From positions 1 through 64,000 of IMG/VR virus record IMGVR_UViG_3300024520_000057: a stretch of DNA of 64,000 nt; one strand, given 5' to 3'. Positions within the stretch are counted from its first letter, which is position 1. Each line of letters opens with the position of its first letter. The stretch comes from a virus. Both the position numbers and the translations under genes were made by a program. This document shows positions 1 through 64,000 of this stretch, in pieces. The notes beneath the pieces are model-generated. The model made no database searches. It was not told where the DNA came from and saw only the letters and a list, made by a program, of their open reading frames with translations.

Positions 1-8
1 ATTTTATA

Positions 9-221
9 TTGCAAAAACAAGAAAAAAAATGGATTGGAATCACAATTGAGGAATGGGAGAATTTGTTGAGCAAACTATGGTCATCTCCAAAGGATGAGGA
101 GCTGTATTTAAGATGGCTGTTTAAAGTAAAGGGATTTATTATTTTCAAAGATTCAAATGAAATTATTGATGAGGAAAAATATTTCAATGTGTTTCATGAA
201 ATAGGATGGAATGCTGATTGA
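9..221 (+). CDS. Hypothetical protein, possibly 5'-truncated by the window
   Basis: The frame is open to the left edge of the window, so the TTG at 9 may not be the true start. The visible 70 residues are Trp- and Lys-rich (an ITIEEWENLL helix near the N-terminus) and predicted soluble. No family is recognised. The next small gene starts 1 nt after its stop, so it belongs to the same tight transcription unit. Confidence 0.6.
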   Translation: MQKQEKKWIGITIEEWENLLSKLWSSPKDEELYLRWLFKVKGFIIFKDSNEIIDEEKYFNVFHEIGWNAD

Positions 222-222
222 T

Positions 223-336
223 ATGATAGATTTAGCATTTGATATTTATATAGTATTCTCAATATTTGTTGTTGTGATTTGGGCAATTACAGGCATAATC
301 ATTATATTTAAAACAGGAAGGTTGCCATGGAAATAG
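223..336 (+). CDS. Small single-span membrane protein, 37 aa
   Basis: A short ORF starts at ATG 223, just after the previous stop, and overlaps the nuclease gene by 10 nt. Residues about 10-29 are almost all hydrophobic (Ile, Val, Phe), followed by a basic tail (KTGRLPWK), which fits one membrane helix. No family is recognised. It could be chance coding, but the packing and composition argue for a real gene. Confidence 0.45.
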   Translation: MIDLAFDIYIVFSIFVVVIWAITGIIIIFKTGRLPWK

Positions 337-1391
337 ATAGCTTTATTCATACTGGCGATTGGCATATTTTTGACAGACATAAGTATTCCATAGATGGTTC
401 AAGGCTGAAGCAAATAATGGATAATGCTTATGAGGTCTTGGATTGTGCTATTGAGAATGAAATTCCATTAATCATCCATACTGGTGATGTGTTTAATGTT
501 CACAATCCAAATGAAAGATTGATTAATGAGTTCTCAGGTTGGGTGAGAAAAGCAGCTGAAAACAACATAATGATTAGGGTGATTGTTGGAAATCATGATA
601 CAAATGGTGTCAATCATTCATTGGAAGGCATAAGTAATATTGCACAAGTTACAGACCAGAATTTGTTTAAGGTGTTTGGAAATGAATCATACATGGAAGA
701 GTTTGATAATGTTGTTTTCTTTTATGTTCCATGGGTGAAGAATATTCAGAAGGCAGTAAATGATTCAATGAAATTTGTTGATGAAATCAAAAGGAATATT
801 TTGGTGGTTCACACACCTGTTAATGGGGCATGGGCAACACCAAAATATAAATATGAATCAAAGGATGGAAGTGTATCATTTGTAAATGATTGGGACTATG
901 TTGCATTGGGAGATTTCCACATGGCACAGCAAGTAGGGAAGAATGCATTTTATTGTGGTTCTATTGCAAAATTGACTTGGAATGAAAGGGAAGATGTTAA
1001 AAGTTTTAATTATGTTGAGCTTGGTGATTCACTGTCTGTTAATCTTGTTCCATTGGTTGATATTGAGTTCATAGAAACCAAGTTTATTCCTCATGAAATG
1101 ATGGTTGTTGATATGGTGGATGAGATATTAGAAATTGATGGAAAACCAGTTAAGGATGGATTTATAAAGTTGTTTGTTGATAATATTGGTGATGAGGTGT
1201 TTGATTTTAAAAGAGCATTGTTAAAGGGTGGTGCAAAACAGGTGTATATTAAAGAATTGGAAAAGGGTGAGGTGCTCGAAAGTGAGGACATCAGCTTGGA
1301 TTTGGATCCAGAAAGTGCTGTTAAGAAATTTTGCAAGGATAAGAAAATGCTTGAATATGGATTGAAAACATTAAAGGATGTGATGTCGTGA
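327..1391 (+). CDS. SbcD/Mre11-type recombination nuclease subunit (T4 gp47-like)
   Basis: This is a calcineurin-like metallophosphoesterase of 354 aa. The ordered metal-binding motifs are present: HTGDWH (8-13), HTGDVF (51-56), GNHD (88-91), VHTPV (161-165) and GDFH (195-198). In phages and bacteria this subunit pairs with an SbcC/Rad50-type ATPase to process DNA ends for recombination-dependent replication and host DNA breakdown. The partner lies two genes downstream. Length matches the gp47/SbcD core without long extensions. Confidence 0.93.
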   Translation: MEIDSFIHTGDWHIFDRHKYSIDGSRLKQIMDNAYEVLDCAIENEIPLIIHTGDVFNVHNPNERLINEFSGWVRKAAENNIMIRVIVGNHDTNGVNHSLEGISNIAQVTDQNLFKVFGNESYMEEFDNVVFFYVPWVKNIQKAVNDSMKFVDEIKRNILVVHTPVNGAWATPKYKYESKDGSVSFVNDWDYVALGDFHMAQQVGKNAFYCGSIAKLTWNEREDVKSFNYVELGDSLSVNLVPLVDIEFIETKFIPHEMMVVDMVDEILEIDGKPVKDGFIKLFVDNIGDEVFDFKRALLKGGAKQVYIKELEKGEVLESEDISLDLDPESAVKKFCKDKKMLEYGLKTLKDVMS

Positions 1392-1780
1392 GAAAGAGTT
1401 TGTGGAGAAAGATTAAGCTTTTAACCCAATATGAAATAATAGTGGTGTTAGATTTAGATAAGCTTGAAAAGGTGATAATGATTGTTTCAAAGCTTCATGG
1501 TGTGCCATCAACAACTAAAATAGATAAAAGAGTTTTTAAGAAGATGGTATCTGGTGCAATGAACATTAGAGCTAAATTCAGGGACAGTGATGATTTGATA
1601 TATAATTTGGAATTGGTAAGTGTAAAGGTTGGTGGAAAGATGATTAATTCAATTAGGAAAGAATTTAAGCTCAGACCAAGAGTCAAAGTTAGGGACATTG
1701 AGGTTGAAGGAAAATCTATTTTGGCAAAGGATTGGAACTTTTTCAATGATACATACAAGGAAATAACAGATGCACATTAA
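1388..1780 (+). CDS. Hypothetical protein between the two nuclease subunit genes
   Basis: The start is GTG at 1388, overlapping the previous stop as GTGA; the stop overlaps the SbcC gene by 11 nt. The 130 residues are Lys-rich with alternating hydrophobic strands (EIIVVLDLDKLEKVIMIV) and no recognised motif. Its place inside the SbcD-SbcC pair suggests co-translation and perhaps a structural or regulatory role for that complex, but this is inference from position only. Confidence 0.7.
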   Translation: MRKSLWRKIKLLTQYEIIVVLDLDKLEKVIMIVSKLHGVPSTTKIDKRVFKKMVSGAMNIRAKFRDSDDLIYNLELVSVKVGGKMINSIRKEFKLRPRVKVRDIEVEGKSILAKDWNFFNDTYKEITDAH

Positions 1781-3854
1781 GTCAATTAGATTAGAAAATT
1801 TATTTTGTTTTAAGGATGTGTCATTGAATTTTGATGAGCTGGATTTTGCATTGTTTGTAGGAAGGAACGGAGCTGGAAAGTCAGCTATCTTTGATGCATT
1901 GTGCTGGACATTATATGACCAAACAGCAAGGAAGCTATACACCAAGAATAAATTGATAAGGGACATTCCCACCAAACAGCCAAATGCACTGGGAGAATGT
2001 ATTTTTTTGGATAGTGGAAAAGAATATATTGTAACCAGACATAGAGGAAAAAGGAATGATTTGGAGGTCAGTGAGAATGGGAAAGCAATTGAAATAAGAA
2101 ACTCAACTATGATGCAGGAAAAGCTGGAAAAGATTTTGGGCATGGACTTCAAAACATTTTTAAATGTTGCTTATTTTAGTCAGGGTGATATTGGGAAGTT
2201 TTTGGTGTCTGATTCCAATGAAAGAATCAATGTTATTTCCAGTATTTTGAATCTTCATTATTTCGATGATGCAAGGGAGTTGTGTAAAAAGGAATCTGAT
2301 AAATTTTCAAAGGAAATAGAATATGATAAGGGTGTGTATGAACAAGGTTTAAGTCTTTTAAATGAGATAGATATTAAAGCTAAACACAGTTACAATAAAC
2401 AGTTAAAAAAGAAAATTAAACAAACAATTGAGAAGCTGGAAAATATCAGCCATTACCTTGATTCAATATTACAGAAAAAAGAGTTGAAGGAACAAGCTGA
2501 TAAGATTAAAACTGAATATGACATAAAGAAAAAGGAAATTGAATTTTCAATAGAACATTTTAAGAAAGCAATAGATGAAAAGAATGATGATATTAAATCA
2601 AAGCCTGAGTTTGTAAAGAAATTAAAGGAAGCCACATCACAGTTAGGTGATTACAATGTGCTTAATGAAAGTTTAGCAAAAATAGATGAAGAACAAAAGG
2701 AAATGATTAGGAAGAAAACACAATGGAAAACCAGAATAGAGGCATTGAGGGATAAGAAGGATGAGAATAAGAAGGTGGTTTCTTTGAAAGGACAAAACTG
2801 TCCCACTTGTCACCAAATTGTTCTAAATGAGGTGTTGAATGTGTTTTATCTTAATATTAGGAATTGTGAAGATGAAATTGTAAAAATAGCAGATAAAATT
2901 AGATTGGTTGACAATCAGATGGATAAGGCTGGTGAAAGAAGGAAAAGAATTGATAAGGAGCTGGAATTACACCATGATAAATATGCAATTGTTGAAAAGG
3001 GGAGGTTTATAATTGCTGACATTGAAAGATCTGAAAAGGAAGTGGCGGGACTTGTTGGTGAAATGGATAAGATTAAAGCTGATGGCAAGAGGGAGCTTGG
3101 TGTTATTAAGACAAGGTATGAGGAAAAGAAAGTGGAATATAATAAATTTTCACCAATTGATATAAGTGACTATGAGGAAAGGTCAGCTGAATTTGATAAG
3201 TTGGATGGGGAAAGAAATGAGTTTGAGTCTGAATTAAAGTTAGTTAAGTTTCAAATTGATGAGTATTACAGAAAGCTGAGAATAACTGAAGCAGCAAAAG
3301 AAAGAATGGAAGCTAAAAAGAAGAATGTTGAAAAAGCTGAATATTGGAAAGCTGCTTTCCCTAAAATAAAGCTAAAAATGATTGGTGATGTTATACCAAT
3401 AATTGAACATGAGACTAACAAATATCTGGATGATGTGCTTCCAGGAAAGAAAATAACATTTTTGGTTGATCCAGATAAAAAGCAAAACAAATTAGACATG
3501 ATGATTAAGGATGTTGAGTTTGGTATTGAGAGGATATTAGAAGGTTGGAGTGGTGGTGAAAAAGATAGGATGACTATGGCTGTATTTCTTGCTTTGAATA
3601 AGATTGCAAGTATGAGGAGTGGAAAGGCAGTTGATTTTATTATTATGGATGAAAAGTTTGCAAAGATAGATGATGAGGGCAGACATTTAATACTGGAATT
3701 GCTAAAGAAAGAATATGGAAACAGAAAGGTGTGGGCAGTGAGTCATGTTGATGTTACAAATGAATTCAAGAATGTAATTAAATTCAGCAAAGTTAATGGT
3801 GTGAGTAGTGTAGATGTTGAAGAAAATTTAGGATATACAGATGGCAAGTTCTGA
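1770..3854 (+). CDS. SbcC/Rad50-type ATPase (T4 gp46-like)
   Basis: This 694-aa protein has the SMC/Rad50 layout. Walker A is GRNGAGKS (31-38). Two coiled-coil arms flank a CPTC zinc hook near residue 346. The C-terminal lobe has the ABC signature WSGGEKDR near 592, Walker B FIIMDE near 622 and an H-loop SHVD near 657. It should dimerise through the zinc hook and work with the SbcD-like subunit as an ATP-driven exo/endonuclease. It is shorter than bacterial SbcC (about 1000 aa) and near the size of phage gp46. Confidence 0.95.
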   Translation: MHIKSIRLENLFCFKDVSLNFDELDFALFVGRNGAGKSAIFDALCWTLYDQTARKLYTKNKLIRDIPTKQPNALGECIFLDSGKEYIVTRHRGKRNDLEVSENGKAIEIRNSTMMQEKLEKILGMDFKTFLNVAYFSQGDIGKFLVSDSNERINVISSILNLHYFDDARELCKKESDKFSKEIEYDKGVYEQGLSLLNEIDIKAKHSYNKQLKKKIKQTIEKLENISHYLDSILQKKELKEQADKIKTEYDIKKKEIEFSIEHFKKAIDEKNDDIKSKPEFVKKLKEATSQLGDYNVLNESLAKIDEEQKEMIRKKTQWKTRIEALRDKKDENKKVVSLKGQNCPTCHQIVLNEVLNVFYLNIRNCEDEIVKIADKIRLVDNQMDKAGERRKRIDKELELHHDKYAIVEKGRFIIADIERSEKEVAGLVGEMDKIKADGKRELGVIKTRYEEKKVEYNKFSPIDISDYEERSAEFDKLDGERNEFESELKLVKFQIDEYYRKLRITEAAKERMEAKKKNVEKAEYWKAAFPKIKLKMIGDVIPIIEHETNKYLDDVLPGKKITFLVDPDKKQNKLDMMIKDVEFGIERILEGWSGGEKDRMTMAVFLALNKIASMRSGKAVDFIIMDEKFAKIDDEGRHLILELLKKEYGNRKVWAVSHVDVTNEFKNVIKFSKVNGVSSVDVEENLGYTDGKF

Positions 3855-4287
3855 ATTGGTTGAGATACAGGTTCCACTTCCATTTAATGAGAAGCTGAGG
3901 CAGGTGAGAATTGAAAAGAACTTTTCAAAGGTAGGGTTGGCAAGGGCAATTGGAAGGGAATGGCTACAGATTAAGAGGTATGAGGAGAATGAACAGTTTC
4001 CACCACTGGATATATTCAAAAGACTTTGTTTGGTTTTACAGGTGGATCCATCTTGGTTTTTAGGATTGGAATGGAAGAGTAAAGTTGTAGAAGGAACAAT
4101 TTTCAAGTGGTATCTTTCAAATCATAATTCAGTGCTTCACTGGTGTTGTGCTAATTGTAAGGCAAATAATGTTGAGTATGTTGAGGTAGATACTAAAGAG
4201 GATTTTCATATGGAATATATGTGTGAAGGGTGTGAGTGTGTTTACAATGAATTGTGCAGAGATGAGAGGAGAGTGGGATGGACTTGA
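3841..4287 (+). CDS. XRE-type helix-turn-helix protein with a C-terminal zinc ribbon
   Basis: Residues about 15-75 look like an HTH_3/XRE domain (LRQVRIEKNFSKVGLARAI, then IKRYEENEQFPPLDIFKRL). Residues about 95-143 hold four Cys as two knuckles (CCANCKANN and MCEGCECVYNELC), typical of a zinc ribbon. The gene overlaps its neighbours on both sides. It is likely a small DNA-binding regulator. The HTH plus C-terminal ribbon combination is uncommon; the exact role is unknown. Confidence 0.75.
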   Translation: MASSELVEIQVPLPFNEKLRQVRIEKNFSKVGLARAIGREWLQIKRYEENEQFPPLDIFKRLCLVLQVDPSWFLGLEWKSKVVEGTIFKWYLSNHNSVLHWCCANCKANNVEYVEVDTKEDFHMEYMCEGCECVYNELCRDERRVGWT

Positions 4288-4886
4288 GATTGAAAAAGCA
4301 TATTCTTGGCATTGATGTTGGTTTTGCTGCAATGGGATTGTCATTGTTTGCTGTTGTTGATTATGAACTTGTTCCAGTTAAGTTTAAGGTGATTACATCG
4401 GTTAAGAATTTCAAGAAGGCAAAGAATATCAGGGTGGTTGATGATGATATGGAAAGGGTGAAATTTATGGTGGGGGAATTTACTAAATTTTATGATAAAT
4501 GGTTGTTTGATAGAAACATTTTGGTGGCAATGGAGATGCCTACAGGAGGAGCACAAGCAGCCAGACCAAACAGATGTATGGGAATGAGTTCAGCATTAGC
4601 AATAACATTTTTTACAATGTATGAGGAGCCGATGGAGTTGGTTACACCACAGGAAGTTAAACTTGCTATGACTGGAAATAGAAATGCTTCTAAAGTTGAA
4701 ATGATGCAAGCAGCAGGGATAAAATTTAAACTGAAAGCAGGATATGATGATAGAAACAAACCTAAATTTGAATTCAATGATAAAAGGTTTACATTAAGTG
4801 AGTTTGAGCATATAGCTGATTCTATTGGAGCAGTGTTGCATGTTCAAAAAACCAGTGAATTGTATAAAATATTCATAAAGGAGTAA
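4278..4886 (+). CDS. RuvC-like Holliday junction resolvase
   Basis: This 202-aa protein has the RNase H-fold acidic residues in RuvC order: D13 in LGIDVGFAAMG, E86 in VAMEMPTG, and H178/D181 in EHIADSIGAVL. The segment VTPQEVKLAMTGNRNASK (about 122-139) matches the RuvC lysine-rich stretch. It should resolve four-way DNA junctions before packaging, which fits the SbcCD-type genes next to it. Confidence 0.85.
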   Translation: MDLRLKKHILGIDVGFAAMGLSLFAVVDYELVPVKFKVITSVKNFKKAKNIRVVDDDMERVKFMVGEFTKFYDKWLFDRNILVAMEMPTGGAQAARPNRCMGMSSALAITFFTMYEEPMELVTPQEVKLAMTGNRNASKVEMMQAAGIKFKLKAGYDDRNKPKFEFNDKRFTLSEFEHIADSIGAVLHVQKTSELYKIFIKE

Positions 4887-4888
4887 TA

Positions 4889-5197
4889 ATGGATACAGAT
4901 AGGCTGATAGAAGGCACCAAGAAAGCTTTTCCGCCACTTGAGAGTGGTTTGAATGACATCAATAAGGTTGTGTTAGTTACTGAAGGCAAAACCAAGGAGG
5001 GAACAGGATTAACAACTATGGAATTCCAGATAGAAGAGGATTGGATTACAGATGAAGGTGGTGAAAAGAAGTTGATTGTTTTTTTAACACCTGATTATTT
5101 ATCAAGACAAAGATTTTTTAATAGGTATGGTAAATTAATAATTGATCCAAGAACAGTTGGTATGCCACAGGTGGGAGATGAAGAAAAGAAAAGCTAA
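4889..5197 (+). CDS. Hypothetical protein, 102 aa
   Basis: It starts 2 nt after the resolvase stop with GGAG just upstream. The sequence is mixed charged with short hydrophobic strands (KKLIVFLTPDYLSRQRFF) and no recognised motif. It sits in the same operon as the resolvase and overlaps the zinc-ribbon gene that follows. Confidence 0.65.
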   Translation: MDTDRLIEGTKKAFPPLESGLNDINKVVLVTEGKTKEGTGLTTMEFQIEEDWITDEGGEKKLIVFLTPDYLSRQRFFNRYGKLIIDPRTVGMPQVGDEEKKS

Positions 5198-5324
5198 ATA
5201 CATTTGCCCTATTTGTAAGAATGCCAGATGGAAAACAATTCAGAAGCTGGTTGCTCATCAGTGTAGGAAATGTGGGCATGTCAAAACAACTACACTTGGG
5301 AAATTGAGGGAAAGGTTGTCGTGA
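5178..5324 (+). CDS. Small zinc-ribbon protein, 48 aa
   Basis: I chose ATG 5178, preceded by GGTGGG, rather than an upstream ATT, because the former gives a compact basic protein beginning MKKRKAKYICPIC. Two CxxC knuckles (CPIC and CRKC) about 20 residues apart make a classic zinc ribbon. Such small ribbons in phages often bind DNA or RNA; no specific function is known here. Confidence 0.65.
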   Translation: MKKRKAKYICPICKNARWKTIQKLVAHQCRKCGHVKTTTLGKLRERLS

Positions 5325-5527
5325 GTCACTCAAAATATAAAAAATATATTTTATTCCAATTTGATGATTATTATCCAGCAGGTGGTGTGGGGGATATTGC
5401 TGAGAGTTTTGATACAATAGATGAGGCAAGGGAATATTTGAAAAGAGATGGTGTTTTATTTTATGATTATGAGGAATTGGTTGATAGAGATACTTGGGAA
5501 GTTGTGGAATGTGAATTGAGGAAATGA
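5321..5527 (+). CDS. Small conserved-looking phage protein, 68 aa
   Basis: GTG 5321 overlaps the previous stop (GTGA), a start type used repeatedly in this genome; an upstream in-frame ATG at 5270 would overlap the ribbon gene by 55 nt. The core ILFQFDDYYPAGGVGDI followed by SFDTIDEAREYLK resembles short phage proteins that relate an input value to a display-like strand/helix unit. The function is unknown. The gene at 7952 has a similar SLENIQEYLK helix. Confidence 0.6.
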   Translation: MSHSKYKKYILFQFDDYYPAGGVGDIAESFDTIDEAREYLKRDGVLFYDYEELVDRDTWEVVECELRK

Positions 5528-6069
5528 AAATGTATTATAATACAAAAAGAAACATACTGTATTTATGCCATGCCAGAACAGCTTCAAGTTACACTGGTCA
5601 GGTGTTACAATTACATGGATTTGAACCAACCAGAAACCACCATGGCACCATTGATGAAGCCAGGATATATCATCCAATCAACTCTAACACAATGATATTC
5701 ACCACTGTTAGGAACCATTTCAGTTTGTTAGCAAGCTGGTTTATAACAACTCATGGAAAAAGATTTGACATTGATTGGGTGGAAAAGATGTTGGGTGATG
5801 ATATGCATTTTAAATTAGATATGTGGATGCTTGGCAGCAACCCAGTTTATAAAGCATTTTATCACAATGCTCATTTTGTTTTAAAGTTTGAACACTTGGA
5901 AAGGCAAATGCAAGTGTTGGGATTCAATGATTTTAAGTTCAAGCCACCATTGTATGATTACAAGGTGCTTTATGGCATACCATTAAGGGAATTTGTAACT
6001 GATTTGTTTAGATATGAACTGGAAAAATTTGGATATACATTTGATAATGGTGTAGAGTATGGGATATGA
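5524..6069 (+). CDS. Sulfotransferase-like protein
   Basis: Residues near the N-terminus (YLCHARTASSYTGQVL) sit where sulfotransferases bind the 5'-phosphosulfate of PAPS. The segment TTVRNHFSLLASWF (about 59-72) matches the 3'-phosphate motif with conserved Arg and Ser, and VLKFEHLERQM (about 119-129) matches the KYEDL-type strand. At 181 aa it is short for the family. The acceptor is unknown; a glycan on host or virion is possible given the many sugar genes in this window. Confidence 0.65.
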   Translation: MKMYYNTKRNILYLCHARTASSYTGQVLQLHGFEPTRNHHGTIDEARIYHPINSNTMIFTTVRNHFSLLASWFITTHGKRFDIDWVEKMLGDDMHFKLDMWMLGSNPVYKAFYHNAHFVLKFEHLERQMQVLGFNDFKFKPPLYDYKVLYGIPLREFVTDLFRYELEKFGYTFDNGVEYGI

Positions 6070-6268
6070 ATTTGTTGGATTAGTTAATTCAGATATTCAT
6101 TGGATAACACCAGAGGATTCAATTGCATTAAGAAATTCACCTGAATTTGTTACAGTTGATAAATATCCAGTTAATTTTGAAATTCATGATGGTGAAGTAG
6201 GCTGTTTGATTAGTATTATCAGAGGGACAAATTTATTGTTTGTATTAGGAAGGTTTGGTGTATTGTAG
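6059..6268 (+). CDS. Hypothetical protein, 69 aa
   Basis: ATG 6059 overlaps the previous gene by 11 nt. The sequence contains DIHWITPEDSIALRNSPEF and a hydrophobic C-terminus (TNLLFVLGRFGVL). No family or motif is recognised. The next gene follows 2 nt later. Confidence 0.5.
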   Translation: MGYEFVGLVNSDIHWITPEDSIALRNSPEFVTVDKYPVNFEIHDGEVGCLISIIRGTNLLFVLGRFGVL

Positions 6269-6270
6269 CA

Positions 6271-6462
6271 ATGTATAGATTCCATTTTGTTTTGAAAGAA
6301 GTTGATGGAAAGAGTGGAGAATATAAGCCAGATTATTGGATGTCTCAAATTGATATAAATGATGAGATTGATAATGATACGATATTTGAAATATTAAAAT
6401 TACAGCTAAGTGAATTTTTGGATAAAATAAATAATGGCGAGGTTGAAAGGATGAAGCTATGA
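6271..6462 (+). CDS. Hypothetical protein, 63 aa
   Basis: A small acidic protein with an N-terminal strand (MYRFHFVLKEVDG) and a helical C-terminal half (FEILKLQLSEFLDKI). It ends in an ATGA-type overlap with the next gene. No family is recognised. Confidence 0.55.
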   Translation: MYRFHFVLKEVDGKSGEYKPDYWMSQIDINDEIDNDTIFEILKLQLSEFLDKINNGEVERMKL

Positions 6463-6686
6463 GGTTGTCTGATTTAAGTGTAAAGAAGTATAATAAATTT
6501 GTAGATGATTTAGTGGAAGAAATCCAGTGGAATATGCAAACAAAAACAACCAGACATGTTAAGGAAAAGGTGTTGGCAGAATTGAATGATATTAAAAACA
6601 TCAATGTTAAAAAGGGTGATACAATTACCATTGATTACAAAATTGTTGTGGATATACCATTTAAAATGATAAGGAAGTTCAAATGA
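6459..6686 (+). CDS. Hypothetical protein, 75 aa
   Basis: It starts in a 4-nt overlap (ATGA) and ends in one. The protein is basic and mostly helical in its N-terminal half, ending in a strand-rich segment (DTITIDYKIVVDIPF). No recognised motif. Confidence 0.55.
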   Translation: MRLSDLSVKKYNKFVDDLVEEIQWNMQTKTTRHVKEKVLAELNDIKNINVKKGDTITIDYKIVVDIPFKMIRKFK

Positions 6687-7009
6687 CCAGATTTGGAGAA
6701 GAACGAGCACCACTTGAATTGACAAAGGCATCCAACAAACAGAAAGTGTTGGTTTGTCCTCATTGCCAAGCTGGAAGGCATTGCAGCACCAATACAGTTG
6801 GATTGGTGTGTTCGGGATGTAAAAAGTATTTTAGTGCCGATGATTCACTGGATGAAAGCATGGCAGATATGATTAATCAGTCTAAACCAATTAATACAGT
6901 GTTCACTGCTTTGAAAGGTGATATGGAAAGAAAGGCATATGAATTCAAGGACAAGCAAGACAAGGAAAGAGAAAGTGGAATACCAAGAAGGAGACATGAG
7001 CCATTATGA
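6683..7009 (+). CDS. Zinc-ribbon protein, 108 aa
   Basis: Residues about 25-48 carry CPHCQAGRHC and CSGCKKYF, a four-Cys zinc ribbon. The C-terminal half is charged and helical with no known domain. It overlaps both neighbours by 4 nt. It is probably a nucleic-acid or protein-binding adaptor; no specific role is visible. Confidence 0.6.
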   Translation: MTRFGEERAPLELTKASNKQKVLVCPHCQAGRHCSTNTVGLVCSGCKKYFSADDSLDESMADMINQSKPINTVFTALKGDMERKAYEFKDKQDKERESGIPRRRHEPL

Positions 7010-7329
7010 TTAATGTTTTAAAGGAACTAAGGGAAATTAATGATGCAAGGAATGTAGTTCACTTTCCATCCTGTGAACACTGGAGTGAATCAGATTGGGG
7101 AAATGCCATAGCTGGTGAAACTGGTGAGATGTGTAATAAGATTAAAAAAAGAAAACTTGGCAAACCAGTGTTGATAGCAGAGGTTGGTGATGAAATGGCT
7201 GATATAATTATTTATTTGGATTTACTTGCTACAAAGATGGGAATCAATCTGGAAGCATCTATTGTAAGGAAATTTAATGAGAAATCAAGGGAACTTGGTT
7301 CAAATATAATGTTCAAGGGTGATTTATGA
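7006..7329 (+). CDS. MazG-like nucleotide pyrophosphohydrolase
   Basis: This 107-aa protein shows the all-alpha NTP pyrophosphatase pattern: GETGEMCNKIKKRK on one helix and EVGDEMADIIIYLDLLA on the next, giving the ExxE and ExxD metal ligands. It should hydrolyse (d)NTPs to monophosphates, either to clean the nucleotide pool or to lower (p)ppGpp-type signals as suggested for phage MazG. The tail KFNEKSRELG is also typical of the family. Confidence 0.85.
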   Translation: MINVLKELREINDARNVVHFPSCEHWSESDWGNAIAGETGEMCNKIKKRKLGKPVLIAEVGDEMADIIIYLDLLATKMGINLEASIVRKFNEKSRELGSNIMFKGDL

Positions 7330-7955
7330 CAACACGAACAAAAGAGGAACGAGAGGCAATTGACAGCATGGAAGTGAAACCAGCTGATGTGTATTGCAAT
7401 GCCCGAAAGAGCGATGGAAACTATTGTAAAATGAGAGCTGGAACACGAACCAGCCACCTTGGCAGTGGAAGGTGTTTCCTTCATGGTGGTGCATCAGATG
7501 GAAGACCAATAGTGCATGGTTTTTATAGCAAGAAGCTGAGAAGCAAGTTGGCTGAAGATTATCAGAAGGTAATTGAGGATCCAACATTTATCAATCTATA
7601 TACAGAGTTGGCTGTTATTAAAACTATTTTTGGTGAGTTCCTGGAACACTTCAGTGCTGAATTGGAAAAGTCAAAGCAGGAAGATAAGAACTTCTGGGTG
7701 GAAATAAGTGAAAAGGGCACACCCATGCTCAATCCAGAAGCAAGGAACATATTCGATATGTTGGAGGCAATTGGAAAAATATACACTCGGATTGTTGATG
7801 CTGAGGTGAAGAGCAAACAGACACTGACAATCAAACAGGTAATGTTAATCATCCAGCAAATTAAACAGGCTATGAATGTTTGTGGTCATTGCCCCATAAG
7901 AAGCAAGGTGGTTGGTAATTTTGATAGCATAAGAAGTCCAGGAGTGGAATTGTGA
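7326..7955 (+). CDS. HGG-motif phage protein, possible terminase small subunit-like
   Basis: Residues about 24-60 hold CNARKSDGNYCKMRAG followed by GSGRCFLHGGASDGRP, a Cys/His knuckle (C, C, C, H) found in many phage proteins that are often annotated as small terminase or HGG-repeat proteins. The rest (about 65-200) is helical (LYTELAVIKTIFGEFLEHF). The gene is about 17 kb from the large terminase, so a packaging role is only a suggestion. It could equally be an unrelated DNA-binding protein. Confidence 0.65.
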   Translation: MTTRTKEEREAIDSMEVKPADVYCNARKSDGNYCKMRAGTRTSHLGSGRCFLHGGASDGRPIVHGFYSKKLRSKLAEDYQKVIEDPTFINLYTELAVIKTIFGEFLEHFSAELEKSKQEDKNFWVEISEKGTPMLNPEARNIFDMLEAIGKIYTRIVDAEVKSKQTLTIKQVMLIIQQIKQAMNVCGHCPIRSKVVGNFDSIRSPGVEL

Positions 7956-8125
7956 AGTATTATTATAAAATACAAACAATGGGTGGTTCTAATTCTGTAA
8001 TTGATTCACTTGAAAACATACAAGAGTATTTAAAGGAGTCTGAGGCTGGTGAGGTGTGGACGATTACAGTATTGGAAATGACAGATGAAGAATACAAGGC
8101 ATTGCCTGAGAGCGATGGACTGTAA
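7952..8125 (+). CDS. Small protein, 57 aa, below the usual ORF size cut-off
   Basis: GTG 7952 overlaps the previous stop (GTGA), and the TAA stop shares its last base with the next ATG (TAATG). The translation has a Gly/Ser turn (MGGSNSVIDSLENIQEYL) and a C-terminal MTDEEYKALPESDG that looks like short conserved phage proteins. Perfect fit between two genes and normal codon choice support it. Confidence 0.65.
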   Translation: MKYYYKIQTMGGSNSVIDSLENIQEYLKESEAGEVWTITVLEMTDEEYKALPESDGL

Positions 8126-8406
8126 TGAATGATTGGGGAGAAATAAAGCTTGTAAAAAAGGGTGATATTAACATCAGAGGTAGGTGGATTGAACTGTTAA
8201 AACAAGTGAAATTAAGACTGGAACGGACAAAGGGAGATGAAGCACTGGAAGTGCCCTTGAATAGCAAAAAGGATTTGGACAGTTTATATGCCTTTGTTAA
8301 TAAGAATACTGATGATGGGGAGATTGGAATGACAAGGAATGGAAGGGATAATGTTATGTATTTTTACAGGGGCTGTAATTATAAGCTTCCAAGGGATGCA
8401 AGGTAA
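8125..8406 (+). CDS. Hypothetical protein, 93 aa
   Basis: It starts at the shared A of TAATG and ends the same way with the next gene. The protein is basic and of mixed helix and strand, with a central LKQVKLRLERTKGDEAL helix. No known family. Confidence 0.6.
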   Translation: MNDWGEIKLVKKGDINIRGRWIELLKQVKLRLERTKGDEALEVPLNSKKDLDSLYAFVNKNTDDGEIGMTRNGRDNVMYFYRGCNYKLPRDAR

Positions 8407-8615
8407 TGGATTACAGTAGATATGGGTTAAAGAAAGTCATGTCATGGTGGGAGTTTGTAGAGCTGTCTAAGTGTATAGGTTTTCCCAGCTGGTGTTGGCA
8501 CACTTGGGAGTTTGTTAATCATGAAGGCTATTTTGAAGTGGGATTAAGAGTGTTTGGATTGGAACATAAAACATATTATAAACGAAAACGGAAGGATGTG
8601 TATGATGAATGGTAA
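8406..8615 (+). CDS. Hypothetical protein, 69 aa
   Basis: A Trp- and Tyr-rich small protein (VMSWWEFVELSKCIGFPSW, then CWHTWEFVNHEGYFEVGL) with a basic C-terminal tail. It starts in a TAATG overlap. No family is recognised. Confidence 0.55.
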   Translation: MDYSRYGLKKVMSWWEFVELSKCIGFPSWCWHTWEFVNHEGYFEVGLRVFGLEHKTYYKRKRKDVYDEW

Positions 8616-8904
8616 TAAGTATATGAAGGCATTGGTAAAGCAGCACTGTCGATCTGGAATGAATGTCAGTGTAATATATAATGGTTTTCAGTTTGAGGGC
8701 AAAGTGGTTACCATAACTGCCGATACTCCTGGTAATGACTGTATCCATCTTATCAGCCGAGATGAGGAAGATGGCAGTGGAGCAGATTACAGGTATTTGA
8801 TACCACTGGAAGGCAGTGCTTTTATACTGCCACTGGAAGTCAGCAAACAACAAGAGAAGGTGGATGCAGAGGTAGAGAGTGACAAGCCAAAGGATAATAT
8901 GTAA
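8602..8904 (+). CDS. Hypothetical protein, 100 aa
   Basis: I placed the start at ATG 8602 because GGAAGG lies 7 nt upstream; other Met codons at 8596 and 8605 are possible. The protein is strand-rich in the middle (NVSVIYNGFQFEGKVVTI) with an acidic, low-complexity tail. No known family. CpG and C content rise in this gene relative to its upstream neighbours. Confidence 0.55.
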   Translation: MMNGNKYMKALVKQHCRSGMNVSVIYNGFQFEGKVVTITADTPGNDCIHLISRDEEDGSGADYRYLIPLEGSAFILPLEVSKQQEKVDAEVESDKPKDNM

Positions 8905-8942
8905 TGGAACATTGCAATAAGAAAGGCTAAATGAGGTGAGAA

Positions 8943-9167
8943 ATGCCAACTGTCATTCCAGAGAGTAAATGCTGGATAATAAGGACACCACCCACCAGCA
9001 CACCCTTGTATTTATGGCAGGACATTGTTTCCTTGGTTGAGAAAGCTGGAAACACAATCTATTCCTATGAGTATCACCATCGCCATGATGCCTATGTAAT
9101 GACCTGCCAACATCGTCCTATTGACTCGCCATCGTCACATATCTATTGGCTCCCAGTAACTCCTTAA
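8943..9167 (+). CDS. Hypothetical protein, 74 aa
   Basis: GAGGTGAG precedes ATG 8943. The protein is rich in His, Tyr and Pro (YSYEYHHRHDAYVMTCQHR). Codon use differs from neighbours, with more C and several CpG, as in the unusual segment that follows. It may be a real but atypical gene or a fortuitous ORF at the edge of the non-coding region. Confidence 0.4.
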   Translation: MPTVIPESKCWIIRTPPTSTPLYLWQDIVSLVEKAGNTIYSYEYHHRHDAYVMTCQHRPIDSPSSHIYWLPVTP

Positions 9168-9358
9168 AATAAATACAGTTGTAAGCATCCCCAGTAAGGT
9201 GGAAGAAATACAGGGTGTATGGTGAGATGGATTAATAGAGTAGTAGAGTGCAAGTGTGTGATATTGTGTAATGTAATGGAATGTTGGTAGTGTGAGTGGA
9301 TGTAGTTATGGTGTGTAAAGAGAGAGTGATGTAATGTGTGTAATGAAACAGAGTGGAG

Positions 9359-9583
9359 ATGGGAGAGATGGAAAGAGTGCTGTGTTACAGTGCACACATT
9401 GGACACAATTGTCATACAACACCACTGGAGGCAAGGAAGCAAGGGATTGCAATGGTTGGGGCACAAGGGTTCATTGAGGTTATGGAGGAGAACTACAGGA
9501 TAAGACCACTTGGATGGTTTGGATGGTGCATGTGTGACACTGTTGGTGCATTGTGTTGCATTGCTGCCATCATATATGCATAA
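9359..9583 (+). CDS. Doubtful ORF with a C-terminal membrane-like segment
   Basis: An ORF of about 74 aa runs from ATG 9359 (or GTG 9353). Its C-terminus (GWFGWCMCDTVGALCCIAAI) could be a membrane helix. There is no clear ribosome site, and the start lies in low-complexity G/T/A-only sequence. I consider it possible but not established. Confidence 0.25.
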   Translation: MGEMERVLCYSAHIGHNCHTTPLEARKQGIAMVGAQGFIEVMEENYRIRPLGWFGWCMCDTVGALCCIAAIIYA

Positions 9584-9835
9584 CCCACCACTGGAAGGCT
9601 ATTATATCCCAGTGTATTCAGCTATAAACAGAGGATAAGATGGACTGTCCAGGTGGTTGTGGTGAAAGCAGGGAGAGTAATGGGACAATGGTGGTAGTGT
9701 TGAGGTGTTGCTATGCAAGGGATGCAGGCTATGTAGGGAGGGGGGGATAGCCATTTGAGAATGAACACACACTGTTGTCATTGTTGCCAGCCTTCCAGAC
9801 ACCCACAACTTCGCCACATCGCCACTAAACTCCAG

Positions 9836-10058
9836 TTACACAATTACACTCCAACTGGAACCAACTGCCCCATTACACTCCAAGTGGAACACTGGAACAC
9901 CATTACAACTGGACACACTGGAGCTTTGCACCAAACAAGTTACACCCCATCAGGACATTACACCTAAACATTGCTTTCTGTGAGGGATGTTAATTGCAAT
10001 CCCACAATAACCATTGTGGCTGGTGAGTGTAACACTGTAGTTGAAAACTTACACTCCA
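9836..10058 (+). repeat. Cluster of TTACAC(TCCA) repeats
   Basis: The exact 10-mer TTACACTCCA occurs at 9844-9853, 9873-9882 and 10049-10058. TTACAC alone also begins at 9836, 9940 and 9958. An inverted copy GAGTGTAA lies at 10025-10032, facing TTACACTC at 10049-10056 across 16 nt. Number and spacing suggest iteron-like protein-binding sites upstream of the sigma-like gene. Confidence 0.55.
10002..10019 (+). other. Perfect 7-bp hairpin
   Basis: CCACAAT (10002-10008) pairs with ATTGTGG (10013-10019) around the loop AACC. It is not followed by a T-run, so it is not a typical terminator. It may be an operator or part of an origin, given the repeats around it. Confidence 0.45.
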
Positions 10059-10123
10059 TGGTGAAAAACATTAATGTGACGGTGTATATTAATATGTATT
10101 GAATTTATGAGGGTGCCAGAACA

Positions 10124-10414
10124 ATGGAAACAACAATAAACAAACATTACAGACGATGGATGAAGTCTCATTTAGGGAGCTTGACCAAATTTCCTCGTGC
10201 AAACTGGGAGGATGTTAAGGAAGCTTTCTCAGTTGGATTCAAACAAGGTGGTGTGCTGAATAAACGGGAATTATTAGTGTTGTTTTTGTATTTTGGTATG
10301 GATGGCAAGCCGTGGACTCATAATGAGATTGCCAATTTACTTGGCTTGTCTCAGGAGAGAATAAGGCAGATTAAGGTGAAAGCAATCAGAAAAATTAAGG
10401 GAAGTGTGAGGTGA
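10124..10414 (+). CDS. Stand-alone sigma-70 region 4-like protein
   Basis: The C-terminal half (about 45-94) reads as sigma region 4: a helix LLVLFLYFGMDGKPWTHNEI, then the helix-turn-helix LLGLSQERIRQIKVKAIRKI with the family's ERIRQI recognition helix. Regions 2 and 3 are absent; residues 1-44 are an unrelated helical segment. It could steer host RNA polymerase to phage promoters or act as an anti-sigma-like partner. It is the first gene after the candidate control region, so it may open a temporal gene class. Confidence 0.8.
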   Translation: METTINKHYRRWMKSHLGSLTKFPRANWEDVKEAFSVGFKQGGVLNKRELLVLFLYFGMDGKPWTHNEIANLLGLSQERIRQIKVKAIRKIKGSVR

Positions 10415-10415
10415 T

Positions 10416-10658
10416 ATGGGAAAATACAAGGTAAAGGGATTGAAGCTGATTGCTATTGATGCAGGTGGCAATGAGTATAAGGGAAACATTCAAGTTGTAT
10501 GGTGAGGAGAATTGGCATATGCAAATCCTGCTGAAGTTGGTGTTTCATCTTTGGATGAGTGTATGGAATTGAAAGTGGTTAAGAAATCTGAGATGTTTGC
10601 TGATTTGGAGAACAAAGTTGTAGGTGGAGATTTTTATGATGAGATGCTGGAGGACTGA
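10416..10658 (+). pseudogene. 80-codon gene interrupted by an in-frame TGA
   Basis: From ATG 10416 the frame runs KYKVKGLKLIAIDAGGNEY to TGG at 10500, then TGA at 10503-10505, and continues open (GELAYANPAEVGVSSLDECM) to TGA 10656-10658, directly followed by the next ATG. Both parts have normal codon use, and the total fits exactly between two genes, so they look like one small gene with a nonsense change. Alternatives are stop readthrough, a sequence error, or restart at TTG 10512 or ATG 10561. TGA is used as a normal stop throughout, so code change is unlikely. Confidence 0.5.
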
Positions 10659-11231
10659 ATGGAACACAAAGGATTGAAGTATGATTTCACAAGACCAGGA
10701 GGAGCTTGCTGGAAGTGTAGTTGTGGTTTTGGGACTCCTAATAGAAAGAAATTACACAAACATCTTGAAGAACATAACCAAACACAGGAGAAGGTTAAAA
10801 TGAAAAGCTTATTTGCAAAGCATAAAGAGTTGACGAAACGTGGTGGTGGACGGAAGCATTTTGAGGAGCCGATTACGGTAATTGGCATTGTGGGCAGCCG
10901 ACGCAGAGATAGCAGCAAGGATTATAAAGCTGTTGAGAATGCATTGTTTGCAGAGCTCAAAGGTATTGAGAAGGCATTGATTGTAAGTGGAGGTTGTCCC
11001 AAGGGTGGTGATAGGTTTGCTGAGATGGCAGCAAGTAAACATGGCATATCTATTAGAATATATTATCCAAAGTGGCACAGATATGGCAGGATAGCAGGTT
11101 TCATGCGGAACACCTTGATTGCTGAGGACTGTGATGTCTTAATAGCCTGTGTCCATAAGGATAGAAAGGGTGGAACCGAAGACACCATAAAGAAGGCTGA
11201 GAAGCTGGGCAAACGAGTGGTGCTGATATGA
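10659..11231 (+). CDS. SLOG-fold protein (DUF2493/YspA-like) with N-terminal C2H2-type finger
   Basis: Residues about 17-39 (CWKCSCGF, then LHKHLEEH) form a small Cys/His finger. Residues about 66-190 match the DUF2493 SLOG pattern: IVGSRRRDSSKDY, IVSGGCPKGGDRFAEMAA, YPKWHRYGRIAGFMRN and KGGTEDTIKKAEKLGK. SLOG domains bind nucleotides or nucleotide-derived signals. In phages DUF2493 proteins are frequent but of unknown use. The added finger suggests nucleic-acid targeting. It begins directly after the interrupted gene and overlaps the next by ATGA. Confidence 0.8.
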   Translation: MEHKGLKYDFTRPGGACWKCSCGFGTPNRKKLHKHLEEHNQTQEKVKMKSLFAKHKELTKRGGGRKHFEEPITVIGIVGSRRRDSSKDYKAVENALFAELKGIEKALIVSGGCPKGGDRFAEMAASKHGISIRIYYPKWHRYGRIAGFMRNTLIAEDCDVLIACVHKDRKGGTEDTIKKAEKLGKRVVLI

Positions 11232-11797
11232 CTATTGGAGGATTGATGGAACACAAACCATTGAGCAGCAAGGTTTACATTGATTGTGGGTTTCATGATG
11301 GTAAGTCACTGGAATCATACATAGCAGAGGGTTGGGAGGTTCACGGCTTTGAGCCAAATCCAGGAATGTATAATATGGTGTTGAATAGATTTAGGAATCT
11401 GGTGTCATGTCATTTATACAACAAAGCTGTGTGGATACACAATGCCAGAATCAGACTTCATATTACTAAAAGATCTGAAAGTTGTTCATTATATACAAGG
11501 AGCGATGTAGGTGAAATAGGACTTGTGAGTGTAGAGTGTATTGATTTTGGTGAGTGGATAAGGAAAGCATTTAGCAGAGATGATTACATTGTTCTGAAGC
11601 TGGATATTGAAGGGGCTGAATTTAAGGTTTTGAAGAAGATGTTAGATGATGGATCGATAAATTATATTGACAAGGTGTTTGTAGAGTGGCACAACAATTT
11701 GCACAGTCCAAATAGATTTCCAAAGTGGCTGAATGTTAAGCTGGAAGAGATGATTAAAGCCAGAGGTGTCAAATTCAATTTATGGAAGGGTGTGTGA
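11228..11797 (+). CDS. FkbM-family methyltransferase
   Basis: The N-terminus has the SAM-binding loop (VYIDCGFHDGKSLESYI) followed by VHGFEPNPGMY, and the C-terminal part has IVLKLDIEGAEFKVL and VFVEWHNN, which are FkbM hallmarks. These enzymes O-methylate sugars or small molecules. The start may be ATG 11228 (ATGA overlap) or ATG 11246 (after GGAGG). With the other sugar genes it may cap a phage- or host-surface glycan. Confidence 0.85.
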   Translation: MTIGGLMEHKPLSSKVYIDCGFHDGKSLESYIAEGWEVHGFEPNPGMYNMVLNRFRNLVSCHLYNKAVWIHNARIRLHITKRSESCSLYTRSDVGEIGLVSVECIDFGEWIRKAFSRDDYIVLKLDIEGAEFKVLKKMLDDGSINYIDKVFVEWHNNLHSPNRFPKWLNVKLEEMIKARGVKFNLWKGV

Positions 11798-11798
11798 A

Positions 11799-11963
11799 AT
11801 GAGCAAACGAAAGATACCACATTTTGGATGGATTTATAAAATAGATTTGGATAATATAGGTGGTGGTTGGCAATATTTTGATATCCATTTCAGTCGGGTG
11901 TTAGATGTAGGTGTGCAGGATGGTAAGGTAAAGGTGTGGTATATTGATGACGATACAAACTAA
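11799..11963 (+). CDS. Small hypothetical protein, 54 aa
   Basis: ATG 11799 follows the previous stop closely; an upstream in-frame ATG at 11766 would overlap the methyltransferase. The sequence is strand-rich (GGGWQYFDIHFSRVLDVGV). No family is recognised. Confidence 0.5.
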   Translation: MSKRKIPHFGWIYKIDLDNIGGGWQYFDIHFSRVLDVGVQDGKVKVWYIDDDTN

Positions 11964-11979
11964 CTATTGAGGTTATAGA

Positions 11980-12165
11980 ATGAAAAGATTATTAGAGTTG
12001 GTGGCAATTGCATTTGAAAGTTTGTTGACAGAGAAGTCAAAGAAGTTAAAAGGGCTGCCAAGATTTACAAAAAAACAAATTATGGAAATGTTAACCATAT
12101 CAATGGCAAAGGCAGTGTTAAGGCACATTGATGAAGCTGAAGCTGATAGGGATTTATTGGAATGA
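11980..12165 (+). CDS. Small helical protein, 61 aa
   Basis: A basic N-terminal amphipathic helix (KRLLELVAIAFESLL) and a second helix (KQIMEMLTISMAKAVLRHI) make up the protein. It ends in an ATGA overlap with the next gene. Function unknown. Confidence 0.55.
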   Translation: MKRLLELVAIAFESLLTEKSKKLKGLPRFTKKQIMEMLTISMAKAVLRHIDEAEADRDLLE

Positions 12166-13046
12166 AACCAATCATAGCAAGAAGATTAAATTTGAATAAA
12201 GAGGGGAACAGAATGAATCTATTAAACATTAATATACCAGAAGGCAAAAGTGGAAAGTTTCAAATCAAAAATCAAGCATTTCCACCAGGGCATGAATTCA
12301 ATTTATCCAGTGATAGGAATAAAATATTGGGAGGGCAAAACAGAGGAGCCATTGTATTGGATAAGCCATACATAATCAGTAGTCTGTCTGAAACAGGACA
12401 GGGTGTATGGATGACCAATTTACCAGTGGAGCAGGCACAACACAAAGAAGCATTGATAGGATTCCATGGCAATGTTCTGGTAGGTGGACTGGGGCTGGGA
12501 TTGGCTGTGACTATTCTGAGTGCTAATAAAAGAGTGAGAAGTGTCACAGTTGTTGAAAAAAGCAGGGATGTTATTGACCTTGTGTGGGAACATCTGAATA
12601 TTAATAGATTTAAATGTGAAATAGTGCCTCTGGATTTATTTGAATACCTCACAGATGATAATAGAGTATTCCTGGATTTTGATTTTGGTTTTTATGACAT
12701 TTGGCAGAGTGATAGTGAAACAACTTTTTTTGACACTGTGGTTCCATTGAGAAAATTGAGCAGAAATATTGTGAAAGATATTAGGTGTTGGAATGAGAAT
12801 GTCATGAGAGGACAATTGGCATTTAGTTTATCAGGCAGGGTTCAAGCATTCATCCAAGGCACTGTTGATGAAAAGCTGTTTTTTAATAAGGATGACAAGT
12901 GGATGAAATGGACTGTTCCATTTTTTGAATGGTTGGATGGTGATGCTCCAGCTGGAATGGATGAGGAAGATATGCTTGCAAGAATCAAAGATTATGCAGC
13001 CAACTATGGCAGTGAACAATGGGAAAAAGAATGGGGAGAATTGTAA
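12162..13046 (+). CDS. SAM-dependent methyltransferase / spermidine synthase-like Rossmann protein
   Basis: The central motif NVLVGGLGLGLAVTILSA followed by VRSVTVVEKSRDVIDLV (about 109-145) is the glycine-rich SAM loop and the acidic strand 2 residue. DFGFYDIWQSD lies at strand 4. About 100 residues precede it. Start choices are ATG 12162 (ATGA overlap) or ATG 12213 (GAGGGG 7 nt upstream); the second has the better ribosome site. Similar proteins are common in phages. The substrate is unknown. Confidence 0.75.
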   Translation: MKPIIARRLNLNKEGNRMNLLNINIPEGKSGKFQIKNQAFPPGHEFNLSSDRNKILGGQNRGAIVLDKPYIISSLSETGQGVWMTNLPVEQAQHKEALIGFHGNVLVGGLGLGLAVTILSANKRVRSVTVVEKSRDVIDLVWEHLNINRFKCEIVPLDLFEYLTDDNRVFLDFDFGFYDIWQSDSETTFFDTVVPLRKLSRNIVKDIRCWNENVMRGQLAFSLSGRVQAFIQGTVDEKLFFNKDDKWMKWTVPFFEWLDGDAPAGMDEEDMLARIKDYAANYGSEQWEKEWGEL

Positions 13047-13255
13047 TGGCAGATTTAAAAAAGACACTGAGTGAATATACACTTGGTGAAGTGTATGGCA
13101 AAACATATATTATTATTTCATACAGTAATAATAAAAAACAATTGATGGAATTGTGTGAAAAGCTGAACAATAATCTAAATTTTGTTATCATTGATTTTGA
13201 AAATGAGAGTTATGGTTTAGCATTGGTTTATGATTTGAATGTGAGGTTTGTATGA
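13046..13255 (+). CDS. Hypothetical protein, 69 aa
   Basis: ATG 13046 shares its A with the previous TAA; GGGGAG lies upstream. The sequence has strand-helix alternation (KTYIIISYSNNKKQLMEL). It ends in an ATGA overlap. No known family. Confidence 0.55.
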   Translation: MADLKKTLSEYTLGEVYGKTYIIISYSNNKKQLMELCEKLNNNLNFVIIDFENESYGLALVYDLNVRFV

Positions 13256-13602
13256 TGGAAGATAAAGACAAACAAGTAGGCATTGTTCACAATATTTGTG
13301 ACAAGAAGGCATATGACTTTACTGCAACAGTGAGAGAGGAACTTGTAGAATTGGTAAGGAAATTTATGAAGGACAAAGGACTGTATAAACCACACAACAA
13401 ATCAGAAGTGTTCAAAATGGTGTATGAACTTCTGATTAATGGATTTCAGGAAACTGGGAATTATGGGCAACACTCATTGACTAATATAAGAAATTTGATG
13501 GTATATGAGCAGTATTACAGAGCCATGGCATTGAAGTTGGAAAATCAGATTGAAGATTGGATTGAAGAAAAAAAGATATACAGAGGGGAGCTTGAAGAAT
13601 GA
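13252..13602 (+). CDS. Hypothetical helical protein, 116 aa
   Basis: It is mostly helical (FTATVREELVELVRKFMKD, then KSEVFKMVYELLINGF), with an acidic C-terminal helix. The N-terminal arrangement slightly resembles a ribbon-helix-helix or dimerisation module, but I cannot assign one. ATGA overlaps at both ends. Confidence 0.6.
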   Translation: MMEDKDKQVGIVHNICDKKAYDFTATVREELVELVRKFMKDKGLYKPHNKSEVFKMVYELLINGFQETGNYGQHSLTNIRNLMVYEQYYRAMALKLENQIEDWIEEKKIYRGELEE

Positions 13603-13736
13603 GATATCATAATTATTTATTAAATAAGATTAAACATTGGTTTGTCCATAGGAAGGTTACAACAATTTATTATTTGGACAATAACACACCTGTTTTTGCT
13701 GAGTGTAGCAGATGTAAAAAGAGTTGGTGGATGTAG
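13599..13736 (+). CDS. Small protein with one CxxC, 45 aa
   Basis: ATG 13599 overlaps the previous stop (ATGA). The translation is basic, with a C-terminal AECSRCKKSWWM that looks like half a zinc knuckle. It fills the gap before the methyltransferase almost exactly. Confidence 0.5.
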   Translation: MRYHNYLLNKIKHWFVHRKVTTIYYLDNNTPVFAECSRCKKSWWM

Positions 13737-13738
13737 TG

Positions 13739-14254
13739 ATGACACATAGACATAAGAAAACAATGAAGATGTTAGATAGATTTGTTATTCCAGGAACAAC
13801 CATATTAGATTTAGGACAACCAAGTGAGCTGTCAAAACTGATGGAAAATCTGTATGATGTGATTTATGTTCGTGGTGATCTGGAAAATAAATCAATGCTA
13901 CACACATTAAGAAATGGTAGATATGATATTGTAACTGCCTTTGAGGTGTTGGAACATCTTGTTGAGCCTGCACAGGTATTAAAGAATTTGAGTTGTAATG
14001 TATTGGTGGCATCTGTTCCACTACCTTATTTCAGCATTATTCAGCCGTATTGGAATAAGAATGATAAATGGGATAGACATTTCCATGAATTTTTCCCATG
14101 TCAGTTTGATTGGTTGTTGGATCATTGTGGATATAAAATCACACATAGGGAATTTTGGACAAATAGAATGTGGAAAAGGGTTGGTATCAGACCATTAATA
14201 AGATGGGTGATACCAAGTTGGTATGCAGTATATTGTAGGAGAAAAACAACATGA
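13739..14254 (+). CDS. Class I methyltransferase (Methyltransf_11/23-like)
   Basis: The protein begins MTHRHKKTMKMLDRF, then has a degenerate SAM loop TTILDLGQPSELSKL and the typical post-II/IV block YDIVTAFEVLEHLVEPAQVL. A His/Trp-rich middle and a basic aromatic C-terminus follow. The glycine-rich loop is shorter than usual (DLGQPSE instead of DxGxGxG), so activity should be checked. An upstream start at 13724 is possible. Confidence 0.7.
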   Translation: MTHRHKKTMKMLDRFVIPGTTILDLGQPSELSKLMENLYDVIYVRGDLENKSMLHTLRNGRYDIVTAFEVLEHLVEPAQVLKNLSCNVLVASVPLPYFSIIQPYWNKNDKWDRHFHEFFPCQFDWLLDHCGYKITHREFWTNRMWKRVGIRPLIRWVIPSWYAVYCRRKTT

Positions 14255-14269
14255 GAGCTGGGTGAAATA

Positions 14270-14557
14270 ATGGGATATGGAAAAATAAAAGTCTGGATCA
14301 ATAGAACTAAAATAAATGCTCAGTTTATTATGCAGTTAATGGTAGCTCATATATGGTGGGTTACTGTAGAACCAAAGTTATGGATGCTTCTGTTAGTTAT
14401 CCTGTTTTTGGTGTTGAATCAAATTGATTTCTCCAAAGGTGTAGGCAGTGAATGGAGTTACATAGTGAGCAGATCTGAGGAATGGAAGGATATGAGAAAA
14501 GATATTGATGATATTAAAAGGTGTGTAAAAGGATATAAAAGTGGAGATAAATTATGA
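14270..14557 (+). CDS. Membrane protein, 95 aa
   Basis: One hydrophobic segment (LWMLLLVILFLVLNQI, about 37-52), perhaps preceded by a second (AQFIMQLMVAHIWWV), and a charged helical tail (EEWKDMRKDIDDIKRC). It overlaps the first twin gene by 4 nt and may function with it at the membrane. Confidence 0.55.
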   Translation: MGYGKIKVWINRTKINAQFIMQLMVAHIWWVTVEPKLWMLLLVILFLVLNQIDFSKGVGSEWSYIVSRSEEWKDMRKDIDDIKRCVKGYKSGDKL

Positions 14558-14991
14558 AATTTAAACAATGGAGTGAATTTAGTAAAGGTGTATTCACAGG
14601 CTTGATGATATTGGTAGGTGTTTCAATTATACATTATGTTATTGGGAGCATTATAATAAAAGAAACAGCTAAACAAAATTTCATTATTGGACAAGGTGTT
14701 GGTAACAGTGAAGGGTATACCAAAGGATATGCTGATGGTAGAGATTTAGGTGCTGATACAGTTTATCAATATATTGATAATGTGTATGAGAATGGTGGTT
14801 TGGTAATTGGTGATATTGCTGGTGATATTATTATTAATGGATGCACATTCAGAAATGTTGGTGGTAGTGAAGCAATTTATGTGGGTGGTTCAAGAAATAT
14901 GAGGGTGTCTAATTGTGTAGTTTGGGGAGTAGATACTGCCATTGCTGTTAAGAAAGATTCAGTTGTTAGTGATGATGGGGTGTTGCAGTGA
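14554..14991 (+). CDS. Membrane-anchored beta-helix-like protein, twin copy 1
   Basis: The order is: a short cytoplasmic N-terminus (KQWSEFSKGVFTG), one membrane helix (about 13-34), a Gly/Tyr repeat linker (GYTKGYADGRD), then strands resembling a right-handed beta-helix (GDIAGDIIINGCTFRNVGG, then NMRVSNCVVWGV). It is a close paralogue of the gene at 15485; 29-nt and 23-nt blocks are identical. The C-terminus is shorter than that of its twin. No known family. Confidence 0.65.
   Translation: MKFKQWSEFSKGVFTGLMILVGVSIIHYVIGSIIIKETAKQNFIIGQGVGNSEGYTKGYADGRDLGADTVYQYIDNVYENGGLVIGDIAGDIIINGCTFRNVGGSEAIYVGGSRNMRVSNCVVWGVDTAIAVKKDSVVSDDGVLQ
14740..14834 (+). repeat. Direct repeat, first copy (second copy 15659-15753)
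   Basis: Inside the twin genes, 14740-14768 equals 15659-15687 (29 nt) and 14812-14834 equals 15731-15753 (23 nt); the sequence between and after them is similar but not identical. The copies are 919 nt apart in the same orientation and bracket a whole glycosyltransferase gene, so recombination between them could delete or duplicate it. Confidence 0.8.
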
Positions 14992-15488
14992 ATTATCCTT
15001 TTAGAAGATTCATTATTAGCTATGGTGGAACAGTGAGACCACAGCATACATTTTATGAACCAGTGTGCAAGGCTATAATGGAATTGGAATTACAGGATGT
15101 TGCTGAACTTAGATTTATAGGTATTGCAAAGCCTGAATTTTTACAATGGATACAGGATAATTACTTTGAAATTATGATGTATCATGTTGCATATATGCCA
15201 TATCATAGGGTTGTAAAATTTATGAGCAATAGCAATATGTTTTTGCTTGCTACAGGTAGTCATAGCTATGCCAATGCATCAGCAACAGGAAAAATCTGGA
15301 CATACTTTGAATCTAACTCAGCACCAATTCTTCACATAGCAAAAGAAGTTAAGGAAGATAATCACATAAAAGGAATATTGAAACAGGCTGACAGGGGCAT
15401 GAGTTTTGAAGAAAAGGATTATGAGGGAATCAGAGATTTCATAAAAAGTGTAAGTGAAGAATGGTTATATTTATTTGGAGAAGAATGA
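14988..15488 (+). CDS. Short glycosyltransferase, C-terminal GT4 domain only
   Basis: GTG 14988 overlaps the previous stop. The 166 residues look like only the second Rossmann half of a group 1 glycosyltransferase: an opening IISYGGTVRPQHTFYEPV, the strand AELRFIGIAKPEF, and the donor-site region LLATGSHSYANASATGKIW followed by YFESNSAPILHIA. The N-terminal acceptor domain is missing, so it may be a remnant, a partner of another transferase, or a lectin-like protein. Confidence 0.65.
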   Translation: MNYPFRRFIISYGGTVRPQHTFYEPVCKAIMELELQDVAELRFIGIAKPEFLQWIQDNYFEIMMYHVAYMPYHRVVKFMSNSNMFLLATGSHSYANASATGKIWTYFESNSAPILHIAKEVKEDNHIKGILKQADRGMSFEEKDYEGIRDFIKSVSEEWLYLFGEE

Positions 15489-15967
15489 TGAGTGAATTTA
15501 ATAAAGGTGTATCTGTAGGTTTGATGATATTGGTAGGTGTTTTAATTATATGTTATGTTATGGCAAACAGTATAATAGAGTCCAATGCTAAAGAGAGTCA
15601 CCAGATTGGATATGATGTGGGATATGATTCTGGATATATGGAAGGATATGATAAAGGCAGAGATTTAGGTGCTGATACAGTTTATCAGTATATTGACAAT
15701 ATATATGAGAATGGTGGCTTGGTAATTGGAGATATTGCTGGTGATATTATTATCAATGGTTGCACATTTAGGAATGTTGGTGGCAGTCCAGCAATTGATT
15801 TGAGAGGTGGTGCAAGGAATATTAGGGTGTCGAATTGTATGGTTTGGGGAACAGAAAGTGATGTTGGTGTTGGCATTAAAAGTGTTAAGGCAGATTCAGT
15901 TGTAGGTGAATATGGAACATTTGAACCTGATACAGTTATTAAAGATGGAGTATTAATTAAACCATAA
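15485..15967 (+). CDS. Membrane-anchored beta-helix-like protein, twin copy 2
   Basis: ATG 15485 or 15488 overlaps the previous stop. Layout is as in copy 1: a membrane helix near 10-31, a linker with a regular four-residue Gly-Tyr period (GYDVGYDSGYMEGYDKGRD), then GDIAGDIIINGCTFRNVGG and RNIRVSNCMVWGTE, ending in a longer acidic tail. The Gly-Tyr linker is longer than in copy 1. Facing outside the cytoplasm is likely but the orientation is not proven. Confidence 0.65.
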   Translation: MMSEFNKGVSVGLMILVGVLIICYVMANSIIESNAKESHQIGYDVGYDSGYMEGYDKGRDLGADTVYQYIDNIYENGGLVIGDIAGDIIINGCTFRNVGGSPAIDLRGGARNIRVSNCMVWGTESDVGVGIKSVKADSVVGEYGTFEPDTVIKDGVLIKP

Positions 15968-15984
15968 TTGATGGGTGTGATGCA

Positions 15985-16326
15985 ATGAAAAAATTTCCAT
16001 GGTTATTATTAATTGTAATTTTAATTGTTGGCAGTTTCCTTTTTATGCTTATTGAATCTGATTATGATAATGTTCAAAGGGAAAAATTATTGATAATAGA
16101 AAATGAAAAGGCTGATTCAGTTCTTCACATGAGAACATTTGAGCTGGGATATAGATGGGGCAGAACAGACATGTGGGGAGACAGTTTGGAAAGAAGACTG
16201 TTGGAGTTTGAGAAGTGGAGATTTCATGAACAACAAATTATAATAAAGGATAATGTATTTAAAATTGATACTGGTGCAGTGATGATAATTAAACCAGGAA
16301 TTAAATATAAATTAGGAGATGATTAA
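15985..16326 (+). CDS. Small membrane-anchored protein, 113 aa
   Basis: A Lys-Lys start and a strong hydrophobic segment (WLLLIVILIVGSFLFMLI, about 6-23) are followed by a charged helical region containing GYRWGRTD, reminiscent of the linker of the twin genes upstream. It is probably an anchored extracytoplasmic protein. No known family. Confidence 0.6.
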   Translation: MKKFPWLLLIVILIVGSFLFMLIESDYDNVQREKLLIIENEKADSVLHMRTFELGYRWGRTDMWGDSLERRLLEFEKWRFHEQQIIIKDNVFKIDTGAVMIIKPGIKYKLGDD

Positions 16327-16530
16327 ATGAGAACAAAATGGTCAGTTCAGCTTTCGATATTTTCAGAATTGGGAGCACAATCACCGAAAACAGTGGTAAT
16401 AATTTTTATTAGTGGTGGAAGCATTGATAGTTTATTTTCTCAAATTAATGAGAAAAGCAAGGAAATATCTGAAGGTGCAGGTGTGGGATTGAAGAATGTT
16501 GTTTGCACCAGAATAAGTGAGGTGGAATGA
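16327..16530 (+). CDS. Hypothetical protein, 67 aa
   Basis: It begins directly after the previous stop. Strand-rich N-terminal half (TKWSVQLSIFSELG, then KTVVIIFISGG) and a helical middle. ATGA overlap with the next gene. No family is recognised. Confidence 0.5.
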   Translation: MRTKWSVQLSIFSELGAQSPKTVVIIFISGGSIDSLFSQINEKSKEISEGAGVGLKNVVCTRISEVE

Positions 16531-16853
16531 TGCAATGGAGTGGTATTGATGTTGTTTCAACAGACAAAGCAATTGAAATGGGATTGGTTCAGCTCACAGT
16601 TCCAGGATACAGGAATGAAAAGGTAATTGTCAGGGAAGGGGAAAGTATTGGTTACATTTTGCCAACCAAAATGGTGCTATGGACAGAGTGGTGTGTAAGA
16701 CAGGCAAAAAGATTGAATACAGATTCTGAAAGAAAAGCTGTGATTGTAAGTGGTGGAAATAAGTATTACAGTGTTTGGGCAAATCCAATTTCTGAACAGG
16801 GGATGAAAGTAGAGTTTAGACTTTCAAGACCATCAGCAGGGAGGGAAAAATAA
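16527..16853 (+). CDS. Hypothetical protein, 108 aa
   Basis: The sequence has several strands (LVQLTVPGYRNEKVIV, then ESIGYILPTKMVLW) and a Cys/Arg-rich middle. No family is recognised. The ATGA overlap and codon use support a real gene. Confidence 0.55.
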   Translation: MMQWSGIDVVSTDKAIEMGLVQLTVPGYRNEKVIVREGESIGYILPTKMVLWTEWCVRQAKRLNTDSERKAVIVSGGNKYYSVWANPISEQGMKVEFRLSRPSAGREK

Positions 16854-16901
16854 TAAATATGATAAATTGATTTTGTATATTATCTTAATATGGAGGCTGT
16901 A

Positions 16902-17141
16902 ATGGAAATAGAGTTTGATATTTGTGGTGATTGCAAAAATGTGCCCAAGGACAGGCTTGTAAAGGTGTCTAAGGCAAATGGTGGTATAAAAAGCCACCAT
17001 TTTTATTGTAAGCATTTGTATCCAAAGAGAATAGGCATATTGCCGAAGAACAATCACAATTTTGGTGCACATAAAAGAGGAGGTGGGAATCACGACCATT
17101 CTATGCATGTGTGGAACGTTAAAGAATTTACAAGGATATAA
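16902..17141 (+). CDS. Small Cys/His-rich protein, 79 aa
   Basis: GGAGG at 16892-16896 points to ATG 16902 rather than ATG 16890. Residues include CGDCKN and later HHFYCKH, giving three Cys and several His that could bind one zinc ion, and a His-rich C-terminal part (GGGNHDHSMHVW). Function unknown. Confidence 0.55.
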   Translation: MEIEFDICGDCKNVPKDRLVKVSKANGGIKSHHFYCKHLYPKRIGILPKNNHNFGAHKRGGGNHDHSMHVWNVKEFTRI

Positions 17142-17144
17142 GCC

Positions 17145-17483
17145 ATGAAGAAATACATATATTTGTTGATGTTTATGATCCCAATAGTCTTGTTGTTGAT
17201 TAATAAATTTGTTGCTGATGATCCATCCACCTCTATAATGGAAAAATATAGCAATGAGACAATGGAGCCAGCTTATGGTGAATTGGAATCAGAATCAGAA
17301 GGGGCTGTTACAAAAGATTATGATCCACCTGTGATGGATACTATTGATAATATAGACAGGATTGGTGACATGATAGTGGATTGGGTTGTGGAGTTGGCAA
17401 GTGTATTAACATCACTAACAGGATTTATAATGTTTATTAGGGAAAAAAGGAAAGTGAAGGTGAAAAATGACATTACAAGATAA
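17145..17483 (+). CDS. Two-span membrane protein, holin candidate
   Basis: An N-terminal hydrophobic helix (YIYLLMFMIPIVLLLI, about 4-20), an acidic middle of about 60 residues, and a second hydrophobic helix (VVELASVLTSLTGFIMFI, about 85-102) followed by a very basic tail (REKRKVKVK). Size, topology, charged tail and overlap with the peptidase gene downstream fit a holin. The 19500 gene is a second candidate. Confidence 0.55.
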   Translation: MKKYIYLLMFMIPIVLLLINKFVADDPSTSIMEKYSNETMEPAYGELESESEGAVTKDYDPPVMDTIDNIDRIGDMIVDWVVELASVLTSLTGFIMFIREKRKVKVKNDITR

Positions 17484-17892
17484 AAGATCATATTTTCTTA
17501 CATATGCTCACTTGTTTGTTGGGCAATGGTATAAATGGGGAGGGGATGATCCCACTGGATTTGATTGTTCAGGATTTGTAATTGAATGTTTGAAATCAGT
17601 TGGTATGGTAGATAGGAAAGCTGATTACACTGCTCATAATCTTATGACTATGTTTGCCCACAAGGAAGTGGTGGAACCATTTAAGGGATGCTTGGTGTTT
17701 TACACCACTAATGAGGGTAAGGCATATCATGTAGAAATATGTGTAAGTGATGAGCTCAGTTTGGGAGCATCTGGTGGAGGCAGCAAAACATTAACAATCA
17801 AGGATGCTATGAAAACAAATGCATTTATAAAAACAAGGAAAATAAGGTTAACAACATGGAGGAAATTTGTAGATGTGTTTAAAGAAGATTGA
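17467..17892 (+). CDS. NlpC/P60 cysteine peptidase, likely endolysin
   Basis: At 141 aa this is a single NlpC/P60 domain: WYKWGGDDPTGFDCSGFV with nucleophile C34, and AYHVEIC with H88. A third polar residue further on should complete the triad. It should cut D-gamma-Glu-to-diamino-acid bonds in peptidoglycan at lysis. No signal peptide is present, so it would need a holin for export. The gene before it overlaps and encodes a membrane protein. Confidence 0.85.
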   Translation: MTLQDKRSYFLTYAHLFVGQWYKWGGDDPTGFDCSGFVIECLKSVGMVDRKADYTAHNLMTMFAHKEVVEPFKGCLVFYTTNEGKAYHVEICVSDELSLGASGGGSKTLTIKDAMKTNAFIKTRKIRLTTWRKFVDVFKED

Positions 17893-17898
17893 GAAATT

Positions 17899-18129
17899 AT
17901 GCCACTTGTAGATAAGTTAGGTGAAAGAGTTATAATCTATGCTCATGGGAAAAGATACAAGGGTATTCTTTACAGCATGGATGATGAAGAAATTGTTTTG
18001 GTAGAAAAAAGGAAAAGAACAGTTGAGTATGAGCATATTCAAACAGATGCATTGACATCTTATAAAGGGGAGATTATTGTAATTGAGAAGCCAGAGGTTT
18101 CAATGGATTTTAAATTTGAAAGACAATAA
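17899..18129 (+). CDS. Small protein with an Sm-like pattern, 76 aa
   Basis: Residues 6-45 (LGERVIIYAHGKRYKGILY, then MDDEEIVLVEKRKRTVEY) resemble the strand pattern of Sm/Hfq-like barrels, but this is only a resemblance. It ends in MDFKFERQ, a C-terminal motif shared with the genes at 18621 and 22415. An 87-nt non-coding gap follows, in which I see no hairpin or certain promoter. Confidence 0.5.
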   Translation: MPLVDKLGERVIIYAHGKRYKGILYSMDDEEIVLVEKRKRTVEYEHIQTDALTSYKGEIIVIEKPEVSMDFKFERQ

Positions 18130-18216
18130 AGCTGTCTTGTTAGGATAGTGCTCCATGAATTTCTATTTGTAATATGAAGAAAATTTTTTATATTCCACAT
18201 AAAGGAGAAAAATCTT

Positions 18217-18624
18217 ATGGATTGGAAACTTTTTTTAGTCCTATTTGTAATAATCCTGCCAATGTTTCTAATAGCACAGCCACACACAGTTATTCTTAAA
18301 TTTGATGGAACACCAATTCCAGATATAAAAAGCTATCAATTGTTCAAAGTTGAGTTGCCAGATACCAATGAGTTTTGGGACTGGGATAGCAAGCCACTTG
18401 ATTATGTTCCATACAGAACAATTCAACACACCAACCACATGTATTATCTTGATACAACAACTGTAAATTTACCTTATGCTCAATTTGCAGTTTTACAGAT
18501 GGATAAGTCTGGAAATATAGATAAAAAGTTTAATCAGTTGAGCTATGTTGTAGAATTACAGGATTCAGTGACAGTTATTGATATTGAAGTTTCAGGTTAC
18601 AGAATAAAGCAAAGGAAATATTGA
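18217..18624 (+). CDS. Secreted protein, 135 aa
   Basis: AAAGGAG precedes ATG 18217. The N-terminus is a signal peptide (KLFLVLFVIILPMFLIAQ) likely cut after Ala before Gln. The mature part is strand-rich (TVILKFDGTPIPDIKSY, then QFAVLQMDKSGNI) and could be an Ig or fibronectin-like domain. Export by the host places it in the periplasm or outside. It overlaps the next secreted-protein gene. Confidence 0.65.
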   Translation: MDWKLFLVLFVIILPMFLIAQPHTVILKFDGTPIPDIKSYQLFKVELPDTNEFWDWDSKPLDYVPYRTIQHTNHMYYLDTTTVNLPYAQFAVLQMDKSGNIDKKFNQLSYVVELQDSVTVIDIEVSGYRIKQRKY

Positions 18625-19253
18625 TGAAAGATGGACACAAACTTTTGATTACAGTTATTGTTATTATACTTATGGCTGTATTGTGTGATAGTTATGTAAA
18701 AGCACAATCATGGGTAGGCTATGATCCTATACATCCTGATCCTGTAGCTGATACCATGCACATTAATTATTCACCACTTGATGAAAGTTTTAACAATGTA
18801 GATATATTAGTGATAAATGGGCTGGATAGTTTTTGGGTGTTTACAGATACACTGTGGGATGATTCAGTTACAATCAATAGTGTTGTAAAAATGAAATTTC
18901 CAATTAATGGTGATTATAGGATAATGAATTTCACCTTTCTTGATTCCCAAGTGGATACAAATAAAAATTATTATTTCAAGTATCAGGTATCAAATGTTCA
19001 GAATCCACCAGTATTAGACATATGGGATGGTGTTTCATTTTTACCATTAACAGCAATTCATGGTGACAGTGCAGTTATAAAAGGTGAAATTAATTTTAAC
19101 ATTGTAGGTAATAAGCAGTATATAGTGTTGCAAATTTATAGGGGAATTGATACAGTGTTATATAATGCATCTGTATCATTAACAGATCCCAGATGGAACT
19201 TTTCCAATTTTAAATTTGAAAGATTAGGTGATTTAAGAATAACAAAGGAGTAA
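18621..19253 (+). CDS. Secreted protein, 210 aa
   Basis: A basic N-terminus and hydrophobic core (LLITVIVIILMAVLC) ending SYVKAQ form a signal peptide. The mature region is all-beta in appearance with many Asp, Thr and Val (VDILVINGLDSFWVFTDTL). The C-terminus contains SNFKFERLGD, encoded by a 17-nt stretch (19207-19223) identical to one at the end of the 17899 gene (18107-18123). Function unknown. Confidence 0.65.
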   Translation: MMKDGHKLLITVIVIILMAVLCDSYVKAQSWVGYDPIHPDPVADTMHINYSPLDESFNNVDILVINGLDSFWVFTDTLWDDSVTINSVVKMKFPINGDYRIMNFTFLDSQVDTNKNYYFKYQVSNVQNPPVLDIWDGVSFLPLTAIHGDSAVIKGEINFNIVGNKQYIVLQIYRGIDTVLYNASVSLTDPRWNFSNFKFERLGDLRITKE

Positions 19254-19255
19254 TC

Positions 19256-19495
19256 ATGGAACCAATTAAATTTAAAGAACACAATGTGGTGTATGCAGAA
19301 GATCAGCCTGAATATTTGCCTTTGCCAGTGCTTAAATTAGAAGATGGTGAAGTAATATCATGTTGGAAGCTGAATTTTATTGAGAAAATGAAAATCTTGT
19401 TATTTGGCAAATTGTGGTTAAGTATTCTAACATTTAACAAATCTTTACAACCACTGCTGCCATCAGTATCAAAACCATTTTTAAATAGGAGATAA
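19256..19495 (+). CDS. Small conserved-looking phage protein, 79 aa
   Basis: It starts 2 nt after the previous stop. The pattern EYLPLPVLKLEDGEVISCWK then LFGKLWLSILTF and QPLLPSVSKP resembles a short protein often found near lysis genes in other phages. Its role is not known to me. Confidence 0.6.
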   Translation: MEPIKFKEHNVVYAEDQPEYLPLPVLKLEDGEVISCWKLNFIEKMKILLFGKLWLSILTFNKSLQPLLPSVSKPFLNRR

Positions 19496-19499
19496 TATT

Positions 19500-19823
19500 A
19501 TGGAACAGATAAGCATGGAACAAATGTTAAATGTTTTGGTGGTTGGTGTAATGGCAATTTTGGGAGTGTTGTCTCATTTCTTAAAGAAAAAGGTAACAGG
19601 ACAATCACTGGATGATATCAAAGAGTATTTTTCTGGACATTTCAAGGATACAGCATTAATGTTAATTGGAACAGTGATTGGTGTTGGAATGTTATTTTAT
19701 TTTGAAAATGCCAATTTCCATACAGCATTTTTAACTGGTTACACAGCTGATTCTTTATTCAATAAAGGCAAACAGGATGAAATGTTGAAGGAAATGATTG
19801 AAAAGGAAAAGGAGAAGAAATGA
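19500..19823 (+). CDS. Membrane protein with two helices, holin-like candidate
   Basis: Helix 1 (MLNVLVVGVMAILGVLSHFL) and helix 2 (ALMLIGTVIGVGMLFYF) are joined by a charged loop (KKKVTGQSLDDIKEYFSG); a segment FLTGYTADSLFNK and a Lys/Glu tail follow. The topology fits a class II holin or another phage membrane protein. It overlaps the next membrane protein by 4 nt. Confidence 0.55.
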   Translation: MEQISMEQMLNVLVVGVMAILGVLSHFLKKKVTGQSLDDIKEYFSGHFKDTALMLIGTVIGVGMLFYFENANFHTAFLTGYTADSLFNKGKQDEMLKEMIEKEKEKK

Positions 19824-20389
19824 TGAGCCTTGGTTTTCTATCTAAATTGGTAGATTGGAAAGTTGCTCTGATAGTTATTGGGTGTATTGCTGTATTCTAT
19901 GCTTTCAAGTATCACCTTGATCCACAAATAATTGAGGTGGAACCAGTGGTTATTGAAAGGGAAGTATTTACATTTGTTCCTTCACCACCAGATACTGTAT
20001 ATGCAGATACTGTATTTACACCTTATGCAGTATTCATAGACACCAATTACAATAAACATGATGAGGATATAAATAAACTAAAAGGTCATTTAGCAGATCT
20101 TCAACAACAGTTAAGGGATGCAAGGGCAGGAATATTTACAAGTAGAATATCCACTAAACTATTTGACCATAAATATTTTTCATCAGAAGTATGGGCAAGA
20201 AGTCCATTAAAGGTGGATGAGTTTAAAAATCAAGTTATTATCAAGCATGATATAATTTATGAAGATAAATATATGTCAAGAATGAAAGGTCTTGAAATGC
20301 AGATAGGCAAGAGCAAAAGAAAAGGATTCATATATGGTGGAATATTAGGATTTGGACTGGGAGCTGTAACAATGGCTGTGATTAAATGA
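19820..20389 (+). CDS. Membrane protein with coiled coil, possible spanin-like
   Basis: One N-terminal helix (VALIVIGCIAVFYAF, about 15-29), a Pro/Asp/Val-rich periplasmic-type stretch, a short coiled coil (INKLKGHLADLQQQLRD), and a C-terminal hydrophobic segment (GFIYGGILGFGLGAVTMAVI). An i-spanin usually has the first helix and coiled coil; the C-terminal helix is unusual. A lysis role is inferred from location. Confidence 0.5.
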   Translation: MMSLGFLSKLVDWKVALIVIGCIAVFYAFKYHLDPQIIEVEPVVIEREVFTFVPSPPDTVYADTVFTPYAVFIDTNYNKHDEDINKLKGHLADLQQQLRDARAGIFTSRISTKLFDHKYFSSEVWARSPLKVDEFKNQVIIKHDIIYEDKYMSRMKGLEMQIGKSKRKGFIYGGILGFGLGAVTMAVIK

Positions 20390-20448
20390 AATGCACATGG
20401 AATTGTTTATAATTTTTATAATATTGTTAAATTTGTTTCAGGTATGTT

Positions 20449-20607
20449 ATGAATACAATAATAGTTAAATTGCAATGTCAACAAGTTGAATGTGTTCATA
20501 ATTTATTATATTGTTGTAATTTGAAAACATTGTTAATTAATAAGGATGGTAGATGTTCACAAATTCAAATAAAAAAAGAGGATAAAAGTGTGCACAACAA
20601 GCAGTGA
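20449..20607 (+). CDS. Small Cys-rich protein, 52 aa
   Basis: CAGG lies 6 nt before ATG 20449. The six Cys pattern (KLQCQQVECVHN, LLYCCN, then NKDGRC) resembles short DUF1540-like Cys modules. Its end overlaps the next gene by 20 nt. In the 59 nt before it there is a 25-codon ORF (20391-20468) with a hydrophobic stretch, which I regard as unproven. Confidence 0.5.
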   Translation: MNTIIVKLQCQQVECVHNLLYCCNLKTLLINKDGRCSQIQIKKEDKSVHNKQ

Positions 20608-20950
20608 TAACAAGTCATTTGACTTTAGCATAGATAAGTTAAAGGAAGCAATTGAAATGGTGAATCAGATTGAACCATTTTATAAGTTTGCTAAGAAATT
20701 GAAACCAGATTTTGATCCAGAAAAACATACTATGCTCTTAAATTCAGATTTGGTAATGACTTGTATGGGTGGAAATGAAAATACACCATATTATGTAATT
20801 CTTTCACCATATGCTGAGAAGGATAGTGTTGTATTTATTGATAATGAGAAAATAAAATTTATGAATCCATTTGTAGAATTAAAGAGGAAGGAACAAGACC
20901 AGTGGACATTAAATCAATTGATATTAGGCTCATCAAATTTCATTTTATAG
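20588..20950 (+). CDS. Hypothetical protein, 120 aa
   Basis: GAGG lies upstream of GTG 20588. The N-terminal half is helical (IDKLKEAIEMVNQIEPFYKF), the middle strand-rich (YYVILSPYAEKDSVVFI). No known family. It overlaps the following membrane-protein gene by 49 nt. Confidence 0.55.
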   Translation: MCTTSSDNKSFDFSIDKLKEAIEMVNQIEPFYKFAKKLKPDFDPEKHTMLLNSDLVMTCMGGNENTPYYVILSPYAEKDSVVFIDNEKIKFMNPFVELKRKEQDQWTLNQLILGSSNFIL

Positions 20951-21384
20951 CAATTGGTATTTCTTTAATATTTATAACAATTTGGCAATTGGGTGAACCA
21001 TATGGATGGATTGTAGCATTTGTGGTAATGTATGCTTTCATTATGTTTTTCAAAGCAGTAAGGGATCATATCCAATTTGGGAATTTCACCCATACTAAAA
21101 TGGATTATTGGATAACTTGGTTAAAAAAGTTCCTTTTGGGCAAATATGAAAATGCACCAAAGACTTGGGATGGCTGGCACTTAATGGATGGACTCACCAT
21201 ATCATTGCCATTATGGTATATTATAGCTATAATAAATAGATTTGTTCTTGGGTGTGAATGGTATTGGACTATTATAGCATGGGTGGTTGTATGGATAGTG
21301 GTGTATCAGTATTTTAATTGGTGGTATCACCACAGATTGCCAAAAGTGAAACAAAAATGGTTTATGAGAAGCTGGAGAGATTAA
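20902..21384 (+). CDS. Polytopic membrane protein, 160 aa
   Basis: GGAAGG upstream of GTG 20902 supports this start. There are about four hydrophobic segments: FIAIGISLIFITIW, WIVAFVVMYAFIMFF, SLPLWYIIAIINRFVL and WTIIAWVVVWIVVY. Loops are rich in Trp, His and Lys. Function unknown. Confidence 0.6.
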   Translation: MDIKSIDIRLIKFHFIAIGISLIFITIWQLGEPYGWIVAFVVMYAFIMFFKAVRDHIQFGNFTHTKMDYWITWLKKFLLGKYENAPKTWDGWHLMDGLTISLPLWYIIAIINRFVLGCEWYWTIIAWVVVWIVVYQYFNWWYHHRLPKVKQKWFMRSWRD

Positions 21385-21399
21385 GATGGCATAGTGATT

Positions 21400-21510
21400 A
21401 TGGGTATTGCTTTGTGTGTTGTATTATTAAAGGTTGTAAAGGAAAATGGAAGGACAATTCACCAATTAGCTGAGGCAATAAAGGAAATGGTCAGGTGGAG
21501 AAAAGAATGA
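21400..21510 (+). CDS. Small protein, 36 aa
   Basis: From ATG 21400 (or GTG 21394) runs MGIALCVVLLKVVKENGRT followed by a basic helix. It fits the gap between two genes and ends in an ATGA overlap with the glycosyltransferase. A short hydrophobic N-terminus may touch the membrane. Uncertain. Confidence 0.4.
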   Translation: MGIALCVVLLKVVKENGRTIHQLAEAIKEMVRWRKE

Positions 21511-22298
21511 GAGATTGGTCAAACAAGATAGTTAGAGGCAATGTATGGGATGATTTTAGAAAAACATTTCATTTTGCAGATAGACCAGTATCAATTCTGG
21601 TTGCGACTTATAACAGACTTCCACTGCTTCAAAAATGTATTTGGAGCATAATTGCATCAACAACAGTGCCATACTCTATTGTTGTTGGAAATGATAATTC
21701 TGATGATGGAACAGAGGAATGGTTGGATGAGATGCAGGACAGGGAATTATTAGTTCATGTAAATTTTCCTGTTAATTCTGGGTCTGTTGATAATTATAAT
21801 TGGTTGGTAGGACATGCCAAGGATGAATGGTGTGTGATGATTCAGGACGATATTTATATTCATAGATGGTGGGATATTGCCTGTATGGATTTGATATTGA
21901 AAAGGCAGGATGCAGGATATGTTAGTTTTTACAACTACTCAAGAAAGTTTGATACGAAAAAATTTGTTAAGATTGATAATGAGATAATTTATAGCTATAT
22001 TACAGGACTTTCAGCAACATGGATGAAAAAGGAATTGTGGGAAACAGTGGGACATTTTAAGCTACCTTCCAGCCATACAAAGATGGGATTCTATGATTCA
22101 TTGTTTTGTGGTGAAGCAGTAAAGTTGAAATCACTTGAGCATAAGAGGAAGGCAGGATATTTTACAATACCAGATTATGCAGAAATAATGGATAGGAAAA
22201 ATCACCGACTTGGTGAAGAAGAGTATCAAATTAATAGTGGATATATAGCACACAGGGCAAAATTTAAAAAATCTGTTGGAGGAGTAGGGAATGGATAG
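21507..22298 (+). CDS. Family 2 (GT-A) glycosyltransferase
   Basis: Start ATG 21507 overlaps the small gene before it. The N-terminal half is a GT2 domain: VSILVATYNRLPLLQKCIWS, VGNDNSDDGTEEWLDEM, NSGSVDNYNWLVGHA and the metal-binding DQD-type strand CVMIQDDIYI. The C-terminal half is probably acceptor-binding. It transfers a sugar from a nucleotide sugar to an unknown acceptor in the cytoplasm. Confidence 0.85.
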   Translation: MRDWSNKIVRGNVWDDFRKTFHFADRPVSILVATYNRLPLLQKCIWSIIASTTVPYSIVVGNDNSDDGTEEWLDEMQDRELLVHVNFPVNSGSVDNYNWLVGHAKDEWCVMIQDDIYIHRWWDIACMDLILKRQDAGYVSFYNYSRKFDTKKFVKIDNEIIYSYITGLSATWMKKELWETVGHFKLPSSHTKMGFYDSLFCGEAVKLKSLEHKRKAGYFTIPDYAEIMDRKNHRLGEEEYQINSGYIAHRAKFKKSVGGVGNG

Positions 22299-22410
22299 TG
22301 ATAAAATCAAAGAAGAAATAATTATCAAAACAAAAGAGTCAATGGATTATGATGACATGATTAACAGGATTGTTTTATACATATTAAATAATTACAAAAA
22401 GAAGGAGTAA
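22291..22410 (+). CDS. Small protein, 39 aa
   Basis: GGAGG about 8 nt upstream of ATG 22291 and overlap with the previous stop support this ORF. It is a charged helix (DSDKIKEEIIIKTKESMDY). It sits directly before the cohesin-like gene; any link is unknown. Confidence 0.5.
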   Translation: MDSDKIKEEIIIKTKESMDYDDMINRIVLYILNNYKKKE

Positions 22411-22414
22411 AGCT

Positions 22415-22918
22415 ATGTTTTCAGGTGAGAAAATATTTGTGACTATTAATTTGAATGGTGGAATCACAGGAGTTCAAGGTGTTATTAATGCTGGGTGTAT
22501 TATTAATTATGATCCCAATCTTTTTGATCCAGATGCAGATCCTATATTGCCAAATACACAGGTGGATGCTGAAAATGGTAATTTATTTCAGGGCACTCCA
22601 AGTGTTGCTGCCAGCATTGCTAAAGATGGTGGTGGAGTTGAAATTCCAGGCAAGATAGTTGTAGCTGTGGCAGATAATGTTAATCCACCCAGCTTAGGAG
22701 CTGGAGTTGCAGCTGAGGTTGTTAATATAGCATTTACAGCAAAGCAGGTAATTACACCAGTAAGTGCTACATTTAATATTGATCCAGCAGGAAGGGAAGT
22801 CAGAACAATTAATGGAGTTGTGGCTGGAACATCATGGAATGAAATATCACCACAGATCACAGTTGAACCAATTCCTGAAGCACCAGTGGCAAGCATAAAT
22901 TTTAAATTTAGCAGGTGA
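22415..22918 (+). CDS. Cohesin-like domain protein
   Basis: AAGGAG precedes ATG 22415. The 167 residues match the cohesin/CBM-type beta-sandwich pattern: FSGEKIFVTINLNGGITGV, a YDP block (CIINYDPNLFDPDADP), then PGKIVVAVADNVNPP and VVNIAFTAKQVITPVSATF. Unlike cell-surface cohesins it has no signal peptide, so it would stay in the cytoplasm and could enter virions. It lies 4 nt before a gene with two dockerin-like loops. It ends INFKFSR. The family call comes from pattern recall only. Confidence 0.6.
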   Translation: MFSGEKIFVTINLNGGITGVQGVINAGCIINYDPNLFDPDADPILPNTQVDAENGNLFQGTPSVAASIAKDGGGVEIPGKIVVAVADNVNPPSLGAGVAAEVVNIAFTAKQVITPVSATFNIDPAGREVRTINGVVAGTSWNEISPQITVEPIPEAPVASINFKFSR

Positions 22919-22922
22919 TGTT

Positions 22923-23465
22923 ATGAGGAAAATGGTTGTATGCCTATGGCTACTGTTATTTGTAGCTGTAGGCTTTTGTCAGTTACCAGATACACTGAAG
23001 TATGTGTATATTGAAATGGATGTGGTGGGTTGGAGAGGAGTGGAAAGAATTATTGAAATTGTTGATAATGATACATTGTTAAATATTCCCAATCCAGATT
23101 TTATGAGTCCACTTATTGATGATACCAGTGTTTTCCATTACGGAGTTCAACATTATAATTATCCAGATGGAAGCAAATTTGCCTTTGGTTTAGAATATCA
23201 ATTTGAAACTATATTTGTCACACCAGATAGTCAGTATGTCTATTGTATAAAATGGATGTTTCTTCATGGTGACTGGGATGATGATGGAATTGTTGGAGCT
23301 CCAGATTTAGGTGTGGTTGTTCAGAATATAGGAACTTTTGGTGTTCCCTATGAGGGTGCAGGGGACATAGACAGGGATGGAGCAGTGTTGGCACCTGATT
23401 TAGGATGGCAGATTGATCCAAATGCAGTTTATGGTAGAATATATACACCAACAGATTGTGATTAA
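22923..23465 (+). CDS. Secreted dockerin-like protein
   Basis: A signal peptide (KMVVCLWLLLFVAVGFCQ) with likely cleavage before Gln20 is followed by a strand-rich domain (about 25-110) and a C-terminal dockerin-like pair. Calcium loop 1 is D117-x-D119-x-D121 with D128 (GDWDDDGIVGAPDLG); loop 2 is D148-x-D150-x-D152 with D159 (GDIDRDGAVLAPDLG). The 31-residue spacing and Gly at position 6 of both loops match type I dockerins. Type I dockerins bind cohesins tightly when calcium is present. Confidence 0.75.
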   Translation: MRKMVVCLWLLLFVAVGFCQLPDTLKYVYIEMDVVGWRGVERIIEIVDNDTLLNIPNPDFMSPLIDDTSVFHYGVQHYNYPDGSKFAFGLEYQFETIFVTPDSQYVYCIKWMFLHGDWDDDGIVGAPDLGVVVQNIGTFGVPYEGAGDIDRDGAVLAPDLGWQIDPNAVYGRIYTPTDCD

Positions 23466-23468
23466 AGA

Positions 23469-24416
23469 ATGGCAAAATTGTTTCACATAGGAACATTGGT
23501 TGGTGTGAATTCAACATCAGATGGATACAGAACAAAGGGATTTAAAAAGGTATTTGATTCTGTTTATTTTTATGACTACAGAAAAAAACATAAATTTAAT
23601 AAATTATGGACACACATAGGTGATTTCAAACCAGATATAATATTCATAAACAAAGCTGAATTAATCCCTGGATGGGAAATACAAAAAATAAAGAAAAGAT
23701 TTCCAAATATATTTGTAGCTTATTATTATGGAGATTCACCAGAAGATGTCAAAGATTATGCATTATTATTAGGCAAGCAAGCAGATGTTTTGCTTGTTCC
23801 ACATTTCCATAAACAGTCCTGGAATTATTGCTACAACAGAGGTGTTAAATTAATAATAAAATATTATCCAGGAACAGATTTAGATGTATTTAAGAAAATG
23901 GATAAGGAAATAGAATATGATATTGCATTTGCTGGAACAAGAACTGATAAGTGCACAAATTCAGCATTAAGATATGATTTGTTAACTGGATTGTCTGAAA
24001 AATATAGAGTTGCTGTTGCAGGCGGTGGTGCTTGGAAAGATGTAGATGGGCTGCATTATAAAGGATTTTGTTATGGTGAAGAATTATCAGAATTTTATTC
24101 CAAGTCAAAATTTATTTTAAGCATTGATAATAACAATACATATGCTGGAATAAGCAATAGAATAATGAATGCACTTTCTTGTTCTGTGCCTGTATTGATG
24201 TATTATTTTGAAGGCTATGAATCTTTGGGATTAAAGGATGGTTATAATGTTATTGTATTTAAAGATTTCCAACACTTGCTGCTTCAGATTGAGATGTATA
24301 TGAAGTCACCAGACCTTTGCAAATCAATTGGAGAAAATGGCAGAAAATTGATATCAGAAAAACATACTTATGAACACAAAGCATTAGAATTGAAGATGAT
24401 ATGGGAAGGACATTAA
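23469..24416 (+). CDS. CgeB-like glycosyltransferase (GT-B)
   Basis: This 315-aa protein lacks a signal peptide and has the CgeB/DUF3880-type layout: KLFHIGTLVGVNSTSDGYR, DFKPDIIFINKAELI, YDIAFAGTRTDK, and the C-terminal SNRIMNALSCSVPVLMYYF with ENGRKLISEKHTYEHKALEL. It is a clear paralogue of the gene at 39778 (shared KHTYxH and YDIxFxG motifs). The sugar and acceptor are unknown. Confidence 0.8.
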   Translation: MAKLFHIGTLVGVNSTSDGYRTKGFKKVFDSVYFYDYRKKHKFNKLWTHIGDFKPDIIFINKAELIPGWEIQKIKKRFPNIFVAYYYGDSPEDVKDYALLLGKQADVLLVPHFHKQSWNYCYNRGVKLIIKYYPGTDLDVFKKMDKEIEYDIAFAGTRTDKCTNSALRYDLLTGLSEKYRVAVAGGGAWKDVDGLHYKGFCYGEELSEFYSKSKFILSIDNNNTYAGISNRIMNALSCSVPVLMYYFEGYESLGLKDGYNVIVFKDFQHLLLQIEMYMKSPDLCKSIGENGRKLISEKHTYEHKALELKMIWEGH

Positions 24417-25627
24417 AAAAACCAACACCTGTTGGGGAATATTTCCTTGACCACTTAACAGGTGCCATAGCAAATCCAGCTGTTATTGAATCCACAGATA
24501 TTTGGAGCGATGAGATCTGGGAAGAACAGCCAGTGGATGTAGAAACATTCTGTGAAGAATTTGTTGGGGAAGGATTATTTCCAATACAGGCAGGATTTGC
24601 TGAAGAAACAATGGGTTCTAACCCAATGGTTTGGGATGATAAATATTATGGTGGAATTGCATATTGGGGAAAAGGATGTGTATCTGGTGATACTATTCTG
24701 AAAGATGAAAAAACAGGAAAAGAATATACAATTAAAGAACTTGCTGAAAGTAAAAAATCTATTTATATAAAATCTTTGAAAACTTATTTTAATGTTAATA
24801 TTAGAAAGGATAGACACCAATATATTATTAAGAAAACGGGCATTCCATTTAAAAAAGGTGTAACTGAGTTGTTCAAAGTGAGATTGAAAAGTGGTAAGGA
24901 AATTATTGTTAGCAAAGAACATAAATTTTATACATCAGATGGATGGAAGAAATTGAAGGATTTAAAAATTGGTTCAAAATTAATAACATCTGAATTGATA
25001 CAAGATAGATTAACAAGTGAACAAGAATTACAAAGAAGAAATAAAATTAGCAATACTTTGAAAGGTATTAAAAAGACACCTGAACATATTTTAAATATGA
25101 AAAATGTTGAATGCTCAAGTAGATTTAAAAATGGGCACATTCCTAATTTTACTGGTGCAGATTTAAGTGAAGAATCTAAAGATAAAATTAGGCAAAAATT
25201 ATTAGGAAAAAAATTGTCTTGTGAAACAAGAAGAAAAATGAGTATTGCTAACAAGGGAATGAAACATCACAAAGATGATTGTCTGTGTATTTGTTGTAAA
25301 ACAAAAAGAGGTGAATTTAAAGTTTATAGAAGATATAATTTACAGTATAATGGATATACATTTAGATCAAGTTGGGAAGTTAAGTTTGCTGTGTATTTAG
25401 ATGGTTTGGGTATTAAATGGGAATATGAACCTGAATCATTTAAGTTAAGTTCAGGCATTTCATACATACCAGATTTTTATTTATCAAAATATGATTTATG
25501 GATAGAATTGAAAGGATTCAGTTCATTTGATGGTAAACAGAAAATGGATTTGTTTGAAAAGGAATATAATAAGAAATTGATAATTTTATACAAGGATGAT
25601 TTGAATAGAATTGGAGTTGGTGTGTGA
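24401..25627 (+). CDS. Terminase large subunit N-terminal part fused to N-intein and homing endonuclease
   Basis: Residues 1-92 are the N-extein of the packaging ATPase, ending in half a P-loop (GGIAYWGKG). C93 begins the N-intein (CVSGDTILKDEKTGKEY). The linker carries NUMOD3-like repeats (LSEESKDKIRQKLLGKK and ETRRKMSIANKG), a Cys knuckle CLCICCK, and a PD-(D/E)xK nuclease (SSWEVKF, YIPDFYL, WIELKG). It ends at TGA 25625. The gene overlaps the upstream transferase by 16 nt. The other half of intein and terminase is the next gene. Confidence 0.88.
   Translation: MGRTLKKPTPVGEYFLDHLTGAIANPAVIESTDIWSDEIWEEQPVDVETFCEEFVGEGLFPIQAGFAEETMGSNPMVWDDKYYGGIAYWGKGCVSGDTILKDEKTGKEYTIKELAESKKSIYIKSLKTYFNVNIRKDRHQYIIKKTGIPFKKGVTELFKVRLKSGKEIIVSKEHKFYTSDGWKKLKDLKIGSKLITSELIQDRLTSEQELQRRNKISNTLKGIKKTPEHILNMKNVECSSRFKNGHIPNFTGADLSEESKDKIRQKLLGKKLSCETRRKMSIANKGMKHHKDDCLCICCKTKRGEFKVYRRYNLQYNGYTFRSSWEVKFAVYLDGLGIKWEYEPESFKLSSGISYIPDFYLSKYDLWIELKGFSSFDGKQKMDLFEKEYNKKLIILYKDDLNRIGVGV
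24677..25624 (+). mobile_element. N-half of split intein with PD-(D/E)xK homing endonuclease
   Basis: The insertion begins at TGT 24677 inside the ATPase P-loop codons and runs to the end of the first gene. The endonuclease residues look intact (Glu in SSWE, Asp in IPDF, Glu and Lys in ELK), so it may still be mobile. The splicing Cys1 is present. With the 38-residue C-half it makes one element of about 1061 bp (24677-25737). Confidence 0.85.
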
Positions 25628-27210
25628 TAAAATACGATGAAATTGAATCTATTGAGAGTGTAGGGGAACAAGATTTTTATGATTTGGAAGTTCCTGATAC
25701 TCATTGTTATTTTGCTCATGGGATATTAAATCATAATAGTGGCAAGGATAGAACCATATCGAAAATTCAGCTGTATGTTGTTTATAAGCTTATGTGTATG
25801 AAGGATCCACAGAAGACTTTGAGGGAAGTGTATGGATGTTCAATTGGACATGGCGATGCAATTGATATTGGAAATATGAGTATCAATGCTCGTCAGGCAG
25901 TGAATGTTTATTTCAAGAAATTCAAACAAATGTTGAAGGCAGTCAGAAGTCCTGCAACAGGGAAAAATTGGTTTGCCGAAAAGGGAGTTGATTTGAGGGA
26001 TGGATATGATGTCCAAAGTGCTGAAGTTCGTTTTCCAATGAACATAACAGCTCATTCCCTCAATGGAGAAACAAATACTGGAGAAGGGCTAACTTTGTTT
26101 TTTGTTACTATTGATGAATTTGGGTCATTTCCTGCAGAGAAGGCATTTGATTTGTTGGATGCAGCCAGAGATACAGTGGAAAGTAGATTTACAAAATATG
26201 GAAAGGTGTGTGTAATTAGCTATAAATACAATCACAATGATCCGATGGATACACTTTATAACAAAGAAAAAAACAATCCTGAAATTTATACCAGCAAGGC
26301 ATCAACTTGGGAAGTTATGGTAAACAGAGAAAAGTCTGATTTTGCAAGGAAGTATTTACAGAATCCAGAGAAGGCAAAAATGACATATGAATGTGAAGGT
26401 GGGATTGAGGAAGGTGGATATGTTACAAAGAAATACATGCTTGAATATATGTTTGATGGAATGTATGTGAATCCAGTTCAGGGAGATTTAGTATCAGTGG
26501 ATGGATCTTATTTACATGCCTTGAAGTTTAATCCTAAATTCAGGGGAGTAACAGGCAGAATTTATGCAGTTCATGTTGATATGGCAAAAGGAAAAGTTGA
26601 GGAGAAGGGGGATGCTGCTGGACTTGCACTTGCTCATTGTGAACTTATGACGGCAAAGATAGATGCTGATTTGAAAAGGGAGCTGATTCATGAAGGAATA
26701 ATTTTGCCAGATACATTTTCAGAAAAATTGAAAGGCAGGAAAGGTGTGGTCATAGATTTAGCACTACAGCTTATTGCAAAGAAAAGAGCTGAAATTGAAT
26801 TTGCTGATGTTAGGAAATTTATTTTGTTTTTAAGAGATGTTCTGAAATTTAACATCAGGTTTGTAACTTTTGATGGATGGCAAAGTGTTGAGTCTATTCA
26901 GGTTCTGAAGTATCATAAAATTGTTGCTGATGTTTTGTCTGTTGACAGAAATAATGAGGCATATGATTTATGGAAAGAGTTGATGTATCAGCAATTGATG
27001 AAATGTTATCCACACCCAATTGCAAGACGAGAGGCAAGGGAATTGATAACAGCTGACAATGGCAAGATTGACCATCCTGAGAAAAGCTGGGACAGGGAAG
27101 TGATGGAGGGGATTGATAAGGGAAGCAAAGATGTAATGGATGCAATAGCAGGTGTAACAAAGAATTCGTATGATAGAATAAGCATTTCACCAACAGTATT
27201 TTTTGGATAG
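25624..27210 (+). CDS. C-intein plus terminase large subunit C-terminal part
   Basis: GTG 25624 overlaps the stop of the first half (GTGA), with GGAG 7 nt upstream at 25613-25616. Residues 1-38 are the C-intein, ending HGILNHN, with Ser39 as +1 nucleophile. The extein resumes SGKDRTISKIQLY, completing the P-loop. Walker B is FFVTIDEF near 160-167. The nuclease domain has HVDMA near 316 and KDVMDAIAG near 502. The spliced terminase would be about 582 aa (92 + 490). Confidence 0.9.
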   Translation: MIKYDEIESIESVGEQDFYDLEVPDTHCYFAHGILNHNSGKDRTISKIQLYVVYKLMCMKDPQKTLREVYGCSIGHGDAIDIGNMSINARQAVNVYFKKFKQMLKAVRSPATGKNWFAEKGVDLRDGYDVQSAEVRFPMNITAHSLNGETNTGEGLTLFFVTIDEFGSFPAEKAFDLLDAARDTVESRFTKYGKVCVISYKYNHNDPMDTLYNKEKNNPEIYTSKASTWEVMVNREKSDFARKYLQNPEKAKMTYECEGGIEEGGYVTKKYMLEYMFDGMYVNPVQGDLVSVDGSYLHALKFNPKFRGVTGRIYAVHVDMAKGKVEEKGDAAGLALAHCELMTAKIDADLKRELIHEGIILPDTFSEKLKGRKGVVIDLALQLIAKKRAEIEFADVRKFILFLRDVLKFNIRFVTFDGWQSVESIQVLKYHKIVADVLSVDRNNEAYDLWKELMYQQLMKCYPHPIARREARELITADNGKIDHPEKSWDREVMEGIDKGSKDVMDAIAGVTKNSYDRISISPTVFFG

Positions 27211-27218
27211 GAGAGGAT

Positions 27219-27698
27219 ATGTTCAAACGAGCTAAAGAGGAAAAGGGAGGAATAAATGATAGACCAAAAACAAAAAGACCATCACCTCCCAAAGGACAAG
27301 GAGGTAGTCAATCAGAAATTCTAAAATTATCAGTAGCACCTGCTCCAGATGAAAATGAGGAAAAGGAACAAAAGAAGATTGATGGTGATGAAAGATTTAA
27401 AAAGGAGGAGGTGATTGGAAAGCAGTTTGATAGAAGAAATAGAAAGGAAACCAGAAGGGCAAAAAGATTAAAATTATTGCATGATTTGAAAACATTTATT
27501 CCATCATCGATTTCTGTGTTAATGTATGGTATTAATGTGATTTTAGATTATGTATTTAACCTTTTCACAATGGCTTGTATTGTTTATGTTATATATTATG
27601 GGATTGATTTTCTATTGAATGGTGGTGATATTTACAGAGCAGGAGTGTCATTGGTCTTTTTGGTTGTATTGGTTTGGATTAATGAGAAAATTCATTGA
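27219..27698 (+). CDS. Membrane protein with basic N-terminal region, 159 aa
   Basis: The first 90 residues are charged, rich in Lys, Glu and Pro, without a signal peptide. The C-terminal part has two hydrophobic segments (VFNLFTMACIVYVIYYGIDF and AGVSLVFLVVLVWI). It lies between terminase and portal genes. No known family; it could be a packaging-associated or membrane-targeted protein. Confidence 0.55.
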   Translation: MFKRAKEEKGGINDRPKTKRPSPPKGQGGSQSEILKLSVAPAPDENEEKEQKKIDGDERFKKEEVIGKQFDRRNRKETRRAKRLKLLHDLKTFIPSSISVLMYGINVILDYVFNLFTMACIVYVIYYGIDFLLNGGDIYRAGVSLVFLVVLVWINEKIH

Positions 27699-27706
27699 GG
27701 TGAAAT

Positions 27707-29260
27707 ATGTTAGGTTTTAAAAAGAACTTTTTTGTAAAAGCAGAAAAATTGAGTTCCATTGACTCAAGGGAAGTGCAGTTTGGTGGTGGCAAGACTGATG
27801 GTGATATTGAATATCCTGAAAAGATTTCAACACTTACATTTGCTCAAATGGATAATATGTATCTTGCAAATGTATGGATAAGGGCATGTGTTGATAAGAT
27901 AGTGGATAGGGTGTCAGATATCAATCCATTGATTAAGCCATTATCATATGGAAAAGCAGGACAGCCAACAGATCAAACCAAAAGGAATATGTTTGCACTT
28001 GGGGAACTCATCACAAAACCAAATGATAACAATGAGAGCTTTGATTCCTCATTGCGAAAGAAAGTAACAAGGGACATGCTAAAGTATGATGCTGCAGCCA
28101 TAGAGATTGTAAGAGAAACAAATTTAGCAACTGCCAAAAAAAGGATTCAAATTTATGCTGTTCCAGGAAATTCAATTAAGCTGAATGTCAATGAAAAAGG
28201 GATGTTTGATAAACAGAAATCTTATGTTCAGATTGATTTTGAAATGAAGGAAATTGCAAGCTGGGGAATGGAAAGGATAATGTATTTCATGCAGAATCCC
28301 AGATCCAATAGTGTTTATGGATTGTCTAAACTTGAGTCATTGAATCAAACAGTTACAGCTGAGTTATATGCCAGCCAGCACAATTTAGATTTTTTCTATA
28401 ATAATGCTACACCAAGATTTGCAGTGTTAGTTGAGGGAGCTGGAACAGGACAGGCAGATGCAGCAATTGAAAGATTCAGGTCATGGTGGAGAAGGGAATT
28501 GCAGGGACAACCTCATAAGCCGTTGCTGATTGCAACTGAAGAAGGAAACATAAAGTTTGAAAAGGTAGGACTTACAAATGATGAAATGCAGTTTCAGGAA
28601 TACAGTAGATGGCTGTTAACAAAGATAATGGCAATTTACGATATGCAGCCAATTGTGTTAGGTGTTGTGGATGTTGGAATGGGAAAGCTGAATAGCAATG
28701 AACAGACAAAGCTGTTTAAAAGGGATGCTGTTAGACCACACCTGAAATTGTTTTCAGAAAAATTTAATAACCAAATTGTATTTGCTAAATCTGGATTTGG
28801 GTTCAATGATATATATTTAGATTTTGATTTGGAATTGGATGATAAGAGGGAACAGGCAGAATGGCATGAAATTTATACAAGGAATGGAGTCCTTACAATC
28901 AATGAAATAAGAGTAAGGGGACTGGGGCTGAATCCTGTGCCATGGGGAAATGTTCCTTATTTACAGAATAATTTAGTTCCATTTGGAATAAATCCAAAAA
29001 CAGGGGAATCAGCTGTTCCAGTTACAGCTCCATATTCATTGGCAACACAAACTGATAATCCACCTATTGTTCCAACAGTAATATCAACAAAGACACAGCT
29101 GTTAAAATATTTAGAGGAAGGAAATGGATTTCCAGTTGGATGGGAAACAATGGATCCTGGAAAAAGACTTGAGATATTAGATGAAATTGTCAAGGCAAAG
29201 GACAAGATGTTGTCTAAAGTTTATTTATTTCCAAAAGGAAATGTAGTAGATGCAGACTGA
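27707..29260 (+). CDS. Portal protein
   Basis: This 517-aa protein has the PBSX/HK97-type portal pattern: a Trp/Cys segment LANVWIRACVDKIVDRVSD, then KYDAAAIEIVRE, and the wing region IASWGMERIMYFMQNPRS with NSVYGLSKLESL. Near 280-320 is KFEKVGLTNDEMQFQEY then RWLLTKIMAIYDMQPIVLG, typical of portals. It forms the dodecameric DNA channel of the head. The next gene overlaps by 11 nt. Confidence 0.9.
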   Translation: MLGFKKNFFVKAEKLSSIDSREVQFGGGKTDGDIEYPEKISTLTFAQMDNMYLANVWIRACVDKIVDRVSDINPLIKPLSYGKAGQPTDQTKRNMFALGELITKPNDNNESFDSSLRKKVTRDMLKYDAAAIEIVRETNLATAKKRIQIYAVPGNSIKLNVNEKGMFDKQKSYVQIDFEMKEIASWGMERIMYFMQNPRSNSVYGLSKLESLNQTVTAELYASQHNLDFFYNNATPRFAVLVEGAGTGQADAAIERFRSWWRRELQGQPHKPLLIATEEGNIKFEKVGLTNDEMQFQEYSRWLLTKIMAIYDMQPIVLGVVDVGMGKLNSNEQTKLFKRDAVRPHLKLFSEKFNNQIVFAKSGFGFNDIYLDFDLELDDKREQAEWHEIYTRNGVLTINEIRVRGLGLNPVPWGNVPYLQNNLVPFGINPKTGESAVPVTAPYSLATQTDNPPIVPTVISTKTQLLKYLEEGNGFPVGWETMDPGKRLEILDEIVKAKDKMLSKVYLFPKGNVVDAD

Positions 29261-31067
29261 TGTTATTGAGAAGCAACAAACAGATACAGAACTTTTATTT
29301 CAGTGGCAACTTCTGGAAGAGGAAAGACTTGAAGCAAGACTGCAAAAAGAATTTAAGGATGCCAAGAGCAACACACTCAAGCTTTTCAATGAAGAGTTTG
29401 TTCCACTGTATGAATTAAGCAATAAATTTTTATCCTCATCACAAGAACTCACCAGAATAGATTTTGCACCAAAGTTCAAATACAAACAAGTCGGGGACTA
29501 CAGATTCAAAGTTCACACTTTTCCAGTTAAGATTAAAGAATGGTTTGAAAAATCTCCAGGAGATATTCCACAGTCATTAATCAATGTAATTGCTGAGGTA
29601 AATCCAGATCCATTTGGAACAGCTCTGACAGACTCTGTTTTTAGGGGAGTTGATGCAGGAGGTCAAAGTGTATTCAAGACCTTTGACATTGGAATTGATT
29701 TTGCTTTACTGGATCCTAATGTTGAAAATTATTTGAGAAATTATCAGATACAACTTGCTTCAGCTGTAACAACAGAAATCTCTAATAAGATTAAATTTGA
29801 AATACTTGATGGGATAAGAAATTTCGAAAGCATTCCTGAAATCAGGGGAAGAATATTGGAAGTCTGGAACAAGCCGATTGAGGTAAATGTTTCCACTAAA
29901 ATAGATACACAGGGAAATGTTCTTAGACAAGGATACAGATATAATATTTCACCTGATAAATGGGCAACAACAGTAGCAAGAACAGAGGTGTCAAGAGCAT
30001 TTGCATCAGGAAGATTGGAATCTTATAAACAGATTGGAGTTGTTGAAAAAGTCCAGTTTATGGTTACACCTGATGAAAGGTTGTGTCCAAACTGTAATTT
30101 GATGGATGGACAAATTTTTACAATTCCAAATGCAGCAGGTTTGATTCCACTTCATGCTATGTGTAGGTGCACTTGGATTCCAGTTTTAAAGGGTGATGTT
30201 AATGCAGCAAAAACACAGGCAGCACAGAATGTAGAAAAGTTATACAAGAATGTTAAGAAGGCTGATCCATTTCAAAAAGCTGTAGATGCCAGATGGGCAA
30301 CTTTTAAGGATAAGCATGCTGGTGAATTAAAGAAAATTAAAGAGTTTAATAAAAATTTTAAAAAGCCGTTAATTAGTAAGGGAGAATTGGGAGATTTATA
30401 TATCAGGATGAATTTGTCAGCAGCATTCCAAAATGATATGATTGCAATGTATCACCAAACAATGGGAGCTGTTCTTCACAGCCAGTTTAGAGTAACAATG
30501 TTAAATTGGTATGGATCAGCAAATAGTGGTGGGGCAGGTTTGTTGAAGAATGCTGCATCTGTTCACAAAAAATCAAGTGTGTTGTATCATGACTATGAGT
30601 TTATAGACCATGACAAATCATTGATTAAATGGTTTAAGGATAATGTTGAAAGGTCATTTAAAGGAATGAGAATGGATCCGAATCATTTTCAGGATGCATT
30701 TAAGATTACTCAAATGTTTAGTGAAAAATTTTTAACAGAAGTATATGGGAAAACTATTAAATTATATAGAGGTGTTAAAGCTGATTATTTTGAAAAATTA
30801 GGTATTAAAAAAGGAAGTCTGTCAACCCATGATACACTGAATGTTGGTCAAAATTCACTTACTTCATGGACTGTATCAAAGGATGTTGCACGAGAATTTT
30901 CAAGAGGTGAGGGAAGTGCTGTTCTTGAGATTGAGGTGAATGTATCTGATATTCTCAATCACTTCATATCACCATTTGTGCCCGGCATTGAATTTGTTAC
31001 AGAGTTTGAAATGATGTATATGTCTAAAGGCATAGATACAGCAAGGATTGCTATAATTATGGAATGA
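29250..31067 (+). CDS. Minor head protein (SPP1 gp7/Mu F-like) fused to an ADP-ribosyltransferase
   Basis: Residues about 230-315 are the Mu F/SPP1 gp7 head-morphogenesis domain (WATTVARTEVSRAFASGRL, LCPNCNLMDGQIF, LHAMCRCTW). A helical region follows. The C-terminal 110 residues look like an R-S-E class ADP-ribosyltransferase: Arg in KLYRGVKADYF near 505, Ser-Thr block NSLTSWTVSKDVAREF near 535, and the ExE-like TEFEMMYMS near 580. Such a virion enzyme could be injected and modify host proteins, as T4 Alt does. Confidence 0.85.
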   Translation: MQTDVIEKQQTDTELLFQWQLLEEERLEARLQKEFKDAKSNTLKLFNEEFVPLYELSNKFLSSSQELTRIDFAPKFKYKQVGDYRFKVHTFPVKIKEWFEKSPGDIPQSLINVIAEVNPDPFGTALTDSVFRGVDAGGQSVFKTFDIGIDFALLDPNVENYLRNYQIQLASAVTTEISNKIKFEILDGIRNFESIPEIRGRILEVWNKPIEVNVSTKIDTQGNVLRQGYRYNISPDKWATTVARTEVSRAFASGRLESYKQIGVVEKVQFMVTPDERLCPNCNLMDGQIFTIPNAAGLIPLHAMCRCTWIPVLKGDVNAAKTQAAQNVEKLYKNVKKADPFQKAVDARWATFKDKHAGELKKIKEFNKNFKKPLISKGELGDLYIRMNLSAAFQNDMIAMYHQTMGAVLHSQFRVTMLNWYGSANSGGAGLLKNAASVHKKSSVLYHDYEFIDHDKSLIKWFKDNVERSFKGMRMDPNHFQDAFKITQMFSEKFLTEVYGKTIKLYRGVKADYFEKLGIKKGSLSTHDTLNVGQNSLTSWTVSKDVAREFSRGEGSAVLEIEVNVSDILNHFISPFVPGIEFVTEFEMMYMSKGIDTARIAIIME

Positions 31068-31098
31068 TATTGTATGTTTGAATATAAAGGAGATTGTG

Positions 31099-31275
31099 AT
31101 GCCAGAGAATAAAAAGACAGAATGGCAAAAAAAATACGATGATACAGTAGAAGAGTTGGAAAAGAAATTTAATGTAAAGCCAGATATCATACTGGATACA
31201 TCAGTGGTTGATGATGACTGGAGAATTGAATACAGAAAACAGCTTGCTTTTGATAAAGAAAACCAACCTGCTTAA
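31099..31275 (+). CDS. Small charged protein, 58 aa
   Basis: AAAGGAG 8 nt before ATG 31099 makes this start better than the upstream ATA/ATG-like codon at 31078. It is a coiled charged helix (KKTEWQKKYDDTVEELEKK) with an acidic middle. It may be a small head accessory protein. A non-coding gap of 109 nt follows. Confidence 0.55.
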   Translation: MPENKKTEWQKKYDDTVEELEKKFNVKPDIILDTSVVDDDWRIEYRKQLAFDKENQPA

Positions 31276-31353
31276 AAAATAGCCCACCTGTATTTCCTAT
31301 CTTATTTAGATGGTTTCAATAAAATAGTTTAGTTTTTAAAATATTACAAACTT

Positions 31354-31393
31354 AAATTCCACCCAGAATTATATAAAAAATGGAGTGGAATTT
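31354..31393 (+). other. Inverted repeat over the start of the ChaB-protease gene
   Basis: AAATTCCAC (31354-31362) and GTGGAATTT (31385-31393) are exact inverted copies around a 22-nt loop. The right arm begins at the GTG start codon of the next gene, so the mRNA could hide the start in a hairpin. The rest of the 31276-31384 gap is AT-rich with no clear terminator or promoter. Confidence 0.5.
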
Positions 31394-32905
31394 TTGCCAT
31401 ATTCTTTGCCAAACAATATACCAGATTCCATAAAAGGACTTCCAGCTGGTGCAAAAAAGATTTGGGTGGCTGTATTTAATTCTGTTTTGAGTGGAGGTGG
31501 AAGTGAGGATAATGCAAGGAAAGCTGCTTGGTCAAAAGTAAAGGATAAATACAAGAAGCAAGGGGACAAATGGGTGAAAAAGAAATACACCAATATAAAG
31601 AAATTGCCTGTTAAAGTTCAAACACTCCCAGAAACCACACAAAATGTCTGGATGGCATTATATAACCAAAATAGAACAAATGGATTAACAAATAAACAAG
31701 CTTCTGAAAAAGCTTGGAATTCAGTCAAAGAAAAATTTGAGTGGAATTCTGATAAAGAAACCTGGAATGTAAAAAAATCAATGGAGAATTTTATCATGAA
31801 AGAGTTTTTGAATAAAACAAAAGATAAAGGATTATTCAAGGTATTTATTCCATTTGACCAAGAAAATGGTATGGCAAAAATTCTTGAGAAAGAAGTGGAT
31901 GGGAAGGTAAAGAAATTTTTACATGGAATTGCAAGCAATACAACAGTGGACAGGGAAGATGAAAGAATTTCAAAACAGTTCATCAAAAAAATGCAACAAA
32001 CAGCTTTGGGACTTACTGTTTTCTCTGAGCATGAACATAAGATTGAGAAAACAATTGGATACATTGATGATACAGGAGGAGATGAGGATAATTTTGAAAT
32101 ATTGACTGCACTGGAACCAGAGTTTGAACCTGAAAATAATCCTACAGGCAATGAAGTGGTAACGAATATTTTGAACAAATTAGACCATGGCATTAAGCTT
32201 GGATATTCAGTAGGTGGGAAAGTTACCAAAGCACACAAGGTATTTGATGAGAAGGCACAAAGAGATGTAAGGGAATTGGTGGATGGTGATGTTTATGAGG
32301 TTTCAGTTACAGCAATGCCATCTGCATATGGAACTTGGGTTACACCTATTATAAAAAGTATGAATGAGTTTATTGATGAGGATGTGGAAGTAGATGAAAT
32401 AGAGGAAGAAGTGGAAGAGGAAGCAAGTGAAAAACCAACACTTGAAAAGGATTTTGTATTAAGCTGGGCAATAACAAATGGCAAGGACACAGAGGCTGTG
32501 AAGAAAGCAATTGAACAAAAAAGAAATGAGTTGGGACTTACAGTTCCACAAATGGAGTTGATTACCACTAAACATTTGAGTGGTGAGTTGACAGAGGAAA
32601 ATTTTGAAAAATTATTGACTGCCTTTCAAACAATAAATACACTTGATGATGAAGGTGTTGATACCAAAAAATTATCTAAAGCATTGGATGAGATAATTCA
32701 GCAGGATAACATCAGTGGTCAGTTGTATGATTTGTTTTGGGCATTTAGACAAGCAGTGCATAAGATTGTCTATAATGATAATTTAGAGCCAACAGAGAAG
32801 AAGACCAAAATCAACAGCCTGTCATCTGAATTTGGTGATAAGGTTGAATCCCTTTCTACACAGTTGGCTGAATTAGCAGCAACACTTGATGAACAATTAG
32901 CTTAA
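31385..32905 (+). CDS. Prohead protease (U35-like) with two N-terminal ChaB domains
   Basis: GTG 31385 is the only in-frame start that keeps the first ChaB domain. ChaB 1 (about 5-62) is LPNNIPDSIKGLPAGAKKIW with AARKAAW-type helix; ChaB 2 (about 72-130) is KLPVKVQTLPETTQNVW with ASEKAWNSVKE. The protease follows (about 150-325): LHGIASNTTVDREDERIS, VFSEHEHK with His near 213, and LGYSVGGKV with Ser near 272, ending VYEVSVTAMPS. The acidic C-terminal 180 residues may act as a scaffold. Confidence 0.88.
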   Translation: MEFLPYSLPNNIPDSIKGLPAGAKKIWVAVFNSVLSGGGSEDNARKAAWSKVKDKYKKQGDKWVKKKYTNIKKLPVKVQTLPETTQNVWMALYNQNRTNGLTNKQASEKAWNSVKEKFEWNSDKETWNVKKSMENFIMKEFLNKTKDKGLFKVFIPFDQENGMAKILEKEVDGKVKKFLHGIASNTTVDREDERISKQFIKKMQQTALGLTVFSEHEHKIEKTIGYIDDTGGDEDNFEILTALEPEFEPENNPTGNEVVTNILNKLDHGIKLGYSVGGKVTKAHKVFDEKAQRDVRELVDGDVYEVSVTAMPSAYGTWVTPIIKSMNEFIDEDVEVDEIEEEVEEEASEKPTLEKDFVLSWAITNGKDTEAVKKAIEQKRNELGLTVPQMELITTKHLSGELTEENFEKLLTAFQTINTLDDEGVDTKKLSKALDEIIQQDNISGQLYDLFWAFRQAVHKIVYNDNLEPTEKKTKINSLSSEFGDKVESLSTQLAELAATLDEQLA

Positions 32906-32929
32906 ATTTAATTAAATGAGGTATTAATC

Positions 32930-33424
32930 ATGGATTTGAAAGAAAGTATCCAACAAATGATTGCAAGCAAGTTGGAAGCAGTTGCCGATGAGGTAACAAA
33001 GAGTTTGGGGAAAAAAGAAGTAGAGCTGGATCCTTCTGAGAAGAAGGATGAAGCTCAATTTGATCCAAAGGATTTTGTTACAAAATTCACAGAATCACTT
33101 GCACCTGTGATTGGAGAGGTAGTTGCGAAAGCTATTGATGACAAATTGAAGGATAGCAAAACAGACGAGGAGAAGGAAACAGATAGTATGGTTGAATTCA
33201 ATGGAGCAGTAAGGAAGCTGATGAGCGACCATGGTATTGGTGAAGGTGTGTCTGTTTTAGTCAAGGAAGAGAAATCAGGAATGATACTGGGTGAAGATGG
33301 CAAGTTTGTCAAGGAAAAGGAGGAGGAGAAAGAAAAGGATATTGATGAAGAGCTGGAAGCATTGGATAATGAGGGCAAAGAGGAAGCTTTGGGTGCCTGG
33401 TTCGGAGCCAAAATCAACAGTTAA
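32930..33424 (+). CDS. Scaffold-like acidic protein
   Basis: The 164 residues are very rich in Glu, Lys and Asp, predicted helical (ESIQQMIASKLEAVADEV) and with a charged low-complexity stretch near 125-150. Position between protease and capsid, size and composition fit a scaffold or delta-domain protein cut by the protease. No sequence family was recognised. Confidence 0.65.
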   Translation: MDLKESIQQMIASKLEAVADEVTKSLGKKEVELDPSEKKDEAQFDPKDFVTKFTESLAPVIGEVVAKAIDDKLKDSKTDEEKETDSMVEFNGAVRKLMSDHGIGEGVSVLVKEEKSGMILGEDGKFVKEKEEEKEKDIDEELEALDNEGKEEALGAWFGAKINS

Positions 33425-33471
33425 TGTTTTTTAATTAATTGATGACAACTCAAAAATAAAGGAAAACAAAA

Positions 33472-34473
33472 ATGGAAAACAAAGGATTAAATGATGCTTT
33501 GAGGAAGGCTCTGATGAACACAACGGCAGGAACAGGTGGAGATTTTTTGCCACTGCCTCTTGCCAGACAGTTCATTCAGTATGTATGGGATCAAAACTTT
33601 CTCCGACAAGCATTCCGTGTTGTCCCGATGAGGACAAAAACTCTTGATTATCCCAAAATCTTGAGCAAACCAAAAGTGTATTATGAATCAACTGAAGGAA
33701 CAGCAGCAATCAAAACCACATTCACAACTGCAACCTTGCGACTTACTGCAAAGAAATTCTTGAGTGAAATTGACTTATCCATGGAAGTGATAGAGGATGC
33801 TCAGAATGATATGCAAGCAATAGCAAGGGAAATTTTTGCAGGGGCATTGGCAGAAGCAGAAGAACAGGCTATGATAATTGGTGATCCTGCACATAGTCCT
33901 ACCACAGCTACAGAAGCAAGTGAAACTGCCAGCACATGGTTTACCAAGGATCACAGAATGATATGGTATGGATTGCTCACATTGGCAGCAGATATTGCAG
34001 GTGTTCTTGGGGACGATACAAGGGCAGCCAATAGAGTAGATGGTGGTGGTGGAGCAATGTCCACAGCAATAATTCGTCAAGCAATGTATAATCTTGGAAA
34101 GTATGGCAGAGTGATGCAGAACTTATTGCTCATTCTGAATCCATGGAGTTCAAACCAGTTACTGGATGATGCCAAGTTGGTTACACTTGATAAATATGGT
34201 CCACAAGCAACAATATTTACAGGTGAATTCGGCAAGTTGTATGGCAAAGTTGCAGTGATAAATTCTGCTCAAACAACAGATGGATATGGTGTAATTACAC
34301 ATATTGGAAATCCCATCATTGGGGATAGAAGGAGAGTGAAAATCAAGACAGATGAGGAGATCAAGGAAGATGTCAAGGTATTTGTCTTGAGTGAGAGAGC
34401 AGATTTTCAGGTTATGCACAAAGCAGCATTATGTCAGGTCTGGAATTTAGAATCACCATCAACAATTAGTTAA
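33472..34473 (+). CDS. Major capsid protein, HK97 fold
   Basis: AAAGGA precedes ATG 33472. This 333-aa protein has the HK97-type order: an N-arm (LPLARQFIQYVWDQNFLRQAF), E-loop strands (TTATLRLTAKKFLSEIDLS), the spine helix EDAQNDMQAIAREIFAGALA, and P-domain and A-domain strands (AQTTDGYGVITHIGN, KVFVLSERADFQV). CpG is more frequent here than in most genes, perhaps from selection for expression. A terminator follows. Confidence 0.9.
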   Translation: MENKGLNDALRKALMNTTAGTGGDFLPLPLARQFIQYVWDQNFLRQAFRVVPMRTKTLDYPKILSKPKVYYESTEGTAAIKTTFTTATLRLTAKKFLSEIDLSMEVIEDAQNDMQAIAREIFAGALAEAEEQAMIIGDPAHSPTTATEASETASTWFTKDHRMIWYGLLTLAADIAGVLGDDTRAANRVDGGGGAMSTAIIRQAMYNLGKYGRVMQNLLLILNPWSSNQLLDDAKLVTLDKYGPQATIFTGEFGKLYGKVAVINSAQTTDGYGVITHIGNPIIGDRRRVKIKTDEEIKEDVKVFVLSERADFQVMHKAALCQVWNLESPSTIS

Positions 34474-34493
34474 TGAAATTTTCCCAATGACCC

Positions 34494-34531
34494 AAATGCA
34501 CCAGTGGAAAGCAATCTGCTGGTGCATTTTT
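34494..34531 (+). terminator. Rho-independent terminator after the capsid gene
   Basis: An 11-bp perfect stem (AAATGCACCAG at 34494-34504 with CTGGTGCATTT at 34519-34529) and a 14-nt loop are followed by T-rich sequence (TTTTT 34527-34531). It would end or weaken the head operon mRNA just after the most abundant product. Confidence 0.85.
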
Positions 34532-34547
34532 AAAAAAAGGAATTTTT

Positions 34548-34994
34548 ATGATATGGTGGCAATACTTATTGATTGTGTTAGGTGGTGTATGGATGACAGC
34601 TACAACAACATTGCTTGTTAAAATTATTTTTGATTGGCTGAAGAATAAAAAGAATGGTGGCAATGGAGATGTTATTGGTCAAGGTGGCAGGAGACCAGTT
34701 GTTTGTGCAATGGATGTTAGTGGTATAACTAAAACAGTAGGTGAAATTAATCAATCTGTCAATGATAATAAAGTCACTATGGAAAGATTAGAAGGCAGAA
34801 TAAATATTGGAGTGGATGCAGCACAACAAGATATAACATTGTATGCTAAACTTCAGGAAACAGGCAATAGCAATTTGGTAGTTCAAAAAGATATACTAAA
34901 GGAAATAAAATTGTTGAATGTTAGCTTGAAGGAAGACAAGACAAGTGCAATGTTAGGTGTTTTAGAAGACATAAGTGAAAGTCTGAAAAAATGA
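34548..34994 (+). CDS. Membrane-anchored coiled-coil protein, 148 aa
   Basis: AAAAGGAA lies before ATG 34548. One N-terminal hydrophobic helix (YLLIVLGGVWMTATTTLLVKIIF) is followed by a Gly-rich hinge and a long helical region (KVTMERLEGRINIGVDAAQQ). It opens the segment after the capsid terminator. No known family; its topology resembles small phage anchor proteins. Confidence 0.55.
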   Translation: MIWWQYLLIVLGGVWMTATTTLLVKIIFDWLKNKKNGGNGDVIGQGGRRPVVCAMDVSGITKTVGEINQSVNDNKVTMERLEGRINIGVDAAQQDITLYAKLQETGNSNLVVQKDILKEIKLLNVSLKEDKTSAMLGVLEDISESLKK

Positions 34995-35149
34995 GAAAAT
35001 TTGGATTACCAGAGTCATTTAAAAAATTAATTTTTAGAAATTCAAAATTGGTGAAAGATGATGGACAGAGACACAGGCAAAAATCTTCTGACCCAAGAAA
35101 AAAAGTCAGTGGAAAAAAAGGAACAAGTAATATCAGTCAGGGACAATGA
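34991..35149 (+). CDS. Possible small basic protein overlapping the next gene
   Basis: ATG 34991 overlaps the previous stop (ATGA) and the ORF runs 52 codons, sharing 92 nt with the glycosyltransferase gene in another frame. It is Lys/Arg/Ser-rich (GQRHRQKSSDPRKKVSGKK). The overlap is longer than normal here, so it may be chance or the transferase may start later. Confidence 0.3.
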   Translation: MRKFGLPESFKKLIFRNSKLVKDDGQRHRQKSSDPRKKVSGKKGTSNISQGQ

Positions 35150-37169
35150 TGGTTATTTAGATTTAAGAATACAGAAGAAATTTTTACTTGAAAATTCAAC
35201 ATTTGATATACAGAAACTTATTCTTGCTGCATTGTCACCAATTTTTTTAAATAAGAATAAGCAAGCACCAGCACCTGCCAAAAGAAAACAATCCACTATA
35301 TTCCCACATGTAGCATTTTTCATAGAATTCATGCCACACTACACAGGTGGAAGATATTCAATGTTCTTGCAGGCATTGATTTTATCCCATTATACTCGTG
35401 TAACAGTTGTATCCACACACAAGCCTCCTTTCTATGATGACTTCAAGGATTATTACAATGATAATTTCAGCATGGCTTATTCCAATGATTGGCTGATGCA
35501 CCAGAGGGAAAATCCTTATGATTTGATTTTTGGAATACCAAATATTTGTGGACAATTTGCACATGCTTATGCAAAGAAATGGAAGCTCAAATTATACTTG
35601 ATGATGTTTGAAACTCCGAACTGGATTAGGCAATTCAGGGAAGGGATTGATTCAACAGAGGATTTTTGGTCAAGCTATAAAAAAAGTTTGTTGGAAGCTG
35701 ATAAAATTATTACACCATCTGTGGAGAGCAAGAAATGGCTGCAGGATTGGGATCCTGAATTTAGAAATAAAACAGTTGAGGTGCTGTATCCAAATTTTAA
35801 TCAGCTGACTGCTGACAAAGTGATGAAGGAAGCTGGCATAAGGCATTATGATAGAAAGTCTGTTGTATTTTTGTCCAGGATGGCAGATTTTAAGAAGCCA
35901 ATTACATTGTTTGAAAAGATTCCAGATGATGTAGATATTCATATCATAGGGAAAATTTGGTCAGAAACAAGGACTGTTATTGATAAGGTGAAAAAGGATA
36001 ACTGGATTATTCATGAACAAATAAGTGATGAGGAGAAATTTAGGATAATCAGGAATTCAGATTTGCTAATATTCCCTACAAAGTTTGAAGGTGCAGGGAT
36101 GCCACCAATGGAAGCATTTTATTTTGGTATTCCTGTTATCACATATGATTTGCCTGTGTTGAGGGAATTGTATGGTAATTTACCTGTCTACATTCCGATT
36201 GGTGATGAAGGTGCATTCCTCCAAGCAATCATGGAAGCACTGGGAAAAGATGGTTCCCACCAAGATTTTGCCCGTTCTAAACAGTATGCTAACAAGAGCT
36301 ATGCAAGTGTGAGGAAAACTGCTGAAAGAATGTTGGAGCTATTTGAAATTCCAAAGGTGACAGCAGGTGTAATTGTTGGGGATGGATATGATTATTTAGA
36401 GTATGCTGTAAACAGCTTATTTCCATATTTATGGGAAGTGGTAATTGCTCATGGATTTGTTGATGGATACAAGAATACCAATGATGCTGAATTTGATGAA
36501 GTTGAATCTGCCCTTACAAGATTACTATTCAAGGATACAATAGGAAAAATTCGATATGGCAAAGGAAAGGCATGGAAAGATAAAATTGAAATGCAGAATA
36601 AGATAGCAGAAAATGTGACAGGTGAATTTTATCTCAAGTTGGATAGTGATGAGGTGTGGAAGCCAGAAACATTTCAATTAGCTATTCAGGAATTTGTGGA
36701 TGATCCAGATCTTACAATTCTCAAAATGCCTTTCTTTCATTTTTGGTTAAGTTTTAAAAACATAGCAGTTGATGCAGGAGGGAAATGGGGAACCAAACAT
36801 CCGAGAATTTGGAGATGGGATAAATCATTTAGACATGAAACCAGTTTTAATCATTTTGTTAATACACAGAATGCAATTCACATACCAGTTATTAGTCCAG
36901 ATTTCAAGGAAAAGGAATTTGGTGGTGATAGGATTTATCATTTTGGATGGTGTAGAAAATTAGGAAAAATGTTGATTAAAATAAGGTATTATAAACTTAG
37001 AGGAATTGAAAAATTTGTTACCGATACAGTGAGTGAGTGGAAGGAACTGAGTGATGCAACTATGGTAACACAAGATGTTAGGTCTTGGGCAGAACCATTT
37101 GATGGAATACTGCCTAAAATTTTAGAAGACCATCCATATAAAAACATCAAGGATGTGAGGAATTTATGA
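35058..37169 (+). CDS. Two-domain glycosyltransferase: GT4 fused to GT2
   Basis: Residues about 85-435 are a GT-B group 1 transferase: VAFFIEFMPHYTGGRYSMF, TVEVLYPNFNQLT, VVFLSRMADFKKP and the donor site FPTKFEGAGMPPMEAFYFG. Residues about 435-690 are a GT2/GT-A domain: TAGVIVGDGYDYLEYAV, ENVTGEFYLKLDSDEVW with a DxD-type motif, and a His/Trp-rich acceptor part. A fusion of two sugar transferases suggests stepwise glycan assembly. An N-terminal 80-residue basic tail may bind a partner. Confidence 0.88.
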   Translation: MMDRDTGKNLLTQEKKSVEKKEQVISVRDNDGYLDLRIQKKFLLENSTFDIQKLILAALSPIFLNKNKQAPAPAKRKQSTIFPHVAFFIEFMPHYTGGRYSMFLQALILSHYTRVTVVSTHKPPFYDDFKDYYNDNFSMAYSNDWLMHQRENPYDLIFGIPNICGQFAHAYAKKWKLKLYLMMFETPNWIRQFREGIDSTEDFWSSYKKSLLEADKIITPSVESKKWLQDWDPEFRNKTVEVLYPNFNQLTADKVMKEAGIRHYDRKSVVFLSRMADFKKPITLFEKIPDDVDIHIIGKIWSETRTVIDKVKKDNWIIHEQISDEEKFRIIRNSDLLIFPTKFEGAGMPPMEAFYFGIPVITYDLPVLRELYGNLPVYIPIGDEGAFLQAIMEALGKDGSHQDFARSKQYANKSYASVRKTAERMLELFEIPKVTAGVIVGDGYDYLEYAVNSLFPYLWEVVIAHGFVDGYKNTNDAEFDEVESALTRLLFKDTIGKIRYGKGKAWKDKIEMQNKIAENVTGEFYLKLDSDEVWKPETFQLAIQEFVDDPDLTILKMPFFHFWLSFKNIAVDAGGKWGTKHPRIWRWDKSFRHETSFNHFVNTQNAIHIPVISPDFKEKEFGGDRIYHFGWCRKLGKMLIKIRYYKLRGIEKFVTDTVSEWKELSDATMVTQDVRSWAEPFDGILPKILEDHPYKNIKDVRNL

Positions 37170-37262
37170 TTTGTGAGTGTGGGTGTGGTGGAATTGTTTG
37201 GTGATTTGGGAAGGGGAATTAAATGTGGAATCAAAATTAGCAAACTTTATAAGGAGAAAATG

Positions 37263-37580
37263 ATGGACGATTATTTGTGTAATGATCGAAATGTTTCTAA
37301 ACATATCACGAATAAGAAGGAATCAACACCCAGAGATAATTCTGGAAAAGTTGTTCCATTAATAACAGGAGCAATGACTTCAGATACAATGGGGGGATTT
37401 ATTTCAGTTGAATCACAGTCTGTAGCTGAATTATTCCCTGAGCACCCATACATAGTCAAGGCTTTGCTTGATGCAGGATATGTGGATGGGGCATCTATAC
37501 CAAGGAAAATGGAAGACCTTGTAGAAATAAAAGGAATTGGCAAAAAATCTGCTACTAAAATAATGGAGGTAATTGGATAA
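37263..37580 (+). CDS. Small protein with helix-hairpin-helix motif
   Basis: AAGGAG at 37251-37256 is 6 nt before ATG 37263 (37260 also possible). The C-terminal 25 residues (MEDLVEIKGIGKKSATKIM) are a helix-hairpin-helix, normally a non-specific DNA-binding motif. The N-terminal region is polar. The 90 nt before it hold no clear gene; a short Cys-rich reading (MICECGCGG) at 37167 stops after 12 codons. Confidence 0.6.
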   Translation: MDDYLCNDRNVSKHITNKKESTPRDNSGKVVPLITGAMTSDTMGGFISVESQSVAELFPEHPYIVKALLDAGYVDGASIPRKMEDLVEIKGIGKKSATKIMEVIG

Positions 37581-38260
37581 TGTATAATTTCAAGGTGTTT
37601 AAGAAGAATGAGAAGATGCCAACAGTTCCGTTGGTGGTATTTGGAAACAATGATGATGTTTATGAGGAGACAAGGGAAAAGGCATATGAATCAAAATTGC
37701 ATTGTCCTGTTGAGGTGGTTGAGGATTTTAATGATGATTTGAGAAATCTTTATGCCAAGGGTTTGTCATTAGCATTGAAAAATGGTGCCCCATTTTTCTT
37801 AATTGTTAACCATTCTATTATTCCTAAAAAAGATTGGGTTGAGGAAGCAAAGAAATTGTTAGGGAATAATGCTGTTGTTGTAGATGGTTCAAACTTCAGA
37901 TTTTTAATTGCCAGAACAAGAAGAGTCAGGAAGTTTGGTGCATACAGAACATATGGATTCCCACATGACTTGTATAATTTTCTTGTTGAGAAAGTCAAAT
38001 CTGAAGGATTTGAATTCAATATATTAAGTCAGGGTGAAAAGGAAGAGCTTTATTCATTCATTGATGCTGATGATATTTTACAGGACAAGCCATCTGAAGC
38101 AATTGAGGAAGATTTATCAGAGGACAAGGATGCAGAGTTGCAAGAGATAGCTGATGAAAATGCTGTCAAGGATGAATTTCCAGAAGATGCACAAGAAGTG
38201 GAACCAATTGATGAATTAGAGGATTTGGAGGAAGATGAATCAGAAGGAAAAGATGGATAG
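37580..38260 (+). CDS. Degenerate GT-A-like protein with acidic tail
   Basis: TAATG start. The first 150 residues look like a GT-A glycosyltransferase fold (TVPLVVFGNNDDVYEETRE, GAPFFLIVNHSIIPKKDW) but the DxD motif is not obvious. Residues about 160-226 are nearly all acidic (EEDLSEDKDAELQEIADEN). It may be an inactive transferase, a scaffold for the others, or a head-associated protein. Confidence 0.55.
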   Translation: MYNFKVFKKNEKMPTVPLVVFGNNDDVYEETREKAYESKLHCPVEVVEDFNDDLRNLYAKGLSLALKNGAPFFLIVNHSIIPKKDWVEEAKKLLGNNAVVVDGSNFRFLIARTRRVRKFGAYRTYGFPHDLYNFLVEKVKSEGFEFNILSQGEKEELYSFIDADDILQDKPSEAIEEDLSEDKDAELQEIADENAVKDEFPEDAQEVEPIDELEDLEEDESEGKDG

Positions 38261-39260
38261 AACTGATGGCAGCAGAAATATTTTAAACACATACAACATT
38301 GTCAAGAAATCCAGATTTAATTTAAACAGCAGGGAAAATGGTGTTATCAATCTTAATGTTGTAACATGGGCAGATGCTGATGCAAATACATATATGTGTT
38401 GGGGAGATTATTGGGTTAAGGAAAATCTGGTCAAGGCATTTACATCCCTTGGAATAAATGTTGAGGTCTCCAGAGAAGATGCTGATGTTAGTTTGTATCT
38501 TTGGGGAGCACCATTTCCAGAAGTTGATAGAAGATTTGGATACAACAGCAAAACTTACAATGTAATTTGGTTTTACAGCCATCCAGATAGAATGACCAAA
38601 ACAGAGATGGCAAGATATGATTTGGTTTTTTGTTTGTCTCCGAAAATGTTAGATATCCTTAAATTTGGGGAATGGCATCCTAATATTTGTGGATATCATG
38701 TTCCATCCTGCACTGATTTCAGTAAACCATTAATCAAACCAAGAAAAGATATTGATGTCCTTTTTGTAGGAAATGCAAGAGGTGGCACTGAATGGGGAAG
38801 GGAAGCGATCTATTGGTTGGATAGAAATTCTAAATTAATTATACAGATTTATGGACACAAGTGGAACAATGGAAACTATGAGTATGCAAAACGATGGTAT
38901 GCAGGAAGGTATTGGGAATATGAGAAATTGAATGAGCTTTATTGTAAGGCAAAGATAACATTAGTGGATGGGCATGATGACATGAATAGGCTTGGATTTG
39001 TTCCAATGAAGCTTTATGATATTTTAGCCAGTGGTGGATTTGCTCTTGCCCAGTATAATTGTGGAATAAAAGATGTATTTGGTGATTCAATTCCTATGTA
39101 TAAAAATAAGGGTGAAATGAATGATAAGATTGATTATTATCTGAAAAATCAAAAGGAAAGGGATAAGCTTTCTAAAAAAGGATTTGACATTGCCATCGAA
39201 GGCAGGTTTTTGGATCGTGCAAAATTAATGTTAAAGAAAATTAGGGAGCAATCTGAATGA
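38235..39260 (+). CDS. CgeB-like glycosyltransferase (GT-B)
   Basis: The 341-aa protein shows the group 1/CgeB layout: VWFYSHPDRMTK-type strand (NVIWFYSHPDRMTKTEM), IDVLFVGNARGGTEWGREA, KITLVDGHDDMNRLGFVP, and MKLYDILASGGFALAQYN near the donor site. It overlaps its neighbours and is the second CgeB-like gene of the island. It probably attaches a sugar to a protein or glycan. Confidence 0.75.
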   Translation: MNQKEKMDRTDGSRNILNTYNIVKKSRFNLNSRENGVINLNVVTWADADANTYMCWGDYWVKENLVKAFTSLGINVEVSREDADVSLYLWGAPFPEVDRRFGYNSKTYNVIWFYSHPDRMTKTEMARYDLVFCLSPKMLDILKFGEWHPNICGYHVPSCTDFSKPLIKPRKDIDVLFVGNARGGTEWGREAIYWLDRNSKLIIQIYGHKWNNGNYEYAKRWYAGRYWEYEKLNELYCKAKITLVDGHDDMNRLGFVPMKLYDILASGGFALAQYNCGIKDVFGDSIPMYKNKGEMNDKIDYYLKNQKERDKLSKKGFDIAIEGRFLDRAKLMLKKIREQSE

Positions 39261-39781
39261 AGCTGAATATTGGATCAGGAGGTTTGAAAATTCCAGGATA
39301 CACTTCTGTTGATAAATATCATCCTGGTGCAGATGTTAAAAGGGATGCTGCTGATACAGGTTTTGGTTTTGAAACAATAGATTATATTTTTACATCTCAT
39401 ATGATTGAACATTTAGAGCCAGATCATTTTGACAAGACTCTTGAACATTGGCATCAAATTTTGAAACCAACAGGACATTTAGAAATTTTATGTCCAAATG
39501 CAAGAATTTATATTGAGGAATGGCTGGAAAGGCACAACAGCCAAGATTGGGATCATCTTTTGGTTTGGGGAAATAGAAATTTATTGGGATGGAGTGGAAA
39601 AGGACAGGGCATGTATAACAGGAATTTATTTACAACAGAAATATTGAGGGAAAAATTAACAAGGAAATTTTTTATTGTTGCAGAGTGCAAGGAAGTGGTC
39701 ACCAGAGTGAAGGATAGGAATCACATTGAATTTAGAGTTAATGGTGATATAAGGTGTTTGGCAAGGAAACATGTATTATGA
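39257..39781 (+). CDS. SAM-dependent methyltransferase (Methyltransf_11-like)
   Basis: It begins MKLNIGSGGLKIPGYTSVD, a compact SAM loop, followed by IDYIFTSHMIEHLEPDHFD and LKPTGHLEILCPNA, which are the usual post-loop motifs. Length 174 aa. Embedded among sugar genes, it could methylate a glycan or nucleotide sugar. ATGA overlap with the next gene. Confidence 0.8.
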   Translation: MKLNIGSGGLKIPGYTSVDKYHPGADVKRDAADTGFGFETIDYIFTSHMIEHLEPDHFDKTLEHWHQILKPTGHLEILCPNARIYIEEWLERHNSQDWDHLLVWGNRNLLGWSGKGQGMYNRNLFTTEILREKLTRKFFIVAECKEVVTRVKDRNHIEFRVNGDIRCLARKHVL

Positions 39782-40755
39782 AAATTCTTTATATTGGAAC
39801 ATATGCTAAACACTGTTCAGATAAATACAGATTGAAAGGATTCAAAGAAGCAGGAAATGAGGTTGTAACATTTGATTATAGATTGGTGAATAATAATGAA
39901 GGAACAGAGGCTTTGAAAACCTATATTATTCATTACTTGTATTCATTCAATCCAGACATTGTATTTGTAAACAAAGGTGAGGTAATAAGACAGGAAATTA
40001 TTGAGGAATGTAAAAACTTTTTTCCAAGTGTATGGGTGCTTTTTTATGGTGATGTTAGGGATGATATTGCTCCACATTTGAGGAGAGTGGCAAGGTGTTA
40101 TGATGCTATTTTGGTCAATAGTAATGATAGAAAATATAATAAAAAATTCAGAGATATTGGTGCAAAGAAGGTGATGTATCATCACACTGCTACAGATTTG
40201 GATGAATTTTATAAAATGGATGTTCCAGAGGTTTATGACATAGGATTTTTTGGTGGAAATTATAAGAATATTTTTCCTGATTCTGGGTTAAGACGAGACA
40301 TAGTGAATAAACTGAATAAGAGTTTCAAGATGTTGGTGTTGGGGCATAATTGGGAAATGGGACAGAGACCAGTGTTTGGAGAGGAATTGGTTAGGGCTAT
40401 GTCAAGTTGTAAAATAATTCTTGGAATAAATGCATTCAATGATATTAATCTTTACACCAGCAACAGAACTTGGAATAGTATGGCATGTGGGACATATTTT
40501 ACATATTATTTCAAGGGCATAGATCAGATGTTTAGTAATGGAAATGAATTGGTGTGGTTTAATGAATATGATGGATTGGAGTATTGGATTAGAAGTTATT
40601 TGGATAATCCGAACAATAGAAGAAGAGTGTATGAGAATGGGAGACTTTTGATTGGACAGAAACACACATATAAACATAGATCACATGAGCTGGAAAAAAT
40701 TTACAAGGAGTTGAAGAATGATACAATTGTTCAAGCCACAAATGTTAGTGCATGA
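39778..40755 (+). CDS. CgeB-like glycosyltransferase, paralogue of the 23469 gene
   Basis: I start at ATG 39778 (ATGA overlap) since the upstream in-frame ATG 39754 lies inside the methyltransferase. It shares with the 23469 protein the N-terminal LYIGTYAKHCSDKYRLKGF layout, VYDIGFFGGNYKN, and a C-terminal ENGRLLIGQKHTYKHRSHEL. Both are GT-B enzymes. Two paralogues suggest separate linkages in one glycan. The donor is unknown. Confidence 0.8.
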   Translation: MKILYIGTYAKHCSDKYRLKGFKEAGNEVVTFDYRLVNNNEGTEALKTYIIHYLYSFNPDIVFVNKGEVIRQEIIEECKNFFPSVWVLFYGDVRDDIAPHLRRVARCYDAILVNSNDRKYNKKFRDIGAKKVMYHHTATDLDEFYKMDVPEVYDIGFFGGNYKNIFPDSGLRRDIVNKLNKSFKMLVLGHNWEMGQRPVFGEELVRAMSSCKIILGINAFNDINLYTSNRTWNSMACGTYFTYYFKGIDQMFSNGNELVWFNEYDGLEYWIRSYLDNPNNRRRVYENGRLLIGQKHTYKHRSHELEKIYKELKNDTIVQATNVSA

Positions 40756-41875
40756 AATATTGTCAGAATTGAAACCAGTTCTTGAATCAGGGTGGATTGG
40801 TCTTGGAGGGAAAACAAAGGAATTTGAAGACAAGTTTTCAGAATTTATAGGATGCAATCATTCAGTAGCTGTCAACAGTTGCACTGCAGCACTTCATTTA
40901 GCATTAATAATTGCTGGTGTAGCTGATGGAGATGAGGTGTTGACAACTTCTATGACATTTGTTTCCACGAATCATGTTATTCTGTATCAAAGAGCAATAC
41001 CAGTATTCTGTGATATTGATGATGTAACATTAGGAATACAATTTAGTGAGATACAGAGAAAGATTACGACGAAAACAAAGGCTATTGTTGTGGTTCATTA
41101 TGCAGGATATCCTGTAGATATGGAACCAATTTATGAATTTGCTAAGAAAAGGAATTTGTGGGTAATTGAGGATTGTGCTCATGCCTGTGGGGCACAATAT
41201 AATTTGAATAACAGAGTTGGCAATTGCAATGGATATGAAAAAAACATAGCATGCTTCTCTTTCCACCCAGTAAAGAACTTGCCTACAGGTGATGGTGGTA
41301 TGATAACAACAAACAACAAAGATGTATCAGACAGGTTGAGGAGGCTAAGATGGATGGGAATTGATAAGGATACATATGTTAGAACTGAGACAGGGGAAAA
41401 TGAGGGATATAATTGGATGTATCATGTTGGTGAGGTTGGATATAAGTATCATACCAATGATATTTTAGCTACAATAGCATTGGTTCAGCTAAAATACCTT
41501 GAGCAACACAATGCAATGAGAAGATTTATTTCAAGAATGTATTGTGATAGAATATGTGAGATGGTCAAAACTGATAAATTTGTTAGAGTTTTAAGCAGGG
41601 CTGAGGGAGATGATGGTAGATTATCAGCAGCACATACATTTCCAATTATGGTTAGAGACAGAGATGAGTTGGTAAAGAAATTCAATGAGAATAATATTTT
41701 TCCTGGAGTCCATTATTATCCAAATCACATGTATGATATTTACAAACCATACAGTGATACTGTATTACCAGTTACAGAAACAATTTGGAAAAAATTAATT
41801 TTACTTCCATTACATGTTATGATTAATAGGGAAGATGTTTTCAAAGTTGTTAGGGTGATGCAAGGAGGGTGGTAG
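40718..41875 (+). CDS. DegT/DnrJ/EryC1-type sugar aminotransferase
   Basis: The PLP fold is clear: SGWIGLGGKTKEFEDKF, VAVNSCTAALHLALII, VIEDCAHACGAQYN, and the Schiff-base region FSFHPVKNLPTGDGGMI with K186. These enzymes transaminate nucleotide-linked keto-sugars. Length 385 aa is typical. With the acetyltransferase next door it can yield an N-acetylated amino deoxysugar. The start overlaps the previous gene by 38 nt. Confidence 0.92.
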   Translation: MIQLFKPQMLVHEILSELKPVLESGWIGLGGKTKEFEDKFSEFIGCNHSVAVNSCTAALHLALIIAGVADGDEVLTTSMTFVSTNHVILYQRAIPVFCDIDDVTLGIQFSEIQRKITTKTKAIVVVHYAGYPVDMEPIYEFAKKRNLWVIEDCAHACGAQYNLNNRVGNCNGYEKNIACFSFHPVKNLPTGDGGMITTNNKDVSDRLRRLRWMGIDKDTYVRTETGENEGYNWMYHVGEVGYKYHTNDILATIALVQLKYLEQHNAMRRFISRMYCDRICEMVKTDKFVRVLSRAEGDDGRLSAAHTFPIMVRDRDELVKKFNENNIFPGVHYYPNHMYDIYKPYSDTVLPVTETIWKKLILLPLHVMINREDVFKVVRVMQGGW

Positions 41876-41876
41876 A

Positions 41877-42422
41877 TTGAACCAGTTAAGATTCAAAAGT
41901 GTTCTAAAGAATGTTTTTATTTGGCAGGACAGTGAATTTCTGAGAGTAACCAGAAGCCATCCTGATGTGGTGAGTTCACTTTTCCATTCTAAAAAAATCA
42001 CAAAAATTGAACAGGAAGAATGGTATGAAGGTGTGTATCAGCAAGATCCCAATTTTAGAATTTACATAGCATTCAATACAAAGTTTTCAAAACCAGTTGG
42101 GTATGTTCAGTTTCACATAGATAGCTTGATTCATAGAAGATGTGAAGTTGGGTATGTTGTATCACCTAATTTTTATGGAAATGGATATGGTGATAGAATG
42201 GTGAAGTGGTCAATCAATTGGGCAATAGGACAAGGAGATGATATCCATAGGCTTTTTTTAACTGTTTTCCCAGAAAATAAAAAAGCAATCCATATATATG
42301 AGAAAAATGGATTTGTCAAGGAATCACTGATGAAAGATTATGTGTTCAAAGATGGGAAATATAGAGATGTGGTGTTAATGGTTATGTTGTTAGAAAACCA
42401 GTCTTGTCAGGATGTGTTCTGA
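41877..42422 (+). CDS. GNAT N-acetyltransferase
   Basis: AAGGAGG at 41862-41868 points to TTG 41877 as start, right after the aminotransferase stop. The GNAT core is YVQFHIDSLIHRRCEVGYVV, FYGNGYGDRMVKW (acetyl-CoA loop) and NKKAIHIYEKNGFVKESL. It resembles sugar 4-amino acetyltransferases of the RimJ/RimL type. Its tight coupling to the DegT gene suggests it acetylates the amino sugar. Confidence 0.85.
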   Translation: MNQLRFKSVLKNVFIWQDSEFLRVTRSHPDVVSSLFHSKKITKIEQEEWYEGVYQQDPNFRIYIAFNTKFSKPVGYVQFHIDSLIHRRCEVGYVVSPNFYGNGYGDRMVKWSINWAIGQGDDIHRLFLTVFPENKKAIHIYEKNGFVKESLMKDYVFKDGKYRDVVLMVMLLENQSCQDVF

Positions 42423-42478
42423 TTAAAATGATTTGTTTTTTTGTTATTGGGCATTAAGTTATATGAAAAGAGGATGTT

Positions 42479-43000
42479 ATGAATTGGATTAATCATGATT
42501 GTGCAGATATACAAGCAAAGATGACTCTTTACAGGGATGGTGCCCAGCATGGTAGAGCAAGAGAATGGTATGTTGAAAAAAGATGTCAATTTTATAATAA
42601 GATAAATGAGTCATTCAGGGATCAGATTGATTTGATTTTGCCATTTGGTAAAAATGCTGGGGTGAATGATGGTAGTCCAGTTAATTATGGCACCATAAAT
42701 CAGGCTCAATTTGATGTAGGTTATACAATTATTCAGTGGCTTGATGATGTGTGTAAAATTCTTGTCAATAATCAATTACCTGCAAATGAACAATACAACA
42801 ATAATGATATTAATAAAAGACAAAGTGATGAGACAGGAAGTCCAAGATTGATAGTTCACAGAAAAGCTCAAGCTGTAGCATTTTATCAAGCACAAGGAGC
42901 AGGTATGAAACAATTTATTGATGATTTAGTTGATTGGTTGGATTGGAAAATACAAAGTCATTATTCAGGATTTGATTTGAGAACATGGTTTACAAGTTAA
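42479..43000 (+). CDS. Hypothetical protein, 173 aa
   Basis: AGAGGATG lies upstream of ATG 42479. Charged helices and Tyr-rich stretches (YRDGAQHGRAREWYVEKRC, then GYTIIQWLDDVCKIL). No known domain. It opens the connector region and overlaps the repeat protein by 16 nt; a virion or assembly role is likely. Confidence 0.6.
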   Translation: MNWINHDCADIQAKMTLYRDGAQHGRAREWYVEKRCQFYNKINESFRDQIDLILPFGKNAGVNDGSPVNYGTINQAQFDVGYTIIQWLDDVCKILVNNQLPANEQYNNNDINKRQSDETGSPRLIVHRKAQAVAFYQAQGAGMKQFIDDLVDWLDWKIQSHYSGFDLRTWFTS

Positions 43001-45759
43001 TAGGATTTATTTTTATGGCACTTGTGTGGTTGGCTCCAGGTGATATAATATCTCACACCCAATCATCTCATAGAAATTGGGAAGATTGGGATGTAAGCAC
43101 ACCTGTTCCATCAGGAGCAATAGGAATATTGGTTCATGTTGATACCAGTGTAGGAACTGCTGGGAAATGGGGGATAAAAAAGAATGGTTCAACAGATGAT
43201 TTTCAAGGTTCTTCAGCTGATCCATTTCATTTTGTTCATGCTATTGGAATTGATGGAAATAGAATAGTTGAGACTATTGGTGATACCAATGATGTTAAGT
43301 TTACAGTAATTGCTTATTTTGATGCTGGTGCTTTCTTCTTTACTAATAGTCCAGCTACATTTACAAATACTGGAACAAGTGGTTATGAAACACATGATGT
43401 AACTGCTTATTCAGATGGTAGTGATGTAGCATTTTATTGTTTTTTTGATTGTGATTCAAGTTCAACAAGAAGAACAGAAGTGAGGAAAAATGGTTCATCA
43501 GATACATTTACAGGGGATGTGTCTAATCATGCAGTGTTAAGTTGTGGAGTAGATGCCAATGAAATATTTGAAATGAAAGTTCAGCAGATAACCAATGATG
43601 CCAGATATATTGGTTATTTGACAGATGATGGCAATATTACAGTTCCTACAGATGCTACATCATTTACAAATTCATCTGATGATACTTGGCAGAATTATAC
43701 ATTGCCAGCAGGAGCAACTAATGGTGCTTTTATTCATGTAGATGCTGCTGCTGATGGAGATAATATTGCATTTGGAATGAGACAGGATGGTGATACCACT
43801 ACTGCATGGATGCAGAATTTAATAGATATAACAGTTGGATTTAGTGAATATGCTATTTATGGAGATGCCAGCAGAGTAATTGAAACAAGAACTGCAGAAA
43901 GTGCAAATATAACATATTACATTAGAGCCTATTTTACAACAGCAGCAGGATTTACAACATATCAAGTAGCAGTAACAGATGGTGTGAAATTTTCTGATTC
44001 TGGTGTTGAGAATGCTATATTACAAGCATTGGTGACAGAACAAATTAATATGGGTGATACATCAGGTAATATTGCTCAATTTCTTGTAGAATTATCAGAT
44101 GGAGCAAAGTTTGGTGATTCTGCACTTGGTGTAAAAATATTACAGGCTATTGGTGTTGATGGAATGAAATTGGGTGATTCAGTTGCTGGTGCAAAATTAT
44201 TTGCTTCCTTAATAACAGATGGAATGAAATTGGGTGATGCCTTGTCAGTTCTTAAAACAGTGGCAGCAATAATCACAGATGGTATGAAGGTGGGAGATAC
44301 ACCTGTAGAAAATGCTATATTACAATCATCTGTAACAGATGGATTTAAGGTAGGTGATACAAATATAGCAACTAAGATAATTCAGTCATTGTTATCTGAT
44401 GGGTTTGAATTTGGTGATTCATCTCTTGCTGGTAAATTATTTGCAGTGTCTATTTCAGATGGATTTAAACTTAGTGATTCCAATGTAGCTACAAAAATTG
44501 TTGAAGCATTAATAGCTGATGGAATAGAAATAAGTGATATTAGTTTAACCACTAAAGCAATTCAAGCACTAATAACTGATGGAGCAAAGTTTGGTGATTC
44601 TTATGTAACAAATGCAATTGTTCAGGTATTATTATCTGATGGAGTGAAATTAGGTGATACTGTAATTGTAGGTAAGTTAATTCAAACCATAATTAGTGAT
44701 GGATTTAAGGTAGGTGATGCAAGTGTAGCTATAAAAATTGCTGAAGCATTGGTGAGTGATGGAATAGATATAGGTGATATTAATTCAACAACTAAAATAA
44801 TTCAGTCACTGCTGGCAGATGGATTTAAGGTAGGTGACACAGATGTAGCTACAAAAATTGTTCAAGCCTTGCTATCAGATGGAATTGATGTAGGTGATTC
44901 TGTAATTGTTGGTAAATTAATCCAATCTGTTATAGCAGATGGATTCAAGTTGGGTGATTCAGCATCATTCAATATGTTATTTGGTGCATTGTTAAGTGAT
45001 GGAATAAAGATGGGAGATGTTTCACTTGCTACAAAAATACTCCAGACTATAATGTCTGATGGAGTGAAGCTGGGTGATATTAATACAATAAATACCATAT
45101 ATCAGGTATTGGCTTCAGATGGATTTAAGTTTGGTGATTCTGTAATTGGTTCTATTGCAGGTGGAGCAATACAAGCAATAATTTCAGATGGTATCAAATT
45201 TAGTGATAATTCAAGTTTATTAGCAACATACCAAACAGAGATTACAGATGGTATTAAACTTTCTGAAACAGTTGAGTCACTTTTAAGGGCATTTGTTAGT
45301 GTTACAGATGGAGTAAAATTTGGTGATGCTTCTAATTGGAAAAGAATTGTAAGTGCTATGGCTTCAGATGGTATAAAATTAAGTGACAGTGCCTCTGGAA
45401 TTTTATTTCTATTAGCTAACTGTGTAGATGGAATAACACTATCAGATGTTGGTTCTATTTCAGCTACATTTCAAGTAAATGTATTGGATGCATTTCAGTT
45501 AGGAGATGCTGTAGCAAATATAACAAGATTTGCTGTTGCCCTGTCAGATGGGTTCAAGCTTGGTGATAGAACAGTTGAAATTTCCCAATTGGCATCAGGT
45601 GAGGTAAAAATAAGTTTTGTTGTGAAAAGTTCAACCTTAACATTCTTAATAAAACAATCAAATATTGATGTAACAGCTAAAAAATCAGTTGCATCTGTGA
45701 CAGCTAAAAAATCAAATATTGATGTTACAGCTAAAAAATCAAATACTGAATTAAATTAA
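42985..45759 (+). CDS. Large repeat protein (three jelly-roll-like units, about 27 20-residue repeats)
   Basis: Residues about 1-25 may be a hydrophobic leader or the start may be ATG 43015. Residues about 25-325 hold three similar units (for example TWQNYTLPAGATNGAFIHVD, IAFGMRQDGD), like a receptor-binding domain. Residues about 330-872 are tandem repeats of the form SDGFKLGDSxxxxKIxQxL. The tail carries three TAKKSN-type copies. It is probably a virion surface fibre or decoration. Confidence 0.75.
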   Translation: MVYKLIGFIFMALVWLAPGDIISHTQSSHRNWEDWDVSTPVPSGAIGILVHVDTSVGTAGKWGIKKNGSTDDFQGSSADPFHFVHAIGIDGNRIVETIGDTNDVKFTVIAYFDAGAFFFTNSPATFTNTGTSGYETHDVTAYSDGSDVAFYCFFDCDSSSTRRTEVRKNGSSDTFTGDVSNHAVLSCGVDANEIFEMKVQQITNDARYIGYLTDDGNITVPTDATSFTNSSDDTWQNYTLPAGATNGAFIHVDAAADGDNIAFGMRQDGDTTTAWMQNLIDITVGFSEYAIYGDASRVIETRTAESANITYYIRAYFTTAAGFTTYQVAVTDGVKFSDSGVENAILQALVTEQINMGDTSGNIAQFLVELSDGAKFGDSALGVKILQAIGVDGMKLGDSVAGAKLFASLITDGMKLGDALSVLKTVAAIITDGMKVGDTPVENAILQSSVTDGFKVGDTNIATKIIQSLLSDGFEFGDSSLAGKLFAVSISDGFKLSDSNVATKIVEALIADGIEISDISLTTKAIQALITDGAKFGDSYVTNAIVQVLLSDGVKLGDTVIVGKLIQTIISDGFKVGDASVAIKIAEALVSDGIDIGDINSTTKIIQSLLADGFKVGDTDVATKIVQALLSDGIDVGDSVIVGKLIQSVIADGFKLGDSASFNMLFGALLSDGIKMGDVSLATKILQTIMSDGVKLGDINTINTIYQVLASDGFKFGDSVIGSIAGGAIQAIISDGIKFSDNSSLLATYQTEITDGIKLSETVESLLRAFVSVTDGVKFGDASNWKRIVSAMASDGIKLSDSASGILFLLANCVDGITLSDVGSISATFQVNVLDAFQLGDAVANITRFAVALSDGFKLGDRTVEISQLASGEVKISFVVKSSTLTFLIKQSNIDVTAKKSVASVTAKKSNIDVTAKKSNTELN
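43972..45600 (+). repeat. About 27 tandem 60-bp coding repeats
   Basis: The repeats read GATGGxxxAAxxTxGGTGATxx and recur every 60 bp, with two spacing exceptions (63 and 63 bp near 45,170 and 45,290). The conserved core in protein is DGxKxGD. Positions 9-20 of each unit vary. I saw no CpG in this stretch. Units are too diverged for a recent expansion but keep exact phase. Confidence 0.9.
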
Positions 45760-45773
45760 TAAGGAGTAAAGTA

Positions 45774-46328
45774 ATGATTGATGTAAAAACAAATGTTAAC
45801 TTGCCACAGAATGGTAATAGAGCTGGTTTTGTTCTTGGTGGTGTATTTGATGTTGTCTGTAAGGACAAGAATGGCAAAATTAAATGGCAAGATAAAATTG
45901 AGAACTTGGTTGTTGATGAAGGATTGGATGATGTTCTTGATAAATATCTAAAGGGATCAGGTTATACTGCTGCATTTTATGTCCTTATAACCAATACTGC
46001 ACCTTCAGTTGCTGCTGGTGATACAATGGCAACTCATGCTGGTTGGACAGAAAATACAAATTATGATGAAGCAGTCAGACAGACATTAACACTTGGGGCT
46101 GTTTCAGGTCAGTCAGTAGATAATAGTGCCAGCAAGGCTGCATTTACTGTTGATACTAATGATCAAGTGATTGGTGGAGCTGTAATTGTAACTGATAGCA
46201 CTAAGGGGGGAACATCTGGAACTATATTTTGTGGTGGTGCATTTACTGGTGGTGATAAATCAGATGTGGATGATAATGATGTAATTGAGGTTACATACAC
46301 TGTAACTGCAGCAGATGATGGAGTGTAA
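45774..46328 (+). CDS. Virion-associated protein, 184 aa
   Basis: AAGGAG upstream of ATG 45774. The N-terminal half (GFVLGGVFDVVCKDKNGKI, NLVVDEGLDDVLDKYL) resembles a protein found near phage structural genes that seems to join domains; the C-terminal half is Gly/Thr-rich and beta-like. I cannot name a family. Likely a head decoration or tail protein. Confidence 0.6.
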   Translation: MIDVKTNVNLPQNGNRAGFVLGGVFDVVCKDKNGKIKWQDKIENLVVDEGLDDVLDKYLKGSGYTAAFYVLITNTAPSVAAGDTMATHAGWTENTNYDEAVRQTLTLGAVSGQSVDNSASKAAFTVDTNDQVIGGAVIVTDSTKGGTSGTIFCGGAFTGGDKSDVDDNDVIEVTYTVTAADDGV

Positions 46329-46331
46329 ATT

Positions 46332-46667
46332 ATGCCATCAAGTATAGCTTCAACATCTTATCCAATTGCAGGAGGAAGTATTGCCTTGGTAATAACATTC
46401 TATGATGAAGAAAGTGCTGAAGTAATACCTAACACTGCCAAATGGACATTGCTGGATGCTGATTATGCTGTAATTAATGAAAAAGAGGATGAAGCAATGG
46501 CAGCAGCAGCAGCAACTGAAACCATTCTTTTACAAGGAGCTGATTTGGTTGAGGGAAGTTGTTATGTCTTTGTGGAATGGACATATGATTCAACATTGGG
46601 CAATGATATTTTGGGAAATGACAAGATTAGTTTAGTTGTATTGCAAAATCCAAGACAGGAAGCATAA
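46332..46667 (+). CDS. Hypothetical beta-rich protein, 111 aa
   Basis: The sequence has an Ig-like strand pattern (GGSIALVITFYDEESAEVI, then AKWTLLDADYAVI) and an Ala-rich middle. It sits among head-tail genes. Possibly a small decoration or tail protein. Confidence 0.55.
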   Translation: MPSSIASTSYPIAGGSIALVITFYDEESAEVIPNTAKWTLLDADYAVINEKEDEAMAAAAATETILLQGADLVEGSCYVFVEWTYDSTLGNDILGNDKISLVVLQNPRQEA

Positions 46668-46670
46668 ATC

Positions 46671-47300
46671 ATGGCTAAAAAAGTTTATTATGCAGACGAA
46701 ATCAAGTCAGCTGATATTGCTGGAGTTGATATTACAGCAATATCGGAAGCAATGCTTGACATTGTTAATGATATAATCAATTCAAAGATAGGTGAATTCA
46801 TACAGACAGATAGTGTGGTGGAATTGCATGATATTAGAAGGGATAGGCAGAAAGAATTGATTTTGAAAAATATTCCTGTATTGACTGTTACAACTCTCAA
46901 GGATGGCATGAATACAGATACAGATCCAGTAACAGTAAACAGTAGCTATTATGTTGTTGATTTAGCTTCAGGGATTATACAGCTGACAGGTGTTCAGAAA
47001 GGTGCTTCATCTGATGATTCAGTTCCATATTTCACAAAGGGATTTAATACTGTTGAGGTGACTTATAATCATGGATATGCTGCTGTTCCAGATGATGTTA
47101 GAGGATTGGCAAATCTTATTCTTGCAAAGTGGGCAAAAATAAGAGATATTCAGGGCACATCTGGTGGATTAAAGAGTGTGTCTATTGGTGATTATAAAGA
47201 ATCTTATGATAACAGTTTTATGGAAGTGAAAACTGAATTTGATGAAATGATACAGATTCTTGTCAAAAAGTTAAAACATAAATATGCAAATTTGGTATGA
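46671..47300 (+). CDS. Head-tail adaptor (gp6-like connector)
   Basis: This 209-aa protein is helical at the N-terminus (ISEAMLDIVNDIINSKIGEF), has strands in the middle (SSYYVVDLASGIIQLTG) and a C-terminal helix with GHGYAAVPDDVRGLANLIL-type sequence. This order fits phage gp6-type adaptor proteins. Position before head closure and completion genes agrees. Confidence 0.75.
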   Translation: MAKKVYYADEIKSADIAGVDITAISEAMLDIVNDIINSKIGEFIQTDSVVELHDIRRDRQKELILKNIPVLTVTTLKDGMNTDTDPVTVNSSYYVVDLASGIIQLTGVQKGASSDDSVPYFTKGFNTVEVTYNHGYAAVPDDVRGLANLILAKWAKIRDIQGTSGGLKSVSIGDYKESYDNSFMEVKTEFDEMIQILVKKLKHKYANLV

Positions 47301-47635
47301 GTATTTTAGCAAGGCTGTTGAATAAGACTGTAACTGTAAAAAGATATGCATCTGTCAAGAATGCTTCAGGTGATTTATCAAAGACAAAAAGCACAATCTC
47401 TTCAACTGTTAAAATGAGAATAACGAGGAATACACTTCTTGGATCCAATCAAGAGTATGGTGTTATCTCAAAATCAACACACGAAGGATTTTGTAATAAT
47501 GGAATTGATATTGAGGTTGGAGATTTTGTGGTGGATGGGAGCGATGAATATCATGTTACATATGTTGATAAAAGTCCTGGAGGGACAACAAATCATTACC
47601 AAGTTTATATGATTTATGATGATGGTGGAATATAA
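47297..47635 (+). CDS. Head closure / head-tail joining protein
   Basis: A 112-aa protein that starts LNKTVTVKRYASVKNASGD and has SSTVKMRITRNTLL, typical of the Phage_H_T_join type (SPP1 gp16-like), and ends in strands NHYQVYMIYDD. It plugs the portal after packaging. Confidence 0.7.
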   Translation: MSILARLLNKTVTVKRYASVKNASGDLSKTKSTISSTVKMRITRNTLLGSNQEYGVISKSTHEGFCNNGIDIEVGDFVVDGSDEYHVTYVDKSPGGTTNHYQVYMIYDDGGI

Positions 47636-48042
47636 TGGCTAATTTAAGAGGATTCAGTGGTGCAGCAGGTGGAAAATTTGCTGTAGTTGGAAGACGGCTT
47701 CCTGTTGCAGGAGGATTTAAAGGATTTTCAGCAGTCACTATGCTAAAAATTCATGAGGCAATGAATAAAGCTGTTATAATTTTGGAAGCTGAGGCAAAAA
47801 GAAAAATTACAAGTGGATATGAAAAGCCAGCTGTTGATACAGGAAGATTGAGAGCATCGATAGTTGGTCAAGCCACTTCTGCAGAACAAGGAAAGGCTGG
47901 AACATCAGTTTATTATGGAATTTATGTTCATGAGGGAACGAAAAGGATGCCACCCAGACCATTTTTGACAGATGCTCTGAATGATAAAAAGGAAGAAATA
48001 ATAGCAATGTTCAAAGCAGCAGTAAAGAAGGATTTTGGATAA
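47635..48042 (+). CDS. HK97 gp10-like tail completion protein
   Basis: The core AMNKAVIILEAEAKRKITSGY, DTGRLRASIVGQ and SVYYGIYVHEGTKRMPPRPF is the HK97-gp10 signature, with the Ala-rich C-terminal helix IIAMFKAAVKKDFG. It sits in the usual place before the tail terminator and tube genes. Confidence 0.85.
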   Translation: MANLRGFSGAAGGKFAVVGRRLPVAGGFKGFSAVTMLKIHEAMNKAVIILEAEAKRKITSGYEKPAVDTGRLRASIVGQATSAEQGKAGTSVYYGIYVHEGTKRMPPRPFLTDALNDKKEEIIAMFKAAVKKDFG

Positions 48043-48509
48043 TGGCAAATGAAGTTTATTCAAAAGAAAATGTTTTATTAGAGTCATGTGTTACTATTTT
48101 AGAGGCAGATAATTCTGATACAGGGAATGATGTCAGAGAAATTGAATATTATGTTGCTGATAGAATTTATAGAAAACACGATAATTCAGCTGTTTTGCCA
48201 CAGTTGATAGTGAAGGTTCAAGCATCAAATTCTGATGTGTCAATTCCATCAAACAAATATATTCTTGAAGTTATGGGAGTGTATAAGATGGATGTAGATT
48301 ATGCACAGACGAATTTGAATAACTTGATGGCAAGAGTGGATTTTTTAATTAACAAAAAGCCTGTTCAGATGAATCTTGTTGTTCCAAGCAAAAATTTACG
48401 ATGCAGGCATGTTAATAAAATAAGTGCACTGTTATGGGATGATGTGGTTGAGAAAGTTTATTTCAGCTACATTAGATTTTTGGTCATTTGTGATGATGAA
48501 GATGTTTAA
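48042..48509 (+). CDS. Tail terminator/completion-like protein
   Basis: The 155-aa product has a helix-strand mix (VLLESCVTILEADNSDTG, VSIPSNKYILEVMGVY) and lies between the gp10-like and tube genes, where the tail terminator normally sits. The call rests mainly on position. Confidence 0.6.
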   Translation: MANEVYSKENVLLESCVTILEADNSDTGNDVREIEYYVADRIYRKHDNSAVLPQLIVKVQASNSDVSIPSNKYILEVMGVYKMDVDYAQTNLNNLMARVDFLINKKPVQMNLVVPSKNLRCRHVNKISALLWDDVVEKVYFSYIRFLVICDDEDV

Positions 48510-48530
48510 TTTTAATTAAGGAGAAACACC

Positions 48531-48983
48531 ATGAGTGTTCAATTTGGTATTGCCACCATGACTTTTGGTGGTGTGAATATTGGTTACCTTCAGAATGTCA
48601 ATGTAGATTTTTCTTTTGAGGTTGCCAATTTGTTTGCAGGTGGAAATTTATTTCCAGTGGATGTTAGAACTCATACAGGAACATTGACAGGTTCAGCTGA
48701 ATTTGCTGATCTAACATCTCAAGCTTTTGAGAAAATATTGGGTGGAACCAGAACTGGAGATACGATTGATTTGGATAATGTTGATTCACCATCAACCTTT
48801 CAGATTGTTATTACACTGACAACTGATGGTATTGGATTTATTATAACTCTTGTGAAGTGTAGATCCACAAAGCTGAGTCTGGGATTTGTTAGGGATGGTC
48901 ATTTAATTCCTAATTTTGATTTCAGTGCTGAAGCTGATTCAGGTGGAAATGTTGCTACAGTAGATGTTGGTGATATAAGTTAA
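48531..48983 (+). CDS. Major tail tube protein
   Basis: AAGGAG precedes ATG 48531. A 150-aa beta-rich protein with FGGVNIGYLQNVNVDFSFE and ETHTGTLTGSAEFADL-like strands, fitting a tube subunit with one domain. A strong hairpin follows and the chaperone genes come next, as expected. Confidence 0.75.
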   Translation: MSVQFGIATMTFGGVNIGYLQNVNVDFSFEVANLFAGGNLFPVDVRTHTGTLTGSAEFADLTSQAFEKILGGTRTGDTIDLDNVDSPSTFQIVITLTTDGIGFIITLVKCRSTKLSLGFVRDGHLIPNFDFSAEADSGGNVATVDVGDIS

Positions 48984-48997
48984 CAGTTCCCATCTTT

Positions 48998-49074
48998 AAT
49001 TCAGGGATGCAGATGGTTTGCAAATTCACTTCTTGCCTGTGGGATTGTGAATTTTGTCTGCATCCCGAATTTTT
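48998..49074 (+). terminator. Terminator hairpin after the tail tube gene
   Basis: GGGATGCAGA (49004-49013) pairs with TCTGCATCCC (49057-49066), extended outward by AATTC (48998-49002) and GAATT (49067-49071) with one bulged A; an inner stem CAAATTCAC/GTGAATTTTG (49021-49056) also forms. T-rich sequence follows. It marks the end of a highly expressed gene, like the capsid terminator. Confidence 0.8.
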
Positions 49075-49101
49075 AATCCTAACTTAAAAAGGAGAACTAA
49101 A

Positions 49102-49497
49102 TTGGAAGAGAAAGAATTCAACGATATTTTGGGATATGGCAAAAAAATGAAGATATTTGTCAGCAAGAATGGTGATGGAAAAGAAGTTGAAGAAAGCTCT
49201 ATTGAGCTTCATTTCACACCTGTATCTTTAAAAGAATTGCCAACACTTCAAAAAAAGTTGGAAGAATGGTCTGATGCATCTGGAAAGGGTGCATTTAACA
49301 AACAAGCAATTACAGTTGCAGCAGAAATTATCAGAATGAGTCTGAAGAAAATGCATAGTGATTATACAACAGAAATGATATTGGAAACATTCACATATGG
49401 TGGACTTGCAAAGGCAATAACTATTGTTGTTGATCTGAATGATTTTTTATCAGACATGGGAGAGTTGAGCAAGTTGGTGAGCCAGATGAAAACATAG
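49102..49497 (+). CDS. Tail assembly chaperone, short form (gpG-like)
   Basis: AAAAAGGAG (to 49094) points to TTG 49102, downstream of the terminator hairpin; an upstream in-frame start would lie inside the hairpin. The 131-aa protein begins LEEKEFNDILGYGKKMKIF and has a helical end (IVVDLNDFLSDMGELSKLV). It keeps the place of the chaperone before the tape measure. Near its end it has a slippery site. Confidence 0.75.
   Translation: MEEKEFNDILGYGKKMKIFVSKNGDGKEVEESSIELHFTPVSLKELPTLQKKLEEWSDASGKGAFNKQAITVAAEIIRMSLKKMHSDYTTEMILETFTYGGLAKAITIVVDLNDFLSDMGELSKLVSQMKT
49443..49449 (+). promoter_or_regulatory. Predicted -1 frameshift site TTTTTTA
   Basis: In the chaperone frame the codons are GAT TTT TTA, giving T TTT TTA. 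In the -1 frame the stop TGA (49440-49442) lies immediately before the site and the frame is then open through 49449-49808. This is the usual geometry for making a gpG-gpT fusion. A downstream stimulatory structure was not worked out. Confidence 0.75.
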
Positions 49498-49808
49498 GAA
49501 TCAAGGAATTGGTTCACATGTTTGCAAAGGAATATAGTTGGTCAATAGAATATATAATGGATTTAACAAGAAGGCAAATGAATAGTTTATTGAAAGCAAA
49601 TGAGAACTTGAGAAAAATGGCTGATGGAAAGCAAGCAAGCCAGTCGTCAAATCTCCCTGATGGCAAGAAAAGTTCTTTGACAAATAAACTGCAGTTATTA
49701 ACAATGCCTGGATCAAGGATGACTGAAAGAGCAAAAAAAGCTTTCCTGAAATCAAAGGGAATTTCACAATTTTTAGATAAGGAAAAAAAGGAAAAGACTG
49801 ATGCCTGA
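49443..49808 (+). CDS. Tail assembly chaperone extension (gpT-like), by -1 frameshift
   Basis: The -1 frame reads IRHGRVEQVGEPDENIGIKE into a helical basic region (FAKEYSWSIEYIMDLTRRQM) and ends just inside the tape-measure gene. It has no good ribosome site of its own (TTG 49509 is weak), which supports expression as the extension of the 49102 protein. The fused protein would guide tube assembly along the tape measure. Confidence 0.75.
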   Translation, partial: FFIRHGRVEQVGEPDENIGIKELVHMFAKEYSWSIEYIMDLTRRQMNSLLKANENLRKMADGKQASQSSNLPDGKKSSLTNKLQLLTMPGSRMTERAKKAFLKSKGISQFLDKEKKEKTDA

Positions 49809-52800
49809 AGGCAGGAATTTTGTAGAAGAATTATGGGTTGGAATCAGAGCTGACTTGTCTCATTTACAAGCTGGTTTGACCACTGCAAGTGCCCAAACAA
49901 AAACATTTGTTGGCAGACTGGGTGCAATGAGTGGACAATTAAGAAGAGTAGGGAAAGCTATTGGTTTGATTTCAACAGCCAGTGCAATAATGGGTGGAAT
50001 TGCTACAAAGGTGTTTGCTGATTTTGAACAAGGAATGGCAAATACAGCATCAGTTCTTGGCTCAACACAGGAAGAATTGGCTACTGTTTCTGATTTTGCA
50101 AGGGAAATGGGACGAACAACAGTTTTTACAGCAACACAGGCAGCAAATGCAATGTATTTTCTGGCGTCAGCAGGTTTTGATGCTCAAAAAATTATGGGTT
50201 CATTAAAAGGAACTTTGGCACTGGCAGCAGCAACCCAACATGATTTGGCTGAGACCACAAGGATTGTGGTTTCGGCTATGAATCAGTTCAATTTGACAGC
50301 TGAGGAATCTTCAAGAGTTGCCAATGCAATGTCAGCTATTATTTCCAGCACACAGGCTACAATGGACAGGCTTGGGGATTCATTGAAGTTCGTTGGACCA
50401 ATTGCAAGTGGTTTGAATATTTCATTGGAACAAACACTTGCTGTGTTAGGTAAACTGTTTAATGCTGGATTGCAAGCCAGCCAAGCAGGAACATCCCTCC
50501 GACAAGCTTTGATTAGGTTACAAAAACCAACAGCTCAATCAATAAAAGCAATTGGTGATTTGGGACTTACATGGGCAGATATAAATCCACAGACAAAGGA
50601 TTTGGTTCAAATAATTAGAACATTAGAGAAGGCTGAAGCAGGTGCAATTGATAAGGGTGATGAGTTGGCAAAAATATTTGGACAGAGAGCCATTGCTACA
50701 TTTCAAATTTTAATCAGGGAAGGTGCAGATGCAATTGAGGATTTGGAAGATAAAATCACTGGAACCAATAAAGCTTTTGAAATGGCTGAGATACAAATCA
50801 ATACACTCAGGGGCTCATTTAAGCTACTGTTGTCTGCATTACAGGAAGCAGCCATCCAAATTGGTGAGGTCATAGCTCCTATTGTAAGGGGGATGGCAGA
50901 TACATTCAGGGATGCAGTTCAAATTTTTAATACCATGCCAGCTATATTCAAGAAAGTTGCTGTGATGGCAGTGGTTCTTGCTACTGGATTAGGATTGGTG
51001 GTTGCACCAGTTATGCTGTTGCTTTCATTGATTCCAAGTATTGTAGCTGGATGGGGAACTTTGACTGCATTATTTGGAGCAACTCTTGGTCCAATTGCAT
51101 TGGTAACTGCTGGAATAATTGGTTTGGTAACAGCCATTGGTTTGATGATTTCAGCTGATAGAAGAGCAGCACAACAAAGGAAGGATAATATCAAGTCAAT
51201 TGATGAAATGATTACAAAGAGGGAACATGAAATTCTTAACATAAATGCAATGTCAAGCAGGTATGTAGAACTTGCAGACAGAGCAAAATTGACTAATAAA
51301 GAACAGAGGGAGATGGAAAAGATACTTGGTCAATTGAAGCTTAAATATCCTGATTTGATTAAGGACACTAAATTTTATGCTGGTGCACTTGATGATGTTA
51401 GGAGAATTGCAGATTCAACATCTAAAGAATTGCAGAAGCTTGCTGAAATGAAGTTGTCATTGGAAAAGGTGAAAATTACCTTGGATATGGCAGACTTGAA
51501 AGTTCAAGTTCAAAAACTTAAAGATGAGCTGAAGCCGTTGGAAAAGGATTCATTTAAATTGGGGGCAGAGGTTATATTGTCTTCAGTAACTGGTGGAGCT
51601 GTTAGGGTTGACAATACAGAACTTTTGGAAACCCTGTCTATTTTCGATGATATCAAGAGGGTGTCTGTAGAAACAATGACTGGAACCACTAAAATGAATA
51701 CAGCATTGTTGACAAATTCACTCAAAGAGAATATCAGTGAATTAGATACGATAAAAAGTATTACAGAAGATATAAGCAAATTGACAGATGGACAAATTAT
51801 TACATCCACTGAAATAGAAAAGATAAGGGCAGTTGCAACTGATGAGGAAAGATCTCTAACAAAGATTGAGAGTGGAAGAATCAAGACTTTGGAGGAACAA
51901 AAGAATACATACAGTGAGATTTCAAGTTCATTGGCTGGGTTGGTTAAGGATTCCACTGAATTGAATTCCAAGCAAATAGAACTTTTGGAAATAGGAAATA
52001 AGCTGAAGGCAATTGGGGACAGTGAGACAGTGCTCAAAAGGAAGGTTACAACTGAAGAAGATTTGGGAGAAGCAACAGGAGGACTTGCAAAAGAAGAAAT
52101 TGAGTTGGAACGACAGAAACAAGATTTTATGTTTCAACTTGAAAAGCAGGTATTGGAAGCAAGGTTGTCTGAAAAGAAGCTTTATGTTGATGAGAGCAGA
52201 AAATTTGCAGAGGAAGCAATAGATGCTGAGTTTGAATACAAGCAAAGAGTTTTGGAAATGGAGAAGGAAGTTGTATTAAGACAGGCTGAGGATTTGAAAG
52301 AAGACAAAGCAAAAGTTGAAAAAGCATTTAAGGCAGAATCTATTTCAATTGAGAAAGCAAGATTGGATGCACATGAAAATTTGAATAGACAATATTTTGA
52401 AAAACTGGAAAATTTTGAACTTGAGAAAATGAGAAGAGAGGCATTTAGGGATGAAGAAGAACTTGCTGAATATAAAGCTTATTTACAAGAAAAATTTGCT
52501 GCTGAGAAAGAGGGAACTGATAGATATCTTAAGCTTCTGAGATTGATAACAGAAGTGGAAGAATCTGAATGGGATGCAAGGATGGCAAAAGCACGATACT
52601 GGGGAGGAATGATGACAAGTCTTGCTACATCTGTTGGACAAGCTTTTGGAAATCAAATAGCAACTGGAATGACAAGTGCATGGAAGGGAAGTTTGATTGC
52701 TGTTATTAATATGCTTGCCAAACATTACAAAAATATTTTGGCAATGGGAATGATAAATGATTTGGCTCATTTGAATTTTGGGGCAGCAGCTATGAAAGCT

Positions 52801-54768
52801 GCTGCTATTGGTTTGATTTCAGCAGCAGCAAGTGCAGCAAAAGCAAATATAGCAAGTGCAGAAATTGGAGCTGAAGTTCAAGCAGGTGGTGTGGTCAGGG
52901 TTCATCCTGGAGAAACAATTGTCCCAGCAAAGGTGGTTAGGAAAACTGATGATGAGTATTCTGAAATATTTAAAGAATTTAAGGGAATAGATAGGGCAAA
53001 ATCAGTGATGGAAGATATTGTTAGTATGTCTTCTGTTGATAAGATGTTTGATGCCAAAAAAATGAGTGTAATTGTTGATAAAATAAAAGGTATGTCATCC
53101 AATTTAAAAACAGTTGGGATTGAAGATATCAAAACCACTGAAAAATATTCAGATATCAAACACAAAGAAAATTTCCGTGATGTTGAAAAGATGACTGGAA
53201 TCAGAGATGTTAAGACTGATTTTCAATCAAAAATTGAGGAAATTAATAAGACATATAAGGCTGATGAGAGGGATACAGAAATTAAGAAACTGGAAGCTGA
53301 TTATGTTACCAAAATTCATGAAATAAAAAGCAAAGATAAGATGTCAAAGTCTGATGATATTTTAAAGGATGTTCACAGAACAGTGGATGTTAAGCTTACA
53401 GATGCTGATAAATTGAGTGAAATTCTGAAAAGGTCTGAGAAGTTTACAGAAATATTGAAGAATGCTGAGAGCTTTTCAGATATAAAAAGCATTCTTAACA
53501 TTACAGACATTGGCACACTGGATACTGAGAAGATAGATATTAGCAGTGCTGTTGGAGTTGAAAAATCCTTTGAAAATATTAAGGATAAGATTTCCAGCAT
53601 AGATGTGTTTGAATCAACAGGATTGGAAAAATTTGTTACAGTTGCAGATTCCATAAGGGATGTGGAAAATATAGACATAATTTTCAAGGAAACTGGTTTG
53701 ACAAAAATAATGGATTCTGTAAGGCAGGTTGTTAGCCTGAAGGATAGCATTAAGGACGAATTACAAACAGCCTCTGTTGGTTTCTCATTGGGAGAATCCA
53801 CTTCTGTGTCTAATATACAAGAGTTGACAAGGGATATTTCTAATGTTATAGAAAAATTCAAAATAACTGATGAAACAAAGTCTGTTGTTGAGGGTGCAAA
53901 AAAGTCAGCTGATTCCATTTTAAACCTGACAAATGTCTCTGATAAAATGATGTGGACAAAATCAGTGCATGATATTTCTAAAGCTGCTTTTGAAAATATG
54001 AAAGGAACAGAAAATACTGATTTAAAATCTATTAAAAATACATTTGAAAAAATATCTATGGATTCATTTAGAACAGGAATTGTAGAATCATCTTTTAAGT
54101 TCGGAACAATTAAGACAATGGTGGACAGTATTGATAGAATTGTTGGTGGTGCACCAAAGTCAGTTGAAACTGAACTTATTAAGAAAAAATCATCGGAAAT
54201 TAGGAATATAATTGACCAGTCAAGCTTTTCCAATATATCAGAAAATGTCATTAGTTCGATTATTGGGAAATCCAGTGAGATAGTGAAAAGTATTTCCACA
54301 TCTCAAATCAACCAAGAAGATAAAAATGTTGTCAAGAAATTATCAGAAAATATAAACACTGTTGCAGTTGGGGAAAGTTCATTATCAAGAACAAATGTAG
54401 TTTCTGAATTTATTACAAAATCAATGTCCAATGTAAGCAATATTATGTCGTCTTTTAATCTTATTCCACAAGCAAATATTGGAGCAAGAATTGCCAAAGA
54501 GGGAATAGTAAATGTTCATCCTGGTGAGATAATTGTTCCAGCAAAAGTTGTTAGGGAAACTGAAAGTAGATACAAGGAAATTGTTGGTGGTGAAAAGAGT
54601 TCTGATAAGACTGTAACAAAAGAAATTGTGAGAGAATTGATTGAAGGTGGAATTGTAGATAAACAACCTATCAACATTTATAATCCAATGGTCAATGATC
54701 CAGAATTTTGGGAGAATATAGCTGAGGAATATATTATAAAGGCATTTGAAAGAGTGAAGAATAGATGA
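49801..54768 (+). CDS. Tape measure protein, 1655 aa
   Basis: Residues about 40-360 are TP901-type (FEQGMANTASVLGSTQEEL, FAREMGRTTVFTATQAANAM, QAGTSLRQALIRLQKPT). Hydrophobic helices lie at about 385-455. Coiled coils follow to about 900. VHPGExIVPAKVVR occurs twice, near 1036 and 1571, with a Lys/Ser/Ile/Asp-rich stretch between. At about 1.5 A per residue the tail would be near 250 nm. Confidence 0.92.
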   Translation: MPEGRNFVEELWVGIRADLSHLQAGLTTASAQTKTFVGRLGAMSGQLRRVGKAIGLISTASAIMGGIATKVFADFEQGMANTASVLGSTQEELATVSDFAREMGRTTVFTATQAANAMYFLASAGFDAQKIMGSLKGTLALAAATQHDLAETTRIVVSAMNQFNLTAEESSRVANAMSAIISSTQATMDRLGDSLKFVGPIASGLNISLEQTLAVLGKLFNAGLQASQAGTSLRQALIRLQKPTAQSIKAIGDLGLTWADINPQTKDLVQIIRTLEKAEAGAIDKGDELAKIFGQRAIATFQILIREGADAIEDLEDKITGTNKAFEMAEIQINTLRGSFKLLLSALQEAAIQIGEVIAPIVRGMADTFRDAVQIFNTMPAIFKKVAVMAVVLATGLGLVVAPVMLLLSLIPSIVAGWGTLTALFGATLGPIALVTAGIIGLVTAIGLMISADRRAAQQRKDNIKSIDEMITKREHEILNINAMSSRYVELADRAKLTNKEQREMEKILGQLKLKYPDLIKDTKFYAGALDDVRRIADSTSKELQKLAEMKLSLEKVKITLDMADLKVQVQKLKDELKPLEKDSFKLGAEVILSSVTGGAVRVDNTELLETLSIFDDIKRVSVETMTGTTKMNTALLTNSLKENISELDTIKSITEDISKLTDGQIITSTEIEKIRAVATDEERSLTKIESGRIKTLEEQKNTYSEISSSLAGLVKDSTELNSKQIELLEIGNKLKAIGDSETVLKRKVTTEEDLGEATGGLAKEEIELERQKQDFMFQLEKQVLEARLSEKKLYVDESRKFAEEAIDAEFEYKQRVLEMEKEVVLRQAEDLKEDKAKVEKAFKAESISIEKARLDAHENLNRQYFEKLENFELEKMRREAFRDEEELAEYKAYLQEKFAAEKEGTDRYLKLLRLITEVEESEWDARMAKARYWGGMMTSLATSVGQAFGNQIATGMTSAWKGSLIAVINMLAKHYKNILAMGMINDLAHLNFGAAAMKAAAIGLISAAASAAKANIASAEIGAEVQAGGVVRVHPGETIVPAKVVRKTDDEYSEIFKEFKGIDRAKSVMEDIVSMSSVDKMFDAKKMSVIVDKIKGMSSNLKTVGIEDIKTTEKYSDIKHKENFRDVEKMTGIRDVKTDFQSKIEEINKTYKADERDTEIKKLEADYVTKIHEIKSKDKMSKSDDILKDVHRTVDVKLTDADKLSEILKRSEKFTEILKNAESFSDIKSILNITDIGTLDTEKIDISSAVGVEKSFENIKDKISSIDVFESTGLEKFVTVADSIRDVENIDIIFKETGLTKIMDSVRQVVSLKDSIKDELQTASVGFSLGESTSVSNIQELTRDISNVIEKFKITDETKSVVEGAKKSADSILNLTNVSDKMMWTKSVHDISKAAFENMKGTENTDLKSIKNTFEKISMDSFRTGIVESSFKFGTIKTMVDSIDRIVGGAPKSVETELIKKKSSEIRNIIDQSSFSNISENVISSIIGKSSEIVKSISTSQINQEDKNVVKKLSENINTVAVGESSLSRTNVVSEFITKSMSNVSNIMSSFNLIPQANIGARIAKEGIVNVHPGEIIVPAKVVRETESRYKEIVGGEKSSDKTVTKEIVRELIEGGIVDKQPINIYNPMVNDPEFWENIAEEYIIKAFERVKNR

Positions 54769-57700
54769 TTACAGTAAATGCAACCACACAAGCTTTGCAA
54801 ACCAGTATGGGGCAAATTCCTGATGTATTGGAAATAGTCACTATTTTTGAACAATGGAGTGGAATTGTTAATAGTGTTACCAGTGTAACAAATTTCAAAG
54901 TCAAGGGAGATGCTACAAGTCTTTTGTCGGTTGGTGATTCAATCACCTCATACCTTACAGATTTTCCAACAGTGGATACAATAGCAACAATTAGCTACAG
55001 TGGTGGGAATGTGGAAACCACCATAACATTGGGCGGTTCAGGACTTACAAATATTGTTACAGGTGTGTATATACAAAAACAAACCAACATAACTTCCAAG
55101 CTAATTAGGAATGGAATTGGAAATGTAATACAGAAACTGTCTGGATTTGGATTGAATAAATTTGATTCAGGCAGTCTGGATATTACAGTTGATAATTCTG
55201 ATGGCTTTTTCTTTACATCAGCAGGGGCTGGGGTATTTGGAATTGGAAATGTAATTTATGCATCATACAGAATTGGATTCAGAGGGGCTGATGATAGAAT
55301 ACTGTATTTTGCTGGTGTAGTTGATACAACAGATCTTGGCATTGATATTGCAAATAAAGTGGTAAAATTTAGAATATATGGACACACAAAGGAATTGGAA
55401 AGATATCCAGCATTTAGATGTAGCAAGGCTAATAATTCAAGATTCAACAGGATATCAGGATTTACAATTATTGGATACACCGAATCAGCTGATAGTGAAG
55501 AAGGTATCAAGGGTGTTTATCTGAAACCATTTACAAGAACAAAATTATCTCAAGCTGTGGAGATTCAAAGTCTTTCATGGGACACACAGGCAGGTATTAA
55601 GAAATTGGAATTCAGATATCCAGATTTATTCAAGTGGAATGGTGGGGCATGGACAAGGGTGAATTTAAGTGATTTGGATGCAGATGGTAATTATGAAATG
55701 ACAGATATAAGTGGTGAGAAAGCTGTTATTAATTTTGGTAGCACAGATGACATGAATGAGATGCCAGATAGGGATGATGAAATGTTAGTTCATGTTAAGC
55801 CACAGGATGAATTGGGTGCACAGGAGATGGTTTCAAGTGTTGGAATTCCTGTTATGAGATTTGATAATGGGAATTGGCAGCCAATCAAAATAAATTTTCC
55901 ATTATGTCTGAAATTAGCAAGTGCTGTTTATACAGATGTATCTGCAGAATTTGGTTCTCCTAACTTGGAGGATAATGTTCAAATCTTGAATGCAAATAGT
56001 GATGAAATTCTTATTATTGCACCAGAAATATTCTATGGATTGATAGTAAGACTTACATCAACATTTTCAGCTGGTGATTTGTCGTTTTATTATTCAACTG
56101 GAGCAAACACATGGAGCTCAGAATTTACACCTGATACAGAAGGAACCAGTGATTTCACTGATGAAGAAGGCAGAATTATATGGGGAGAACTTGATGGATG
56201 GGAAGTGAATGATATAATCATAGATGCCAACACTCATTATAGAGGATTTATGATTAAAATCAAAAGGGATAGTGCTACAGGTAATTGTTATATGGGGGAA
56301 ATGAAAAGATTGGTGAGGCTGATTGGTGAATCAGGTGATATTTTAACAATGGAAGTGAATCAGGATGAAATTCCAGTTGTTGATGCTTTTGATGAAATAA
56401 TTATAGCCTATGATGATGTTGAAGAATCATGGGGATGGGCAATGTGGTATCAACAAGCATCCCTGAATACAATTCTTGAGAAAATGTTAGATTCGTCCTA
56501 TTATACAACAGCAAAAAGAAGTGTAACAGTGATGAAAAAGTCAACTGCAAGCAGTGTTTTTAATATATGGGGACACTCACCAGAAGTTAATCACAAGTTA
56601 CACTCAACAGCTGTTTATTATCACAGTTCCAGTGGATATTTGTATATGGGACTTGGTGGAAGTTATTGGTGTGAACTTTGGAGAACTAAATTGGATGGTG
56701 AATGGGAGTTCTTATCAAGAATTGAAAATGAATGGATGTCAAAAGGATCTGAATTTGAAATAGCAGACATTTATGTAACTGTTGATGTATGGTTTGTAGT
56801 TAGGGAGAGACATGGAGTTTATCATGATGGTGTCAAATTCAATTATTTCCTTTATTATTTTGATTTGACTGGGATGACATTGAATTTAAGTTCCACACCT
56901 TCCACATTTAGAGAATCATATTCAGGACAATTATCTATCAGGAATGGAGAAAGATATGAGGGTGATTCAGGAAATTGGTGGAGTAGCATTGGACAATTAG
57001 GCACATCTACACCACAATTTGGGAATCATGGTGAGAATGTTTGTATTCCATTTAGGCAATTATTAAATCCTGGAGTTGCAAACAATGCAAATCAGTTACA
57101 AAAAGCTGATAATTTAGATAGTGATTGTGATTTAACACACTATCTATTTAGATTTTATTTTGCTGTTTGGTTCACAGCAGATAGAACAGGATTGAGATAT
57201 TGGACACCAATGGGATATTATGCCATTTCCGATGTAGCTTTTGATGTTACAGAGGGAGCAGTTGGTGATTTGGAATTTGGATTTGATTATGGACAAAGAG
57301 GAAGCTATTTATTCAACCAAACAGAGCTGAATGGCTATACATTTCAAGAATTTACAGATGCTGGAAGTTTGACAGCTCACAGGTTTTATGGATTGGGTTC
57401 TACAAATCAAGCCAAATATGAAAAGATGATGTTGTATGGAAGTCAGAATATTCCTATTTGCAGTGCACTTCATGATAATGAAAATGATATATTTTTTGGG
57501 CATACCAGATGGGTAGATGTTGGTGATGATATTAGGAGCTATTCATATATCACCAAGTTTAAGGCAACTGGTGTAATTGATGCTTCTGCTGTAATGCACG
57601 ATAGCACAACAGGGGGATTTACAGAACAGACTGATAATTGGAATAATGATCCTACAAGTATGCCGAATATGAATGAGGTTGGTGACATAATATATATTGG

Positions 57701-59015
57701 GTTGGAATTCAAAAGATTCAGATCTGTTTATGTAGAGATGAATGGTGTGCATGGAACTTATGCATATGAATATTGGAATGGTTCCAGTTGGGTTACTCTT
57801 GAAGACATTCCAGCAAATAACATTCCTGATGATATAGTGTGTTGGAGCATACCAAATGATTGGGCACAGACTACTGTAAATGGAAGTGATCCACAATATT
57901 ACATAAGGATAAGGCAAACAGGTGCAGCAAATCAAGGATGGTCAGATGCATATATTCTTGAATACTGTTTATGGGATAGCGAGGAAGATACTGGTAATGA
58001 GGCAATGATGCCTGTCAACATGGCTTTTAATCCATATGATTCTAATTTATATGGCTGCATGTTCAATAGATTAACAACAGGAACATATCCATTCCAATGG
58101 AGCTTTTTTGCTTGTGATATGGGAGCCACTCCAGGATTTTCAGAAACAGTATATCATTCAAGAACAGGAACAAATTTTACATTTAATGCATCATTTCTGA
58201 TGAAAGATTTTCAATATAATGCAGATGATAATACAGTTTATTTTGTAATGGAAAATAGAAGATATGATGACAGAAGTTCATTTGTTGCTAAAGCTTCTGG
58301 CTCAGCATCATCTCCAACAATGACAAAAGTGGGAACACCCAGAGAAAATGAATGGGGACAACATTTTTTACACATAACAAGCACTGGAGTAATGTATGGG
58401 GCAACAAAGGAAAATAATGTGTTCTGGGAGTATAATGATGAGTTCTATCCAAGAGTTGATATAGCAAAATTTGATGAGAATTCTAATTACAAAAATATTC
58501 TTGAGAGTGTTGTGTTAATAATGAATTATTATATGTTTATCCATTCAGACAGAACAATAGATTTATTTGTAAGGGATACAGTGAATGGAACAATAGCATT
58601 GGATTGGTCAACCAATTTAATCAATACACCACCTGAATTTGAGTATTGGGAGCATAAGTATGATGGTATTGTGGTTGACTGGAAGGATCCAATTAGTGGA
58701 TTAAGTGGAAGCAAGAAAAGAGGATTTACAAATTGGCTGAAAAAAGTTCTCAATATTTCAGATACACTGATACAGTCAAGCCATTTAGCAGATCTAATTG
58801 CTGCAGACAATTATACCTATTTCAATCAATATAGAATCAAAGCCTCAAGAATCAGAACATTGTTTTTAACACAACTGGAATTAATTGATAAGTTTACAAT
58901 ATTTATTCCAGCTAATATTATGGATATAGATAACACAAAAGAATTTTTAATTGACCAAATAAGAATTAACAGAAGTCAAAAACAATTGGAATTAAGTGGA
59001 GTGGAAATCATATAA
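54765..59015 (+). CDS. Large tail-tip protein, 1416 aa
   Basis: It overlaps the tape measure by 4 nt, the place of the distal tail or tip protein. The N-terminal part is strand-rich (IPDVLEIVTIFEQWSGIV, TSKLIRNGIGNVIQKLSG); the middle contains blocks of EFGSPNLEDN and EVNDIIID type, and aromatic-rich Gly/Tyr/Trp stretches, as in receptor-binding proteins. I cannot define domains. Likely a hub or central fibre. Confidence 0.65.
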   Translation: MITVNATTQALQTSMGQIPDVLEIVTIFEQWSGIVNSVTSVTNFKVKGDATSLLSVGDSITSYLTDFPTVDTIATISYSGGNVETTITLGGSGLTNIVTGVYIQKQTNITSKLIRNGIGNVIQKLSGFGLNKFDSGSLDITVDNSDGFFFTSAGAGVFGIGNVIYASYRIGFRGADDRILYFAGVVDTTDLGIDIANKVVKFRIYGHTKELERYPAFRCSKANNSRFNRISGFTIIGYTESADSEEGIKGVYLKPFTRTKLSQAVEIQSLSWDTQAGIKKLEFRYPDLFKWNGGAWTRVNLSDLDADGNYEMTDISGEKAVINFGSTDDMNEMPDRDDEMLVHVKPQDELGAQEMVSSVGIPVMRFDNGNWQPIKINFPLCLKLASAVYTDVSAEFGSPNLEDNVQILNANSDEILIIAPEIFYGLIVRLTSTFSAGDLSFYYSTGANTWSSEFTPDTEGTSDFTDEEGRIIWGELDGWEVNDIIIDANTHYRGFMIKIKRDSATGNCYMGEMKRLVRLIGESGDILTMEVNQDEIPVVDAFDEIIIAYDDVEESWGWAMWYQQASLNTILEKMLDSSYYTTAKRSVTVMKKSTASSVFNIWGHSPEVNHKLHSTAVYYHSSSGYLYMGLGGSYWCELWRTKLDGEWEFLSRIENEWMSKGSEFEIADIYVTVDVWFVVRERHGVYHDGVKFNYFLYYFDLTGMTLNLSSTPSTFRESYSGQLSIRNGERYEGDSGNWWSSIGQLGTSTPQFGNHGENVCIPFRQLLNPGVANNANQLQKADNLDSDCDLTHYLFRFYFAVWFTADRTGLRYWTPMGYYAISDVAFDVTEGAVGDLEFGFDYGQRGSYLFNQTELNGYTFQEFTDAGSLTAHRFYGLGSTNQAKYEKMMLYGSQNIPICSALHDNENDIFFGHTRWVDVGDDIRSYSYITKFKATGVIDASAVMHDSTTGGFTEQTDNWNNDPTSMPNMNEVGDIIYIGLEFKRFRSVYVEMNGVHGTYAYEYWNGSSWVTLEDIPANNIPDDIVCWSIPNDWAQTTVNGSDPQYYIRIRQTGAANQGWSDAYILEYCLWDSEEDTGNEAMMPVNMAFNPYDSNLYGCMFNRLTTGTYPFQWSFFACDMGATPGFSETVYHSRTGTNFTFNASFLMKDFQYNADDNTVYFVMENRRYDDRSSFVAKASGSASSPTMTKVGTPRENEWGQHFLHITSTGVMYGATKENNVFWEYNDEFYPRVDIAKFDENSNYKNILESVVLIMNYYMFIHSDRTIDLFVRDTVNGTIALDWSTNLINTPPEFEYWEHKYDGIVVDWKDPISGLSGSKKRGFTNWLKKVLNISDTLIQSSHLADLIAADNYTYFNQYRIKASRIRTLFLTQLELIDKFTIFIPANIMDIDNTKEFLIDQIRINRSQKQLELSGVEII

Positions 59016-59029
59016 CAAAGGAGCAAGCC

Positions 59030-59479
59030 ATGAAGTCATTAGTTTTATTTTTATTAATTGTGTTGGTGTCATTTTCATTTTCACAAGAGCCATATATGAG
59101 AACAAAGTTTGTGAATAGAGTAGATATAACAGGGAATGCAACTGATTCAATATATGTTTCACCAATGAATAGTGTTGAGAGAAGGAATATGGAATCAACT
59201 TTCACTGGTAGTTTGGGATTGATAATTAATTGTAGAGATTTAGGAGGAACAGCTGGGAGTGTTGCAATAAGTTATACACTGTCCACTTGGGATTCAGCAA
59301 GATCAGCAATAGATGTAGTTGCTCTTACTGCTGCACAGGCATGGACAGATAATGAAGTATTTGTCTTTGATATAAGCCAAAATTTTCCTGTCTGGGGTGT
59401 TTGGGTTTATTTTACAAGGTCTGGGGCAACTGGAATGGGAAGATTTAATGTGTGGCAAACATATGTAAAATATAGGTAA
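59030..59479 (+). CDS. Secreted small protein in the tail-gene region, 149 aa
   Basis: The N-terminus is a signal peptide (SLVLFLLIVLVSFSFSQ), likely cut before Gln/Glu. The rest is beta-rich (GSVAISYTLSTWDSARSAI). It is not expected in a cytoplasm-assembled tail, so it may be displayed or act in the host envelope, or the leader may be a membrane anchor. Confidence 0.6.
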   Translation: MKSLVLFLLIVLVSFSFSQEPYMRTKFVNRVDITGNATDSIYVSPMNSVERRNMESTFTGSLGLIINCRDLGGTAGSVAISYTLSTWDSARSAIDVVALTAAQAWTDNEVFVFDISQNFPVWGVWVYFTRSGATGMGRFNVWQTYVKYR

Positions 59480-59485
59480 TTTATC

Positions 59486-60388
59486 ATGTCTTCACATCCA
59501 TGGGAAAATGATGTTCTTGGTGGTGTTGGTGTTCCAAGAATATTGACTTGTAGTCAAAATAAATGCACCAATCCATACTTTGACCAAGACGAAACTGGTT
59601 GGACAGAAAGTGGTGGTTTAGCTGGTAGAGTTGCCAATGATGATGGTTGGAGTGGATATATGTATGAGGTGGATGAAGGTGAACAAGGTGATTATGTTCA
59701 ATTCAGTTGGAATACAGGAGCAGCAATAGCAGGAAGAACATTTGTTGCTGGTGTAAGAGTCAAAGGTAATTGGGCAAGCACAAATGAAGTAGCAATGAGT
59801 CTTAGAGGAACTGGAGAATTTGGGACAAAAGATATGGTGTTACAAGAGGACACTTTAAACAGGAATATTCTCATTGCAACATCAGGAGCAAGTCAGGGAA
59901 ATTCATTGGTATTAAGATTGTCTGGATTTAGTGATGCTGATACATCCCTTAAATATTGGTTTGATAATGTATTTATGTGTGAAGTATTTGGTGATTATTC
60001 TTTTACACAACCTAATGAGCTCAGTAGGTTAAGATTTCAAAAAATAGTCAGAGGAAACAATGAGATAATAAGTGGTCATATACAGGAATTTAACAAGTAT
60101 TGGAGACCACATTATTATGCCAGTTGGAAATATCTTGATGATGTAATAGAGGCATTTAGACAGGAAATTTCTGAAGAGGAGATATTATTTTGCATGCCTC
60201 ACACAGATGTAAATTGGGGATTTTTTGGAATATGGGATGGTGATTTTTTAAGACAATATTCCTTTAATAAATTTTTTGGACACAAGGGAATTGTAGCTAT
60301 AAAAGGAATAGAAATGTTAAAGGAAAAGCCACAATATTATACTGGTGAAGGAACGGTTTATATTGATAGTGAAGATATGATTTATTAA
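59486..60388 (+). CDS. Tail-associated protein with carbohydrate-binding-like N-terminal domain, 300 aa
   Basis: Residues about 29-165 resemble a CBM_4_9-type jelly roll (NPYFDQDETGWTESGG near the start; YWFDNVFMCEVF near the end). The C-terminal part has EFNKYWRPHYYASWKYLDD and other aromatic-rich blocks. No signal peptide is present. It may bind host glycans at the tail tip. Confidence 0.6.
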   Translation: MSSHPWENDVLGGVGVPRILTCSQNKCTNPYFDQDETGWTESGGLAGRVANDDGWSGYMYEVDEGEQGDYVQFSWNTGAAIAGRTFVAGVRVKGNWASTNEVAMSLRGTGEFGTKDMVLQEDTLNRNILIATSGASQGNSLVLRLSGFSDADTSLKYWFDNVFMCEVFGDYSFTQPNELSRLRFQKIVRGNNEIISGHIQEFNKYWRPHYYASWKYLDDVIEAFRQEISEEEILFCMPHTDVNWGFFGIWDGDFLRQYSFNKFFGHKGIVAIKGIEMLKEKPQYYTGEGTVYIDSEDMIY

Positions 60389-60402
60389 GTTAGGAGAAAC
60401 CT

Positions 60403-63400
60403 ATGAAACAAATATTTTTAATACTAATGTTTTTGTTTGGTTTAGCATTAGCACAAATTGAATCAGTATCATATCAAAGAGTTCCAAGAACAGGTGGTGG
60501 TAAGGTAATTCCTGGATTGGATGTAGATTTGTATTATGGTGGAACAAGCAACAAAGCATATGATTTAACAGAAGTGAGTAGTGCTCCAGGAAAATATAAC
60601 AATTCAAGTGTTGAACCAGGAATTTATGATGTGTGGATTAATGGAAGTTTGAATGAAAGCAGTATTGTAGTTGGGACAGTAGCTGATTCAACTTTAACAC
60701 TTGTAAAAATGACAAAGGCTACAATTGATTATATTGGTTCAGGTGGAAGTGTAACCAATAATCCAGATGATATCACATTAGAAGCAAAGCCTGGAGATAA
60801 AATAGGAATTATAACTGCTTATTTGGATACAATAACATCTAATATGAATTGGGTGTCATTACAACTAAAAGGTGGTATCCCTGATGATGCTACAAGTGCC
60901 AACACTGCTTTGACCAATGCAATTTCAGATGCTAATAGTGATTACAATGGGGGAAGTGTATTTATTCAGGGTGGGAAATATTATGTTCCTGGAGCAATAA
61001 CACAGACAACTGATGTAAAGCTATTTGGTGATCCTTCAGGTGCAAGTCATTTCAGAGGGAATAGCACCTATTTTATGAGATTAAATACAGATACAGTTAT
61101 AATTCAAAATCAGAGGTTTAGTGATTATGCTAATGTTTTTGAAATAAAAGGAAATATCAAGTATTTGGAAATAAGTAATTGCACATTTGATAATAATACA
61201 TCACCATTAGATAATCCAGATGATGCCAATGATTATAAAATTGAAACACTGGTATTAAAGGATAATATTGTAAAAAATTGTAACACTGGATTTATGGTTG
61301 ATACTGATAGTTTACAGAATGCATGGGCACTTAATAATCTTATATACAATCTCAGTAGCACCAATGCCACAATTGGAATAATGTTTGGCAGGGATGATTC
61401 CAGTAAAAATTACAATAGAAATTATATCATTGCTGGGAATGTAATTGATTCAGTTTTACAAACAGATGCCACAGCTCATGAAACACATGGGATTTATGTT
61501 TTTGGTGATAATGTTGTAATAGATGGAAATGTAGTCAATAATATAGAGGCATCTAATAGTGCTGTTACAACTGCTGTTGAAGGGATTTATGCCAAGCTTC
61601 AATATGGGAGTATATCAAATAATATGTCAGAAGATGGTGGATTTTATGAAGGTGTAATTGCAGTAAAGGGCAGACCAGTTGAGGACATTGATTATAGAAG
61701 TTTGGGATGGAATATCATTGTAGCAAATAATAATTTAATAAATACAGATACATACCATCAAGGTGCTGGTCACCCTACAGAAAGTGTGGGAATAAATATA
61801 CAAACAAGAGATGTATTGGTTGTAAATAATTATTTAGATGGTTTTACAGATGATGCTATTTATGCACCACAATCATCAAATCCATGGGACAATGTTACAA
61901 TCAGAGGAAATCACATTGTTAATACTAAAGGAGCAGAGGCAATAAGGTTTGCTAACAGTGGAAGAAATTTAACAATTGAAAATAATTTAATATTCAGAAT
62001 AATATCTTCCAGTGCATCTGCTAATAGAATATATGGTATGGATATAGGAAGGCTTGATGAGGAACTTGATGATGTGATAATAAGAAATAATACTATATTG
62101 GTTGATTCAACAGAAGCCACATCTGATAATTTTCCAAGAGGAATAAGACTGTTAGCAAGAGATTATGAAATGAATAATGTTATTATTGATGGTAATATAT
62201 TTGATTTTAAATCAGCTAATGTTACCACATCAACAGCAATTGAGTTTTATGGCTATGCTACTGACCATGTTTTTGATAGTGTTATTGTTAAGAATAATGA
62301 TTTCAGATATGTGGATGCTTTATTTGCTGAAAATGGAGAACAGCTTCAATACATTACAAGTTATGATAATTTAAGCTATGATGTCCAAGCAATGTTTGAT
62401 TTAATGGAAGGTAAAGGAATATTCACAACTGTTAAGGATACATTCATTGCAGCAGTGAATTCATTGGACATATCATATCCAGGATATTATAATTTTAATG
62501 GAGCTGTAATAAATGTTGATACACTAACTTTTCTTCCAAAAGGAAATTCCAATAGCAATGTCATTGAAATAAGGTCTGATGATGTAACAATTGCTAATTT
62601 AACAATATTAGGAAATTATGATGTTACAAGAGGCATATACCTTACATCAGGATATGGCAACATAACAATTAGGGATGTGAAATTGATTGGAACAGGACAA
62701 GGGATAAGGATGGATGACAGCCACAATGTATTGATTGATAATGCAACAGTGTGGGATTCAACTGTATCCACTGATGGTGTGTATGGGAGTAGTTCAGCTG
62801 GAGATAGTGTTACTGTAACTAATTGCAATCTTTATGCTGAAAGAGGAATATATTTCAAATCAAATTTTTCAGATGGCTCCAAGGGTGCATATGATTTGAT
62901 AATTTCAAATAACAGAGTTGTTTATCCAACAGGACTTGGGACTCATTCAGAAGGCATAACAGCTTCATATGCAGTCAGAGCAAAAATAATAAATAATTTT
63001 ATTGATGGATTTGATTTAGGAATCAGCATGACAGGTGATACACTTTACAATGGTGGACATCTGGTTTCAGGGAATACAGTTAATGGCAGAACAAATTCCA
63101 TTGAATTTGTTAGAGTTAGAAATGGAAAGGTTGCTAATAATTTCTTTTATGCAGATAGTGGTGTTGCTAATTTTAGTAATTGTAAAAATTTAACAATAAT
63201 TGGCAATACATTCAGAGGTGATTATTACAATGATGCCCACATGTCAAGATTTAGTGCTGTTGGATTGATTTATATGTTAGGATATGCTGATGGTGATGGA
63301 TATGTTGATCCAGACAGTTCAGTTGATAATACACTTATAATGGGCAATAAACTTTCAAATGGTGGAGATGGAATAAGGTGGTTGTCATCATTGGTTCCAA

Positions 63401-63846
63401 CTTCACATATACAAATTAACAACAATCAATTTGATTCACTAAGACAAGCTATTTATATTGGTTCATCTGGTTCAATGCAACAAGGATACATCCAAGTAAA
63501 TAATAATGTGGCTAAAAACATCCATGCCTCATTTTTTGTTGCAGCAGATTCAATAACATCACTTCAAGTGAATTTCAATATGGTTCAATTTGATTCCAGC
63601 CAGAAACAGGAAGCACCACCATTGAATTGGGGAATGAGATTGGTAGGAGTTGATGATTTACAAATGATAGGGAATTTTTGGGAATGTATAAATGGTGGTT
63701 TAAATAGACCAGTAACAACTCAAACCAATGAACACAGAAATATAATACACTTGGGCAATATTTATAAAGATTTTATCAATAACACTCCAACTTGGGTAAA
63801 TACAACTACAGTGTATGATACATTGAATATCATGTATGATTTTTAA
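60403..63846 (+). CDS. Beta-helix tail-spike-like protein with signal peptide, 1147 aa
   Basis: The signal peptide (QIFLILMFLFGLALAQ) precedes a right-handed beta-helix: repeats such as VVIDGNVVNNIEAS, VTIRGNHIVNTKG, VIIRNNTILVD and LTIIGNTFRGD. This is the pectin lyase-like or PbH1 fold, often a polysaccharide-degrading spike. No catalytic residue can be assigned by eye. The signal peptide is unusual for a tail part and suggests a secreted enzyme or a host-derived gene. Confidence 0.75.
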   Translation: MKQIFLILMFLFGLALAQIESVSYQRVPRTGGGKVIPGLDVDLYYGGTSNKAYDLTEVSSAPGKYNNSSVEPGIYDVWINGSLNESSIVVGTVADSTLTLVKMTKATIDYIGSGGSVTNNPDDITLEAKPGDKIGIITAYLDTITSNMNWVSLQLKGGIPDDATSANTALTNAISDANSDYNGGSVFIQGGKYYVPGAITQTTDVKLFGDPSGASHFRGNSTYFMRLNTDTVIIQNQRFSDYANVFEIKGNIKYLEISNCTFDNNTSPLDNPDDANDYKIETLVLKDNIVKNCNTGFMVDTDSLQNAWALNNLIYNLSSTNATIGIMFGRDDSSKNYNRNYIIAGNVIDSVLQTDATAHETHGIYVFGDNVVIDGNVVNNIEASNSAVTTAVEGIYAKLQYGSISNNMSEDGGFYEGVIAVKGRPVEDIDYRSLGWNIIVANNNLINTDTYHQGAGHPTESVGINIQTRDVLVVNNYLDGFTDDAIYAPQSSNPWDNVTIRGNHIVNTKGAEAIRFANSGRNLTIENNLIFRIISSSASANRIYGMDIGRLDEELDDVIIRNNTILVDSTEATSDNFPRGIRLLARDYEMNNVIIDGNIFDFKSANVTTSTAIEFYGYATDHVFDSVIVKNNDFRYVDALFAENGEQLQYITSYDNLSYDVQAMFDLMEGKGIFTTVKDTFIAAVNSLDISYPGYYNFNGAVINVDTLTFLPKGNSNSNVIEIRSDDVTIANLTILGNYDVTRGIYLTSGYGNITIRDVKLIGTGQGIRMDDSHNVLIDNATVWDSTVSTDGVYGSSSAGDSVTVTNCNLYAERGIYFKSNFSDGSKGAYDLIISNNRVVYPTGLGTHSEGITASYAVRAKIINNFIDGFDLGISMTGDTLYNGGHLVSGNTVNGRTNSIEFVRVRNGKVANNFFYADSGVANFSNCKNLTIIGNTFRGDYYNDAHMSRFSAVGLIYMLGYADGDGYVDPDSSVDNTLIMGNKLSNGGDGIRWLSSLVPTSHIQINNNQFDSLRQAIYIGSSGSMQQGYIQVNNNVAKNIHASFFVAADSITSLQVNFNMVQFDSSQKQEAPPLNWGMRLVGVDDLQMIGNFWECINGGLNRPVTTQTNEHRNIIHLGNIYKDFINNTPTWVNTTTVYDTLNIMYDF

Positions 63847-63920
63847 AAAGATGTTGTTCATTATGTATATTAATTATGTAGTATGAATAAAATAGTGTAA
63901 AAACCAGTTCTGCCACCCGA

Positions 63921-63951
63921 AATCCCAGCTGAATTATATTTGGCTGGGATT
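63921..63951 (+). terminator. Hairpin downstream of the spike gene
   Basis: AATCCCAGC (63921-63929) pairs with GCTGGGATT (63943-63951) around a 13-nt loop. No T-run follows directly, so it is a weak terminator candidate. The surrounding 63847-64000 is AT-rich with no gene that I can support. Confidence 0.5.
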
Positions 63952-64000
63952 GTTAACAACAGGATTTCAAGTAATGGTAGTGTTTGGGAAAATTGGGAAT

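What the first reader, a model, noticed from the sequence alone, without database searches (positions are those of the whole stretch)
24401..27210. Terminase large subunit split by a split intein whose N half carries a PD-(D/E)xK homing endonuclease
The P-loop is cut between GKG and SGKDR. The N gene ends with C93-type intein plus NUMOD3-like repeats and a nuclease domain with IPDFYL and WIELKG; the C gene starts with a 38-residue C-intein ending HN before Ser. The two genes overlap as GTGA with GGAG 7 nt upstream. Known fractured genes keep the endonuclease as a separate gene between the halves; here it is fused to IntN, which looks like an intermediate between a full mobile intein and a free split intein.
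Basis: partly seen in the sequence, partly recalled or inferred. Interest (0 to 1): 0.8.

Follow-up and report, generated by a model that had tools for sequence, protein, structure and literature searches.

The report
Mobile split intein carrying its endonuclease
A phage DNA-packaging gene is broken in two by a self-splicing protein element whose first half also carries the DNA-cutting enzyme that spreads it; the same broken layout recurs in divergent phage contigs and has recently jumped between phages, so it is a real mobile element and not a sequencing error.

Summary
TerL is interrupted in its P-loop (AYWGKG|SGKDR). ORF1 (24401-25627) encodes N-extein, IntN, NUMOD3/zinc-knuckle linker and a nuclease; ORF2 (25624-27210) encodes a 38-residue IntC and the rest of TerL; they overlap as GTGA. 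Error is excluded as sole cause: an identical contig (L001) and four divergent contigs (L019, L054, L055, L056; 46-47% identical) split at the same point with an ATGA overlap, in different junction DNA. Intein-less relatives show the intact site. The unit homes: L055 and L056 share an intein with 1 mismatch in 1019 bp while flanking terminase differs by 21%; the window's intein (64-66% identical to those of distant hosts) sits among intein-less terminases. The same site elsewhere carries free-standing, C-fused, decayed, contiguous or no endonuclease, plus a mini-intein that looks re-fused, retaining the IntC start Met. The nuclease resembles T7 endonuclease I, not Vsr. 'Intermediate between mobile and split intein' is only partly supported: the N-fused split form is a persisting mobile state, and splitting looks reversible. 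Trans-splicing and DNA cutting are untested. New variant of the fractured-gene/split-intein kind.

The parts
24401..24676 (+). N-extein of TerL (92 aa, ends AYWGKG, first half of the P-loop)
   Evidence: aligned with intein-less terminases L002, L005, L007 in which GKG and SGKDR are contiguous
24677..24991 (+). IntN splicing domain (about 105 aa; Cys1; block B SKEH)
   Evidence: PF14890 and TIGR01445; PDB profile hit DnaB intein 1mi8 E 2.3e-9
24992..25339 (+). linker with NUMOD3 (25205-25270) and a conserved H-x3-C-x-C-x2-C knuckle (25268-25297)
   Evidence: PF07460 over cut-off; cysteines invariant in alignment A5
25340..25624 (+). T7-endonuclease-I-like PD-(D/E)xK nuclease lobe (catalytic E in SSWE, D in IPDFYL, ExK in WIELKG)
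   Evidence: profile vs PDB 1m0d/1fzr E 8e-6 to 5e-5, phmmer E 3e-4 with catalytic residues aligned; phrog_9019 E 1e-22; AF2 pLDDT mostly 77-93 over this lobe
25613..25616 (+). GGAG Shine-Dalgarno-like site 7 nt before the GTG start
   Evidence: sequence
25624..25627 (+). GTGA start/stop overlap of the two genes
   Evidence: ATGA at the same place in L019, L054, L055, L056
25624..25737 (+). IntC (38 aa, blocks F and G, ends His-Asn)
   Evidence: PF14890 positions 119-155 and TIGR01443
25738..27207 (+). C-extein of TerL (490 aa, begins Ser+1 Gly Lys Asp)
   Evidence: 52-60% identical to intein-less TerL of L002, L005, L007; Streptomyces phage terminases E 3e-40

Best explanation
It is a mobile, naturally split class-1 intein in the P-loop of a phage terminase large subunit. 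Two translationally coupled genes make (i) N-extein-IntN-NUMOD3-nuclease and (ii) IntC-C-extein. IntN and IntC associate and trans-splice to give a 582-residue TerL with an intact Walker A loop, freeing IntN-nuclease (316 aa) bound to IntC (38 aa). The nuclease, still fused to IntN, cuts intein-less TerL genes at the conserved P-loop DNA, and recombination copies the whole split unit (about 1.06 kb, both intein halves) into the new host. Shown by sequence: anatomy, conserved splicing and catalytic residues, conserved split, host/intein incongruence, a homing-like conversion tract in relatives. Inferred: trans-splicing, coupled translation, DNA cutting.
For: Splicing blocks complete in both halves. 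Empty-site alleles in L002, L005, L007, L008, L009, L010. Same split in an identical contig and in four divergent N-fused contigs, stop/start overlap conserved, intein length always 2 mod 3. Nuclease catalytic residues invariant among the N-fused forms; nuclease dN/dS 0.29 between L054 and L055 at dS 0.6. Homing footprint: L055 and L056 share 1018 of 1019 bp of intein, the identical flanks reaching 134 bp upstream and 8 bp downstream, then about 21% mismatch in the C-extein. Transfer into the window lineage: inteins 64-66% identical to L055 and L020 while host C-exteins are 38-42%; the host tree puts the window among empty terminases at 98-100% SH-aLRT. The 24 bp around the site match at 21 of 24 between window and L055. 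The contiguous relative L020 is predicted as a HINT fold (pLDDT 93, TM 0.9 to Ssp DnaB mini-intein).
Against: No experiment. The window nuclease is below the Pfam cut-off for Phage_endo_I (17-18 vs 29.1 bits). AF2 confidence for the whole IntN-nuclease is low (63.9). The recent homing event is seen in relatives, not in the window's own lineage.
Confidence: 0.86

Rival explanations
1. Ordinary contiguous intein with an in-cis nuclease; the split is a sequencing/assembly error or a fresh frameshift in the GTGTGTG run.
For: One GT unit less would join the frames; contiguous inteins with related nucleases exist (L039/L041 at this site; Miltoncostaea DnaE).
Against: Identical in L001; same split with different junction DNA in L019, L054, L055/L057, L056. 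No unsplit N-fused relative was found in the scans run.
Confidence: 0.03
2. Programmed ribosomal frameshifting joins the two frames, giving a full-length cis-splicing intein as well.
For: ORF2 is always in the same frame relative to ORF1; L055 has AAAA just before the stop.
Against: No slippery heptamer shared by the window, L019, L054 and L055 (inspection); a start codon overlapping the stop is kept instead.
Confidence: 0.05
3. TerL is inactivated and the two ORFs are relics.
For: L019's C-extein has a frameshift about 400 codons in.
Against: Window exteins are complete with all splicing residues; C-extein and nuclease are under purifying selection in L054/L055. A PF03237 search found no other terminase in the record, though that model also misses this TerL.
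Confidence: 0.03
4. Transitional step: the state a mobile contiguous intein passes through on its way to a free split intein.
For: All steps exist at this one site: in-cis (L039), N-fused split (window), free-standing (L046), decayed (L036).
Against: These lie on different branches and the L046 and L051 nucleases are only distantly related; the N-fused form recurs and is mobile; the nested contiguous form L020 looks younger than the split.
Confidence: 0.25

Closest known systems
Fractured genes with split inteins and a free-standing endonuclease (Dassa et al. 2009, NAR 37:2560; paper not held, content from memory; later examples described in PMC7891396 and PMC6892783)
   Same: phage gene broken at a conserved motif by a naturally split intein with a homing-type endonuclease at the break
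   Different: here the endonuclease is fused to IntN in one ORF; two genes, not three. L046/L047 at the same TerL site show the classic three-gene layout
Contiguous inteins with an in-cis homing endonuclease
   Same: order IntN - nuclease - IntC; L039/L041 (same site) and Miltoncostaea DnaE (L017) have related nucleases in cis
   Different: a stop/start overlap separates nuclease and IntC here
AceL-TerL / GOS-TerL / Cat-TerL split inteins (PMC11766414)
   Same: natural split inteins named for phage TerL
   Different: those are atypically split (IntN 25-37 aa) with Cys at +1; this one is split at the usual endonuclease position with Ser at +1
T7 endonuclease I family (PF05367; PDB 1m0d, 1fzr)
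   Same: catalytic E, D, ExK aligned
   Different: joined to NUMOD3, a zinc-knuckle-like motif and an intein, as a homing enzyme would be

Membership tests
Naturally split intein (class 1) | IntN with nucleophilic residue 1 and block B His; IntC with blocks F and G, terminal Asn, and Cys/Ser/Thr at +1 | tested here: met
Naturally split intein (class 1) | two separate genes, each with one half of one host protein, stable in evolution | tested here: met
Naturally split intein (class 1) | protein trans-splicing activity | not testable with these tools
   needs co-expression
Fractured gene (free-standing endonuclease between halves) | endonuclease as its own gene between the two half-genes | tested here: not met
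   nuclease is in frame with IntN in ORF1, no internal stop
Contiguous mobile intein with in-cis endonuclease | one open frame through IntN, endonuclease and IntC | tested here: not met
   frame changes at 25624-25627
T7 endonuclease I-like nuclease | sequence similarity with aligned catalytic E, D, ExK | tested here: met
   the window alone is below the Pfam cut-off, best relative E 7.5e-9
Vsr-related / EDxHD homing endonucleases | sequence or fold match to Vsr or I-Bth0305I better than to other PD-(D/E)xK enzymes | tested here: not met
   no Vsr hit by sequence; Vsr only rank 42-44 by fold, E about 0.1
Homing (mobile) intein | element-limited identity between alleles with diverged flanks; empty alleles of the site exist | tested here: met
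   (identity tract in relatives L055/L056)
Homing (mobile) intein | site-specific cleavage of the intein-less allele | not testable with these tools
   needs purified protein

The most novel reading that the evidence does not exclude
Splitting is reversible and compatible with mobility: a lineage of split inteins with the nuclease fused to IntN spreads between phages as a split unit, and deletion of the nuclease can rejoin the halves into a contiguous mini-intein that keeps the IntC start Met (L020). Elsewhere at the same TerL site other endonucleases sit on IntC (L051) or are free-standing (L046), so one P-loop site has sampled nearly every intein layout.
Probability: 0.55. Interest if true: 0.75.

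Novelty: new variant of a known kind. Interest (0 to 1): 0.62.

Why it matters
How natural split inteins arise, and why the usual split point coincides with the endonuclease insertion point, is an open question. Here one insertion site in one protein family holds empty, mini, in-cis (three nuclease types), N-fused split, free-standing split, C-fused split and decayed split forms, so order and direction of change can be tested by phylogeny and at the bench. It shows that a split intein need not be a dead end: it can home as a split unit. The halves are also new candidate split inteins with +1 Ser, including a Ser1 form (L051).

Tried and rejected
Frameshift/sequencing error as sole cause (rejected: recurrence in divergent contigs). 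Vsr-like nuclease (replaced by T7 endonuclease I-like). Scanning a degenerate HN-SGKD DNA pattern (too few fixed bases). Terminase PF03237 search of the own record (the model does not reach this TerL). Plasmid and phage collections for the same fused split unit (none covering it, only separate nucleases, other inteins and one contiguous DnaE intein). The single genome-contig scan gave no relative with this nuclease. Nuclease-led viral scan: of the 80 loci kept, only five, all known TerL records, carried detectable intein parts. Monophyly of the N-fused split forms without L020 is rejected only weakly (AU p 0.037), so the re-fusion claim is kept as likely, not proven. The literature library does not hold Dassa 2009; no held paper that I found describes an IntN-fused endonuclease in a natural split intein, which is not proof of absence.

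Full report
WHAT IS THERE. The window is part of a 73,214-base IMG/VR virus record with a packaging and head block: TerL halves, portal (27707-29260), Mu-F-like head protein (29250-31067), ChaB/prohead-protease-like (31385-32905) and head protein (33472-34473), followed by tail genes. TerL is in two ORFs. ORF1, 24401-25627, holds 92 residues of N-extein ending AYWGKG, then IntN from Cys93, a NUMOD3 stretch, a conserved H-x3-C-x-C-x2-C knuckle and a nuclease. ORF2, 25624-27210, starts with GTG, holds a 38-residue IntC ending His-Asn, then SGKDR and the remaining TerL. The spliced product would be 92 + 490 = 582 residues. NCBIfam N- and C-terminal intein models are above cut-off and Pfam Intein_splicing continues from ORF1 (profile 6-96) to ORF2 (119-155).

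IS THE SPLIT REAL. The frames could be joined by removing one GT unit at 25620-25626, so error had to be excluded. A second contig (L001) is identical over its whole 5416 bases, although it might come from a related sample. Stronger: profile scans of IMG/VR found four further distinct contigs with the same arrangement, L019 (3300033145), L054 (3300031227), L055 (3300035037; L057 nearly identical) and L056 (3300036943), whose IntN-nuclease is 46-47% identical to the window's. In each the nuclease ORF ends and IntC starts in the -1 frame through an ATGA overlap, with different junction DNA; the intein length is always 2 mod 3. A one-off error cannot do this.

INSERTION SITE. Relatives without intein (L002/L006, L005, L007, L008, L009, L010) read GKGSGKD continuously. 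Streptomyces, Rhodococcus and Thermus phage terminases are more distant homologues.

THE NUCLEASE. A profile of five IntN-nucleases hits T7 endonuclease I structures (1m0d, 1fzr, 2pfj; E 8e-6 to 7e-5), and phmmer with the window nuclease alone aligns the catalytic E, D and ExK. PHROG 'Holliday junction resolvase' 9019 scores E 1e-22. By fold the nuclease lobe resembles other PD-(D/E)xK enzymes (Bax1, AbaSI, Vsr weakly; note the low overall model confidence). So 'PD-(D/E)xK' is right; the specific kin is T7 endonuclease I. A scan led by the nuclease kept 80 viral loci; 75 had no detectable intein part and the five with intein parts were TerL records already known. Between L054 and L055 the nuclease has dN/dS 0.29 at dS 0.6, so it is maintained while in the split form.

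MOBILITY. L055 and L056 differ at 1 of 1019 intein positions; identity extends 134 bp upstream and 8 bp downstream and then falls to about 79% in the C-extein. L056's host terminase is sister to L054's, not L055's, though its intein is L055's. This is the expected footprint of homing with co-conversion, and it moved both intein halves at once. The window's intein is likewise out of place: 64-66% identical to those of L055 and L020, whose hosts are only 38-42% identical to the window's TerL, while the window's closest hosts (L005 60%, L002 56%, L007 52%) have no intein. The 24 bp around the site match at 21 of 24 between window and L055, and at 22 of 24 to the empty L005, so a conserved Walker A target can explain jumps across distant hosts.

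OTHER LAYOUTS AT THE SAME SITE. Contiguous mini-inteins: L020, L040, L043, L045, L050. Contiguous with a LAGLIDADG-type insert (judged by size and motifs only): L037, L038, L042, L044, L049. Contiguous with a related PD-(D/E)xK nuclease: L039, L041. Contiguous with an HNH-like insert (by motif): L048. Split with a free-standing nuclease gene between the halves, each gene overlapping the next: L046/L047. Split with the nuclease fused to IntC, the mirror image, and IntN beginning with Ser: L051. Split with only a short remnant after IntN: L036. The L046 and L051 nucleases are related to each other but only faintly to the window's, so they are separate acquisitions or old divergences.

DIRECTION OF CHANGE. 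In the intein tree, window, L019, L036, L054, L055/L056, L020 and L040 group at 91/88 (L040 on a long branch, its place unsure); L020 joins L054-L056 at 82-87 bootstrap. Holding the N-fused split forms together without L020 is worse by 13 log units, AU p 0.037, a weak rejection. L020's DNA reads like the L055 IntN linker (GATAAGATAGCTATTAATTCAAC.ACA) joined directly to TTATGATAAA.TTTGA.GAAATAGAATC, the IntC start of the split forms, and keeps Met where the other contiguous inteins compared have K, T, V, E or D. The simplest reading is deletion of the nuclease and re-fusion. AF2 gives L020 a HINT fold at pLDDT 93. Hence the N-fused split form is better seen as a persisting mobile state than as a passing intermediate, and splitting can be undone.

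HOW IT WORKS (commitment). Shown from sequence: complete splicing residues, conserved overlap, nuclease maintained, unit-wise transfer in relatives. Inferred: termination-reinitiation coupling makes the two polypeptides in balance; they trans-splice to TerL; the released IntN-nuclease with bound IntC cuts empty alleles. I put 0.86 on this as a whole.

COMPARISON. Fractured genes keep the endonuclease as its own gene (Dassa 2009, from memory; PMC7891396, and PMC6892783, describe such cases with GIY-YIG and HNH genes). Contiguous inteins carry it in cis. The present layout meets neither definition. TerL split inteins known so far (AceL, GOS, Cat) are atypically split with +1 Cys. I found no held paper describing an endonuclease fused to IntN of a natural split intein, but the library lacks the key paper. 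Verdict: new variant of a known kind.

Noticed in passing
L051 1932-3066: Split TerL intein with the nuclease fused to IntC, and Ser instead of Cys as intein residue 1; a candidate split intein with Ser1 and Ser+1.
   Followed up: partly
L020 2089-5127: Its TerL seems to carry a second intein near the C terminus (GSKDC|CFVGGTKVSL...VFVHN|SDALAG) with an HNH-like insert.
   Followed up: no
L017 (Miltoncostaea oceani plasmid) dnaE: Contiguous DnaE intein with an in-cis nuclease related to the window's, annotated only as DNA polymerase III alpha.
   Followed up: partly
L019 C-extein, about 400 codons after the intein: The terminase frame is broken downstream of the intein (C-extein stops after 398 aa and continues in another frame): assembly error or decay.
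   Followed up: no
window 22415-23465: Cohesin-like protein (weak, below Pfam cut-off) followed by a protein with a dockerin-looking DWDDDG...DIDRDG repeat (no Pfam hit), just upstream of a glycosyltransferase and TerL.
   Followed up: partly
window 29250-31067: Mu-F-like head protein with a C-terminal region weakly similar to DRAT ADP-ribosyltransferase (just under cut-off).
   Followed up: no
L026 1858-5526: A DNA polymerase ORF that appears to hold two separate inteins, the second with an HNH-like insert.
   Followed up: no
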